Shown piece after piece: positions 1-38,985 of a DNA stretch of 38,985 bases. The stretch is taken from contig JADMII010000019.1 in assembly GCA_015478665.1 (NCBI GenBank), positions 1-38,985 of the forward strand. Direction: 5' to 3'. Every line of letters starts with the position of its first letter. The first letter of the stretch is position 1. The translations under genes were made by a program, and so were the position numbers. Under the pieces are notes generated by a model, which was not told the origin of the DNA, ran no database searches, and was given only the letters and a program-made list of their open reading frames with translations. Source of the DNA: Dehalococcoidia bacterium. GTDB lineage: Bacteria > Chloroflexota > Dehalococcoidia > DSTF01 > JACRBR01.

Positions 1-8
1 GCCGCTTG

Positions 9-248
9 CTAGCCAGTTGACCGATTACTTACACCACGTCCTGGGACTCTACTGCCGGCGAGAAGGATCAGCGCGTCCCGGCTCGGACTGGTTCGTTCGC
101 CGGAGAAGAGTCTGGACACGTAGCTCTCGTCGAGCCAGCTGTCCCGCGCGATGTCGGCCTGCGACTTTGTCAGTTGCGCCCGATGGCGCTGCAACGTCTC
201 GGTGAGGGGGAGCTTCACCAACGCTGCCTGACGAGCTTGGTTCATCAT
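9..248 (-). CDS. Small XRE-type helix-turn-helix protein
   Basis: A 79-residue protein. Residues about 25-65 read as an XRE/lambda-repressor-like HTH: a Q-x-x-I-A segment (QADIARDS), a recognition-helix segment (ESYVSRLFSGER), then a helix beginning SRDALILLA. It probably binds DNA; its target is unknown. The start is the ATG at 248, because GGAGGTGACC lies directly upstream and an in-frame start further out has no such site. Relatives usually continue after ILLA with an alpha-helical tail. Here the tail is short and odd (GSRVPGRG...), while the neighbouring frame gives a more typical DVV/QLAS tail, so the C-terminus may be frameshifted. No partner gene is visible at the window edge. Confidence 0.6.
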   Translation of the reverse strand: MMNQARQAALVKLPLTETLQRHRAQLTKSQADIARDSWLDESYVSRLFSGERTSPSRDALILLAGSRVPGRGVSNRSTG

Positions 249-360
249 GGTCACCTCCACGAACAATCTGGCGAAGGCTGACCTGGACCGAAGCTCGGAC
301 TACACCCGCCCTCCTTTCGTCGCCTATCGTGGATCGACGGGCGACTTGCCGTCAATGCCC

Positions 361-374
361 GCTGATACGTCAGC
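361..374. promoter_or_regulatory. Short inverted repeat upstream of the HTH gene
   Basis: GCTGATACGTCAGC, two perfect 5-bp arms around a 4-bp centre, about 113 bp upstream of the XRE-type gene start. It could be an operator for that HTH protein. Nothing else in the sequence supports this, and a 5-bp arm can occur by chance. Confidence 0.2.
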
Positions 375-529
375 GAGGTCGTGAGGCCCGGCGAATCGTA
401 CGCGCGAGACGTCTCGGATGATCCGCTACCGCGCTGCCCCGGCGGGTCAACCGCCGCGCATGGACGTTACCAAGAGAGACATCCGGAGTCGCCGGCGGTC
501 GTTGCCGGCTGCCGGCGGATGGTCGCGCT

Positions 530-817
530 TCAGGCGGCGATCGTGTCGTCGGCGGCGCGACGGCGGGCACGGTGCAGGTGCAGCGGCTCCGGCGCCTGCG
601 CGTCGGACGCGTCGGCGCCGTTCGATGCCCACAGCCAGGCGATCGGTCCGGCGGCGGCGAGCGTCAGGAGGCCGGCGACGCGCGCGGCCGCGGTCGCGGC
701 GATCGCCGGTGTGGCGCCCGACGGGACGAAGGGAGCGAGCCAGCCGGCCCAGCGCTGCTCGAAGTAGCGCGCCCAGATCTCGGCGTTTTGCGCTGTCGTC
801 TCACCAGATTCTTCCAT
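530..817 (-). CDS. Small single-pass membrane protein, unknown function
   Basis: A 95-residue protein. The start at 817 is well fixed by TCAGGAGGCGC immediately upstream of the ATG. The N-terminus is polar and acidic (MEESGETTAQ), followed by an aromatic amphipathic stretch (about residues 15-28) and an Ala/Leu-rich hydrophobic segment at roughly residues 38-62 that could span the membrane. The tail is rich in Arg and His and probably cytoplasmic. It is not recognised as any named family. The same frame is open further upstream without a ribosome-binding site, and that extension is not used here. Confidence 0.5.
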   Translation of the reverse strand: MEESGETTAQNAEIWARYFEQRWAGWLAPFVPSGATPAIAATAAARVAGLLTLAAAGPIAWLWASNGADASDAQAPEPLHLHRARRRAADDTIAA

Positions 818-1192
818 GCGCCTCCTGAGAACCGCCGGCTGGCCGGCGAACACGGATTCAATCCCGTGGCCGGCGCTCGCCCTCGGCTCGAATCGGCACG
901 AGCGGCGGGCGACCACTGCCGATGGGATCATCGGCCGAGACGGCGGATTCCGTATTGGCGGCTGGCGCCAGCGGAGGCGAGCGTGAGCGTGAGGCGTGCC
1001 CGCGAATTCCGGTGCGGTCGTCCACGGCGCTGCGCGGGCCAATCGTTAGGGAAGCGTGAGCGTGCCTAGGCTGCCGCCGGTCATCGATGAGCCGCCGATA
1101 GGAGCGTCCTCGACGACCCCACCGACCGGAAGCGAGGCGCCTTCACCAGGCCGCCGGTGGTAAATGAGCGGCTCGGCTTGATGTGCTGCCTG
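818..1192. other. Intergenic stretch without a supported gene
   Basis: Between the small membrane protein and the WYL regulator. Open frames run through on both strands because of high GC, but none has a start with a ribosome-binding site or a recognisable protein. No strong hairpin or promoter was seen. Confidence 0.5.
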
Positions 1193-1882
1193 TCACCAAT
1201 CCTGACCGCTGTTGACCCGCGCGAAGTAGTCCTCGATCGTGCGGCCGGGCTCGTCGGCGAAGCGCTCCGCGACGACGGACATCGACCGCATGCGGTCGAG
1301 CCGGAAGCTGCGGAAGTCCTGCCGCAGCTCGCACCAAGCGGTGAGCGACCACGTCGTGCCCCAGAAGAAGAGCCCCAGCGGCCGCACGATGCGGTCGGTT
1401 TCGTCGCCGGGCTCGCTCGTGTAGGCGAGGCGCACCTTGCGCCGCGCGTCCAACGCTCCCCGCAGCGGCGCCAGCTTCGCCAGCACGAGCTCCGGCACAT
1501 GGAAGCCGGGCGCGAAGAGCGGCGTCGACGTGAGGCGCGCGCGCAGGCGGTCCGGCAGCACTGCCTCGACCCGCGCCAAGGCATCGGCGGCAGCCTTCGC
1601 CATCGCCGGGTCGGCCCAGCTGGTGACAACGCGGGCGCCGAGCACCATCGCCTCGATCTCCGCCTCGGTGAACATCAGCGGCGGCAGGTCGAAGCCGGGG
1701 CGCAGGATGTAGCCGACGCCCGCCTCGCCCTCGATCGGCACGCCGGACAGCGTCAGATCGCGGATGTCGCGGTAGACCGTGCGCTCCGACACCTCCAGCT
1801 CGCCGGCGAGCCATGCCGCGGTGGCGACGTTGCGCCGGCGCAGGAGTTGGATGATGCGGAAGAGGCGGTCGGCGCGGCGCAT
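1193..1882 (-). CDS. WYL-domain transcriptional regulator (YafY type)
   Basis: A 229-residue regulator. Residues 1-60 form a winged HTH of the HTH_11/DeoR kind (RADRLFRIIQLL, then VSERTVYRDIRDL as recognition helix). Residues about 135-215 form a WYL domain with R-x-V-x-P-L-G-L-F-F-W and a W-C-E-L-R-x-D-F-R-x-F-R-L-D-R-M motif, typical of YafY-like proteins that sense a ligand through the WYL fold. It lies 30 bp downstream of the VOC gene on the same strand, so the two are probably co-transcribed. This pairing suggests the regulator controls the VOC protein, but the ligand is unknown. Length is normal for the short WYL class. Confidence 0.88.
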   Translation of the reverse strand: MRRADRLFRIIQLLRRRNVATAAWLAGELEVSERTVYRDIRDLTLSGVPIEGEAGVGYILRPGFDLPPLMFTEAEIEAMVLGARVVTSWADPAMAKAAADALARVEAVLPDRLRARLTSTPLFAPGFHVPELVLAKLAPLRGALDARRKVRLAYTSEPGDETDRIVRPLGLFFWGTTWSLTAWCELRQDFRSFRLDRMRSMSVVAERFADEPGRTIEDYFARVNSGQDW

Positions 1883-1912
1883 CCGCGACCCTCGCTGTCT
1901 GGCGTCGCGGCG

Positions 1913-2284
1913 TCAGCCGTTCGCGGGCTGCTGAAACTCGATGAACTGCACGAGGTTGCTGTCGGGGTCGGCGAACGTCGAGATGACGCCGCCCCAGTAC
2001 TCCCGGCCCGCCGTGTGGAGGAAACGCACGCCCTGATCTTCGAGCCGCTTCTGCTCCGAGGCCAGGTCATCGACGAAGAGGCTGAGGATGACGCGCGGCG
2101 CGTCCTTCGCGGCGCCATGCACCTCGCTGTGGCCATCGATGGCGAGCATGTGGCCGCCGCCGATGTCGAACAGAGGGCCCTCCATGCCCGGGAGGCGCGG
2201 CAACTGCACGACGTCGCTGTAGAACGCGGCGAGGCGCTCCGGCTGCTCGCTGTTGATGTTGATGACGGAACTGTTGACCTTCAT
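1913..2284 (-). CDS. VOC-fold (glyoxalase/bleomycin-resistance type) protein
   Basis: A 123-residue protein with the paired beta-alpha-beta-beta-beta layout of the vicinal oxygen chelate fold: PERLAAFYSDVVQLP at the N-terminus, and WGGVISTFADPDSNLVQFIE near the C-terminus with the usual D-P-D-x-N-x-x-x-x-x-E ending. The final Glu fits a metal ligand. Family members bind a divalent metal and act as isomerases, dioxygenases or drug-binding proteins, so the exact reaction cannot be assigned. The start at 2284 is chosen because GAGAGGAG lies six bases upstream. It is followed by the WYL regulator in the same direction. Confidence 0.82.
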   Translation of the reverse strand: MKVNSSVININSEQPERLAAFYSDVVQLPRLPGMEGPLFDIGGGHMLAIDGHSEVHGAAKDAPRVILSLFVDDLASEQKRLEDQGVRFLHTAGREYWGGVISTFADPDSNLVQFIEFQQPANG

Positions 2285-2332
2285 GGCTGCTCCTCTCGCT
2301 GTCGTCATTCGATGCTGGCGCGCCATCCGCCC

Positions 2333-2360
2333 GGCGCCTGGCGTCTGGCGCCCGGAGATC
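2333..2360. repeat. Degenerate 7-bp periodic repeat
   Basis: Four consecutive heptamers (GGCGCCT, GGCGTCT, GGCGCCC, GGAGATC) upstream of the VOC gene. They resemble the other 7-bp periodic intergenic patches in this window. This is the shortest and weakest member, and GC-rich composition could produce it by chance. Confidence 0.35.
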
Positions 2361-2570
2361 ATACGCGATCGCTCCTGACATCGTGCTGGCAGGAGGAGGG
2401 CCGATCAGCGGCAGGCATACTGACAGCGGAATGTCAGGACGGCTTCGGTCGTCGTGCCGCCGCCCCGGTGCGCGCGGGCGCCGATGATGCACTGCGACCG
2501 GCCGTGGCCAACGGCGGCCAGCGCGCCCGGTCCGGCCCTCGTCACGCGGCTCAGCCCCAGGCCGTGCCGC

Positions 2571-3722
2571 TCACCCCACTCCGGCCGTCACCGAGAGGAT
2601 CGGTGGCAGCGTGCCGGGCAGCCGCTGCCAGTGGTCGCCGCCGTCGGCGCTCGCATGCACCTCGCCGTTCGTCGTGCCGACGTACACGCCCTCGCGCTCG
2701 ACGCCGTCCGTATCGAGCGCCTCGCGGTACGCGCTCTGATAGTCGTGCGGACCGGGCAGGCCCGTCGTGAGGCGCTCCCACGTTTTGCCGAGGTCCGCCG
2801 TGCGGTACACGGCGAACTGCCCCGGACAGACCCGAAAGTTGTTCTCTTGGAACTCAAGCGGCACGACGTACGTCGCGTCCGGGCCGCGCTTCGTCACCGC
2901 CAGCGGGAAGCCGTGGAACGAAGGCAACCCCTCGGTCACGTCCTCGAATGTCACGCCCTGGTCGTCGGAGCGGAAGACGCCAACGTGCGTCTGCGCCCAG
3001 ATCCGATCCGGATTCTTCTGGTCGAGCCGCATGTTATGCATCTCGTCGATCGCCATGGGGTCGATTCCGGGGCGGATCTCCTGCTCCGGGAACATCTCCA
3101 TCAGCTCCTTCACGAACTGCCGCGCTGACATCGTCTGCGGGATCGCCGCGTGCGAGAAGATCTCCCACGTCGTGCCGCCGTCGCGTGTCGTGTAGCCGCC
3201 GCCGGCGCTCACCGCGACATAGATGCGCCGTGCGTCGCGCGGGTCGACCTCGATCGAGTGCAGCGCTGAATCGCCGCCGCCGCTTCCCAACCAGTACTTC
3301 CGCTCCTCGCTGCGGTTCAGCTCGTCGACGGGCTTCCATGAGGCGCCCCAGTCATCGCTGCGGAAGAGCCCCGCCGGCTGCGTGCCGGCGTAGACGACGC
3401 CGGGCTCGCTCGCCAGCCCGGGCGTGACGTGCCAGACGTTGCCGACCGTGACGCCCATATCCTGGGGGAAGCCGAGCCCTTCGCTGCGCACATCCCAGTC
3501 CTTCGCCCCGGCGTCGCTCTTGGCGACGGAACGCCCCCACGCCCAGTGATTCGCCGCCGCGTAGAAGCGCGGCGCATCACCGCGCCCGTCGATTGCCATC
3601 TGGTACACGGCCCAGCCCGGCAGGATCGGCTCGGAGATGTCCCACGACTCGCGGCTGCGGTCCGAGGTGTAGATGAACGCGCCCTTGCGCGTGCCGACGA
3701 GCACCTTCACCTGATCTGGCAT
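2571..3722 (-). CDS. BNR/sialidase-like beta-propeller protein
   Basis: A 383-residue protein with repeated Asp-box (BNR) motifs of the S-x-D-x-G-x-x-W kind: SDDWGASWK (about residue 120), TRDGGTTWE (about 180), SDDQGVTFE, TADLGKTWE and SADGGDHWQ near the end. Such repeats form a beta-propeller as in exo-alpha-sialidases, VPS10 and photosystem-assembly factors. Most bacterial relatives without sialidase active-site residues have no known enzyme function, so the role stays open. No signal peptide is visible (MPDQVKVLVGTRKGAF), which suggests a cytoplasmic protein. It lies downstream of the solute-binding protein on the same strand, 173 bp away, with no clear operon link. Confidence 0.8.
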   Translation of the reverse strand: MPDQVKVLVGTRKGAFIYTSDRSRESWDISEPILPGWAVYQMAIDGRGDAPRFYAAANHWAWGRSVAKSDAGAKDWDVRSEGLGFPQDMGVTVGNVWHVTPGLASEPGVVYAGTQPAGLFRSDDWGASWKPVDELNRSEERKYWLGSGGGDSALHSIEVDPRDARRIYVAVSAGGGYTTRDGGTTWEIFSHAAIPQTMSARQFVKELMEMFPEQEIRPGIDPMAIDEMHNMRLDQKNPDRIWAQTHVGVFRSDDQGVTFEDVTEGLPSFHGFPLAVTKRGPDATYVVPLEFQENNFRVCPGQFAVYRTADLGKTWERLTTGLPGPHDYQSAYREALDTDGVEREGVYVGTTNGEVHASADGGDHWQRLPGTLPPILSVTAGVG

Positions 3723-3895
3723 CCTGCTTTCGCCTCCCGCTCGCTGATCGCCCGGCGAGTCTACGCCCGTCGCCGCCTCCGGGCAAGGTGACGCGAAGAT
3801 GCGCTACAACCCGCCGGTTTCGCTGCGGCGCCAGTTGCCTCCGCTCGAGTGGAGCGGATGTCGTACGAGCCCTCGCCGCCCTCCGTCCCCCGGAC

Positions 3896-5734
3896 TCACT
3901 GCCTCCCCGCCCACGCGTCGTGCGATTGGTCGAGCCACGTGTCCGCCAGCCGCTCGAGCGCGCCATACCAGATCGGCATGGTGGAGTTCCGCACGTAACC
4001 CCACGTCACGCGCCGCGATACCGGCGCCAGGTAATCCAGCCGCGCGTTCACGTTCGCCAGCAGGTAATCCTGGATCGCCAGCCCCTGCGACCGCCGCGCC
4101 GCCGCGTCGAACTCTTGTCGCTGCTTGTCCAGCATCGCGTCAAGCGTCGCGTCCTGCAGGCGATACGTGTTCTGCGGCTGACCGCTCCGGTACTGCGCGT
4201 ACAGCCACTCGTCGAGGTCGATGCCGCCATCCTCGAACGCCAGCGTGAAGGGCACGACGCCGTCGCTCGCCGCGTCGAGGTTGCGGCGCAGCGCCGCGGC
4301 GATGAACGCGTATCCGCTCGGGTCCGTGCCGGCGACCAGCTTCACGCCGAGCGCCTGCTGCAGCCCCCGCTGCACCAGGTCCGGCGCCTTCGACCCGAGC
4401 ACCGCCGGCACGCCGGCGACGCTCATGCGCAGATCGCCGACGCCGGCGCTGCCGCCCGCCGCTGCCCAGAGCTGCTTCGCGTCGCGCAGGTCCTGATCGC
4501 GCGCGGCGCCGCTACGGTAGCCCGGCCGCTTCCGCAGCTCGGCGCCCGTGAGCGCCCACGGCGACCCGGGCGCCACCGGGCCGCTCAGCTTCGCCGACGC
4601 CGCCCCGTCGAGCGCCGGATAGAGGGCCGAAGCCAGCGCGCGCCGGTCGACGGCGAGGTGCAGCGCGCGCCGCACGCGGTCGTCCTTGAAGGGCGCCCGA
4701 TCGAGCAGCAGCCGGCTGGCCAGGATGCCTCCGGCGTCCGTCTGCTCCAGCAGGATGTCGGCCAGGTTCGTCTTCTGCTCGCGCGCCAGCGCCGCCACGT
4801 CGCTGAAGTCCGTCGTGTCGACGCGCTTGCGCTCGAACGCCATCTGCTCGAAGAGGTCCTGCTGCGGCGAGACGTACGCCTCGTAGGCTTCGAGGAAGGG
4901 GCGGCCACGACCCGCCGTCGCCACGAGGTCATCGGCGGCGAACCACGAAGGATTGCGACGCAACCGCATCAGGCTGCCGGCCCCACCCGGCTGCCATGCG
5001 TCGAGCAGGAATGGGCCGCTGCCGATCATGTCGAGATCGCGGCGCAGCTCGTCGTTCGCGTCCGTCACGCCTTTCGGGATGACGAACGCGTGCCGGCCCG
5101 CGAGGAACTGCAGGAACGGCGCCGTCGGCCTCTTCAGCCTGACCACCAGCGTGCGTGCGTCGCGCGCGTCGATGCTGTCGATGACGCTCCATGTGTCGGC
5201 GCGGAAGAAGCGCCCGGCCTGCGGGCTCGTCGTGTTCAGTTGCCGCTCGATGCTGTACTTCACATCGGCGGCCTGCAGCGCGCGGCCGGCGGTGTCCGGA
5301 TGCGTGAGGCGGAACGGCGGCGTGTCGTGGAAGGTGACGCCGCTGCGGAGCCTGATGACGTACGTCAGCTTGTCCGGCTGCTCCGGCATGCCGTCGCAGA
5401 GGTCGGGCGCGAGCGTGCCGGCGCGCTCGTCTTCGTACCGCAGCAGGCGGCTGAAGATGGCGGAGTGCATGTCGACCACCGGCCCCATCTGCGTCAGATG
5501 CGGGTCCAGCGCGTCCGGGATGATCGCATCGAAGTTGTACGCGCGCAGCACGCCGCCGCGCGACACCACAGGCGCCAGCGTCGATGCGCGCGTCGCGCCG
5601 GCGGCACGGTCGCCGCGGTTGCGGGCGTAGCCGACGGCCACGGCCGTAGCGCCGGCGCCTGCCGCCACGACCGAGCCCAAGAGAAAGCTGCGCCGCGTGA
5701 TGCGCTGACCGTGGCGGCGCGTCTCGTCGTTCAC
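3896..5734 (-). CDS. Tat-exported solute-binding protein, peptide/nickel ABC family 5
   Basis: About 612 residues from a GTG start. The N-terminus carries a twin-arginine signal (RRSFLLGS at residues 14-21, then an Ala/Gly-rich hydrophobic core), so export through Tat is likely. The body matches family-5 extracellular solute-binding proteins (DppA/OppA type): Y-x-F-D...D-P-H near residue 75, an L-x-Y-x-I-x-L-R-x-G-V-x-F-H-D segment near 140, and VKYSIERQ. Length is somewhat above the usual 500-600. The frame is open upstream to 5860, but that part is Arg-rich and would bury the signal. No permease or ATPase gene is adjacent, so its transporter must lie elsewhere. Substrate unknown. Confidence 0.85.
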   Translation of the reverse strand: MNDETRRHGQRITRRSFLLGSVVAAGAGATAVAVGYARNRGDRAAGATRASTLAPVVSRGGVLRAYNFDAIIPDALDPHLTQMGPVVDMHSAIFSRLLRYEDERAGTLAPDLCDGMPEQPDKLTYVIRLRSGVTFHDTPPFRLTHPDTAGRALQAADVKYSIERQLNTTSPQAGRFFRADTWSVIDSIDARDARTLVVRLKRPTAPFLQFLAGRHAFVIPKGVTDANDELRRDLDMIGSGPFLLDAWQPGGAGSLMRLRRNPSWFAADDLVATAGRGRPFLEAYEAYVSPQQDLFEQMAFERKRVDTTDFSDVAALAREQKTNLADILLEQTDAGGILASRLLLDRAPFKDDRVRRALHLAVDRRALASALYPALDGAASAKLSGPVAPGSPWALTGAELRKRPGYRSGAARDQDLRDAKQLWAAAGGSAGVGDLRMSVAGVPAVLGSKAPDLVQRGLQQALGVKLVAGTDPSGYAFIAAALRRNLDAASDGVVPFTLAFEDGGIDLDEWLYAQYRSGQPQNTYRLQDATLDAMLDKQRQEFDAAARRSQGLAIQDYLLANVNARLDYLAPVSRRVTWGYVRNSTMPIWYGALERLADTWLDQSHDAWAGRQ

Positions 5735-5894
5735 GCGTCGAGCATACCGGAGGTGCGACGGCGCGCCGTCGTATCTGTTGACGTCGCGCCGGCAGCGGCG
5801 GCACGTCGCCGAGGCCGGGCACTGAAGAATTGATACCGGACGACGACGCCGCCGGGCCACACCGATGCCGCGCCTCGGACCGCGCGGCGGTCCC

Positions 5895-8183
5895 TCATGC
5901 CGACGCTTTCGCCAGCTCGCGCTCCACCGCGCTGTCCGGCTCTCCGGTCCAGTCGCACGCGGTGCACTTCGCCCTGCCCTTCGTCGCCGTCACGATGAGG
6001 CCGCCGCACGCGGGGCACGGCTGCTTCAGCGGCCGCGTCCACGACGTGAAGTCGCAGTTCGGGTAGTTCGCGCAGCCGTAGAACGTGCGGCCGCGCTTGC
6101 TGCGCTTCTCGACGATCTCGCCGGTGTCCTTCGGGCACACCACGCCCACCTTTTTCAGGATCGGACGCGAGCCCTTGCACTCCGGGTACCGGGAGCACGC
6201 CAGGAACTGGCCGAAGCGGCCGCGCTTGACGACCATCTCCGCGCCGCAGAGGTCGCACTTCTCGTCGGTCGCCTGCGGCTGCGCCGCCTCGTCACCGTAC
6301 GGCTTCGTCGTCTTGCACTCCGGATAGCCGGTGCAGGCGTAGAACTGCCCGAAGCGCCCCCAGCGCAGGACCATCGGCTTGCCGCACTTCTCGCACGTCT
6401 CTTCCGTCGCCTGCTCGACGCGCGGCGCCTCGGCCGCGGCCGCCAGCGCCTCCTCGAGCGGGTCGTACAGCTCGCGGACAACGGGCGGCCACGACCGCTC
6501 GCCGTTCGCCACGTCGTCCAACTCGCCCTCCATGCGCGCCGTGAAGCCGACGTCGACGATGGCGGGGAAGCGCTCCGTCATCATGTCAGAGACGACGAGA
6601 CCGAGCTCCTCCGGACGCAGCGCGCGCCCATCCTTCTTCACGTAGCCGCGGTCCAGCACGGTCGAGATCGTCGCCGCGTACGTCGACGGCCGGCCGATGC
6701 CATTCTCCTCGAGCGCCTTCACGAGGGTCGCCTCCGTGAAGCGCGGCGGCGGCTCGGTGAAGTGCTGGTCCGGCGTCACGCTGATGTTTCGCAGTGGGTC
6801 GCCCGCGGTCAGCTCCGGCAGCGTCTTCTCCGCATCGTCGTCCGCGGCGTCGCCGTCGCGGCCCTCGATGTACAGCTGCCGGAAGCCCGGGAAGCGCATG
6901 TGGCTGGCCGAGGCCCGCAGCAGGTACGGCTTCTCCTGCCCCGGCGCGGCAGCCTCGATCTCCGCGCTCACCTGGTCGAAGATCGCGTCCGCCATCTGGC
7001 TGGCGACCAGCCGCTGCCAGATCAGCGTGTAGAGCTTGGCCTGGTCGTTGTTCAGCGACCTGCGCATGCTGGCCGGGTCGCGCATCACCGATGTCGGGCG
7101 GATCGCCTCATGCGCCTCCTGCGCCCCCTTCGCCTTCGTCTTGTAGAAGCGCGGCTGAGCCGGCACGAAGTCGTGCCCGAACGTCCGCCCGATGTACACG
7201 CGCGCCTCCTCGCGCGCCACCTGCGCGATGTTCAGCGAGTCCGTCCGCATGTAGGTGATGAGGCCGACCTGGCCCTCGCCGGGGATCTGCAGACCCTCGT
7301 ACAGCTGCTGCGCCAATGCCATCGTCCGCTTCGCCGAGTAGCCGAAGCGTCGCGATGCTTCCTGCTGCAGCGTGCTCGTCGTGAACGGCGGCGACGGACG
7401 CCGCGTCTGCTGCTTCTTCTTCACGTCGACGACGCGATACGTCGCCGCACGCAGGTCGGACGCGGTGCGCTGTGCCTGGTCACTGCTGCCGATCTCCGCC
7501 TTCTTCGTGCCCGGCAGCCCCGCCAGCCGCGCGCCGAACGCCTGGTCGTCGGCGTCCGCCTGCTTCGCCAGCTTGGCGTCGATCGTCCAGTACTCGTGCG
7601 GCACGAACGCGTCGATCTCCCGCTCGCGGTCGACGATCATCCGCAGGGCGACGGACTGCACGCGGCCGGCGCTCAGGCCGCCGCGGATCTTGCTCCAGAG
7701 GATGGGGCTGATCTTGTAGCCGACGAGGCGGTCCAGCACGCGGCGCGCCTGGTACGCGTCGACCAGCTTCTTGTCGATCTCGCGCGGGTGCTCGAACGCC
7801 GACTTCACGGCGTCCGTGGTGATCTCGTGGAACTCGACGCGCTGATAGGGGCGGCCGTCGAGCGACATCGCCTGCTGCAGGTGCCAGGAGATCGCCTCGC
7901 CCTCGCGGTCAGGGTCGGTCGCCAGGTAGACCACGCCGGCCTTCTTCGCCGCTTCCGTCAGGGACTTGACGATCTCTTTCTTGTCCTTGGGCACGATGTA
8001 ACGCGGCTCGAAGTCGTTCTCGACGTCGACCCCCAGGCGCGACTTCGGCAGGTCCCGCACATGCCCGACGGAGGCGCGGACGTCGTACTCACTGCCGAGG
8101 ATGTTCGAGAGGGTGCGCGCCTTCGCCGGCGATTCGACGATCACGAGGCGCTTCTTCGAGCTCTTGCTGGTCTTCCTGGTCAT
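5895..8183 (-). CDS. topA: DNA topoisomerase I
   Basis: A 762-residue type IA topoisomerase that relaxes negatively supercoiled DNA by cutting one strand. The TOPRIM domain has LVIVESPAKA with Glu17 and the acidic triad D-P-D-R-E-G-E at 90-96. The catalytic tyrosine is Tyr311 in LITYMRTDS. The C-terminus has three zinc-ribbon repeats ending in Y-P-E-C or Y-P-N-C, plus a fourth, shorter Cys-pair module (CPACGG...CTACDW). The start at 8183 is chosen because the protein then begins a few residues before the conserved KRLVIVESPAKA; no strong ribosome-binding site is visible. The next gene downstream on the same strand is the Tat solute-binding protein, with no functional link. Confidence 0.97.
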   Translation of the reverse strand: MTRKTSKSSKKRLVIVESPAKARTLSNILGSEYDVRASVGHVRDLPKSRLGVDVENDFEPRYIVPKDKKEIVKSLTEAAKKAGVVYLATDPDREGEAISWHLQQAMSLDGRPYQRVEFHEITTDAVKSAFEHPREIDKKLVDAYQARRVLDRLVGYKISPILWSKIRGGLSAGRVQSVALRMIVDREREIDAFVPHEYWTIDAKLAKQADADDQAFGARLAGLPGTKKAEIGSSDQAQRTASDLRAATYRVVDVKKKQQTRRPSPPFTTSTLQQEASRRFGYSAKRTMALAQQLYEGLQIPGEGQVGLITYMRTDSLNIAQVAREEARVYIGRTFGHDFVPAQPRFYKTKAKGAQEAHEAIRPTSVMRDPASMRRSLNNDQAKLYTLIWQRLVASQMADAIFDQVSAEIEAAAPGQEKPYLLRASASHMRFPGFRQLYIEGRDGDAADDDAEKTLPELTAGDPLRNISVTPDQHFTEPPPRFTEATLVKALEENGIGRPSTYAATISTVLDRGYVKKDGRALRPEELGLVVSDMMTERFPAIVDVGFTARMEGELDDVANGERSWPPVVRELYDPLEEALAAAAEAPRVEQATEETCEKCGKPMVLRWGRFGQFYACTGYPECKTTKPYGDEAAQPQATDEKCDLCGAEMVVKRGRFGQFLACSRYPECKGSRPILKKVGVVCPKDTGEIVEKRSKRGRTFYGCANYPNCDFTSWTRPLKQPCPACGGLIVTATKGRAKCTACDWTGEPDSAVERELAKASA

Positions 8184-8640
8184 ATGTTCTAATCCGGGCG
8201 CGCTCCGGCGCCCCGCGTCGTTATACACGAGGCCCGGGCCGCATAACAGGGTGTTCGGCCCCCGATGGGTGATGCGCGATCCGCCTGACATGCCAAATCC
8301 GGCGCTCGCTGGAATGCGTCGGCGTCCGTGCGATACCCGGAGAGCCATGGGCACCCTTAGCCTACCAACCCTGTCAACCCTGCCGCCAGCCGCCCCGGCA
8401 CAGCCGCAGCCGCCTGCTTCCTGCCCTCCCCCTCACTTGCCCGCCGGCAGGTGCCTTGCCCCGATGGCCGGCAGCACCGCATCCCGCCCACCGCTCGCGA
8501 CCAGCCGCCCCGCACTCACGTCACATTCGTTCGATGACAGCGAGCCAATCTTGCGCGAGGGAAAGTATCGTGCCAAGATCGGAGAACGATCACCCGCACG
8601 CCGAGTGTGATGGCGCGCGCGGGACACGGCGAGGGGACTG
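8184..8640. other. Intergenic stretch upstream of topA
   Basis: It must contain the topA promoter, but no convincing -35/-10 pair was found. No open frame here has a start signal or a recognisable product. One short minus-strand segment around 8520-8590 reads like protein (SDLGTILSLAQDWL) but is closed by stops on both sides within about 22 codons. Confidence 0.45.
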
Positions 8641-8874
8641 GCAGGGCGGTGGGAGGAAGCGATCGTCAGGGGAACACGCGTCCGACTTCGGGCTGAGAGC
8701 TTCGGCTACAGCCGGCCACACCTCCTGTGGCACGCACGGCAGCACGACATCGGCATCGTCTCGGGCCCGTCCCGGCAGTCGCCGGCGATGTCCCGCCTGT
8801 ACACCATCGTCCACTTCGACCAGTGCGGTCACGACCACCGCCTCCAGCCCGAGGAGCTCGAGGTCGTCGACTGA
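8641..8874 (+). pseudogene. Protein-like reading frame without a start codon; possible gene remnant
   Basis: On the plus strand this frame reads RWEEAIVRGTRVRL, then FGYSRPHLLWHARQHDIGIV, SRLYTIVHFDQCGHDHRL and PEELEVVD before a TGA. The alternating hydrophobic pattern (GTRVRL, LYTIVHFD) and the clean acidic ending look like a small beta-barrel protein rather than a shadow frame. An in-frame stop at 8608 and no ATG, GTG or TTG before the internal ATG at 8788 mean it lacks a normal start. It may use CTG at 8638, be frameshifted near the 5' end, or be a decaying gene. It converges with the sulfate-assimilation operon. Family unknown. Confidence 0.35.
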
Positions 8875-8903
8875 GCACGTGCGAGCGATGCGGCGAGATT
8901 CCT

Positions 8904-8920
8904 CGCCCGGACGCCGGGCG
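8904..8920. terminator. Stem-loop at the end of the sulfate operon
   Basis: CGCCCGGACGCCGGGCG: a perfect 7-bp GC stem with a 3-base loop, 31 bp past the last gene of the minus-strand operon and 29 bp past the plus-strand frame ending at 8874. The position suits a bidirectional terminator, but there is no T-run on either side. Confidence 0.4.
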
Positions 8921-8951
8921 CCGGCGATCGCGGCTGCACACCGCGCCGCCG

Positions 8952-10085
8952 CTAGACGAACAGCAGCACCAGCGGGATGACGAAGATCGCCCCCAGGAAG
9001 ACGGCGAAGCCGCGCTTGCTGCTCGTCGCGCGGCTGGCGGCGCCGAGGATCCGGTCGCGGAACGGCGTGAAGACGAAGACGAGGATGAGCAGCGACACAC
9101 TCAACACCGCCAGCATCTCGCTGAAGATGATCGTGAACGCCCGCGGCGAATCGAGCAGCAGCGAGACGAAGAGCTTGTCGACGAACGTGCCGATCTGCGC
9201 CCCCATCACGTAGGGGATGATGTTCCTCCGCCGCACGATCCCCTTCATCGACAGCGGCACGAGTATGGTCAGCGAGACCGCGACCGACACCGTCAGCACG
9301 GTGATCGCGATGCCGAGGATGAACATCGTGAACCGCTGATGGAAGAACTCGACGGCGCGCCGCACGCGCGGACTGGTCGACTCGAGCGACGGCAGCGCCG
9401 CATCGAACAGCTTCAGCGAGACGACGACGGCGACGACGCCGACGACGAACAGCCCGAGCAACGGCAAGAAGCCGGCGAAGAAGTCGACCGCCGGCTTGTA
9501 CGCCTCGTTGACGCCCTTGATCACCCCCGGCGAGCCGAAGCGCACGCCGTCGAGCCAGCCGCTCCGCAGCAGCATGTAGCCGAGCGGGATGCCGGCGGAG
9601 TAGACCAGCGCCGTCGTCATCAGCGCGACGACGCCGATGTACAGCCCGTCGGGCTCGCGCCGCCCGCGCACGTAGTACAGGAAGCCGACGAACAGCACGA
9701 TGAACGACGCGCCCAGGCGGCCGCCGCTGATCATGAAGAACGTCTCGCTGTCGCTCAGCACGCCGCGGCTGAACAGCGTCAGCGCGGTCGCCGCGACCGG
9801 CGAGCCGCTGCCGAGCAGATAGGCGCTGATCCAGCCGAAGCCGATGTAATTCGCCGAGCCGCTCACGTGCAGCGCGTCGATGACCGGCGTCAGGCCCGTC
9901 GCGCCACGCTTCATCAGCTGCAGCGAGAGGATGAAGAGCGCCAGCGCGAAGGCGATCGCCAGCGTGCGCCGCAGGACGCGATAGCTGACCGTCAGCCGCG
10001 GCACCGGCGCCGCGAGCGCATCGGCGGCAGGCGCGGCGGAGCCCGGCGCGGGCAGGGCTCGCTCGCGCAGCCCCTCGCCGGCCAC
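8952..10085 (-). CDS. Na/Pi-cotransporter-like membrane protein, candidate sulfate importer
   Basis: A 377-residue protein with about nine hydrophobic segments, from LAIAFALALFILSLQL (about residue 42) to the final IFVIPLVLLFV. Two internal motifs resemble the inverted repeats of the Na/phosphate symporter family: GSGSPVAATAL in the first half and YVMGAQIGTF in the second (compare G-A-N-I-G-T-T). The resemblance is partial, so family membership is probable but not certain. The GTG start at 10085 lies one base after the stop of the ATP sulfurylase gene, so the two are almost certainly translationally coupled. Being the last gene of a sulfate-assimilation operon with no other sulfate transporter, it may carry sulfate. 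That substrate is an inference. Confidence 0.7.
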   Translation of the reverse strand: MAGEGLRERALPAPGSAAPAADALAAPVPRLTVSYRVLRRTLAIAFALALFILSLQLMKRGATGLTPVIDALHVSGSANYIGFGWISAYLLGSGSPVAATALTLFSRGVLSDSETFFMISGGRLGASFIVLFVGFLYYVRGRREPDGLYIGVVALMTTALVYSAGIPLGYMLLRSGWLDGVRFGSPGVIKGVNEAYKPAVDFFAGFLPLLGLFVVGVVAVVVSLKLFDAALPSLESTSPRVRRAVEFFHQRFTMFILGIAITVLTVSVAVSLTILVPLSMKGIVRRRNIIPYVMGAQIGTFVDKLFVSLLLDSPRAFTIIFSEMLAVLSVSLLILVFVFTPFRDRILGAASRATSSKRGFAVFLGAIFVIPLVLLFV

Positions 10086-10086
10086 G

Positions 10087-11244
10087 CTACACCTTCGCCC
10101 GCTCGGCGGCGATCAACACGCGCGCGACTTCCGGGCGCGAGAACTCGGCCGGCGGCTCGATGCCGTCGGCGAGGAACTGCCGTACCTGCGTGCCGGACAG
10201 CGTCACGTGGTCGTCGGCGCCGTGCGGGCAGGTCTTGCTCGATGCCATACTGCCGCACGTCCGGCAGAAGAACGAGTGCTCGAAGAACAACGGCGTGATG
10301 CCCAGCCGCTGCGCGTCGAACTCCCCGAAAATGAGTTGCGCGTCGTACGTCCCGTAGTAGTTGCCGACGCCCGCGTGGTCGCGGCCGACGATGAAGTGCG
10401 AGCAGCCGTAGTTCTTCCGCATGATCGCGTGGAAGATCGCCTCGCGCGGGCCGGCGTAGCGCATCGCCGCCGGCATGACGGAGAGCAGCACGCGGTCCTT
10501 CGGGTAGTAGTTGTCGAGCAGGACCTTGTAGCACTCCATCCGGACGTCCGCCGGGATGTCATCGGCCTTCGTGTCGCCGACGAGCGGATGCAGCAGCAGG
10601 CCATCGACCGTCTCCAGGGCGCACTTCTGCAGGTACTCGTGCGCGCGGTGCACCGGGTTGCGCGTCTGGAAGCCGACGACGCGCCTCCACCCGCGCTCGC
10701 TGAAGGCCGCCCGCGTCTGCGCCGGGTCGAGCCGGTACTCCGGGAACGTGGCGTCGCCCCGGCGCCGGAAGACCTGCACCGGGCCGCCGATCAGCACGTC
10801 GCCCTGCTGGTAGAGCGCCGCGACGCCCGGGTGCTTCTCCTCGGTCGTCCGATAGACGCGCTCCGCCTCGTGCTGCTTGTCGTACTCGAACTGCTCGGCG
10901 ACGGTGATCACCGCCAGCGCCGTGCCGTCGGCATCGGTCAGCGCGACCTCGCCCTTCATGCGGTTGGCATCGTCGCGGGAGACGCTGAGCGTCACGGGGA
11001 TGGTCCACGGGAGACCGCCCGGCAGGTGCATGCGGTCCACGACGCCCGTGTACTGCGCCTGCGTCATGAAGCCGTCGAGCGGCGAGAAGCCGCCGTTGGC
11101 GAGCAGCTCAAGGTCGGCCAGCTCCCGCGAGTTGAGCGCGAGCGTCGGCAGAGACTGCGCGCGCTCGTCGAGTGCCGCCGCCGACTCGCCGGTCAGCTCG
11201 CGCGCGTTCAGCGTGCCGCCGTGTGGGGCGATCAGTCCATCCAT
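10087..11244 (-). CDS. sat: Sulfate adenylyltransferase (ATP sulfurylase)
   Basis: A 385-residue enzyme that joins sulfate and ATP to give APS and pyrophosphate, the first step of assimilation. Nucleotide-binding motifs are Q-T-R-N-P-V-H at 193-199, M-R-Y-A-G-P-R-E-A at 261-269 and G-R-D-H-A-G at 287-292. An N-terminal PUA-like region ([21 protein letters not shown]) is present. A C-terminal cluster (FFCRTCG...KTCPHG) has Cys residues spaced like the zinc site of Thermus-type ATP sulfurylase. It is the single-subunit Sat, not the CysD/CysN type. GAGGAG lies about ten bases before the ATG. The APS kinase gene ends 40 bp upstream and the membrane protein follows after one base. Confidence 0.96.
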
Positions 11245-11284
11245 CTGGTGTCTCAGCTCCTCGCTGTTGCTGTTGGGCTCCCGG

Positions 11285-11833
11285 TTACGCCTTCACCGCC
11301 ACCGGGAGGTAGCCGTACTCCTCGAGCTTCGCCAGGACCTTGGCGACGCTTTCGGCCAACTCCTCGGCCTCGGTGTCGACGGTGATGTCGGGCTGCAGCG
11401 GCTCCTCGTACGGGTCGCTGATGCCCGTGAAGTTCTTGATCTCGCCCTTGATCGCCTTCTCGTACAGCCCCTTCACGTCGCGCCGCGTCAGCTCCGGGAT
11501 CGAGCACTTGACGTAGACCTCGACGAAAGCGCCGACGTTGCGCCGGACCTCGTCGCGAATGTCGCGGTACGGCGAGATCGCCGAGGCCAGCACGCAGACG
11601 CCGTTGCGCGTCAGCACTTCGGCCACCCAGCCGATGCGCAGGATGTTCGTGTCCCGGTCTTCCTTGCTGAAGCCGAGCCCCTTGCTCAGGTGCGTCCGCA
11701 CGACGTCGCCGTCCAGCTTCTCGATCTTCGTGACGCCGCGCTCCCGCAGGAGCGGCTCGATGGCGTCCGAAAGCGTCGTCTTGCCGGCGCCCGAAAGGCC
11801 GGTGAACCAGATCGTGAACCCCTGCTGCTCCAA
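11285..11833 (-). CDS. cysC: Adenylylsulfate (APS) kinase
   Basis: A 182-residue kinase that phosphorylates APS to PAPS. The Walker A motif is GLSGAGKT at residues 12-19. L-D-G-D-V-V-R near residue 40, [10 protein letters not shown] and S-P-Y-R-D-I-R-D match the family's substrate-binding elements, and [20 protein letters not shown] is the usual lid. It is a free-standing kinase rather than a fusion to ATP sulfurylase. The start codon is TTG, preceded by GGAGGAAG. It sits between the reductase gene (54 bp upstream) and sat. PAPS is either used by the reductase upstream or diverted to sulfation. Confidence 0.95.
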
Positions 11834-11887
11834 ACTTCCTCCACTTCTTCCGTATCCGTCGAATCAAGAACCGGTCGTGTTCGAGAG

Positions 11888-12690
11888 CTAATCGCCGACG
11901 GCCGCGCGGGCGGGGTCGACCGTCTCGTAGCCTTCGGGGAGATGCAGGCCGCACTCCAGCTTGTCGAAGCCCTGCCAGCGGCCACTGCGCGGGTCGTCGC
12001 CCGCCGCGACCGGCCTGGTGCAGTGCGTGCAGCCGATGCTCGGGTAGCTCTGGTCGTGCAGCTCGTTGTACGGCACGCCGTGGTCGAGGATGTACGCCCA
12101 CACCTGCGACTCGCTCCACGACGCCAGCGGGTTCACCTTCACCAGCCCGAACTTCGCGTCCCACTCGACGATCGGCGTATCCGCGCGCGTTGGCGACTGA
12201 TCGCGGCGGATGCCGCTGACCCACGCGCGCTTGCCCGCCAGCGCCCGGCGGTTCGGCTCGACCTTGCGGATCGCGCAGCAGGCGTCGGGGTCGCGCGCCC
12301 AGAGCGCCTCGCCGTGCTGCGCCGCCTGCTGGGCCGGTGTCAGCAGCGACATGTAGCCCGCCGGCTCGAAGCCGTATTTCGCGGCCGCGACGTCGCGCAG
12401 CCGGTACGTCTCCGGGAAGAGGAAGTCCGTATCGATGTAGAACACTTCGACCGAGCGGTCGATGCCCATCATCATGTCGAGCAGCACCATGCCCGATGGC
12501 CCGCCGAAGCTGCAGGCGAGCGTGAGCCCCGGCTGGTACGTGCCGGCGGCCCAGCGCAGCACCGCCTGCGGCTCGGCCCCCTCGAGCGCCAGCGACGCCC
12601 GCCGCAGCGCTTCCGGCGTGATCTCGATCTCCTGCGTCTCCTGCGCCGATTCGAGTAGCTGGAGCTCCGGGCCGAGACCCGGTCGGTCTC

Positions 12691-12694
<4 letters not shown>
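11888..12694 (-). CDS. cysH: Assimilatory APS/PAPS reductase, [4Fe-4S] type
   Basis: A 268-residue phosphoadenylyl/adenylyl-sulfate reductase that reduces activated sulfate to sulfite with thioredoxin. The PP-loop-like segment is ACSFGGPSGMVLL (about residues 50-62), followed by FYIDTDFLFPETY. Cys139-Cys140 and Cys222-x-x-Cys225 form the pattern that binds a [4Fe-4S] cluster in plant-type and many bacterial APS reductases and is absent from the E. coli PAPS enzyme. The catalytic cysteine is Cys248 in LECGLH. The ATG overlaps the stop of the sulfite reductase gene by four bases (ATGA), which fixes the start and implies coupling. The Fe-S signature favours APS as substrate, although an APS kinase gene lies next to it. 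Confidence 0.93.
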
Positions 12695-14466
<1,772 letters not shown>

Positions 14467-14538
14467 GCCGGAACCTCCCTTCGCGTCGCGTCGGCAGGAG
14501 TGCAGCCGACGTAGTGCGAAAGTGAATCGATTTAGTCA

Positions 14539-14567
14539 AGAATAGCGCGTGGCCGGGCGCCGGTCAA
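14539..14567 (-). promoter_or_regulatory. Sigma-70 promoter of the sulfate-assimilation operon
   Basis: On the minus strand TTGACC (14567-14562) and TATTCT (14544-14539) are separated by exactly 17 bp, matching 5/6 and 4/6 of the consensus. The predicted transcript would start near 14532 and have a leader of about 65 bases. An 8-bp palindrome, AATCGATT, lies just downstream of the -10 element and could bind a regulator. Confidence 0.65.
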
Positions 14568-14959
14568 GGGTAGCACGGAGAAATCTGGAGGATCAGGGGG
14601 AGCGACGCAGAGCAGCTACACCTCGCGGCTGAGGGCGGCCGGTATGGCTGAGAGCCGTGAGGACCAGGGGAGCGACGCCGGACGCCCGGGCACCGGCGAG
14701 CACCACCACGGCGATGGCCAGTGCCGCCGCGGCGGGTCGCGGTGTGCGGGCGCCGCCGGGCGCCGGGAGCCTGCGCCGGTCTCCGTCGCGGGAAGCGACG
14801 GCGCCGGCTGGGTCGAGCGGCAGAGACAACGGTGCGGCCGCGCCCGAACGGCGTCGAGCTGATGCCGCCGAGCACGCAGAGCCGATCCGCCGACGGACAA
14901 CCTCCCGGGCTCGTCGGCGCGAATGAGTTCCGCACGCACGGCTCGATGATGGCGAAAGA
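14568..14959. other. Intergenic stretch upstream of the sulfate operon
   Basis: A minus-strand frame from a TTG at 14829 to 14593 has one hydrophobic segment (AAALAIAVVVLAGA), but no ribosome-binding site and no recognised family. It is not called as a gene. No strong structure was seen. Confidence 0.35.
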
Positions 14960-15124
14960 TTAGCGAGGTGCCGGCAGCACTCCCGCCCGCTCGGGCGTGC
15001 GCGGCAGCCGCACGAAGCTCGACCGCACCTGCACCCGGCGCCGCGGCGCTGCGTCTGCCGGCGCCGGAGTCCGTGCCGTGCGCGACGGTCCGGGACGACT
15101 CACGGGCGATGATCCTTCTCGCAT
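14960..15124 (-). CDS. Possible small basic protein
   Basis: A 54-residue frame starting MREGSSPVSRPG and ending VQVRSSFVRLPRTPERAG plus a short tail. AGGAG lies seven bases before the ATG at 15124, the only support for translation. It is Arg- and Pro-rich, with no domain recognised. It lies 90 bp downstream of the endonuclease III gene on the same strand. Such compositions also arise from non-coding GC-rich DNA, so confidence is low. Confidence 0.25.
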   Translation of the reverse strand: MREGSSPVSRPGPSRTARTPAPADAAPRRRVQVRSSFVRLPRTPERAGVLPAPR

Positions 15125-15214
15125 GCTGGATCTCCTGCTCCCCGCTGGCGAATGCCCTGCCATCGTCGCTCGATCATACACCGGCGCCGGCAGCCTGCGA
15201 AGAGGATCTTTGTG

Positions 15215-15988
15215 CTATTTCTGTGTCCGCTTTGATCCGGGCGCGGCCTGGCGGCGGCGGCCGCCGGACGCCAACTCGGGGTGGTACAACACGGCGCTGG
15301 GGCAGAGGTCACGCAGGACGCATTCGGGGCAGCGCGGCCGTTGCGCGATGCAGATGCGCCGGCCGTGCTTGATCAGGCCGATGTGGAACGCGTAGAAGTC
15401 GGACGCCGCCACCAGGGATTCCAGCAGTTCGTGCGCCTTCTCGGCGGTCATCCTCGCCCTGCCGGCGCGCTGCGGGATGAGCGCGAGCCGCGTCGCCACA
15501 CGGAAGACGTGGGTATCGACGGGCATCGCCGGCCGGCCGAGCGCGAAGAGCAGGACGCACGCGACGGTCTTCGGCCCGACGCCGTGCAGGCTGCGCAGCC
15601 ACTGGCGCGCCGCCTCGAGCGGCAGATCCGCGAGGAACTGCAGGTCGTAACCGCCCGTGCGCGCCTTGATGTCGCGCAAGGCGGCCTGAATGCGCGGCGC
15701 CTTCGTCGGCGCCAGGCCGCCGGGCTGGATCGCTGCGACGAGCTCGTCAAGCGGCGCCGAGGCGACGGCCTCCCACGACGGGAAGGCTTCGAGCAGCCGC
15801 ACGAAGGCGCGGCCGCTGTTGGCGTCGGCCGTGTTCTGCGAGAGGATGGTCAGCACGAGCTCGGAGATCGCGTCGTGGTGAGGCCGCCACGCCGGTACGC
15901 CGTAGGCATCATCGAGCCGCGCGACGATCTCCGGTATGCGGGCGACGTTCGCCTGCGGCTTCGGTCGGACGCGACGGGATGCAGGCAT
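15215..15988 (-). CDS. nth: Endonuclease III family DNA glycosylase
   Basis: A 257-residue base-excision repair enzyme that removes oxidised pyrimidines. The helix-hairpin-helix is LHGVGPKTVACVLLF, with the lysine position of the catalytic residue, followed by P-V-D-T-H-V-F-R-V with the catalytic Asp. The [4Fe-4S] loop is CIAQRPRCPECVLRDLC, giving the C-x6-C-x2-C-x5-C spacing of the family. ILSQNTADANSGRAF is the usual N-terminal helix signature. The ATG at 15988 was chosen; a TTG seven codons upstream is possible and neither has a clear ribosome-binding site. A basic tail after the cluster (GGRRRQAAPGSKRTQK) extends it slightly beyond the E. coli length. Confidence 0.93.
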   Translation of the reverse strand: MPASRRVRPKPQANVARIPEIVARLDDAYGVPAWRPHHDAISELVLTILSQNTADANSGRAFVRLLEAFPSWEAVASAPLDELVAAIQPGGLAPTKAPRIQAALRDIKARTGGYDLQFLADLPLEAARQWLRSLHGVGPKTVACVLLFALGRPAMPVDTHVFRVATRLALIPQRAGRARMTAEKAHELLESLVAASDFYAFHIGLIKHGRRICIAQRPRCPECVLRDLCPSAVLYHPELASGGRRRQAAPGSKRTQK

Positions 15989-16106
15989 GGTGCAGGATAC
16001 GCGCGCCAACCGCCATGACGATCGCGTCGAACGCGCACGCCACGCTCGCCGGCGTGGGCAGGGGGACCTTCCCGGCGCCGCTCCCCTGCGGGCGGACGCG
16101 ACGGCG

Positions 16107-17000
16107 TTAGTTCACGATGCGAATGTTCGTCGAGGTCGAGCCCAGCCGGCTCTGCCAGGCGAGCCCGTCCGCCGTGTTCTGGAAGAAGACATCGATCCAT
16201 GTCGCCGACAGGTTGCCGCGGTCGAGGCACTCGTACGTCCTGCCGCTCGGGTCGCCGTCGATCGTCAGCTTCGTGCCGAAGGGCAGGTTCGAGCTGCACG
16301 CGGCCGCGCCCTCGAAGGGCGCGCCGCCGCTCGACATGCGGTTGCAGTAGCCGCCGCCCGGCCCGCTGCAGCCGTAGATCGTGATGCGCGCCCGCAGCAC
16401 GGCGCCGGGAGCCAGGCCGGACGCCCGGTTGATGCTGTACGGCGCGGCCGACGCGACGGAAGCCCGCGATGCCGCGCTCCTGCTCGCCGCCTGCGCCGCG
16501 AGGTCGCGCTGCCTGGCGATCGACTGCAGCGCCGCGAACTCACGAAGGCGCTGCGTCTCCTGCGCGCCGGCGATGGCGGCGGCGCCGAGCTGCTCGGCCG
16601 GCGGCGCCGAATCGGTGTACGCGCGCGCCCAGTCGCCGGCGACGCCGGAGGCCGAGCGCAGCTCCATCGGCGGGCCGTACATCGGTGGCGCGCTGGCGGA
16701 GGACGAGCGGAAGCCGCTGATCAGCGCGCTCAGCGCCGGCACGGAGGCGGCGAGGGCGAGGACGGCGGCCGCGATGACCGCTGCGGAGAGCAGGCGGCGG
16801 TTGAGGGCCTGGCGTGCTTTCGGGAGCTGACCCACCCGCTCGCCGATGCCGCTGACGATCGTCGGTCGTGGGGAGGGCGAGAGGTGGGCGAAGGCCGGTT
16901 GGGGCTTGCGCTCGTTCGTGAGCGCCATGCCGACGGCGGCGGCGGTGCCGGCGACCATCATGGCCGCGCGGGCGCCCGCAACGAATCGTTGGTGTCTCAG
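16107..17000 (-). CDS. Secreted/membrane-anchored 3D (RlpA-like double-psi barrel) protein
   Basis: About 297 residues if it starts at the CTG at 17000, six bases after a strong AAGGAGG. The first ATG pair lies 36 bases further in and has no ribosome-binding site. Hydrophobic segments lie at about residues 6-27 and 65-93, so the protein is likely anchored. A middle region of Ala/Gln-rich helices leads to a C-terminal domain (about 200-297) with ITIYGC, LPFGTKLTIDG, a C-L-D-R-G motif and WIDVFFQN, matching the 3D domain of lytic transglycosylase-like and RlpA proteins that act on peptidoglycan. Five cysteines in this domain suggest disulfides. A strong promoter and structured leader precede it. 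Confidence 0.78.
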   Translation of the reverse strand: MRHQRFVAGARAAMMVAGTAAAVGMALTNERKPQPAFAHLSPSPRPTIVSGIGERVGQLPKARQALNRRLLSAAVIAAAVLALAASVPALSALISGFRSSSASAPPMYGPPMELRSASGVAGDWARAYTDSAPPAEQLGAAAIAGAQETQRLREFAALQSIARQRDLAAQAASRSAASRASVASAAPYSINRASGLAPGAVLRARITIYGCSGPGGGYCNRMSSGGAPFEGAAACSSNLPFGTKLTIDGDPSGRTYECLDRGNLSATWIDVFFQNTADGLAWQSRLGSTSTNIRIVN

Positions 17001-17013
17001 GAGACGCCTCCTT
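16998..17013 (-). promoter_or_regulatory. Strong ribosome-binding site inside a small hairpin, CTG start
   Basis: On the minus strand AAGGAGG (17013-17007) is followed by CGTCTC and then CTG. The GGAG of the site can pair with the CTCC that overlaps the start (GGAG-GCGT-CTCC), which would hide the site from ribosomes. This decides the start of the 3D-domain gene and hints at control of translation. Confidence 0.45.
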
Positions 17014-17094
17014 GTGAAATGCGACCGGTGGTCGGATGTCCCGCGCGACCCACCGTAGGCGGGTGCCCTCGACCAGGAACGAGGGCGCAAAACA
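17014..17094 (-). ncRNA. Structured 5' leader of the 3D-domain gene, candidate cis-regulatory RNA
   Basis: Between promoter and ribosome-binding site the transcript can form three hairpins. 17086-17065 has a perfect 7-bp stem (GCCCTCG with CGAGGGC). 17064-17048 directly adjoins it with a 7-bp stem (ACCCGCC, loop TAC, GGTGGGT, including one G-T pair). 17034-17022 has a 5-bp stem (CGACC, loop ACC, GGTCG). Genes for 3D/RlpA-type wall proteins are often under c-di-AMP (ydaO) riboswitches in other bacteria, but the ydaO consensus is not recognised here. The class, if any, is unknown. Confidence 0.45.
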
Positions 17095-17100
17095 GAGCGG

Positions 17101-17128
17101 ATTATAACCGTGAGGGAGGCTGAGTCAA
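17101..17128 (-). promoter_or_regulatory. Strong sigma-70 promoter for the 3D-domain gene
   Basis: Minus strand TTGACT (17128-17123), 16-bp spacer, and a perfect TATAAT (17106-17101). The expected transcript start is near 17094, just before the first leader hairpin. Confidence 0.75.
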
Positions 17129-17326
17129 CCCCCAAACGGGTACGCAGCACCCGCCGGGGGCGGAGATCACGCCCCGGCGGCTCTCTCGCATACGCATCGA
17201 ATCCGAATCTGAAAGCGCGCCGCGGGAGCTCGATCGCGCATGAACACTCGTATAAATGCGAAAGAGATTGGGGGGTGTCGCGAAGCGGCCGGATCCGCCG
17301 AAAAACGACGCTGCGAGCGACCGCGC

Positions 17327-17342
17327 CTCACTCGTTAGTGAG
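17327..17342. promoter_or_regulatory. Inverted repeat similar in half-site to the TetR operator
   Basis: CTCACTCGTTAGTGAG has perfect 6-bp arms around CGTT. The arm AGTGAG also forms the core of the 16-bp palindrome in front of the TetR gene (30896-30911), but with different spacing. It lies downstream of thiolase and about 200 bp upstream of the 3D-domain promoter, so its target is unclear. Confidence 0.25.
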
Positions 17343-17390
17343 TGACGTTGCGCAGTGTTCGAACAACCGACAAGTATGGATAAGACGATC

Positions 17391-17408
17391 CACTGGCGCG
17401 AGCCAGTG
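17391..17408 (-). terminator. Stem-loop behind the thiolase gene
   Basis: CACTGGC and GCCAGTG form a perfect 7-bp stem with loop GCGA, 39 bp past the thiolase stop. A second GCCGGC pair lies between it and the gene. There is no T-run, so it may be a weak or Rho-assisted terminator. Confidence 0.4.
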
Positions 17409-17446
17409 ATGCGAGCCGGCCATGCTGCGCCGGCCCCCCAAAGGCC

Positions 17447-18622
17447 CTACGACACCCGCTCGAAGATCGACGCGATCCCCTGACCGCCGCCGATGCACAG
17501 CGACACCAGCCCGAAGCGGGCGCCGCGCCGCTGCATCTCGTACATCAGCTTCACCGTCAGGATCGCGCCCGTGGCGCCGACCGGGTGTCCCAGCGCGATG
17601 GCGCCGCCGTTCACGTTGGTCTTTTCCGGGTCCAGACGCAGCACCGTGCTGCAGGCGGCAGCGACCGACGCGAACGCCTCGTTCAACTCGATCAGATCGA
17701 TCTGCTCGATCGTCATACCGGCTTTGTCGAGCGCCTTCTGCACGGCGGGGATCGGCCCGCTGCCCATGATCGAAGGCTCGACGCCCGCCTCCGCCCGCGC
17801 CACGAGCCGCAGCCGCGGCTTCAGCCCGAGCTCGCGGGCGCGGGCAGCGCTGGCGACGACGACGGCGGCGGCGCCGTCATTGATGCCGCTGGCGTTGCCC
17901 GCGGTCACCATGCCGCCCTCCTTGAACGCCGGCCGCAGCTTCCCGAGCGCCTCCATTGTCGTCTGGCGTGGGTGCTCGTCGGTATCGATGGTCACGGTCT
18001 CGCGGCCCTGCTTCACCTCGACGGGGACGATCTCGTCCTGAAACTTGCCGGCGGCGATCGCGGCGTGGGCGCGCTCCTGCGAGCGCATCGCCACCTCGTC
18101 CTGCGCCTCGCGCGAGACTTCGTACTTCTCCGCCAGGTTCTCCGCGGTCATGCCCATGTGCTGCTTGCTGAATGGGTCCCCGAGCAGGTGGAGGATGCCG
18201 TCTTCGAGTACGCCGTTGCCCATCCGGTAGCCGTTACGGCCCTGCCGCACGTAGTACGGCATCATCGTCATGTTCTCGGCGCCGCCGGCGACGACCACCT
18301 GCGCATCGCCCGTCTGGATGTAGCGGGCGGCGGTGTTGATCGCCTCGAGGCCGCTGCCGCAGATGCGATTGACCGTCACCGCCGGCGTCTCGATCGGCAT
18401 GCCGGCCTTGACGCTGGCATGGCGGGAGATGTACCCGTCCTCCATCACCTGGCCGACGCAGCCCAGCACGACGTGGTCGACCTGCTCCGGCCGCAGGCCG
18501 GCCCGCTCGACGGCGGCGCGGATGGCGATCGCGCCGAGGTCGGATGCCGGGAGGTTCGAGAACGCACCCTGGAACTTGCCGATGGGTGTCCGGGCGCCGC
18601 TCACGATGACGACATCTTCCAT
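17447..18622 (-). CDS. Thiolase (acetyl-CoA C-acyltransferase)
   Basis: A 391-residue thiolase that cleaves 3-ketoacyl-CoA, or condenses two acetyl-CoA, through a covalent Cys intermediate. Cys88 in NRICGSGLEA is the nucleophile. The C-terminal half has NEAFA, GGAIALGHPVGATG (catalytic His) and the second catalytic Cys in SLCIGGGQG. Full length for the family. The start at 18622 is set by GGAGG six bases upstream, and the protein then begins directly with MEDVVIVSGARTPIG. Biosynthetic and degradative thiolases cannot be separated by these motifs. The nearby TetR/acyl-CoA dehydrogenase cluster makes a beta-oxidation role plausible, though it is 12 kb away and has its own promoter. Confidence 0.94.
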   Translation of the reverse strand: MEDVVIVSGARTPIGKFQGAFSNLPASDLGAIAIRAAVERAGLRPEQVDHVVLGCVGQVMEDGYISRHASVKAGMPIETPAVTVNRICGSGLEAINTAARYIQTGDAQVVVAGGAENMTMMPYYVRQGRNGYRMGNGVLEDGILHLLGDPFSKQHMGMTAENLAEKYEVSREAQDEVAMRSQERAHAAIAAGKFQDEIVPVEVKQGRETVTIDTDEHPRQTTMEALGKLRPAFKEGGMVTAGNASGINDGAAAVVVASAARARELGLKPRLRLVARAEAGVEPSIMGSGPIPAVQKALDKAGMTIEQIDLIELNEAFASVAAACSTVLRLDPEKTNVNGGAIALGHPVGATGAILTVKLMYEMQRRGARFGLVSLCIGGGQGIASIFERVS

Positions 18623-18656
18623 GACGACCTCCGCGATCGCGAATCGAAGTGGGCCC

Positions 18657-18671
18657 GCGAGCATTGCTCGC
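18657..18671. promoter_or_regulatory. Palindrome at the thiolase transcription start
   Basis: GCGAGCATTGCTCGC, two perfect 7-bp arms around one base. It begins about two bases after the expected transcript start, so a bound repressor could block thiolase transcription, or the RNA could fold into a 6-bp hairpin at its 5' end. Confidence 0.4.
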
Positions 18672-18679
18672 AGGGCCAT

Positions 18680-18709
18680 ACTATAGAGACAGCGTAGCAG
18701 CACGGTCAA
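18680..18709 (-). promoter_or_regulatory. Sigma-70 promoter of the thiolase gene
   Basis: Minus strand TTGACC (18709-18704), 18-bp spacer and TATAGT (18685-18680), each 5/6 to consensus. Confidence 0.65.
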
Positions 18710-18740
18710 CGAACGGCGCTACCCCTGCGGCGTGACCTCG

Positions 18741-18893
18741 ATGACCTGCTCGCGCATGTTGCCTCTGGAGTTCCGCCACGACGGGCTGACACCGCGGCTG
18801 CACTGCTACGACCACTGCAGCCGTGGCTGGGAGTCGGTGCTTTCCAGCCTGTACGACTACGTGGCCACCGGCTCCCGGCACCCGTTCAGCTGA
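18741..18893 (+). pseudogene. C-terminal remnant of an SRPBCC/AHSA1-like protein
   Basis: Fifty codons from an ATG at 18741: LEFRHDGL, YDHCSRGWESVLSSLYDYV and ATGSRHPFS, then TGA. The pattern of a beta strand, a Gly-Trp helix and an ending T-G-x-x-H-P-F matches the last third of SRPBCC/AHSA1-type proteins, which form a hydrophobic-ligand cavity. The rest of the domain is missing, and upstream lies the thiolase promoter. The frame is open upstream, but that part shows no similarity to the fold. It is therefore likely a leftover of a deleted gene, although expression of a short protein cannot be ruled out. Confidence 0.4.
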
Positions 18894-19139
18894 CCATCAG
18901 CCAACAGCCTCAAGAGATGGCGGTGGATCTGCCGTTGACCGGGAGACCCACATCAACGCTCCGGTCGACGTCGACTGGCGGCCCATGACAACGGCGACGA
19001 AGGCCGGCGCAACTCACCCCGGTTGCGGCGGCGGACGCTTCGTTTCGGGCCGCGACGCGTGGCGCCCCACGACGCGGGCGAACCCGGTCGCATCGGCGCG
19101 ACCTGCTCGTTACCGAAGCCCATGTCGCGTCGGAGCAGC

Positions 19140-19352
19140 TCAATCCTTCGGCGGCGCCGCGCCGCTGTCCGCCCGGCGCTCGTACCCCGGGCAGCGCACG
19201 ACCGGCAGGCGCGGGTACTTCGGATAGCCCTGGTCCGTCCGGGAGCGGCCGCAGAGGAGGAACACCGAGCGGCGCGCCGACGTCACGCGTCGCGCGAAGG
19301 CGCACGTCGCGCACAGTCCGATGCTGCTGCCAGGTCGCTCATCGTCTGCCAT
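19140..19352 (-). CDS. Small Cys-rich protein, probable metal-binding
   Basis: A 70-residue protein with GLCATCAFARRV at residues 12-23, FLLCGRS near 32-37 and YPKYPRLPVVRCPGYE at 43-58. The four cysteines (14, 17, 34, 54) could bind zinc or an Fe-S cluster. The pattern C-x2-C...S...C-x-R-S...P-x-Y-P-x-L-P-V-x-x-C-x-G-Y looks like a conserved small-protein family of unknown function. The ATG at 19352 was chosen because the conserved part begins shortly after it; no ribosome-binding site is obvious. No partner gene is adjacent on the same strand. Confidence 0.62.
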   Translation of the reverse strand: MADDERPGSSIGLCATCAFARRVTSARRSVFLLCGRSRTDQGYPKYPRLPVVRCPGYERRADSGAAPPKD

Positions 19353-19847
19353 GGGAGGCGGCTGAAGTGTATCCCGCCAGGCACGGGACGCCGTGACGTC
19401 GGAGACGTACGGGACGGACGGTTGTCGCCGGCCTGGACTGGCGGTTGCCACTCGCATCGTAGCCGTTCCGGGTCGGCGTTGGCCCGGGGACCGTCATGCT
19501 GGAGAGGCGGTCGCGCGCGTCGTACGCACGCCGTCACAGCGGCAGGAGCGGGTCACGTGCGTGCGGTCTTCGCAACTATCACTCGACAGCAGCACGACGT
19601 CGCGCGCGCCGGCCGATCAGGCGCAGGGCGAGGTCGCCGGCGGCGTCGGGCGGGCGATGATCGGTGGTCATCGCGGCTCGATGATCGATCCCTCTGGCGG
19701 CATGGGCATGGCACGCCAGTCTGTTTCCGGGCCGATGGTTCTCCCGAAGTGGACATCCTGTAGCCGCGCGGCACGGCGATCTGCTAGGATAGCCGCGGCG
19801 CCGATAACGGGTGAGGCGCCTACGCCGACGATCAGAAGGCGTCTGCG
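19353..19847. other. Intergenic stretch upstream of rmuC
   Basis: No gene is supported. A minus-strand segment near 19680-19780 reads LQDVHFGRTIG and then PPEGSIIEPR before a stop and might be a short remnant, but it has no start. An extended -10 element (TGC-TAGGAT, 19782-19790) on the plus strand may drive rmuC; no -35 is visible. Confidence 0.35.
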
Positions 19848-21308
19848 ATGCTCCTGACGGGCCTCATTCTCGGCGCACTTGCCGGCGGCGCGCTCGGCGC
19901 CTACGTCGCGGCAGCCGTCGCGCGCGGCCGTTCGCAGCGCGAGCTGGCCGAGCTCGCCGGCAAGTCGGCGGCGGACATCGCCTCGACGAGCGCCCGCCTC
20001 GATGAGTGGTCAAAGTGGATCGCGCGGCTCGAAGTCGATCTCGCGCAGCGCTCGCGCGAGCTCGAGCAGGCGGTCGCCGAGTCATCGGCGGTGCGCCTCG
20101 AACGCGCGCGCATCGCCGCCGAGCTCGAGGCGGAGCGCCGGGCGGGCGCGGAGAAGCTGGCGCTGCTGCAGCAGGCGGAGGCGAAGCTGCGCGAGGCGTT
20201 CGCGTCGCTGTCGTCGGACGCCCTGCGCGCGAACAGCGCTTCCTTCCTCGAACTGGCGCGGGCGTCGCTGGCGGAGTTCCAGCACGCCGCCACCGGCGAC
20301 CTCGACCGGCGGCAGACGGCGATCGGCGAGCTCGTGAAGCCGATCCGCGAATCGCTCGAGAAGGTCGATACGAAGCTCCAGGACGTCGAGAAGGCGCGCG
20401 TCGAGGCATACAGCGAGCTGCGCGAGCAGGTGCGGACGCTCGGCGCGACGCAACAGCAGCTCGAGTCGGAGACGGCGAACCTGGTGAAGGCGCTGCGCAC
20501 GCCGAACGTGCGCGGACGCTGGGGCGAGATCCAGCTGCGACGCGTCGTCGAGCTGGCCGGCATGCTTGACCACTGCGACTTCCGCGAGCAGCAGACCGTG
20601 ACCACCGAGGACGGCCGCTTCCGGCCCGACGTCGTCGTGCAGCTGCCCGGCGGCAAGCAGGTCGTGGTCGACGCCAAGGCGCCGCTGATGTCCTACCTGC
20701 TGGCGCTCGAATCCACCGAAGACGGCGAGCGGGAGACGCTGTATCGCGACCACGCGCGCCAGGTTCGGGAGCACGTCACGCGCCTCAGCAGCAAGGCCTA
20801 CTGGGCGCAATTCGCGGCGACGCCGGAGATGGTCGTCATGTTCCTCCCCGGCGAGACATTCTTCAGCGCCGCGCTCCAGCACGACCCGACGCTGATCGAG
20901 TTCGGCGTCGAGCATCGCGTGATCATCGCCAGCCCGACGACGCTGATCGCCCTCCTGCGTTCCGTCGCCTACGGCTGGCGCCAGGAGCAGGTGGCCGAGA
21001 ACGCCCAGCAGATCAGCAAGCTCGGCCGCGAGCTCTACGAGCGGCTGCTGACGATGTCCACGCACTTCGACGACATCCGCAAGGGACTCGACCGCACGGT
21101 CGACGCCTACAACCGAAGCGTCGGCTCCTACGAGGGGCGCGTGCTGGTCGCCGGCCGTCGCTTCAGGGAGCTCGGGGCCACGTCGCTCGACGAGCTGCCC
21201 GAAGCGGCGCCCGTCGAACGCGCGACGCGCGCCCTGCAGGCGCCGGGCGCCCGCGGCGGCGTCGCCAGCCCGATCGACGACGCGCCGGCGTACCTGCTTG
21301 CGGAGTGA
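19848..21308 (+). CDS. rmuC: DNA recombination protein RmuC family
   Basis: A 486-residue protein with a short N-terminal hydrophobic anchor ([22 protein letters not shown]), a long charged coiled coil (about residues 28-215), then the RmuC nuclease-like domain. That domain shows [18 protein letters not shown], the [23 protein letters not shown] motif and [16 protein letters not shown]. RmuC limits recombination at inverted repeats in E. coli and may act as an endonuclease (PD-(D/E)xK-like). The link to the many inverted repeats in this window is only suggestive. The ATG at 19848 follows AAGG at a normal distance. Length is normal. Confidence 0.93.
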
Positions 21309-21419
21309 GCGCGGTCAGCGCACATCCGGTCGCGCCTCCCAACACCCGACATCGAATAGCCAGCGTCGCCGCGATCCGACGGCCGCCTGTCGTTCAACGT
21401 GATCCCATCCTTCGTCGAC

Positions 21420-21500
21420 TGACAGGATCACTGCTCACTGAGCGCTTGACAGAATCACTGCCCACCTGGCGACTGACAACATCACTGTCCTCTCCGGCAT
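21420..21500. repeat. Three 27-bp tandem repeats
   Basis: Units begin at 21420, 21447 and 21474, exactly 27 bp apart. The first 19 bases are conserved: TGACAGGATCACTGCTCAC, TGACAGAATCACTGCCCAC, TGACAACATCACTGTCCTC; the last eight vary. They lie between rmuC and the GH13 gene, with no open frame through them that looks like protein. Confidence 0.75.
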
Positions 21501-21510
21501 CGCGCCTGGC

Positions 21511-21566
21511 AACTTCCGCCTTCAACATCCAACGTCTACCATCCAACGTCTACCATCCAACATCGT
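21511..21566. repeat. 7-bp periodic repeat (14-bp tandem core)
   Basis: Eight heptamers in phase: AACTTCC, GCCTTCA, ACATCCA, ACGTCTA, CCATCCA, ACGTCTA, CCATCCA, ACATCGT. The core is a perfect 14-bp direct repeat. The strand is pyrimidine-rich. This is the clearest example of the heptad-type intergenic patches. Confidence 0.8.
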
Positions 21567-21620
21567 CCGACTCGAAGCTGAGGCGCCTGCGTCACGTCCC
21601 GAGGCCGAAAGGACCACCCC

Positions 21621-23240
21621 TTGCCGGAACCGACGATATGGTGGAAGCACGGCATCGTCTACCAGATCTACCCCCGCAGCTTCCAGGACTCCGACGGCGA
21701 CGGCATCGGTGACCTGCGCGGCGTCATCGACCGGCTCGACTACCTGAACGACGGTACGGAGCGCTCGCTCGGCGTCGACGCGATCTGGTTCTCGCCGACC
21801 TACCCCTCGCCGATGGCCGATTTCGGGTATGACGTGTCCGACTACTGCGGCGTCCACCCGGACTTCGGCGACCTGGCGACGATGGACGAGCTGATCGAGA
21901 AGGCGCACGCGCGCGGCATCCGCGTCATCCTCGACTTCGTGCCGAACCACTCGTCGTCGCAGCACCCGTGGTTCCTCGAGTCGCGCTCGTCGGTCGCTGC
22001 GTCGAAGCGCGACTGGTACGTCTGGCGCGACGCGAAGCCGGACGGCAGCCCGCCGAACAACTGGATCGCCGTCTTCGGCGGGCCGGCGTGGGAGTGGGAC
22101 CAGGCGACGCAGCAGTACTACCTGCACATGTTCCTGAAGGAGCAGCCGGACCTCAACTGGCGCAATCCGCACTTGGTCGCCGCCATGCACGACGTGCTGC
22201 GATTCTGGATGCGCCGCGGCGTCGACGGCTTCCGCATCGACGTGATGGACCGCATCCTCAAGGACCCCGATCTGCGCGACAATCCACCCGCCATCGACCG
22301 CAACGCCGCCCGCCGCTTCGGGCAGACGGCGCTCCAGCAGCACACGCAAGACCAGAACTGGCCAGAGATCATCGACGCCGTGCGCGCCATCCGCAAGGTC
22401 GCCGACGAGTTCCCCGAGCGGATGACCGTCGGCGAGGTGTTCGGACCGCCGGAGAACATCGTCCGCTACTACGGCGGCCCATCGCTCGATGGCCTGCACC
22501 TGGCGTTCAACTTCTCGCTCGTGCGCATCTGGGACCGGCGCTGGACGGCGGAGCACGTGCGCGCGAAGGTCGAGGCCTTCGCGGCGGCGCTGCCGTCCGG
22601 CTGCTGGCCGAACTACGTGCTCGGCAACCATGACGTCGACCGCTTCGCCAGCCGGGTCGGCGCCGACGGTCGCGGCGAGGAGCGGGCGCGCGTGGCGGCG
22701 CTGCTGCTGCTGACGCTGCGCGGCACGCCGTTCGTCTACTACGGCGAGGAGCTGGGGATGACGAATGCGCGCGTGCCGGAGGAGCGGCTAAGGGACCCAG
22801 CGCGCACGTACGGCCGCGGCCGCGACCCGGAGCGCACGCCGATGCAATGGACGCCGGCCGGCGGCTTCACGTCGGGCGAGCCGTGGCTGCCGTACGGCGA
22901 CCTCTCGCGCAACGTCGAGCAGCAGTCGGCCGACGGGCGCTCCCTGCTGTCGTTGTATCGCCGCCTCTCGTGGTTTCGCCGCTCCTCGGACGTGCTGCGC
23001 TTCGGCGACTACGCCGCGGTCGATGGCACGCCCGCGGGCGTCTACGCCTACACGCGCACGTACGGCGACGAGCGGCTGCTGACGGCGCTGAGCTTCACCA
23101 ACGAGCCGATCGCCTTCGAGCTGCCGGCGTCGCTCGCCGTGCGCGAGCAGATCATCAGCACGCACGAGCGCGCCGGGGCGGCGGCGTCACAGCTCATCGA
23201 GCTTGCGGCAAACGAGGGCCGGCTGCTGCGCCTCGGGTGA
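21621..23240 (+). CDS. GH13 alpha-glucosidase / oligo-1,6-glucosidase type
   Basis: A 539-residue glycoside hydrolase that acts on alpha-1,4 or alpha-1,6 glucosidic bonds of short oligosaccharides, or sucrose/trehalose-like substrates. The (beta/alpha)8 barrel motifs are DFVPNH at 105-110, GFRIDVMD with nucleophile Asp207, GEVF with acid/base Glu272, and GNHDVDR with Asp338. QPDLNW at 175-180 is the signature of the oligo-1,6-glucosidase subfamily, as opposed to neopullulanases. No signal peptide, so cytoplasmic. The start is TTG at 21621, with GAAAGGA upstream, followed by the canonical W-W-K-x-G-I-V-Y-Q-I-Y-P-R-S-F. No sugar transporter gene is next to it. The C-terminal beta domain is short. 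Confidence 0.93.
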   Translation: MPEPTIWWKHGIVYQIYPRSFQDSDGDGIGDLRGVIDRLDYLNDGTERSLGVDAIWFSPTYPSPMADFGYDVSDYCGVHPDFGDLATMDELIEKAHARGIRVILDFVPNHSSSQHPWFLESRSSVAASKRDWYVWRDAKPDGSPPNNWIAVFGGPAWEWDQATQQYYLHMFLKEQPDLNWRNPHLVAAMHDVLRFWMRRGVDGFRIDVMDRILKDPDLRDNPPAIDRNAARRFGQTALQQHTQDQNWPEIIDAVRAIRKVADEFPERMTVGEVFGPPENIVRYYGGPSLDGLHLAFNFSLVRIWDRRWTAEHVRAKVEAFAAALPSGCWPNYVLGNHDVDRFASRVGADGRGEERARVAALLLLTLRGTPFVYYGEELGMTNARVPEERLRDPARTYGRGRDPERTPMQWTPAGGFTSGEPWLPYGDLSRNVEQQSADGRSLLSLYRRLSWFRRSSDVLRFGDYAAVDGTPAGVYAYTRTYGDERLLTALSFTNEPIAFELPASLAVREQIISTHERAGAAASQLIELAANEGRLLRLG

Positions 23241-23276
23241 CGCCGGGGGCGTGGAACGCCAGCGGTCGGGGGTGGT

Positions 23277-23771
23277 TCACGCTTCCGCGTAGTACGCCAC
23301 GTGCGATGCCGCACTGCCCGCGCTGTTGCCGACGAACCGTCCGAAGGCGACCCAGACGGCGACGCCCAGCAGGAGCATCTCGATGTCCTGGAACCAGAGG
23401 ACGAAGCGCAGCGTCTGCCAGTCGACGACGTGCTGTCCGTTCGGCGCCGCGACGCCCGACATCACGGCGAGCGCGACCGGCGCGACGACGTGGGCGACGG
23501 CGATGAGCGTCGCCCAGAATGCAGCCCAGCGCGTGCTCCCGTCGGGGCTGACGAACCAGTAGGCGGCGATCAGGTTGAGGAGATACGGCATCATCGCCGT
23601 CAGCAGCGTCGTGCGCTCCACCCAGTGGCGACCGTAGCCGAGCCCGATCTGCGTCCCGGGCTGCAACGCCATGCCGTTCTCGAGGTACATCGCGAGCGGC
23701 ACCGCGACGAGCGATGACAGCGTCACCCAGGCAAACGGCATGTACCAACGTTGGAGTACTTCACGCATCAT
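23277..23771 (-). CDS. Four-helix integral membrane protein, unknown function
   Basis: A 164-residue protein with four hydrophobic segments: FAWVTLSSLVAVPLAMYL, TTLLTAMMPYLLNLIAAYWF, an AAFWATLIAVAHVVAPVALA stretch and EMLLLGVAVWVAF. A loop with GLGYGRHWVER separates the first two. No known family is recognised. The double ATG at 23771/23768 was chosen; the upstream part of the frame is not hydrophobic and has no start signal. It converges with the GH13 gene and is divergent from the MFS transporter, with 173 bp between the two starts that must hold both promoters. Confidence 0.6.
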   Translation of the reverse strand: MMREVLQRWYMPFAWVTLSSLVAVPLAMYLENGMALQPGTQIGLGYGRHWVERTTLLTAMMPYLLNLIAAYWFVSPDGSTRWAAFWATLIAVAHVVAPVALAVMSGVAAPNGQHVVDWQTLRFVLWFQDIEMLLLGVAVWVAFGRFVGNSAGSAASHVAYYAEA

Positions 23772-23879
23772 TGCAGCGACGATGGTACGCGTCGCAGGTC
23801 GCCGCGTGTATCGGGGGGAACCCTGATGTTCGGGCGCCGTCGCCGCCGCTCCAGCTGCTCCCACACGCCGGCCGATAGA

Positions 23880-23908
23880 TCGACGGAGCCGCGGCCGTGC
23901 GATACACT
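23880..23908 (+). promoter_or_regulatory. Possible promoter of the MFS gene
   Basis: TCGACG (23880-23885), 17-bp spacer and TACACT (23903-23908), each 4/6 to consensus, 36 bp before the ATG. Confidence 0.35.
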
Positions 23909-23944
23909 GCGGTCAAACACTCCCCTTGACGGAAAGGTCAGAGA

Positions 23945-25324
23945 ATGATCGGGCGGTTTCCGGCGCGCCTTCGGAGGCGGCTTCCCTGGAAGCAAGCCGA
24001 CGCGGAGCTCGAGCGCCTGGCAACCCCCGCACACGGCGGCGTCGCCGCGCCCGCCCCCGCGGTCGCCGCCGTTGCCGGCGAGACGTTCCGGGCGCTGCGG
24101 AACCGGAACTACCGCCTGTACTTCATCGGCCAGTCCATCTCGCTCTGCGGCACATGGATGCAGACCATCGCCCAGGCGTGGTTGGTGCTGGAGCTGACGA
24201 ATTCGAAGGTGGCGCTGGGGACGGTGACGCTCCTGCAGTTCCTGCCGATCACCATCTTCGTGCTCTTCGCGGGCGTCATCGCCGACCGCGTGCCGAAGCG
24301 GAACTTCATCGTCGGCACCCAGACGCTGGCGATGATCCAGGCGCTGATGCTGGCGGCGCTGGTGTGGTCGGGACACATCCAGCTCTGGCACATCTACGTG
24401 CTGGCGGTGATGCTGGGCGTCGCCAACGCCTTCGAGCAGCCGACGCGCCAGGCGTTTGTGGTCGAGATGGTGGGCCGCGACGACCTGATGAACGCCGTGA
24501 CGCTCAACTCCGGGCTCTTCAACACCGCGCGCCTGCTGGGGCCGGCGATCGGCGGCTTCGTCATCGCGACGGTCGGCGTGAAGGTGGCGTTCCTTCTCAA
24601 CGGCATCAGCTTCGTGCCGGTGATCATCGGCCTGCTGATGATGTCGATGGCGGACCTCTACGGCCAGGCGCGGCTGCGGGCGGTCGGGCGGGTGAACCCG
24701 CTGGCGGAGATCCGCGAGGGGCTGCAGTACGCCTTCCGCACGCCGGCGGCGCTGCTGATCGTGATCCTCGTCGCGATCGTCGGGACGTTCGGCTACAACT
24801 TCACCGTCGTCCTGCCGCTTGTCGACAAGTACGTGCTGAATCGCGGCGCAGCCGGCCTCGGCTTCCTGACCGCGGCCGTCGGCCTCGGCGCGCTCATCTC
24901 GGCGCTGTCGCTGGCGAGCCGGAAGTCGGCGACGAAGTACACGCTCTTCGCCGGCGGCGCCGCGTTCTCGGTGCTGCTTGGGTTCGTCGCGTTCAGCCAG
25001 TGGTACTTCGTGACGCTGGCGTTCCTGCTGCTGCTCGGCGTCGCCAACACCGCCTTCGCCGCCACCGCGAACACGTCGCTGCAGCTGGCGACGCCGGACC
25101 ACCTGCGCGGCCGCGTCATGGCGCTGTACATGCTGCTCTTCGCTGGCTCGACGCCGATCGGCGGCTTTCTCACGGGCTGGATGGCCGACCGCCTCGGCGT
25201 GCGCACGGCGATCGGCATCGAGGCCGTGGTCTGCATGATCGGCGTCGCCGCCGGGCTGCTGTACTACGTCTCGCATCGCGAGAAGGTGCTCGCTACGTCC
25301 GACGTCATGCGCGTGGCCGGGTAG
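23945..25324 (+). CDS. MFS transporter of the enterobactin-exporter (MFS_3) type
   Basis: A 459-residue major facilitator with about twelve membrane segments. The N-terminal 50 residues are cytoplasmic and basic (RFPARLRRRLPWK), then FRALRNRNYRLYFIGQSISLCGTWMQTIAQAWLV-type sequence, typical of the EntS/MFS_3 family, where R-N-x-x-Y-R-L-x-x-x-G-Q-x-x-S-x-x-G-x-W-M-Q marks the first helix. The loop 2-3 motif appears as GVIADRVPKR, and NAVTLNSGLFNTARLLGPAIGG follows. Members export siderophores and other small molecules, so an efflux role is likely and the substrate open. AAAGG precedes the ATG at 23945. It stands alone as a transcription unit. Confidence 0.9.
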   Translation: MIGRFPARLRRRLPWKQADAELERLATPAHGGVAAPAPAVAAVAGETFRALRNRNYRLYFIGQSISLCGTWMQTIAQAWLVLELTNSKVALGTVTLLQFLPITIFVLFAGVIADRVPKRNFIVGTQTLAMIQALMLAALVWSGHIQLWHIYVLAVMLGVANAFEQPTRQAFVVEMVGRDDLMNAVTLNSGLFNTARLLGPAIGGFVIATVGVKVAFLLNGISFVPVIIGLLMMSMADLYGQARLRAVGRVNPLAEIREGLQYAFRTPAALLIVILVAIVGTFGYNFTVVLPLVDKYVLNRGAAGLGFLTAAVGLGALISALSLASRKSATKYTLFAGGAAFSVLLGFVAFSQWYFVTLAFLLLLGVANTAFAATANTSLQLATPDHLRGRVMALYMLLFAGSTPIGGFLTGWMADRLGVRTAIGIEAVVCMIGVAAGLLYYVSHREKVLATSDVMRVAG

Positions 25325-25341
25325 GCCCGGCTCCGCCTGTA

Positions 25342-25355
25342 CGGCGGATCCGCCG
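25342..25355. terminator. Palindrome between convergent genes
   Basis: CGGCGGATCCGCCG, a perfect 14-bp palindrome 18 bp past the MFS stop and about 80 bp past the CoA-transferase stop. It could end transcription from both sides; no T-run is present. Confidence 0.3.
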
Positions 25356-25437
25356 GCATGCCGCGGCAACGTCGGCCGCCGCGCTCCGACGATCGCCGGC
25401 AGCCCCGTCCAACGCCGATCTCGCAGCGACCCCGATG

Positions 25438-26640
25438 CTACGGGATCGCGCCGGCGTCCTTGAGGGCGATGATCTTCTCCCAGTCGTAGCTCAGCTCCAG
25501 CAGCACCTCCTCCGTGTGCTGCCCGAGCTCCGGCGCCAGGCCGCGCGGGCCGCCCGGCGTGCCGCAGAAGTCCACCGGCGTGTTCACCATCGGCACCGGC
25601 CCGTCGGGGCCCTCGACCGTCGTGAAGGCGCCGGACTCGCGCGCCACCGGGTCGGCGAGCGCCTCGGTGATCGTGTTCACGGGCGCCCACCAGACGTTTT
25701 CGCGGTCGAAGATCGCCGCCCAATCGTCGAGCGGCCGCTTCGCGAACTCCGCATCGAGCTCGGCGACCAGCGATTCGGCATTGGTGCGCCGCTTGCTGAT
25801 GTCATCCCAGCGCTCGTCCTCGCCCAAGTCCTCGCGGACGATGGCGCGCAGGAGGTCCGGCCAGTGGCGGTCCCCCTGTAGCAGAAGCAGCCAGAACCAG
25901 CGCCCGTCGCCGGCGGCGAAGCAATTGATGATCGGATTGGGGGCATGGAAGCGGTCGTACGGCGTCGTGTGGACGCCGAGCCGCATCTCGAGCGCGTAGT
26001 CCCAGCCCATCATGTAGACGCCGGTGCGCACGAGCGACGTCGCGACGCGCTGACCCTCGCCCGTCTTCTCGCGCCGGTACAGCGCCGCCGAGATGGCGGC
26101 GGCCGCGTTGCACCCCGTCATGTGGTCGCCCATGCCGCCGCGCTGCTGCGGGATCGGCTGGCCCGGCCCGGTGAGCGATGCGCCGACGCCCGCGCGCGAC
26201 CAGAAGGCGCCGATGTCGTAGGCGGCGCGGTTCTGTTCCGGCACGTCGGCGCCGTGCCCGGTCACCTGGCAGTAGATGATCCGCGGGTTCGTCGCCCGCA
26301 CGTCGTCGTACGAGAGCCCGTACTGCTCGACGACGCGCGGCCGCATGTTCGTCACGAAGACGTCGGCGGCATCGAGCAGCTGGCGCGCCACAGCCCGCCC
26401 GTCCTCGCGCGCGAGGTCGAGGCAGATACTGCGCTTGCCGCGATTGTCGATCTCGAACGGCGGGTTGACGGGGATGGCGGCGCCGAGGGCGTTGGCGAAG
26501 AGGCCGCGGAAGGGGTCGCCGTTCGGCGGCTCGATCTTGATCACATCGGCGCCCCAGTCGCAGAGGATCGCCGCCGCCGACGGTCCGGCGACCCACACGC
26601 CCATCTCGACGACCCTGATGCCTTCCAGTACGCCGCTCAT
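25438..26640 (-). CDS. CaiB/BaiF (class III) CoA-transferase family protein
   Basis: A 400-residue member of the family III CoA-transferases, which move CoA between carboxylic acids. Conserved parts: MSGVLEGIRVVEMGVWVAGP, DWGADVIKIEPPNGDPFR, NRGKRSICLDL, FVTNMRPRVVEQYGL and GHGADVPEQNRAAYDIGAFW. At the position of the catalytic Asp of formyl-CoA transferase (S-M-M-D-A) this protein has SLVRTG, so Arg205 seems to replace it. It may use another residue, act as a racemase or partner subunit, or be a non-transferase member. GGAGG lies eight bases before the ATG at 26640; the frame is open far upstream but without a start signal. The context of other acyl-CoA genes suits CoA-thioester metabolism. 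Confidence 0.9.
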   Translation of the reverse strand: MSGVLEGIRVVEMGVWVAGPSAAAILCDWGADVIKIEPPNGDPFRGLFANALGAAIPVNPPFEIDNRGKRSICLDLAREDGRAVARQLLDAADVFVTNMRPRVVEQYGLSYDDVRATNPRIIYCQVTGHGADVPEQNRAAYDIGAFWSRAGVGASLTGPGQPIPQQRGGMGDHMTGCNAAAAISAALYRREKTGEGQRVATSLVRTGVYMMGWDYALEMRLGVHTTPYDRFHAPNPIINCFAAGDGRWFWLLLLQGDRHWPDLLRAIVREDLGEDERWDDISKRRTNAESLVAELDAEFAKRPLDDWAAIFDRENVWWAPVNTITEALADPVARESGAFTTVEGPDGPVPMVNTPVDFCGTPGGPRGLAPELGQHTEEVLLELSYDWEKIIALKDAGAIP

Positions 26641-26680
26641 CGGGTATCCTCCACCTTCGCATCGCCGTGCAGTGCGGCTG

Positions 26681-26709
26681 ATTATAGGACGCGCCGCCGT
26701 TAGCCTGAA
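26681..26709 (-). promoter_or_regulatory. Promoter of the CoA-transferase gene
   Basis: A perfect TATAAT on the minus strand (26686-26681), with a poor -35 (TTCAGG, 26709-26704) 17 bp away, about 41 bp before the start codon. Confidence 0.5.
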
Positions 26710-26791
26710 CTTTCGGCATCTGGCAGGCCTTCCGGCGCGCCGCGACGAGGCGGCGGCCGCCGAAGAACACCACGCGAACGCCGGTCGGATT

Positions 26792-26819
26792 CCAACCTCC
26801 GACCTGCCACGTCCGTCCT
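26792..26819. repeat. 7-bp periodic repeat
   Basis: Four heptamers in phase: CCAACCT, CCGACCT, GCCACGT, CCGTCCT. Pyrimidine-rich, in the divergent region between the CoA-transferase and the 126-residue protein. Confidence 0.5.
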
Positions 26820-26931
26820 CGGCCCACCCGCGCCATCGCCGCCCCGGTCGCGGCTGTAATCCGGGTCGCGTCGGCGCGTTGTCTTCTGTGAGCACTGCAT
26901 CGTTCCGTGGGGGCGCGAAGGGAGCAGTACG

Positions 26932-27312
26932 ATGGGGACGATCATCGCGCAAGGCGAAGGCGCCGAAGCGGCGCCGGCGGAGGTCCGCTGCCCGATCTGC
27001 GGCACCTGGAACCGGCCGCTCGCCTACTGCCGCCACGTCCGCTGGACCTTCGACCAGGGCGGCCCGCTCGACTTCACGCGCTTCGCCGTCGAGACGAGCG
27101 CGTACCGGAACCCCCAGGGCTACACGACCCGCGACATCCCCGAAGATTGGTGGCACGAGCACGAAGAGTGGATCATCGAGCGCGTGCTGCAGCGCTTCGC
27201 CGCCAGCGATGGCTACGTCTTCGGCGAGCTCGCGCACCTCGACCTGCTGACGCTCGATGTCTGGCGCGCCTTCGCGCCGGAGCCGGAGCGACGGCCGATC
27301 CCCCGCCAGTAG
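26932..27312 (+). CDS. Protein with N-terminal zinc-ribbon-like motif, unknown function
   Basis: A 126-residue protein. Residues 18-35 (VRCPICGTWNRPLAYCRH) hold Cys20, Cys23, Cys33 and His35, a plausible zinc site. The rest is mainly acidic and aromatic: DFTRFAVETSAYRNP, PEDWWHEHEEWIIERVLQRF and YVFGELAHLDLLTL. It reads as a folded cytoplasmic protein but matches no family recognised here. AGGGAG precedes the ATG at a usual distance. It begins a group of small plus-strand genes; the next, an ABM-fold protein, starts 135 bp downstream. Confidence 0.62.
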   Translation: MGTIIAQGEGAEAAPAEVRCPICGTWNRPLAYCRHVRWTFDQGGPLDFTRFAVETSAYRNPQGYTTRDIPEDWWHEHEEWIIERVLQRFAASDGYVFGELAHLDLLTLDVWRAFAPEPERRPIPRQ

Positions 27313-27447
27313 CGGCAGCGCGTCTTCCTCATCGGCGCCCAATGCACGACAATGGGAACGCGCTCATCCGCGGGCGCCGCCGGACGCCCCGTGCCCGTGC
27401 CGATGATGCGTTCGCTCGCGCGTGAGCAGACAGGGGGAAATGCAGGG

Positions 27448-27765
27448 ATGCCAGAGTTCGTCACGATCCGGCGCTGGGCACTCAAGGAGGGCGCGTCCGA
27501 GCAGCAGCTCGTCGAACTCGTGCGCGACGCGATCATCCCGGCGTACAAGGAGCAGCCGGGTTGCCTCGACCTCGAGCTGCTGCGGACATCGGACGCCGGC
27601 TCGTATCTGGCGATCACACACTGGGCCGGACGGTCGTCATTCGACGCGTGGGCCGGACCGGAAGGGCAGACGTGGCGCGACCGCCACCGGACGACGCTCG
27701 AGCGCTGGCTGGAGTTGATGGCATTCCAGGCGGAATGGGACGCGGAAGAGCTGGCTTCGGGATGA
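27448..27765 (+). CDS. ABM-domain (antibiotic biosynthesis monooxygenase-like) protein
   Basis: A 105-residue ferredoxin-like-fold protein: EFVTIRRWALKEGASEQQLVELVRDAI (strand and helix), QPGCLDLELLRTSDAG, YLAITHWAGRSSFDAWAG and a C-terminal amphipathic helix. This pattern is typical of ABM/YgiN-like dimeric alpha-beta barrel proteins, which include heme-degrading and cofactor-free monooxygenases; many have no known reaction. The ATG at 27448 is chosen from the start of the fold. A GGGGG run and an AGGG lie upstream. Two other ABM-like sequences (one intact, one broken) lie within 3 kb, so this fold is locally repeated. Confidence 0.78.
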   Translation: MPEFVTIRRWALKEGASEQQLVELVRDAIIPAYKEQPGCLDLELLRTSDAGSYLAITHWAGRSSFDAWAGPEGQTWRDRHRTTLERWLELMAFQAEWDAEELASG

Positions 27766-27850
27766 GCGAGGGCCATGCCGCAGTCAGACATACGTTCGGC
27801 TCCGATTTCCGGAGTTGTCATGGTTCTTGTTACAGATTTCGCATGAGGAA

Positions 27851-27879
27851 TTGACACGTTCCCGCGCCCGGCGTAATAT
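27851..27879 (+). promoter_or_regulatory. Strong promoter of the zinc-ribbon gene leader
   Basis: TTGACA (27851-27856, perfect), 17-bp spacer, TAATAT (27874-27879, 4/6). It is an AT-rich island in GC-rich surroundings. The transcript should begin near 27886, about 270 bases before the next supported gene. Confidence 0.7.
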
Positions 27880-27885
27880 GTACGC

Positions 27886-28157
27886 GAAATCACAAACAGC
27901 CCTGCGGACGCCGTGGGGCTGTTCTGCCGACGAGGCAGTCGCCGTGCCCCGGGCCGGCATCCGGGGACGGGAGACGGCAGGATCCGTGCGACGGACCGGG
28001 TGAATCGTGCGGCGACCATCGCGCGCCGACACGAAGGGACATGAGCGCCCGAACCCGCGCCGCCTCCCGCAGGCGAAATGAAGGCCACATCCGGCGGACT
28101 GGTGGCCCGGCGCGCCACCGGCGAAGCGGCCCCATCGGGGTCCTGGAGGGGTACCTC
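27886..28157 (+). ncRNA. Long structured leader or independent small RNA, unknown class
   Basis: From the promoter to the zinc-ribbon start the RNA can fold into a row of stems: 27896-27922 (7 bp, ACAGCCC with GGGCTGT), 27924-27938 (5 bp), 27942-27970 (10 bp with one bulged G, CCGT-G-CCCCGG with CCGGGG-ACGG), 27983-27995 (5 bp), 28010-28028 (5 bp) and 28101-28119 (6 bp, GGTGGC with GCCACC). No convincing protein is encoded in it. The known classes considered (ydaO, cobalamin, RNase P, tmRNA, mini-ykkC) are not recognised. High GC favours chance stems, so compensatory changes in relatives are needed. Confidence 0.45.
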
Positions 28158-28364
28158 ATGAACAGCACCTTGCCTCGAAGCTGCCCGCGCTGCCGCGGCT
28201 CGATGATCGTCGAGCGCGACTGGTACGGCGCCTACAGTACCTGCCTTTGCTGCGGCTACGTCCACGAAGCCGTCTCGACGCCGCCCATCGAGCTCCTGGA
28301 AGAAGACGAGGGTCATCCGCGCCAGCGCCGGCGCCAGCCCTCCCACGGCAAGCTCCGGCTGTAG
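28158..28364 (+). CDS. Small zinc-ribbon protein
   Basis: A 68-residue protein with Cys9-x2-Cys12 (SCPRCRG) and Cys29-x2-Cys32 (TCLCCGYVHE), a classical zinc ribbon, joined by a short strand-turn (MIVERDWYGAY). The C-terminal half is acidic, then basic (QRRRQPSHGKLRL), and may bind nucleic acid. The start at 28158 is fixed by GGAGGGG seven bases upstream; the frame is open to an ATG at 28041 without a proper site. It follows a strong promoter and a structured leader, which suggests regulated expression. Its function is unknown. Confidence 0.65.
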   Translation: MNSTLPRSCPRCRGSMIVERDWYGAYSTCLCCGYVHEAVSTPPIELLEEDEGHPRQRRRQPSHGKLRL

Positions 28365-28498
28365 GGCCTTGGGTCGTCGAACCACGCGCGCGCCCGGCGT
28401 CACCGCATTGGTGGTAGCGCCGGCCTCTTCTCTCGCCCGGCACACCCGCGGTACGATGCCTCGGATGCGTTCCTCGCCGATCAGCGCACGGAGGCACG

Positions 28499-28822
28499 AT
28501 GCTCTACGTCCGCCTGTCCCTGATGACACCCAAGCCAGACGAAGCCGCCGTCGTCGCGGGCATCATCGATGACCTCCTCGCCGTCTACGCCGCGCAGCCC
28601 GGCTACATCACCGGCTACAGCCTGCGCTCGCCGGAGAGCGAGCAACTCGGACGCGTCACCGTCTGGCGGGACGCGGAGGCCGCAGACGCCGCCGCGCAGG
28701 TCCAGCACGTGCTCGCGCAGCGCGCCGAGCTGACACCGCTCGTCGAAGCGGACTCCCACCTCGAATGGTCGTTCGAGGCAGCGGCCGCGGATGAGTCGCT
28801 CGTGGCGCTCGTCGGGCGGTAA
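28499..28822 (+). CDS. ABM-like ferredoxin-fold protein
   Basis: A 107-residue protein: YVRLSLMTPKPDEAAVVAGIIDDLL, then YAAQPGYITGYSLRSPE, LGRVTVWRDAEAADAAAQ and a helix ending in HLEWSFEA. Strand-helix-strand-strand-helix-strand order and the Q-P-G-Y-I-x-G-Y segment fit the antibiotic biosynthesis monooxygenase-like dimeric barrel. The catalytic role cannot be read from it. The ATG at 28499 follows GGAGGCACG. It is the second intact ABM-like gene here and shows little direct identity to the one at 27448. Confidence 0.68.
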   Translation: MLYVRLSLMTPKPDEAAVVAGIIDDLLAVYAAQPGYITGYSLRSPESEQLGRVTVWRDAEAADAAAQVQHVLAQRAELTPLVEADSHLEWSFEAAAADESLVALVGR

Positions 28823-29096
28823 CCGGCGGCCGGGCGATTCAGCCTCTGCTCGGATCCCGCGCCGCGCGGCTGCCGCCCCGTGTTGCCGGTCGTCCTGACA
28901 TCTGGCCGTCGGCGCGACGCCCACTTCGTTCGCCCGGCGCGACGCGCGCGTCACAGCGACGGCGCTCTGGTGCGCCGCGATGGGGTTGTGCTGCGTCGCG
29001 CGGAGGCATCTCGAGCTTCGTCGGGGCGTGATGCGACGCACTCATCCGCGGCGGTGCGCGACCGCTGAGAGCGCGATCGGGGAGCGGCGCCCGCGC

Positions 29097-29327
29097 CTAC
29101 GCGACCGCCGGCACCGCGTCCTGCTCCTCGAGTGCGGCGAGCTCCTCGTCGGTGTTCGCCATCGTCCAGCCGACCCAGAAGGCGAGCGCGCTGACGATGC
29201 CGACGGCCGTGACGACTGGCAGCGCGATCGCCAGGTAGCTGCGCCGCATCACGGCGATCACCATCACCAGCATCTCCACCGATGATGCAATCATCATGAT
29301 CATGCCGAGCTGACGTGAGCGTCCCAT
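29097..29327 (-). CDS. Small two-helix membrane protein, unknown function
   Basis: A 76-residue protein with two hydrophobic segments, about residues 6-26 (LGMIMMIASSVEMLVMVIAV) and 31-54 (LAIALPVVTAVGIVSALAFW), joined by a short basic turn (MRRSY) and followed by an acidic tail (TDEELAALEEQD). GGAGG lies seven bases before the ATG. The start is 16 bp after the stop of the Trm112-like gene on the same strand, so the two very probably form an operon. No family recognised. Confidence 0.65.
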   Translation of the reverse strand: MGRSRQLGMIMMIASSVEMLVMVIAVMRRSYLAIALPVVTAVGIVSALAFWVGWTMANTDEELAALEEQDAVPAVA

Positions 29328-29343
29328 CGGTATCCTCCGGCGT

Positions 29344-29541
29344 CTAGGCGCCGCTCGTCGCCTTCCGCAGGTCCGGCGGCAGCAGATTCGGGATGCTGTC
29401 TTCGATCGGGTAGCGCTCGTCGCAGGCCGCGCAGTACAGCGTGCCGCGCACCACCTCGTCGTCCTTCTCCTCGTCGATGCTGAGGGTCAGCTCCCCCTTG
29501 CACATCGGGCAGGCGAGGATCTCCATCAAGTCCTTGCGCAT
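29344..29541 (-). CDS. Trm112-like small zinc-binding protein
   Basis: A 65-residue protein: MRKDLMEILACPMCKGELTL, a charged loop (DEEKDDEVVRG), TLYCAACDERYPIEDSIPNLLP and a short tail. The C-P-x-C and C-x-x-C pairs and the Y-P-I-x-D-x-I-P-x-L-L-P ending are those of Trm112/UPF0434 (YcaR) proteins. In eukaryotes and archaea Trm112 activates methyltransferases; in bacteria the partner is usually unknown. AGGAG lies before the ATG at 29541. It is the first gene of a two-gene unit with the small membrane protein. Confidence 0.88.
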   Translation of the reverse strand: MRKDLMEILACPMCKGELTLSIDEEKDDEVVRGTLYCAACDERYPIEDSIPNLLPPDLRKATSGA

Positions 29542-29790
29542 CGCGTCACTCCTGGCGTTCGCTGGTGCCGTCTCCGTGCGCAGTCTAGCAGCCATCCGCC
29601 GCCGGCGTCGAGATGCATGCGGAGGCAGGCAGCGATGCACGGCCGGTACAGCGCGCGGCTCACTGGCGGCTGGCGGGAGAGCGCCCGGCGGGGCCCGACT
29701 CCACGCCGGGCGACGGCGCGCGGCTCGTTCGGGACGGGCTCATCGCCATGCGAGAGGGCGCTCATACGATGCCTGGATCGATGCGTCGCG

Positions 29791-30366
29791 TCAACGCTGG
29801 ACCAGGTCCAGGAAGCCGTGGATGATGCGTGCCGTCGCGCCCCAGATCAGGTGGTCGCCGAAGCGATACGAGTACGTCATCATCGTCCGGCCCTGGTAGG
29901 TGCGCTCTTCGGCGACGACGTTCGCGGCGTGCTGGAGATGACGCAGCGGCACCTCGAGGATCTGCGCCACCTCGACCTCGCTGTGCACGAACGGATACGG
30001 CCCCGGCTGCGTGATCAGGCCGACGAACGGCCGCACGAGGAAGTCCGAGATCGTGACCATCTCGTCGAGCTGGCCGAAGAGTTCGACGTGCTCGCGCGCG
30101 ACGCCGATCTCCTCCCACGTCTCGCGCAGGGCGGTGACGCGCAGGTCGCCGTCGGCGGCATCGTAGCCGCCGCCGGGAAACGAGATCTGCCCCTTGTGGT
30201 GCTCGACGAGCTCCGAGCGCACGGTGAAGAGCACGGCGAGCTCGCCGGCGTGCTGGTACAGCGGCAGCAGCACCGCGGCGCGCGCCAGCGCCGGCTCGTC
30301 GATCGATGCCGGTCGGTAGGCGGCGACGCGGGCGCGGATGTCATCGAGCTGCGCCGGGCTGGGCAT
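29791..30366 (-). CDS. NUDIX hydrolase, CoA pyrophosphatase (NudL) type
   Basis: A 191-residue hydrolase expected to split CoA or acyl-CoA into 3',5'-ADP and phosphopantetheine parts. The NUDIX box runs from residue 65 to 89 with R81-E82-x-x-E85-E86-x-G; the first Glu of the classical box is replaced by an Asp-rich stretch (DAADGD), as is common in this subfamily. HHKGQISFPGGG just before the box matches the CoA-specific extension (H-x-G-Q-x-x-F-P-G-G). The start at 30366 gives a protein beginning MPSPAQLDDIRARV; its ribosome-binding site is weak. The broken ABM gene lies immediately upstream in the same direction. Confidence 0.87.
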   Translation of the reverse strand: MPSPAQLDDIRARVAAYRPASIDEPALARAAVLLPLYQHAGELAVLFTVRSELVEHHKGQISFPGGGYDAADGDLRVTALRETWEEIGVAREHVELFGQLDEMVTISDFLVRPFVGLITQPGPYPFVHSEVEVAQILEVPLRHLQHAANVVAEERTYQGRTMMTYSYRFGDHLIWGATARIIHGFLDLVQR

Positions 30367-30427
30367 CTCTGCAGTGTCGCCGTTCGACGGTTCAGGTGCG
30401 AGCGGCCCATCCTGCCACCCCGGGGTG

Positions 30428-30697
30428 TCACTGCAGCAGGTCGCGCGCCGTGCGGTACCAGCCGGTCCTGCGCCGGGTCGTCGGCGTTGGCGCGGCAGGC
30501 GTGCCCACTCCCGAAGGTCGCGGCCAGCCACCGCTCGTCGCTGGCGTCGACGAGGTGGGACGCGGCGAAGCCCTGATGTTCGGCGCGTGGCGCTCCTGCA
30601 GTCCTGTAGGCATCAAGTCGGCGATCGCCTGCTTCTTGCCTTCCTTCGCGCAGAGGCGGCCGACCGAACCAATCTGGTGCGCCTCCTCTCGCCGCAC
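30428..30697 (-). pseudogene. Frameshifted ABM-like monooxygenase gene
   Basis: Three pieces of one protein lie in two frames. The frame from 30697 gives IGSVGRLCAKEGKKQAIADL; the next frame continues with RAEHQGFAASHLVDASDERW, LAATFG and ACRANADDPAQDR; the first frame then resumes with WYRTARDLLQ and a stop at 30428. Joined, they read as a normal ABM/YgiN-like protein (G-R-L-x-A-K-x-G-K, a middle strand, D-P-A-Q-D-R-W-Y-R). The two shifts compensate (one base lost near 30594-30600, one extra C in the D-R-W codons near 30477). It could be a real pseudogene or two assembly errors. AGAGGAGG lies just upstream of the coding part. Confidence 0.55.
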
Positions 30698-30855
30698 GGT
30701 CGCGCATGTTGGATGCGGATCGTCGTCGGCGGCCGCCGGGCTTGCAACCGCTCGTCGTTCCAGGCAGTCGTGGCACGGGTCGAGTCCGCAGGTGCATTGC
30801 TGACGGGCGCCGATCGGGGGGAGGCCGCGTCGGCGGGGCGATGTGCGAGGAGCGG

Positions 30856-30884
30856 TTGACGCCTGTGCACCCTGGTGCTACGGT
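30856..30884 (+). promoter_or_regulatory. Possible promoter of the TetR gene
   Basis: TTGACG (30856-30861), 17-bp spacer, TACGGT (30879-30884, only 3/6). The expected start, near 30891, lies just before the palindrome. Confidence 0.4.
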
Positions 30885-30895
30885 GGCGATCGTAC

Positions 30896-30911
30896 TAGTG
30901 AGCGCTCACTA
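30896..30911. promoter_or_regulatory. TetR-type operator
   Basis: TAGTGAGCGCTCACTA, a perfect 16-bp palindrome 21 bp before the TetR start codon and overlapping the expected transcription start. Position and symmetry are those of an autoregulatory operator for a dimeric TetR protein. Confidence 0.75.
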
Positions 30912-30932
30912 ACAAGCTGGGATGGTGCGGCG

Positions 30933-31652
30933 ATGGTGACGACGAGGGCGCGCCGGCTGCCGGCCGAGAAGCGCAAGCGCCAGATCATCGAGAGCGCGCG
31001 GTCGGTGTTCGCCGGGCAGACGTACGCCAAGGTGGGCACGGCGGACCTGGCGAAGGCGGCGGGCATCTCCGAGCCGGCGCTCTACCGCCACTTCGCCGGC
31101 AAGAAGGAGCTCTTCGTCGCGACGCTGCGGGCGACGGCGCCGCGCCTGCTCAGGGTGTGGGAGGAGATCTCCTGCGACTACGACGATCCCATCGAGACGC
31201 TCTGGGCGATCGGCGTCTACTACTACGACCACCTCGACAGCCACACCGCCAACATGAAGCTGCAGTTCCGGGCGCTCTCCGAAGCCGACGACCCCGAGAT
31301 CCGGGCGGCGCTGCGCGAGAGCTTCGGCGCCTTCGTCGAGTTCGTCGCCGACACGCTGGAAGAGGGGAAGGCGCGCGGCATCGTGCGCGAGGACGTCGAC
31401 GCGCGGATAGTCGCCTGGCAGTTCCTCGGCATTGGCATGACGCTCGACATGATGCATGTGCTGGGCTTCTCCGGCGAGATGGACCGCGCCCGCGCGGCGA
31501 TCTGGGGACGGCTCTACCTCGATGCGGTGAAGCGCACGGCGGCCGGCGCGCCGACGTACCTCAGCGACCGGGCGCCGATGCGCGCGCCCGACGGCATCTG
31601 GTCGGCGCTCGGCGGCGAGACGCCGGCGTTCGTCGAGGGGGCGGTGGGATGA
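30933..31652 (+). CDS. TetR/AcrR-family transcriptional regulator
   Basis: A 239-residue regulator. The N-terminal HTH spans about residues 12-58: RKRQIIESARSVFAG, then YAKVGTADLAKAAGISEPAL and YRHFAGKKELF, the classical TetR pattern. The C-terminal domain is helical (WEEISCDYDDPIETLWAIG, ALRESFGAFVEFVADTLEEG) and would bind a ligand, likely an acyl-CoA or related compound given the genes that follow. The ATG at 30933 begins the protein just before the basic leader VTTRARRLPAEKRKR. It is divergent from the NUDIX gene and immediately upstream of the dehydrogenase cluster, which it may repress together with itself. Confidence 0.92.
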   Translation: MVTTRARRLPAEKRKRQIIESARSVFAGQTYAKVGTADLAKAAGISEPALYRHFAGKKELFVATLRATAPRLLRVWEEISCDYDDPIETLWAIGVYYYDHLDSHTANMKLQFRALSEADDPEIRAALRESFGAFVEFVADTLEEGKARGIVREDVDARIVAWQFLGIGMTLDMMHVLGFSGEMDRARAAIWGRLYLDAVKRTAAGAPTYLSDRAPMRAPDGIWSALGGETPAFVEGAVG

Positions 31653-31756
31653 TGACGGCTCGCGGGACGCCATCGGCTGTTGGTCAAGCGCGCGTTCTCC
31701 GCGCCCATCCGCCGCTGTCGCCTGCGCCATCCGCGGTTCCCCCCGCCCCGGCGCCG

Positions 31757-31784
31757 CCTCCGACCTCCGACCTCCGACGTCCGT
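31757..31784. repeat. 7-bp periodic repeat
   Basis: CCTCCGA three times in succession, then CGTCCGT, all in 7-bp phase. Pyrimidine-rich, between the TetR gene and the first dehydrogenase promoter. Confidence 0.75.
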
Positions 31785-31803
31785 CACCGTCGGCTCGTGG
31801 TCG

Positions 31804-31832
31804 TTGACGTAAACGTGAGGGTTTACGACAAT
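31804..31832 (+). promoter_or_regulatory. Promoter with inverted-repeat operator in its spacer, first acyl-CoA dehydrogenase
   Basis: TTGACG (31804-31809), 17-bp spacer and GACAAT (31827-31832). The spacer is almost entirely an inverted repeat: CGTAAAC (31808-31814), six bases, GTTTACG (31821-31827). The arms extend to 11 bp with one mismatch (31804-31831). A protein bound here would cover both promoter elements. The sequence differs from the TetR palindrome at 30896, so a different regulator may bind; it resembles the TTGACGTAAACG words reported for MerR-type regulators of branched-chain amino acid and fatty-acid breakdown. Confidence 0.65.
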
Positions 31833-31870
31833 GTGCGGGCTGTTCCCACGAGGCGGAAAGCAGGCTGAGC

Positions 31871-33088
31871 ATGGACTTCCACGACAGCGCGCCCGAAGCG
31901 TCGTTCCGCAGCGAAGTGCGCGCGTTCATCGCCGGGCAGTGCCCGCCGGGCATCCGGCGCCGCGGCCTCGGTGCGATGTTCGGCGGCGGCGGCTGGGACG
32001 ACATCCGCCTGGGCACGGAGGCCTATCGCCAGCTGAACGCCGACTGGGCGAAGAAGCTGGCGGATCGCGGCTGGATCGCGCCGGCCTGGCCGCAGGAGTA
32101 CGGCGGCGCGGGCATGACGGTGATGCAGCAGTTCATCTTCAACCAGGAGATGGCGGCGGCGGGCGCGCCGAAGGGCGGCAACTACGGCATCGGCACCGGC
32201 TGGGCGGGTCCGACGATCATCCTCTACGGCACCGAAGATCAGAAACAGCGGTACCTGCCGCCGATCGTCCGCGGCGAGGCGATCTGGTGCCAGGGTTTCA
32301 GCGAGCCCGGCGCCGGCTCGGACTTGGCATCGTTGCAGACGCGGGCGACGAAGGACGGCGACGACTACGTCGTCAACGGCCAGAAGATCTGGACGTCGGG
32401 CGCGCACGTCTCCGACTACATGATCCTGCTCGCCCGGACGGATCCGGAGGCGCCGAAGCACAAGGGCATCAGCTACTTCATCGTCGACATGAAGTCAGCA
32501 GGCATCGAGGTGCGGCCGCTGGTGAACATGGCCGGCAACCACGACTTCAACGAGGTGTTCTTCGAGAACGTGCGCGTGCCGAAGGAGAACCTGCTCGGCG
32601 AAGAGAACCGCGGCTGGTACGTCGGCACGACGACGCTGGACTTCGAGCGCAGCGGTATCGCGACGAGCGTCTCGCACGGGCTGATGGTGCGCGACCTGGC
32701 GGCGTTCGTGCGGGAGCATCGCGACGACGACTACGTCTCGAAGAGCCGCGCGCTGCGCCACGAGATCGCCGATCGCGCCGTCGAGTCGGAGGTGGAGCAG
32801 ATGCTCTGCACGCGCGTGGTATCGATGCAGAACCGCGGCCTCGTGCCGAACAAGGAGTCGTCGATCGCGAAGCTGTACTCATCGGAGCTGGACATCCGCA
32901 TCGCGGTGACGGCGATGCGTGCGCTGGGCGCCTACAGCCAGTTACGACGCGGGAGCGTGCGGGCGCAGTTCAACGGCAGGGCAGAGAGCGCGTACCTCTA
33001 CGCGACCACGAGCACCGTCGGAGGCGGCACGTCGGAGATCCAGCGGAACATCATCGCCGCGCGCGGACTGGGATTGCCGCGCGCGTGA
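31871..33088 (+). CDS. Acyl-CoA dehydrogenase, paralogue 1 of the cluster
   Basis: A 405-residue flavoprotein that introduces a trans-2 double bond into an acyl-CoA and passes electrons to ETF. Features: GWIAPAWPQEYGGAG (N-terminal helical domain), IWCQGFSEPGAGSDLASL (FAD/substrate strand), KIWTSGAHVSDY, ISYFIVDMKSAGIEVRPL and GGGTSEIQRNIIAARGLGLP at the end. The Glu376 position of medium-chain enzymes is Gly here. Glu259 in LDFERS is the likely base, at the site used by isovaleryl- and long-chain enzymes. An insertion of about ten Gly-rich residues (RRRGLGAMFGGGGWDD) makes it the longest paralogue. Its own promoter lies 40 bp upstream. Confidence 0.94.
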   Translation: MDFHDSAPEASFRSEVRAFIAGQCPPGIRRRGLGAMFGGGGWDDIRLGTEAYRQLNADWAKKLADRGWIAPAWPQEYGGAGMTVMQQFIFNQEMAAAGAPKGGNYGIGTGWAGPTIILYGTEDQKQRYLPPIVRGEAIWCQGFSEPGAGSDLASLQTRATKDGDDYVVNGQKIWTSGAHVSDYMILLARTDPEAPKHKGISYFIVDMKSAGIEVRPLVNMAGNHDFNEVFFENVRVPKENLLGEENRGWYVGTTTLDFERSGIATSVSHGLMVRDLAAFVREHRDDDYVSKSRALRHEIADRAVESEVEQMLCTRVVSMQNRGLVPNKESSIAKLYSSELDIRIAVTAMRALGAYSQLRRGSVRAQFNGRAESAYLYATTSTVGGGTSEIQRNIIAARGLGLPRA

Positions 33089-33097
33089 CGGCATACA

Positions 33098-33125
33098 GTC
33101 GCAGGTCGCACGTTGCAGGTCGGGT
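33098..33125. repeat. Left terminal repeat of an IVP-carrying element, 7-bp periodic
   Basis: GTCGCAG, GTCGCAC, GTTGCAG, GTCGGGT in phase. Bases 33098-33121 match the reverse complement of 33540-33563 at 20 of 24 positions. It begins nine bases after the stop of dehydrogenase 1. Confidence 0.75.
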
Positions 33126-33140
33126 CGACGGTGAGTTCGA

Positions 33141-33440
33141 GTGACATCCGCACGACGGCAGCGATACGGGCAGCTGGAGGTGCATCAGCGCGCGGGGGCG
33201 CCGGTGCGGCCCGTGCACGACCTCGGCGCCGGCCCCATCGTCCGGGCGTCAGGGTTCGCCAGCCGGATCGGTCGCGCCTGCACGTCCATTGCGACGAACA
33301 TCGCCGAGGGGCACCGGAAGCGACACTCGCCTCGCCACGTTGCAACTTCCTCACGATGGCGCCGGGGTCGACCGACGAAATGTCCGCGCAGTTGATATCG
33401 CCCGAGAGCCGGGCTGGATCACTGAGGAGGAGAAACATTC
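33141..33440 (+). pseudogene. Broken four-helix-bundle protein gene (23S rRNA IVP / Avd-like family)
   Basis: Three frames together spell one protein. From 33141: RYGQLEVHQRA, a degenerate middle, then SGFASRIGRACTSIATNIAEG. After one frameshift near 33345: FLTMAPGSTDEMSAQLI. After a second near 33397: IAREPGWITEEEKH. The family consensus has L-x-V-W-Q-x-A, then L-x-S-Q-I-R-R-A-x-x-S-I-x-x-N-I-A-E-G, then F-L-x-x-A-x-G-S-x-x-E-x-x-x-Q-L-x-x-A, then L-G-Y-I. These small proteins are found in rRNA intervening sequences, as Avd in diversity-generating retroelements, and widely as orphans; their function is poorly known. At least two frameshifts make this copy non-functional. Confidence 0.75.
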
Positions 33441-33532
33441 AGATTCGTCGCCGGGTATCGCGTGGTTGCGCGTCGACTCAGGCAACTCATTCGATACGGG
33501 CGTTCAGGTGGTGAACGGGCCGGAATACGCAG

Positions 33533-33567
33533 GACCTGAGACCTGCGACATGCCACATGCGACAGGA
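33533..33567. repeat. Right terminal repeat of the IVP-carrying element, 7-bp periodic
   Basis: GACCTGA, GACCTGC, GACATGC, CACATGC, GACAGGA in phase; the inverted partner of 33098-33121. The final AGGAG is also the ribosome-binding site of dehydrogenase 2. Confidence 0.75.
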
Positions 33568-33577
33568 GTGAAACGAC

Positions 33578-34765
33578 GTGGATTTCAAGGACAACACCGA
33601 AGAAGCGGCGTTCCGGACGGAAGTGCGGGACTTCATCAACAACGAGCTGCGCAAGGAGGTGCCGGAGGGCGGCGCCGAGGACCTGGAGCGCGGCATGTAC
33701 CGTGGCGCCTTCGAGCGGCTGAAGGGCGTGCGACAGAAGCTCGCCGGCCGCGGCTGGATCGCGCCCGCTTGGCCGAAGGAGTACGGTGGCGCCGGCCTCA
33801 GCGTGAAGCAGCAGTTCATCATGAACGAGGAGTTCGCCGAGAACCGCGTGCCGCCCGTCGGCGGCATGGGCGTCTCGATGATCGGCCCGACGCTGATCGT
33901 GCATGGGAACGAGGCGCAGAAGCAGGAGCACCTCGGCCGCATCCTCTCGGGCGAGGTGCAGTGGTGCCAGGGCTTCAGCGAGCCCGGCTCCGGCTCGGAC
34001 CTCGCGTCGCTGCAGACGCGCGCCGTGCGCGACGGCGATGACTTCGTGATCAACGGCCAGAAGATCTGGACCTCGGGCGCCCAGTACGCGCACTGGATGT
34101 TCATGATGGCCCGCACCGACCCCGATGCGCCGAAGCACAAGGGCATCAGCTACTTCATGCTCGATATGAAGTCGCCGGGCGTCACGGTGCGGCCGCTGAC
34201 CAACCTGGCGAACCAGAACATGTTCAACGAGGTGTTCTTCGAGGACGTCCGCGTGCCCGCGAAGAACCTGGTCGGCGAGCTGAACCGCGGCTGGTACATC
34301 GGCACGACGACGCTCGACTTCGAGCGCTCGAGCATCGGCTCCGCCGTCGGCATTCGCCTGCAGCTCGATGGGCTCGTGAAGTACGCGAAGGAGCACGAGG
34401 GCGACGGCACGAGCCGCACCGGGCAGCTCGAGTCGCTGAAGGGCGAGCTGGTGGACCGCTACATCGAGGCGAACGTGGCGCGGCTGATGTCGTACCGTGT
34501 GGTGACGATGCAGGCCGCCGGGATGATCCCGAACCACGAGGCCTCGATGACGAAGCTGTTCGCGTCGGAGCTGAACCAGCGCATCGCGCGCACCGGCGTG
34601 AGGGTGCTGGGGCTCTACGGTCAGCTGTACGGCGACGATGCGCCGATGAAGGGCCGCTACGAGAGCTCGTACATGACGTCGCTGGCGTCGACGATCGCCG
34701 GCGGCACGTCGGAGATCCAGCGGAACATCATCGCCACGCGCGGCCTCGGCCTGCCACGGGACTAG
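33578..34765 (+). CDS. Acyl-CoA dehydrogenase, paralogue 2
   Basis: A 395-residue acyl-CoA dehydrogenase of the same subfamily as its neighbours. It begins MDFKDNTEEAAFRTEVRDFI from a GTG start, with AGGAG nine bases upstream. Motifs: GRGWIAPAWPKEYGGAG, QWCQGFSEPGSGSDLASLQT, KIWTSGAQYAHWMFMM, ISYFMLDMKSPGVTVRPL and AGGTSEIQRNIIATRGLGLP. Likely catalytic base Glu249 (LDFERS), with Gly at the classical Glu376 site. An 81-bp stretch (33991-34071) is nearly identical to paralogue 3. The substrate is not predictable. The IVP-carrying element sits directly upstream, so any promoter between genes 1 and 2 would have to lie within it. Confidence 0.94.
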   Translation: MDFKDNTEEAAFRTEVRDFINNELRKEVPEGGAEDLERGMYRGAFERLKGVRQKLAGRGWIAPAWPKEYGGAGLSVKQQFIMNEEFAENRVPPVGGMGVSMIGPTLIVHGNEAQKQEHLGRILSGEVQWCQGFSEPGSGSDLASLQTRAVRDGDDFVINGQKIWTSGAQYAHWMFMMARTDPDAPKHKGISYFMLDMKSPGVTVRPLTNLANQNMFNEVFFEDVRVPAKNLVGELNRGWYIGTTTLDFERSSIGSAVGIRLQLDGLVKYAKEHEGDGTSRTGQLESLKGELVDRYIEANVARLMSYRVVTMQAAGMIPNHEASMTKLFASELNQRIARTGVRVLGLYGQLYGDDAPMKGRYESSYMTSLASTIAGGTSEIQRNIIATRGLGLPRD

Positions 34766-34794
34766 AGGGCCGACGCGCGCTGCGTCGCGCGCAT

Positions 34795-34840
34795 GGTGGA
34801 CGATGGAAGCTGAAGCCCGGAGGCACGTCCTCCAACCACC
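34795..34840. repeat. Inverted-repeat/heptad-like spacer between dehydrogenases 2 and 3
   Basis: A 5-bp hairpin (GGAGG, CACGT, CCTCC at 34819-34833) inside outer words GGTGGA and TCCAACCACC that are roughly inverted. The 7-bp phase is only faint here, so this is a weaker member of the spacer family. Confidence 0.35.
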
Positions 34841-34903
34841 GTACCAACACCACGGCCATCGTTCGATGGCGCAGACACGAACAGTCGAGAGGAGCGTACC
34901 AAG

Positions 34904-36085
34904 ATGGATTTCACGGACAGCCCCGAGGAAGCAGCGTTTCGGAGCGAGGTGCGAGACTTCATCCTGAGGGAGGCGCCGCGGCCCAAGCCGGGCGAGTCCG
35001 GGCAGGAGGCGCTCGTCAGCGGCTGGGCAGCGAATCAGGAGTGGTTCAAGAAGCTCGGCGCGAAGGGCTGGATCGCGCCGGCGTGGCCGAAAGAGTATGG
35101 CGGCGCCAGCATGACGACGGTGCAGCAGTTCATCTTCAACGAGGAGATGGCGCTCCAGAAGGCGCCGCGTCCGCTGCACATGATCATCGGCCTCGGCATG
35201 GCCGGTCCGACGCTCATCGTCCACGGCACCGACGAGCAGAAGCAGAAGTTCCTGCCCGGCATGCTGAAGGGCGAGGACATCTGGTGCCAGGGCTACAGCG
35301 AGCCGGGCGCCGGCTCGGACCTCGCGTCGCTGCAGACGCGCGCCGTGCGCGACGGCGATGACTACGTGATCAACGGGCAGAAGATCTGGACGACGCTGGC
35401 GCACATGGCGAAGTACATGATCCTGCTCACGCGCACCGACCCGGACGCCCCGAAGCACCGTGGCATCACCTACTTCATCCTCGACATGAAGTCACCGGGC
35501 GTCGAGGTACGGCCGTTGTACAACCTGGGGAACTCGCACGAGTTCAACGAGGTGTTCTTCGACAACGTCCGTATCCCCAAGGAGAACGTGATCGGCGAGG
35601 AGAACCGCGGCTGGTACGCGGCCGTCACCACGCTCGACTTCGAGCGCTCGAGTATCGGCTCGGCGACGGGCATGAAGCAGCACGTCGAAGAGCTGGTGGA
35701 GTATGCCACGGCGCACGAGGCGGAACCGACGAGCACGCTGCGGACGAACCCGATGCTGCGCTACGAGCTCGCCGACCGGATGGTCGAGGTCGAGGTGGCG
35801 CGGATGCTCTCGTACCGGGTGGCGAGCATGCAGGCGCGCGGGCTGATCCCGAACTACGAGGCATCGTCGCTGAAGCTCTTCAGCACGGAGTTGAACCAGC
35901 GCATCGCGCGCACGGCGATCCATATCCTCGGCCAGTACGGCCAGCTGCGCGGCGACGACGCCCCGACGAAGGGCCGCTGGGCGGCGACGTACCTGCGCTC
36001 GCAGGCGTACACGATTGAGGGCGGCACGTCGGAGATCCAGCGGAACATCATCGCCCAGCGCGGCCTGGGGCTGCCGCGGGACTAG
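34904..36085 (+). CDS. Acyl-CoA dehydrogenase, paralogue 3
   Basis: A 393-residue acyl-CoA dehydrogenase. It starts MDFTDSPEEAAFRSEVRDFI with GAGAGGAG upstream of the ATG. Motifs: AKGWIAPAWPKEYGGAS, IWCQGYSEPGAGSDLASLQT, KIWTTLAHMAKYMILL, ITYFILDMKSPGVEVRPL and EGGTSEIQRNIIAQRGLGLP. Likely base Glu247 (LDFERS). An extra Glu directly precedes GGT, one residue away from the classical site. It shares almost identical DNA with paralogue 2 over 35311-35391. A 138-bp spacer separates it from paralogue 2. In other bacteria paired dehydrogenase genes can encode heterotetramers; whether that holds here is unknown. Confidence 0.94.
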   Translation: MDFTDSPEEAAFRSEVRDFILREAPRPKPGESGQEALVSGWAANQEWFKKLGAKGWIAPAWPKEYGGASMTTVQQFIFNEEMALQKAPRPLHMIIGLGMAGPTLIVHGTDEQKQKFLPGMLKGEDIWCQGYSEPGAGSDLASLQTRAVRDGDDYVINGQKIWTTLAHMAKYMILLTRTDPDAPKHRGITYFILDMKSPGVEVRPLYNLGNSHEFNEVFFDNVRIPKENVIGEENRGWYAAVTTLDFERSSIGSATGMKQHVEELVEYATAHEAEPTSTLRTNPMLRYELADRMVEVEVARMLSYRVASMQARGLIPNYEASSLKLFSTELNQRIARTAIHILGQYGQLRGDDAPTKGRWAATYLRSQAYTIEGGTSEIQRNIIAQRGLGLPRD

Positions 36086-36089
36086 CGAT

Positions 36090-36157
36090 GAGGCGGGAGA
36101 GACGCGACGTGAGAGGTGAGGGTCGGGATACCTCACCTCCCGCCTCTCGGCTCTCAC
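36090..36157. repeat. Nested inverted repeats, 7-bp periodic, between dehydrogenases 3 and 4
   Basis: GAGGTGAGG (36113-36121) and CCTCACCTC (36131-36139) form a perfect 9-bp stem with a 9-base loop. GAGGCGGGA (36090-36098) pairs with TCCCGCCTC (36138-36146), and GTGAGAG (36109-36115) with CTCTCAC (36151-36157). Words repeat at about 7 bp on each arm. It looks like an empty version of the inverted-repeat element at 33098, and could also act as an attenuator. Confidence 0.65.
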
Positions 36158-36182
36158 AGGCCATACTCAGGAGCTTCCCCTG

Positions 36183-37361
36183 ATGCGCTTCACCTTCACC
36201 GCCCAACAACAGTCGTTCCGCGCAGAAGTCAACGGCTTCCTCCGCGACGCGCTGCCGGCGGACTGGGACGGCGCCGACAACGCCATCGACGACGAGGGTT
36301 TCGAGTTCGGGCGGCAGTTCCTGAAGAAGCTCGCGCCGAAGCACTGGATCGCGCCGGCCTGGCCGAAGCAATACGGCGGCCTCGAGATGGACCTCTGGGA
36401 CCAGGTGATCTTCAACGAGTGCATGGGCTACGCCCGCGCGCCGATCATCAACACCGCCGCCGTCGGCTACCTGGGTCCGACGATCATCCTCTACGGCAGC
36501 GACGAGCAGAAGCAGCAGCACCTCCCCGGCATCACATCGGGCGACGTCGTCTGGTGCCAGGGTTACAGCGAGCCGAACTCCGGTTCCGACCTGGCGTCGT
36601 TGCAGACGCGCGCGGTGCAGGACGGCGATGACTTCGTCATAAACGGCCAGAAGATCTGGACGTCGCAGGCGCACTACGCCGACTGGATGTTCGTGCTGGC
36701 GCGCACGGATCCGGCGGCGCCGAAGCATCGCGGCATCTCGTATTTCCTGCTCGACATGAAGACGCCGGGGATCACCGTGCGGCCGCTGATCAACATGGCC
36801 GGCGGCGAGAGCTTCAACGAGGTGTTCTTCGAGAGCGTGCGCGTGCCGCGCTCGGGGCTGCTCGGCGAGCTGAACCGCGGCTGGTACATCGCCACGACGA
36901 CGCTCGACTTCGAGCGCTCGTCGATCGGCGGCACGTCGCAGGCGCTGCGCTCGCTCGAAGACCTGACGCGCTTCGCGAAGACGGAGACGCAGGGCGACGG
37001 GCGGCGCCTCTGGGAGAAGGCGAGCGTGCGGCATGCGGTCGCCGACCTGTGGATCGACCTGGAGATGGCGCAACTGCTGTCGTATCGCGTGGTGAGCATG
37101 CAGGCGCGCGGGCTCGTCCCGAACTACGAGGCGTCGATCGTCAAGGTGTTCAACTCGGAGTACGTGCAGCGGCAGGCGCGCATCGGCGCCGGCATCATGG
37201 GGCTGTACGGCCAGCTCTGGCCCGGCAGCCCGTGGGAGAAGCTGCGGTCGCGCTTCGCCAAATCGTACGTGACGTCCGTCGGCTCGGCGATCGCCGGCGG
37301 CACATCGGAGATCCAGCGCAACATCATCGCCCAGCGCGGGCTGGGCCTGCCGCGGGGATGA
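36183..37361 (+). CDS. Acyl-CoA dehydrogenase, paralogue 4
   Basis: A 392-residue acyl-CoA dehydrogenase, the most divergent of the four. It begins MRFTFTAQQQSFRAEVNGFL with AGGAG nine bases before the ATG. Motifs: KHWIAPAWPKQYGGLEMDLW, VWCQGYSEPNSGSDLASLQT, KIWTSQAHYADWMFVL, ISYFLLDMKTPGITVRPL and AGGTSEIQRNIIAQRGLGLP. Likely base Glu244 (LDFERS). It has a different C-terminal stretch (LYGQLWPGSPWEKLRSRF) where the others have a shorter loop, which may shape the acyl pocket. It is followed by a hairpin and a small membrane-protein gene. Confidence 0.94.
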   Translation: MRFTFTAQQQSFRAEVNGFLRDALPADWDGADNAIDDEGFEFGRQFLKKLAPKHWIAPAWPKQYGGLEMDLWDQVIFNECMGYARAPIINTAAVGYLGPTIILYGSDEQKQQHLPGITSGDVVWCQGYSEPNSGSDLASLQTRAVQDGDDFVINGQKIWTSQAHYADWMFVLARTDPAAPKHRGISYFLLDMKTPGITVRPLINMAGGESFNEVFFESVRVPRSGLLGELNRGWYIATTTLDFERSSIGGTSQALRSLEDLTRFAKTETQGDGRRLWEKASVRHAVADLWIDLEMAQLLSYRVVSMQARGLVPNYEASIVKVFNSEYVQRQARIGAGIMGLYGQLWPGSPWEKLRSRFAKSYVTSVGSAIAGGTSEIQRNIIAQRGLGLPRG

Positions 37362-37403
37362 GGCCGATGGTGATGCGATGCAGTGCGAATGAAGCGGGAC
37401 GCC

Positions 37404-37438
37404 GGAAGCTGGAGGTTGCGACGTGTATCCAGCTTCAG
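37404..37438. repeat. 7-bp periodic repeat forming a hairpin, after dehydrogenase 4
   Basis: GGAAGCT, GGAGGTT, GCGACGT, GTATCCA, GCTTCAG in phase. GAAGCTGG (37405-37412) and CCAGCTTC (37429-37436) are perfect 8-bp inverted arms with a 16-base loop. It lies 43 bp past the stop and 24 bp before the next start. Confidence 0.7.
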
Positions 37439-37461
37439 CCGCTTCGCCGGGCGTACGCCCG

Positions 37462-37866
37462 ATGAAGCGCCTCGCCCGCGCCGCCGCGCTGGCCGTGCTC
37501 ATCTACGCCGCCGCGCTCGCGCTCGGCACGACGCTCTATGCGACGGGCGTCATCGGCAACGGGGCGACGCACAATAACTGCATCGGCTTCCAGGAGAAGA
37601 TCGCCGAGGCGCAGGGGATCCCGGTCGAGGATGTGCAGCAGCAGCAGGTGAAGGCGGCAACCGAGGACTGTCTCGACGCGCGCCGCCTGACAAAGTGGCA
37701 GGCCTTCCGCAGCGAGTACATCGTGTGGGCGGCGTGGCCGGCCGTCGTCGTCGCAGCGATCTTCCTGCTCTGGCCGGCCTGGTCGCAGGTGCTGCATAAC
37801 CAGGAGCAGGCGGAGGCTCGGGCGCGGATGCTGGAGGCCGGAGGCGGCAGGTCGGAGCGCACATAG
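37462..37866 (+). CDS. Small two-helix membrane protein, unknown function
   Basis: A 134-residue protein. Hydrophobic segments at about residues 5-28 (ARAAALAVLIYAAALALGTT) and 91-110 (YIVWAAWPAVVVAAIFLLWP) flank an outer domain with two cysteines (NNCIGFQEK, EDCLDARR) that could form a disulfide. The C-terminal tail is charged (NQEQAEARARMLEAGG). The ATG at 37462 precedes the basic KRLARAAA start of the first helix; no ribosome-binding site is visible. It is bracketed by two heptad-repeat patches. No family recognised; a scaffold or accessory role for membrane-linked dehydrogenases would be speculation. Confidence 0.6.
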   Translation: MKRLARAAALAVLIYAAALALGTTLYATGVIGNGATHNNCIGFQEKIAEAQGIPVEDVQQQQVKAATEDCLDARRLTKWQAFRSEYIVWAAWPAVVVAAIFLLWPAWSQVLHNQEQAEARARMLEAGGGRSERT

Positions 37867-38218
37867 GGGTGGGGCTGGAGCCCACACAGGCTGGAGCCGG
37901 AGGCTGGACGGTGGAGGGGCGGAGGTCGTCGCGGCGCTCACGTGCATGCGATGCTCCCAGGTCGATCCTGACGGCGACGATGGTTGCAGAAACGGAGGCC
38001 AGAGCACACGACGCAACGGCTGGAGCGTACGCCGAAAACGGTGCAGAATATGGGGCATCCCAGCGACCCGCGCCCGCAGCACCTGCCCTCGGGTCGGGCG
38101 TGGTCGGCGCGGGCAGGCGGGAAGGGCGTGTCACGGCATCATGTGCCGATGAAGGTCGCTCGCGCCGCCGAGCACGCGGACGAAACGAAGACGAAGAAGA
38201 AGCAGAAAGGGTAGTGGC
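37867..38218. other. Spacer before the fifth dehydrogenase gene
   Basis: Starts with the purine-rich heptad patch at 37889-37930. A plus-strand frame 37984-38214 ends in a Lys-rich tail (DETKTKKKQKG) four bases before the next start codon. It could be a small basic protein, but no ribosome-binding site or family supports it. Confidence 0.4.
37889..37930. repeat. 7-bp periodic repeat
   Basis: Six heptamers in phase: GGCTGGA, GCCGGAG, GCTGGAC, GGTGGAG, GGGCGGA, GGTCGTC. Purine-rich, just behind the small membrane protein gene. Confidence 0.6.
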
Positions 38219-38985
38219 ATGGACCTCGGATTGTCGGAAGAGCAAGAGCTGCTGCGGAACGCGTCGCGCGACTTCCTCGAGAAGGAGTGCCCGGAGACGC
38301 TCGTCCGCGAGATGGAGGAGGATGAGAAGGGCTACTCGCCCGACCTCTGGAAGAAGATGGCCGAGCAGGGCTGGCAGGGACTGCTGATCCCCGACCAGTA
38401 CGGCGGCGCCGGCTTCGGCTACCTGGACCTGATCATCCTCATCGAGGAGTTCGGCCGGGCGCTCGTGCCAGGGCCGTTCATCTCGACGCAGGTCGGCGGC
38501 GTGCTGCCGCTGCTCGAAGCGGGAACCGACGAGCAGAAGAAGCAGTACCTGCCGCAGATTGCCGGCGGCAACGCGATCTGGACGCTGGCGTTCACCGAGC
38601 CGTCGGCCCGCTTCGACGCCGAGGGCGTGGCGCTGGAGGTGAAGGACGACGGCAACGACCTTGTGCTGAACGGCGCCAAGCTCTTCATCCGCGACGCCAA
38701 CGTCGCCGACTACATGACCGTCGTCGGCCGGCGGCCGGGTACGAAGGGCGAGCAGGGCATCGAGCTGGTGATCGTCGATGCGAAGGCGTCCGGGATTACG
38801 CAGACGCAGCTCAAGACGATCGCCGCCGACAAGCAGGCGGAAGTGAAGTTCGAGGACGTCCGCGTGCCGAAGGCGAACGTCATCCCGGGCGGCTGGGCGT
38901 CGTTCCGGAAGGTGCAGCGCAAGGCGACGGTGATCGAGTGCGCGTACCTCGTCGGACTGGCGCAGATGGACTTCGAGATCAGCGT
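38219..38985 (+). CDS. Acyl-CoA dehydrogenase, divergent, cut by the window edge
   Basis: The first 255 residues of an acyl-CoA dehydrogenase, running off the end. MDLGLSEEQELLRNASRDFL and QGWQGLLIPDQYGGAGFGYLDL match the N-terminal domain; IWTLAFTEPSARFDAEGVAL and FEDVRVPKANVI match the middle. It is not close to the four upstream paralogues. It lacks the S-D-L-A-S-L loop, and where they have LDFERS it reads KATVIECAYLVGLAQ. This is the type often found as the small or non-catalytic partner in two-subunit dehydrogenases. The C-terminal active-site region is outside the window. AAAGGG precedes the ATG. Confidence 0.9.
   Translation, partial: MDLGLSEEQELLRNASRDFLEKECPETLVREMEEDEKGYSPDLWKKMAEQGWQGLLIPDQYGGAGFGYLDLIILIEEFGRALVPGPFISTQVGGVLPLLEAGTDEQKKQYLPQIAGGNAIWTLAFTEPSARFDAEGVALEVKDDGNDLVLNGAKLFIRDANVADYMTVVGRRPGTKGEQGIELVIVDAKASGITQTQLKTIAADKQAEVKFEDVRVPKANVIPGGWASFRKVQRKATVIECAYLVGLAQMDFEIS

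Follow-up and report, generated by a model that had tools for sequence, protein, structure and literature searches.

What is the short unit that separates two acyl-CoA dehydrogenase genes in the DNA described here, and how did it come to lie there? The window, that is, the whole analyzed stretch of 38,985 nucleotides, contains a series of tandem acyl-CoA dehydrogenase paralogues (31871-36085) behind a TetR-like regulator gene (30843-31652). The insertion point of the unit lies directly after the TGA stop codon (33086-33088, forward strand) of the upstream dehydrogenase (ORF 31871-33088). The downstream dehydrogenase (33578-34765, forward strand) is intact and is the other flank used in comparison with empty sites. 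The unit is thus located between two dehydrogenase genes and outside any rRNA gene. An earlier note on this DNA had interpreted it as a 466-bp cassette with 24-bp terminal inverted repeats, carrying a decayed gene of the 23S rRNA intervening-sequence protein (IVP) family.

The inverted repeat is real. Recomputed, positions 33098-33121 pair with positions 33540-33563 at 20 of 24 sites, a score that was reached in 6 of 2000 trials of Markov resampling of the region. A feature that had been overlooked is that both arms consist of tandem 7-bp units, such as GTCGCAG, GTCGCAC and GTTGCAG, with an arm self-identity of 0.79 at lag 7. According to the inverted-repeat and lag analysis, the left array (GTCGCAG GTCGCAC GTTGCAG GTC) occupies 33098-33121 on the forward strand. 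The right array is inverted and occupies 33532-33564 on the reverse strand (TGTCGCA TGTGGCA TGTCGCA GGTCTCA, reading inward), the arm first described being 33540-33563. The inverted ends proposed in the note therefore exist, but they are clade-specific heptad arrays and not repeats of a fixed 24-bp length, so that a search for "24-bp ends" would miss the element family. Fixed 24-bp ends were also rejected on the ground that a second copy is absent from the window. The 481-bp unit is single-copy, with one match in its own genome (G000). Inverted 7-bp arrays around an IVP remnant are the defining features of the heptad-armed IVP element proposed below, and the window unit has them.

As read from its letters, the gene between the arrays is a frameshifted remnant of the 23S rRNA IVP family. 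The PF05635 (23S_rRNA_IVP) profile aligns its positions 2-57 with window positions 33171-33335 (forward strand, frame of 33141) at 27.4 bits, the curated cut-off being 33.8 bits, and our own IVP profile gives 27.2 bits on the same segment. Profile positions 59-77 resume in a second forward frame at about 33341-33397 (7.6 bits), which supports a frameshift near 33340. Two of the three frames from which the note had assembled the protein are thus well supported by the profile. The third, DIAREPGWITEEE, at about 33391-33435 on the forward strand, is a possible further remnant, family-like and plausible, its score of -2.7 bits being not significant when taken alone. Unlike this split remnant, the intact IVP copies of relatives score far above the PF05635 cut-off. 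One further degenerate IVP copy is present in G000 (contig C36, locus L002) and has a heptad of its own, ACAACAG.

The orthologous spacer between the two dehydrogenase genes contains no IVP in G002, which belongs to the same genus (about 47 bp), in G003 (48 bp), in G004 (96 bp) or in G005 (90 bp). The 466-bp unit is thus absent from orthologous spacers, the clear cases being G003, G004 and G005. The G002 spacer starts with GTCGCAGGT and ends with TGCCATCGCAAC; read by eye, these ends suggest that it may be the deletion scar of a window-type element and not a never-occupied site. Within this spacer (G002:C44, about 15354-15402; L054) lies the 33-bp GTCGCAGGTGGCGGCAGCGTGTGCCATCGCAAC, which is similar to the outer end of the window unit on either side and is a likely deletion scar. 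The G005 spacer also contains a REP-like hairpin. In G006 the spacer is occupied by an intact IVP element, whose heptad GTCGCTG is one letter off the GTCGCAG of the window. Two G006 copies are equally close to the window unit (41%), and the copy in the same spacer is not singled out. In the acyl-CoA dehydrogenase cluster of this genome (G006:C18:239402-245779; L040), four spacers in a row carry an IVP element. Every one of the four has a heptad of its own, and two are broken.

The same small-element design recurs in many bacterial phyla, and the window copy is a decayed, ordinary member of this wider class. Inverted repeats flank the IVP gene at 150 of 168 loci tested, and 7 is the best period in 143 of those 150. 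Taken together with the empty orthologous spacers, the repeats around other IVP genes lend good support to the decayed mobile cassette of the note. Among 60 relatives, almost all IVP ORFs lie between inverted 7-bp arrays, and the best inverted score around them has a median of 18, compared with 8 when the flanks are swapped and 9 at control places. The pooled self-identity of the arms reaches 0.72 for a lag of 7 and 0.69 for a lag of 14, compared with 0.22-0.31 at the other lags tested, and in a control 5.4% of other ORFs attain the arm threshold. The heptad-arm pattern is also found on cyanobacterial plasmids and in 80 loci of many phyla, and at least 583 relatives of one IVP subfamily were found in one scan. 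The second, independently drawn sample was gammaproteobacterial: among the 369 genomes of the class that includes a Methylocaldum genome, 30 have an IVP match, and lag 7 is best at all armed loci (27 of 27, duplicates removed). The modal array has five units (40 of 115 left arrays and 51 of 115 right arrays, with a similar result in the second sample), the mode being broad, with 4-6 units in about 75%. A tblastn search for carriage by phages gave no match in 50,697 phage records. The arm of one element (L027, G057:C353) is 88 bp long with a period of 14, and a Y1 transposase fragment lies 1.3 kb away. Several IVP elements are present in Poribacteria (L166, L170, L187), and their heptads are AT-rich (GTTATAA, GTTTCCA).

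The heptads vary by IVP clade and include CAGCnnT, CAGTnnT, CAGACAA, GGGAATC and xxGGTCG, among others. Their similarity rises with IVP identity: the Spearman coefficient for 115 elements is 0.667 against a permutation maximum of 0.184, and that for a less biased subset is 0.272 against 0.198. When dissimilar IVPs occur in one genome, their heptads are unrelated (similarity 0.33, baseline 0.34); the heptad similarity of IVPs from different genomes that are 60-95% identical is 0.74, the pairs in this range being mostly from one clade. Close IVPs in different phyla have a common heptad. Because the heptads are clade-specific, common to close IVPs across phyla and unrelated within a genome, the motif, judged from these correlations, follows the protein and not the host. 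In the CAGCnnT clade five positions are kept across phyla while the other two positions of the unit vary freely, which favors recognition over mere descent. Most likely, an IVP would recognize its own heptads as the ends of the element. The only property shared across the family is the period of 7; the terminal repeat is not conserved across clades, unlike the criterion applied to classical IS elements and MITEs.

Filled and empty states of orthologous sites are found elsewhere as well. Site 1, on cyanobacterial plasmids, carries the element in Trichormus and Scytonema but not in Nostoc linckia or Aulosira, the flanks of the two states being 97-98% identical and the empty spacer being 13 bp long. 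The filled site runs from AAAAAGTAA into the element, which begins with TAAATCAG and ends with TTCTTT, and then into GTAATTAAC; the empty site reads AAAAAGTAATTAAC, which corresponds to a duplication of GTAA. This is the single site at which a target duplication is clear, and it is ambiguous at the others. At site 2 three Nostoc plasmids carry the element and four lack it. At site 3 the element splits an overlapping stop and start (GGTAATGGG) and leaves both genes intact. Further pairs are found between nrdB and nrdA, in an ABC transporter operon and at an Aulosira gene whose last codons have been lost and which has acquired a TAA. In the group to which the window belongs, the trpS-side spacer, which lies upstream of a second gene, carries the element in G001, G002 and G006, contains a decayed copy in G000 and is empty in G003. 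In G007 the same spacer contains a RAYT-like gene with REP hairpins instead of an IVP element; this locus (G007:C162, about 2650-3305; L241) encodes a RAYT-like Y1 transposase, and its REP hairpins are GTAG-footed.

IVP elements also stand between cas6 and cas4 in type I-D CRISPR loci of Pseudanabaena and Anabaena plasmids (L073, L079). L079 and L084 were rejected as a filled and empty pair at the cas6-cas4 site, as the empty site is not clean. Four loci (L002, L030, L032, L043) have IVP elements with still matching arms at one orthologous spacer across genera, which suggests either long-term maintenance or repeated homing. Taken as old, vertically kept insertions, they are unusual for a purely selfish element and count against the explanation favored below. 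The dN/dS of the plasmid-clade IVPs is 0.10-0.15, indicating purifying selection in this one clade.

The elements are positioned at or adjoining stop codons. Among co-directional ORFs of 350 codons or more on the upstream side, 42 of 47 have their end no farther than 15 bp from the start of the array, and in the second sample 16 of 19 upstream ORFs end at a stop within 15 bp of the array; the neighbor ORFs were called mechanically, and the arrays may supply the stop codon themselves, which inflates negative distances. Many of these ends are natural C-termini, as in dehydrogenases ending GLGLPRD. Where the neighbors are convergent and the ancestral spacer is 60 bp or longer, one of the two stops is close to the element in 9 of 10 cases (expected 5, p 0.008). 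Between co-directional genes the sense orientation is favored, 50 to 8. Selection for harmless sites could mimic stop-codon targeting or add to it.

Arrays also occur without an IVP gene. For the CAGACAA type the number of such places is about 32 in G001, 23 in G002 and 12 in G006; these arrays far outnumber the IVP genes and are dispersed away from them. A plasmid unit of 190 bp (L089) is another such case, as are the GGGAATC pairs in G433, a genome that also has an IVP element with GGGAATC arms (L217) between accB- and accC-like genes, so named from the translations as read. Heptameric simple-sequence repeats are common in bacteria, and GGGAATC repeats have been described in Xanthomonas and Nostoc (PMC4692102); the GGGAATC arms around the G433 IVP gene tie that heptamer to the IVP. 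The TAACTGA repeats of Beggiatoaceae, for which no mechanism of spread was evident to the authors (PMC4679880), are the reverse complement of the TCAGTTA heptad type found here, a likeness of motif. On an Azospirillum plasmid, an IVP element with heptad arms lies inside a full 23S gene (L080). In the Coxiella intervening sequence the ORF is preceded by tandem GACAGAT heptamers, whose number varies between strains (PMC4990558). No earlier report linking heptads with the IVP was found in the open-licence PMC literature; subscription work could contain one.

It is possible to bring together the element architecture, the covariation of motif and protein, the presence and absence at orthologous sites, the position at stop codons and the IVP-less arrays in one description. 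With moderate confidence, the window unit may be regarded as a decayed member of a widespread group of very small mobile elements of about 430-600 bp, in which the heptad arrays would be the ends recognized by the IVP. Such an element would consist of one Avd-like four-helix IVP/S23p gene flanked on each side by an array of about five 7-bp units, the two arrays being inverted relative to each other and the heptad being an end-recognition motif specific to the IVP clade. The predicted IVP structure (pLDDT 96) matches XCC0516 (2gsc), BT_0352 (2rld) and Avd (4dwl; DGR complexes 8ub7 and 8ube), and 2gsc and 2rld have five chains each. An IVP homopentamer might bind the arrays with about one heptad per subunit, and the bound pentamer might then pair the two ends for insertion. 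The insertion would take place at or adjoining a stop codon, and the host genes would therefore survive. The IVP-less arrays would be non-autonomous derivatives. Copies that have landed in 23S genes would account for the rRNA intervening sequences. To our knowledge, the IVP family has no recognized catalytic domain and no known nuclease or transposase motif; cutting and joining are for this reason likely to be performed by a host or trans factor.

An unlikely alternative is that the units are MITE-like passengers of an unrelated trans transposase, for example of the Y1/RAYT type, and that the IVP has another role. Y1_Tnp is indeed enriched in IVP genomes (18 of 23, against 8 of 37 others; Fisher 3e-5), and a RAYT-like element sits in the same orthologous spacer in G007. 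However, the ends of the G007 element are GTAG-REP and not heptads, the heptad tracks the IVP, and the Y1 association may merely mirror the mobile-element load, as DDE_Tnp_1 is present in 15 of 23 IVP genomes and 13 of 37 others. Y1_Tnp has no match in G000, nor in G041, which is 99% complete and has intact IVPs. The Y1 transposase is thus correlated with the IVP but is not required in G041.

It is quite unlikely that the arms have been retained because they pair in the transcribed RNA, the unit being an mRNA intervening sequence excised by RNase III. The Coxiella sequence is cut out by RNase III via its terminal stem (PMC4990558), the sense orientation prevails in tandem-gene contexts, and one element, L080, lies in 23S rRNA. 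On the sense strand, however, G.U mismatches show no excess over A.C (52 against 56 in 57 elements, 109 against 97 in 115), which speaks against selection for a sense RNA stem and favors DNA ends. Moreover, some elements are antisense to their neighbors (L074, L173), and the IVP-less arrays stand apart from IVP genes. The free heptad positions match between the arms at 0.61, little better than the 0.53 of swapped arms; strict copying of one arm from the other was rejected on this ground, yet the arms of L042 and of L047 are identical.

Retro-mobility, in which the IVP would act like Avd together with a reverse transcriptase, is very improbable despite the match of the IVP model to Avd and to the Avd chains of DGR ribonucleoproteins: RVT_1 is absent from G000-G007, of which G006 and G007 carry 11 and 6 IVP matches, and is found in just 5 of 60 genomes. 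Simple-sequence slippage unrelated to the IVP is hardly credible, as the commonness of heptameric repeats in bacteria (PMC4692102) and the strain-variable heptamer number in Coxiella (PMC4990558) are outweighed by the contradicting inverted pairing around one gene family, the clade-specific motif and the presence or absence of whole units.

The wider heptad-IVP pattern is the important result, above the window copy itself. A small mobile element with IVP-recognized heptad ends would explain both the orphan IVP genes and the orphan heptamer repeats. For the IVP/S23 "four helix bundle protein", a very common orphan family, it supplies a function that can be tested; it also offers a single origin for the rRNA intervening sequences and the heptamer repeats GGGAATC and TAACTGA, and the matched pairs of protein and motif form a natural set for reading a recognition code. 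If the IVP alone moves the unit, few autonomous mobile elements would be smaller; if it does not, the partner becomes a sharp question. A more far-reaching speculation, which is possible but doubtful, is that the IVP elements form a separate class of minimal autonomous mobile elements. The pentamer would read five heptads per end, find stop codons (and rRNA helices), perhaps via the terminating ribosome or RNA, and insert without a classical transposase, and the orphan heptamers of many phyla would be its footprints.

Several known systems resemble the element. Like MITEs and REPIN/RAYT elements, IVP elements are short, intergenic and dispersed and have non-autonomous copies, and RAYT and IVP elements are able to occupy the same spacer. 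Unlike them, the IVP unit has no fixed terminal repeat, REP hairpin or tyrosine transposase; no REP hairpin was found in the window unit and no Y1_Tnp match in its genome. The Avd protein of diversity-generating retroelements (4dwl, 8ub7) has the same four-helix fold as the IVP model (TM 0.8), whereas the genome of the window, unlike those retroelements, has no reverse transcriptase. The Coxiella 23S intervening sequence (PMC4990558) resembles the window unit in its S23p/IVP ORF, its length of about 430 bp and its inverted-repeat ends, and its heptamers are reported only upstream and not as a family-wide feature. The window unit shares with rRNA intervening sequences the inverted terminal repeats around an IVP ORF but not the location in an rRNA gene, since it and nearly all others lie in spacers of protein genes at stop codons. 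The orphan heptamers (PMC4692102, PMC4679880) are, like the IVP arrays, 7-bp tandem and intergenic repeats, those of Xanthomonas being often inverted pairs; the papers do not link them to IVP genes.
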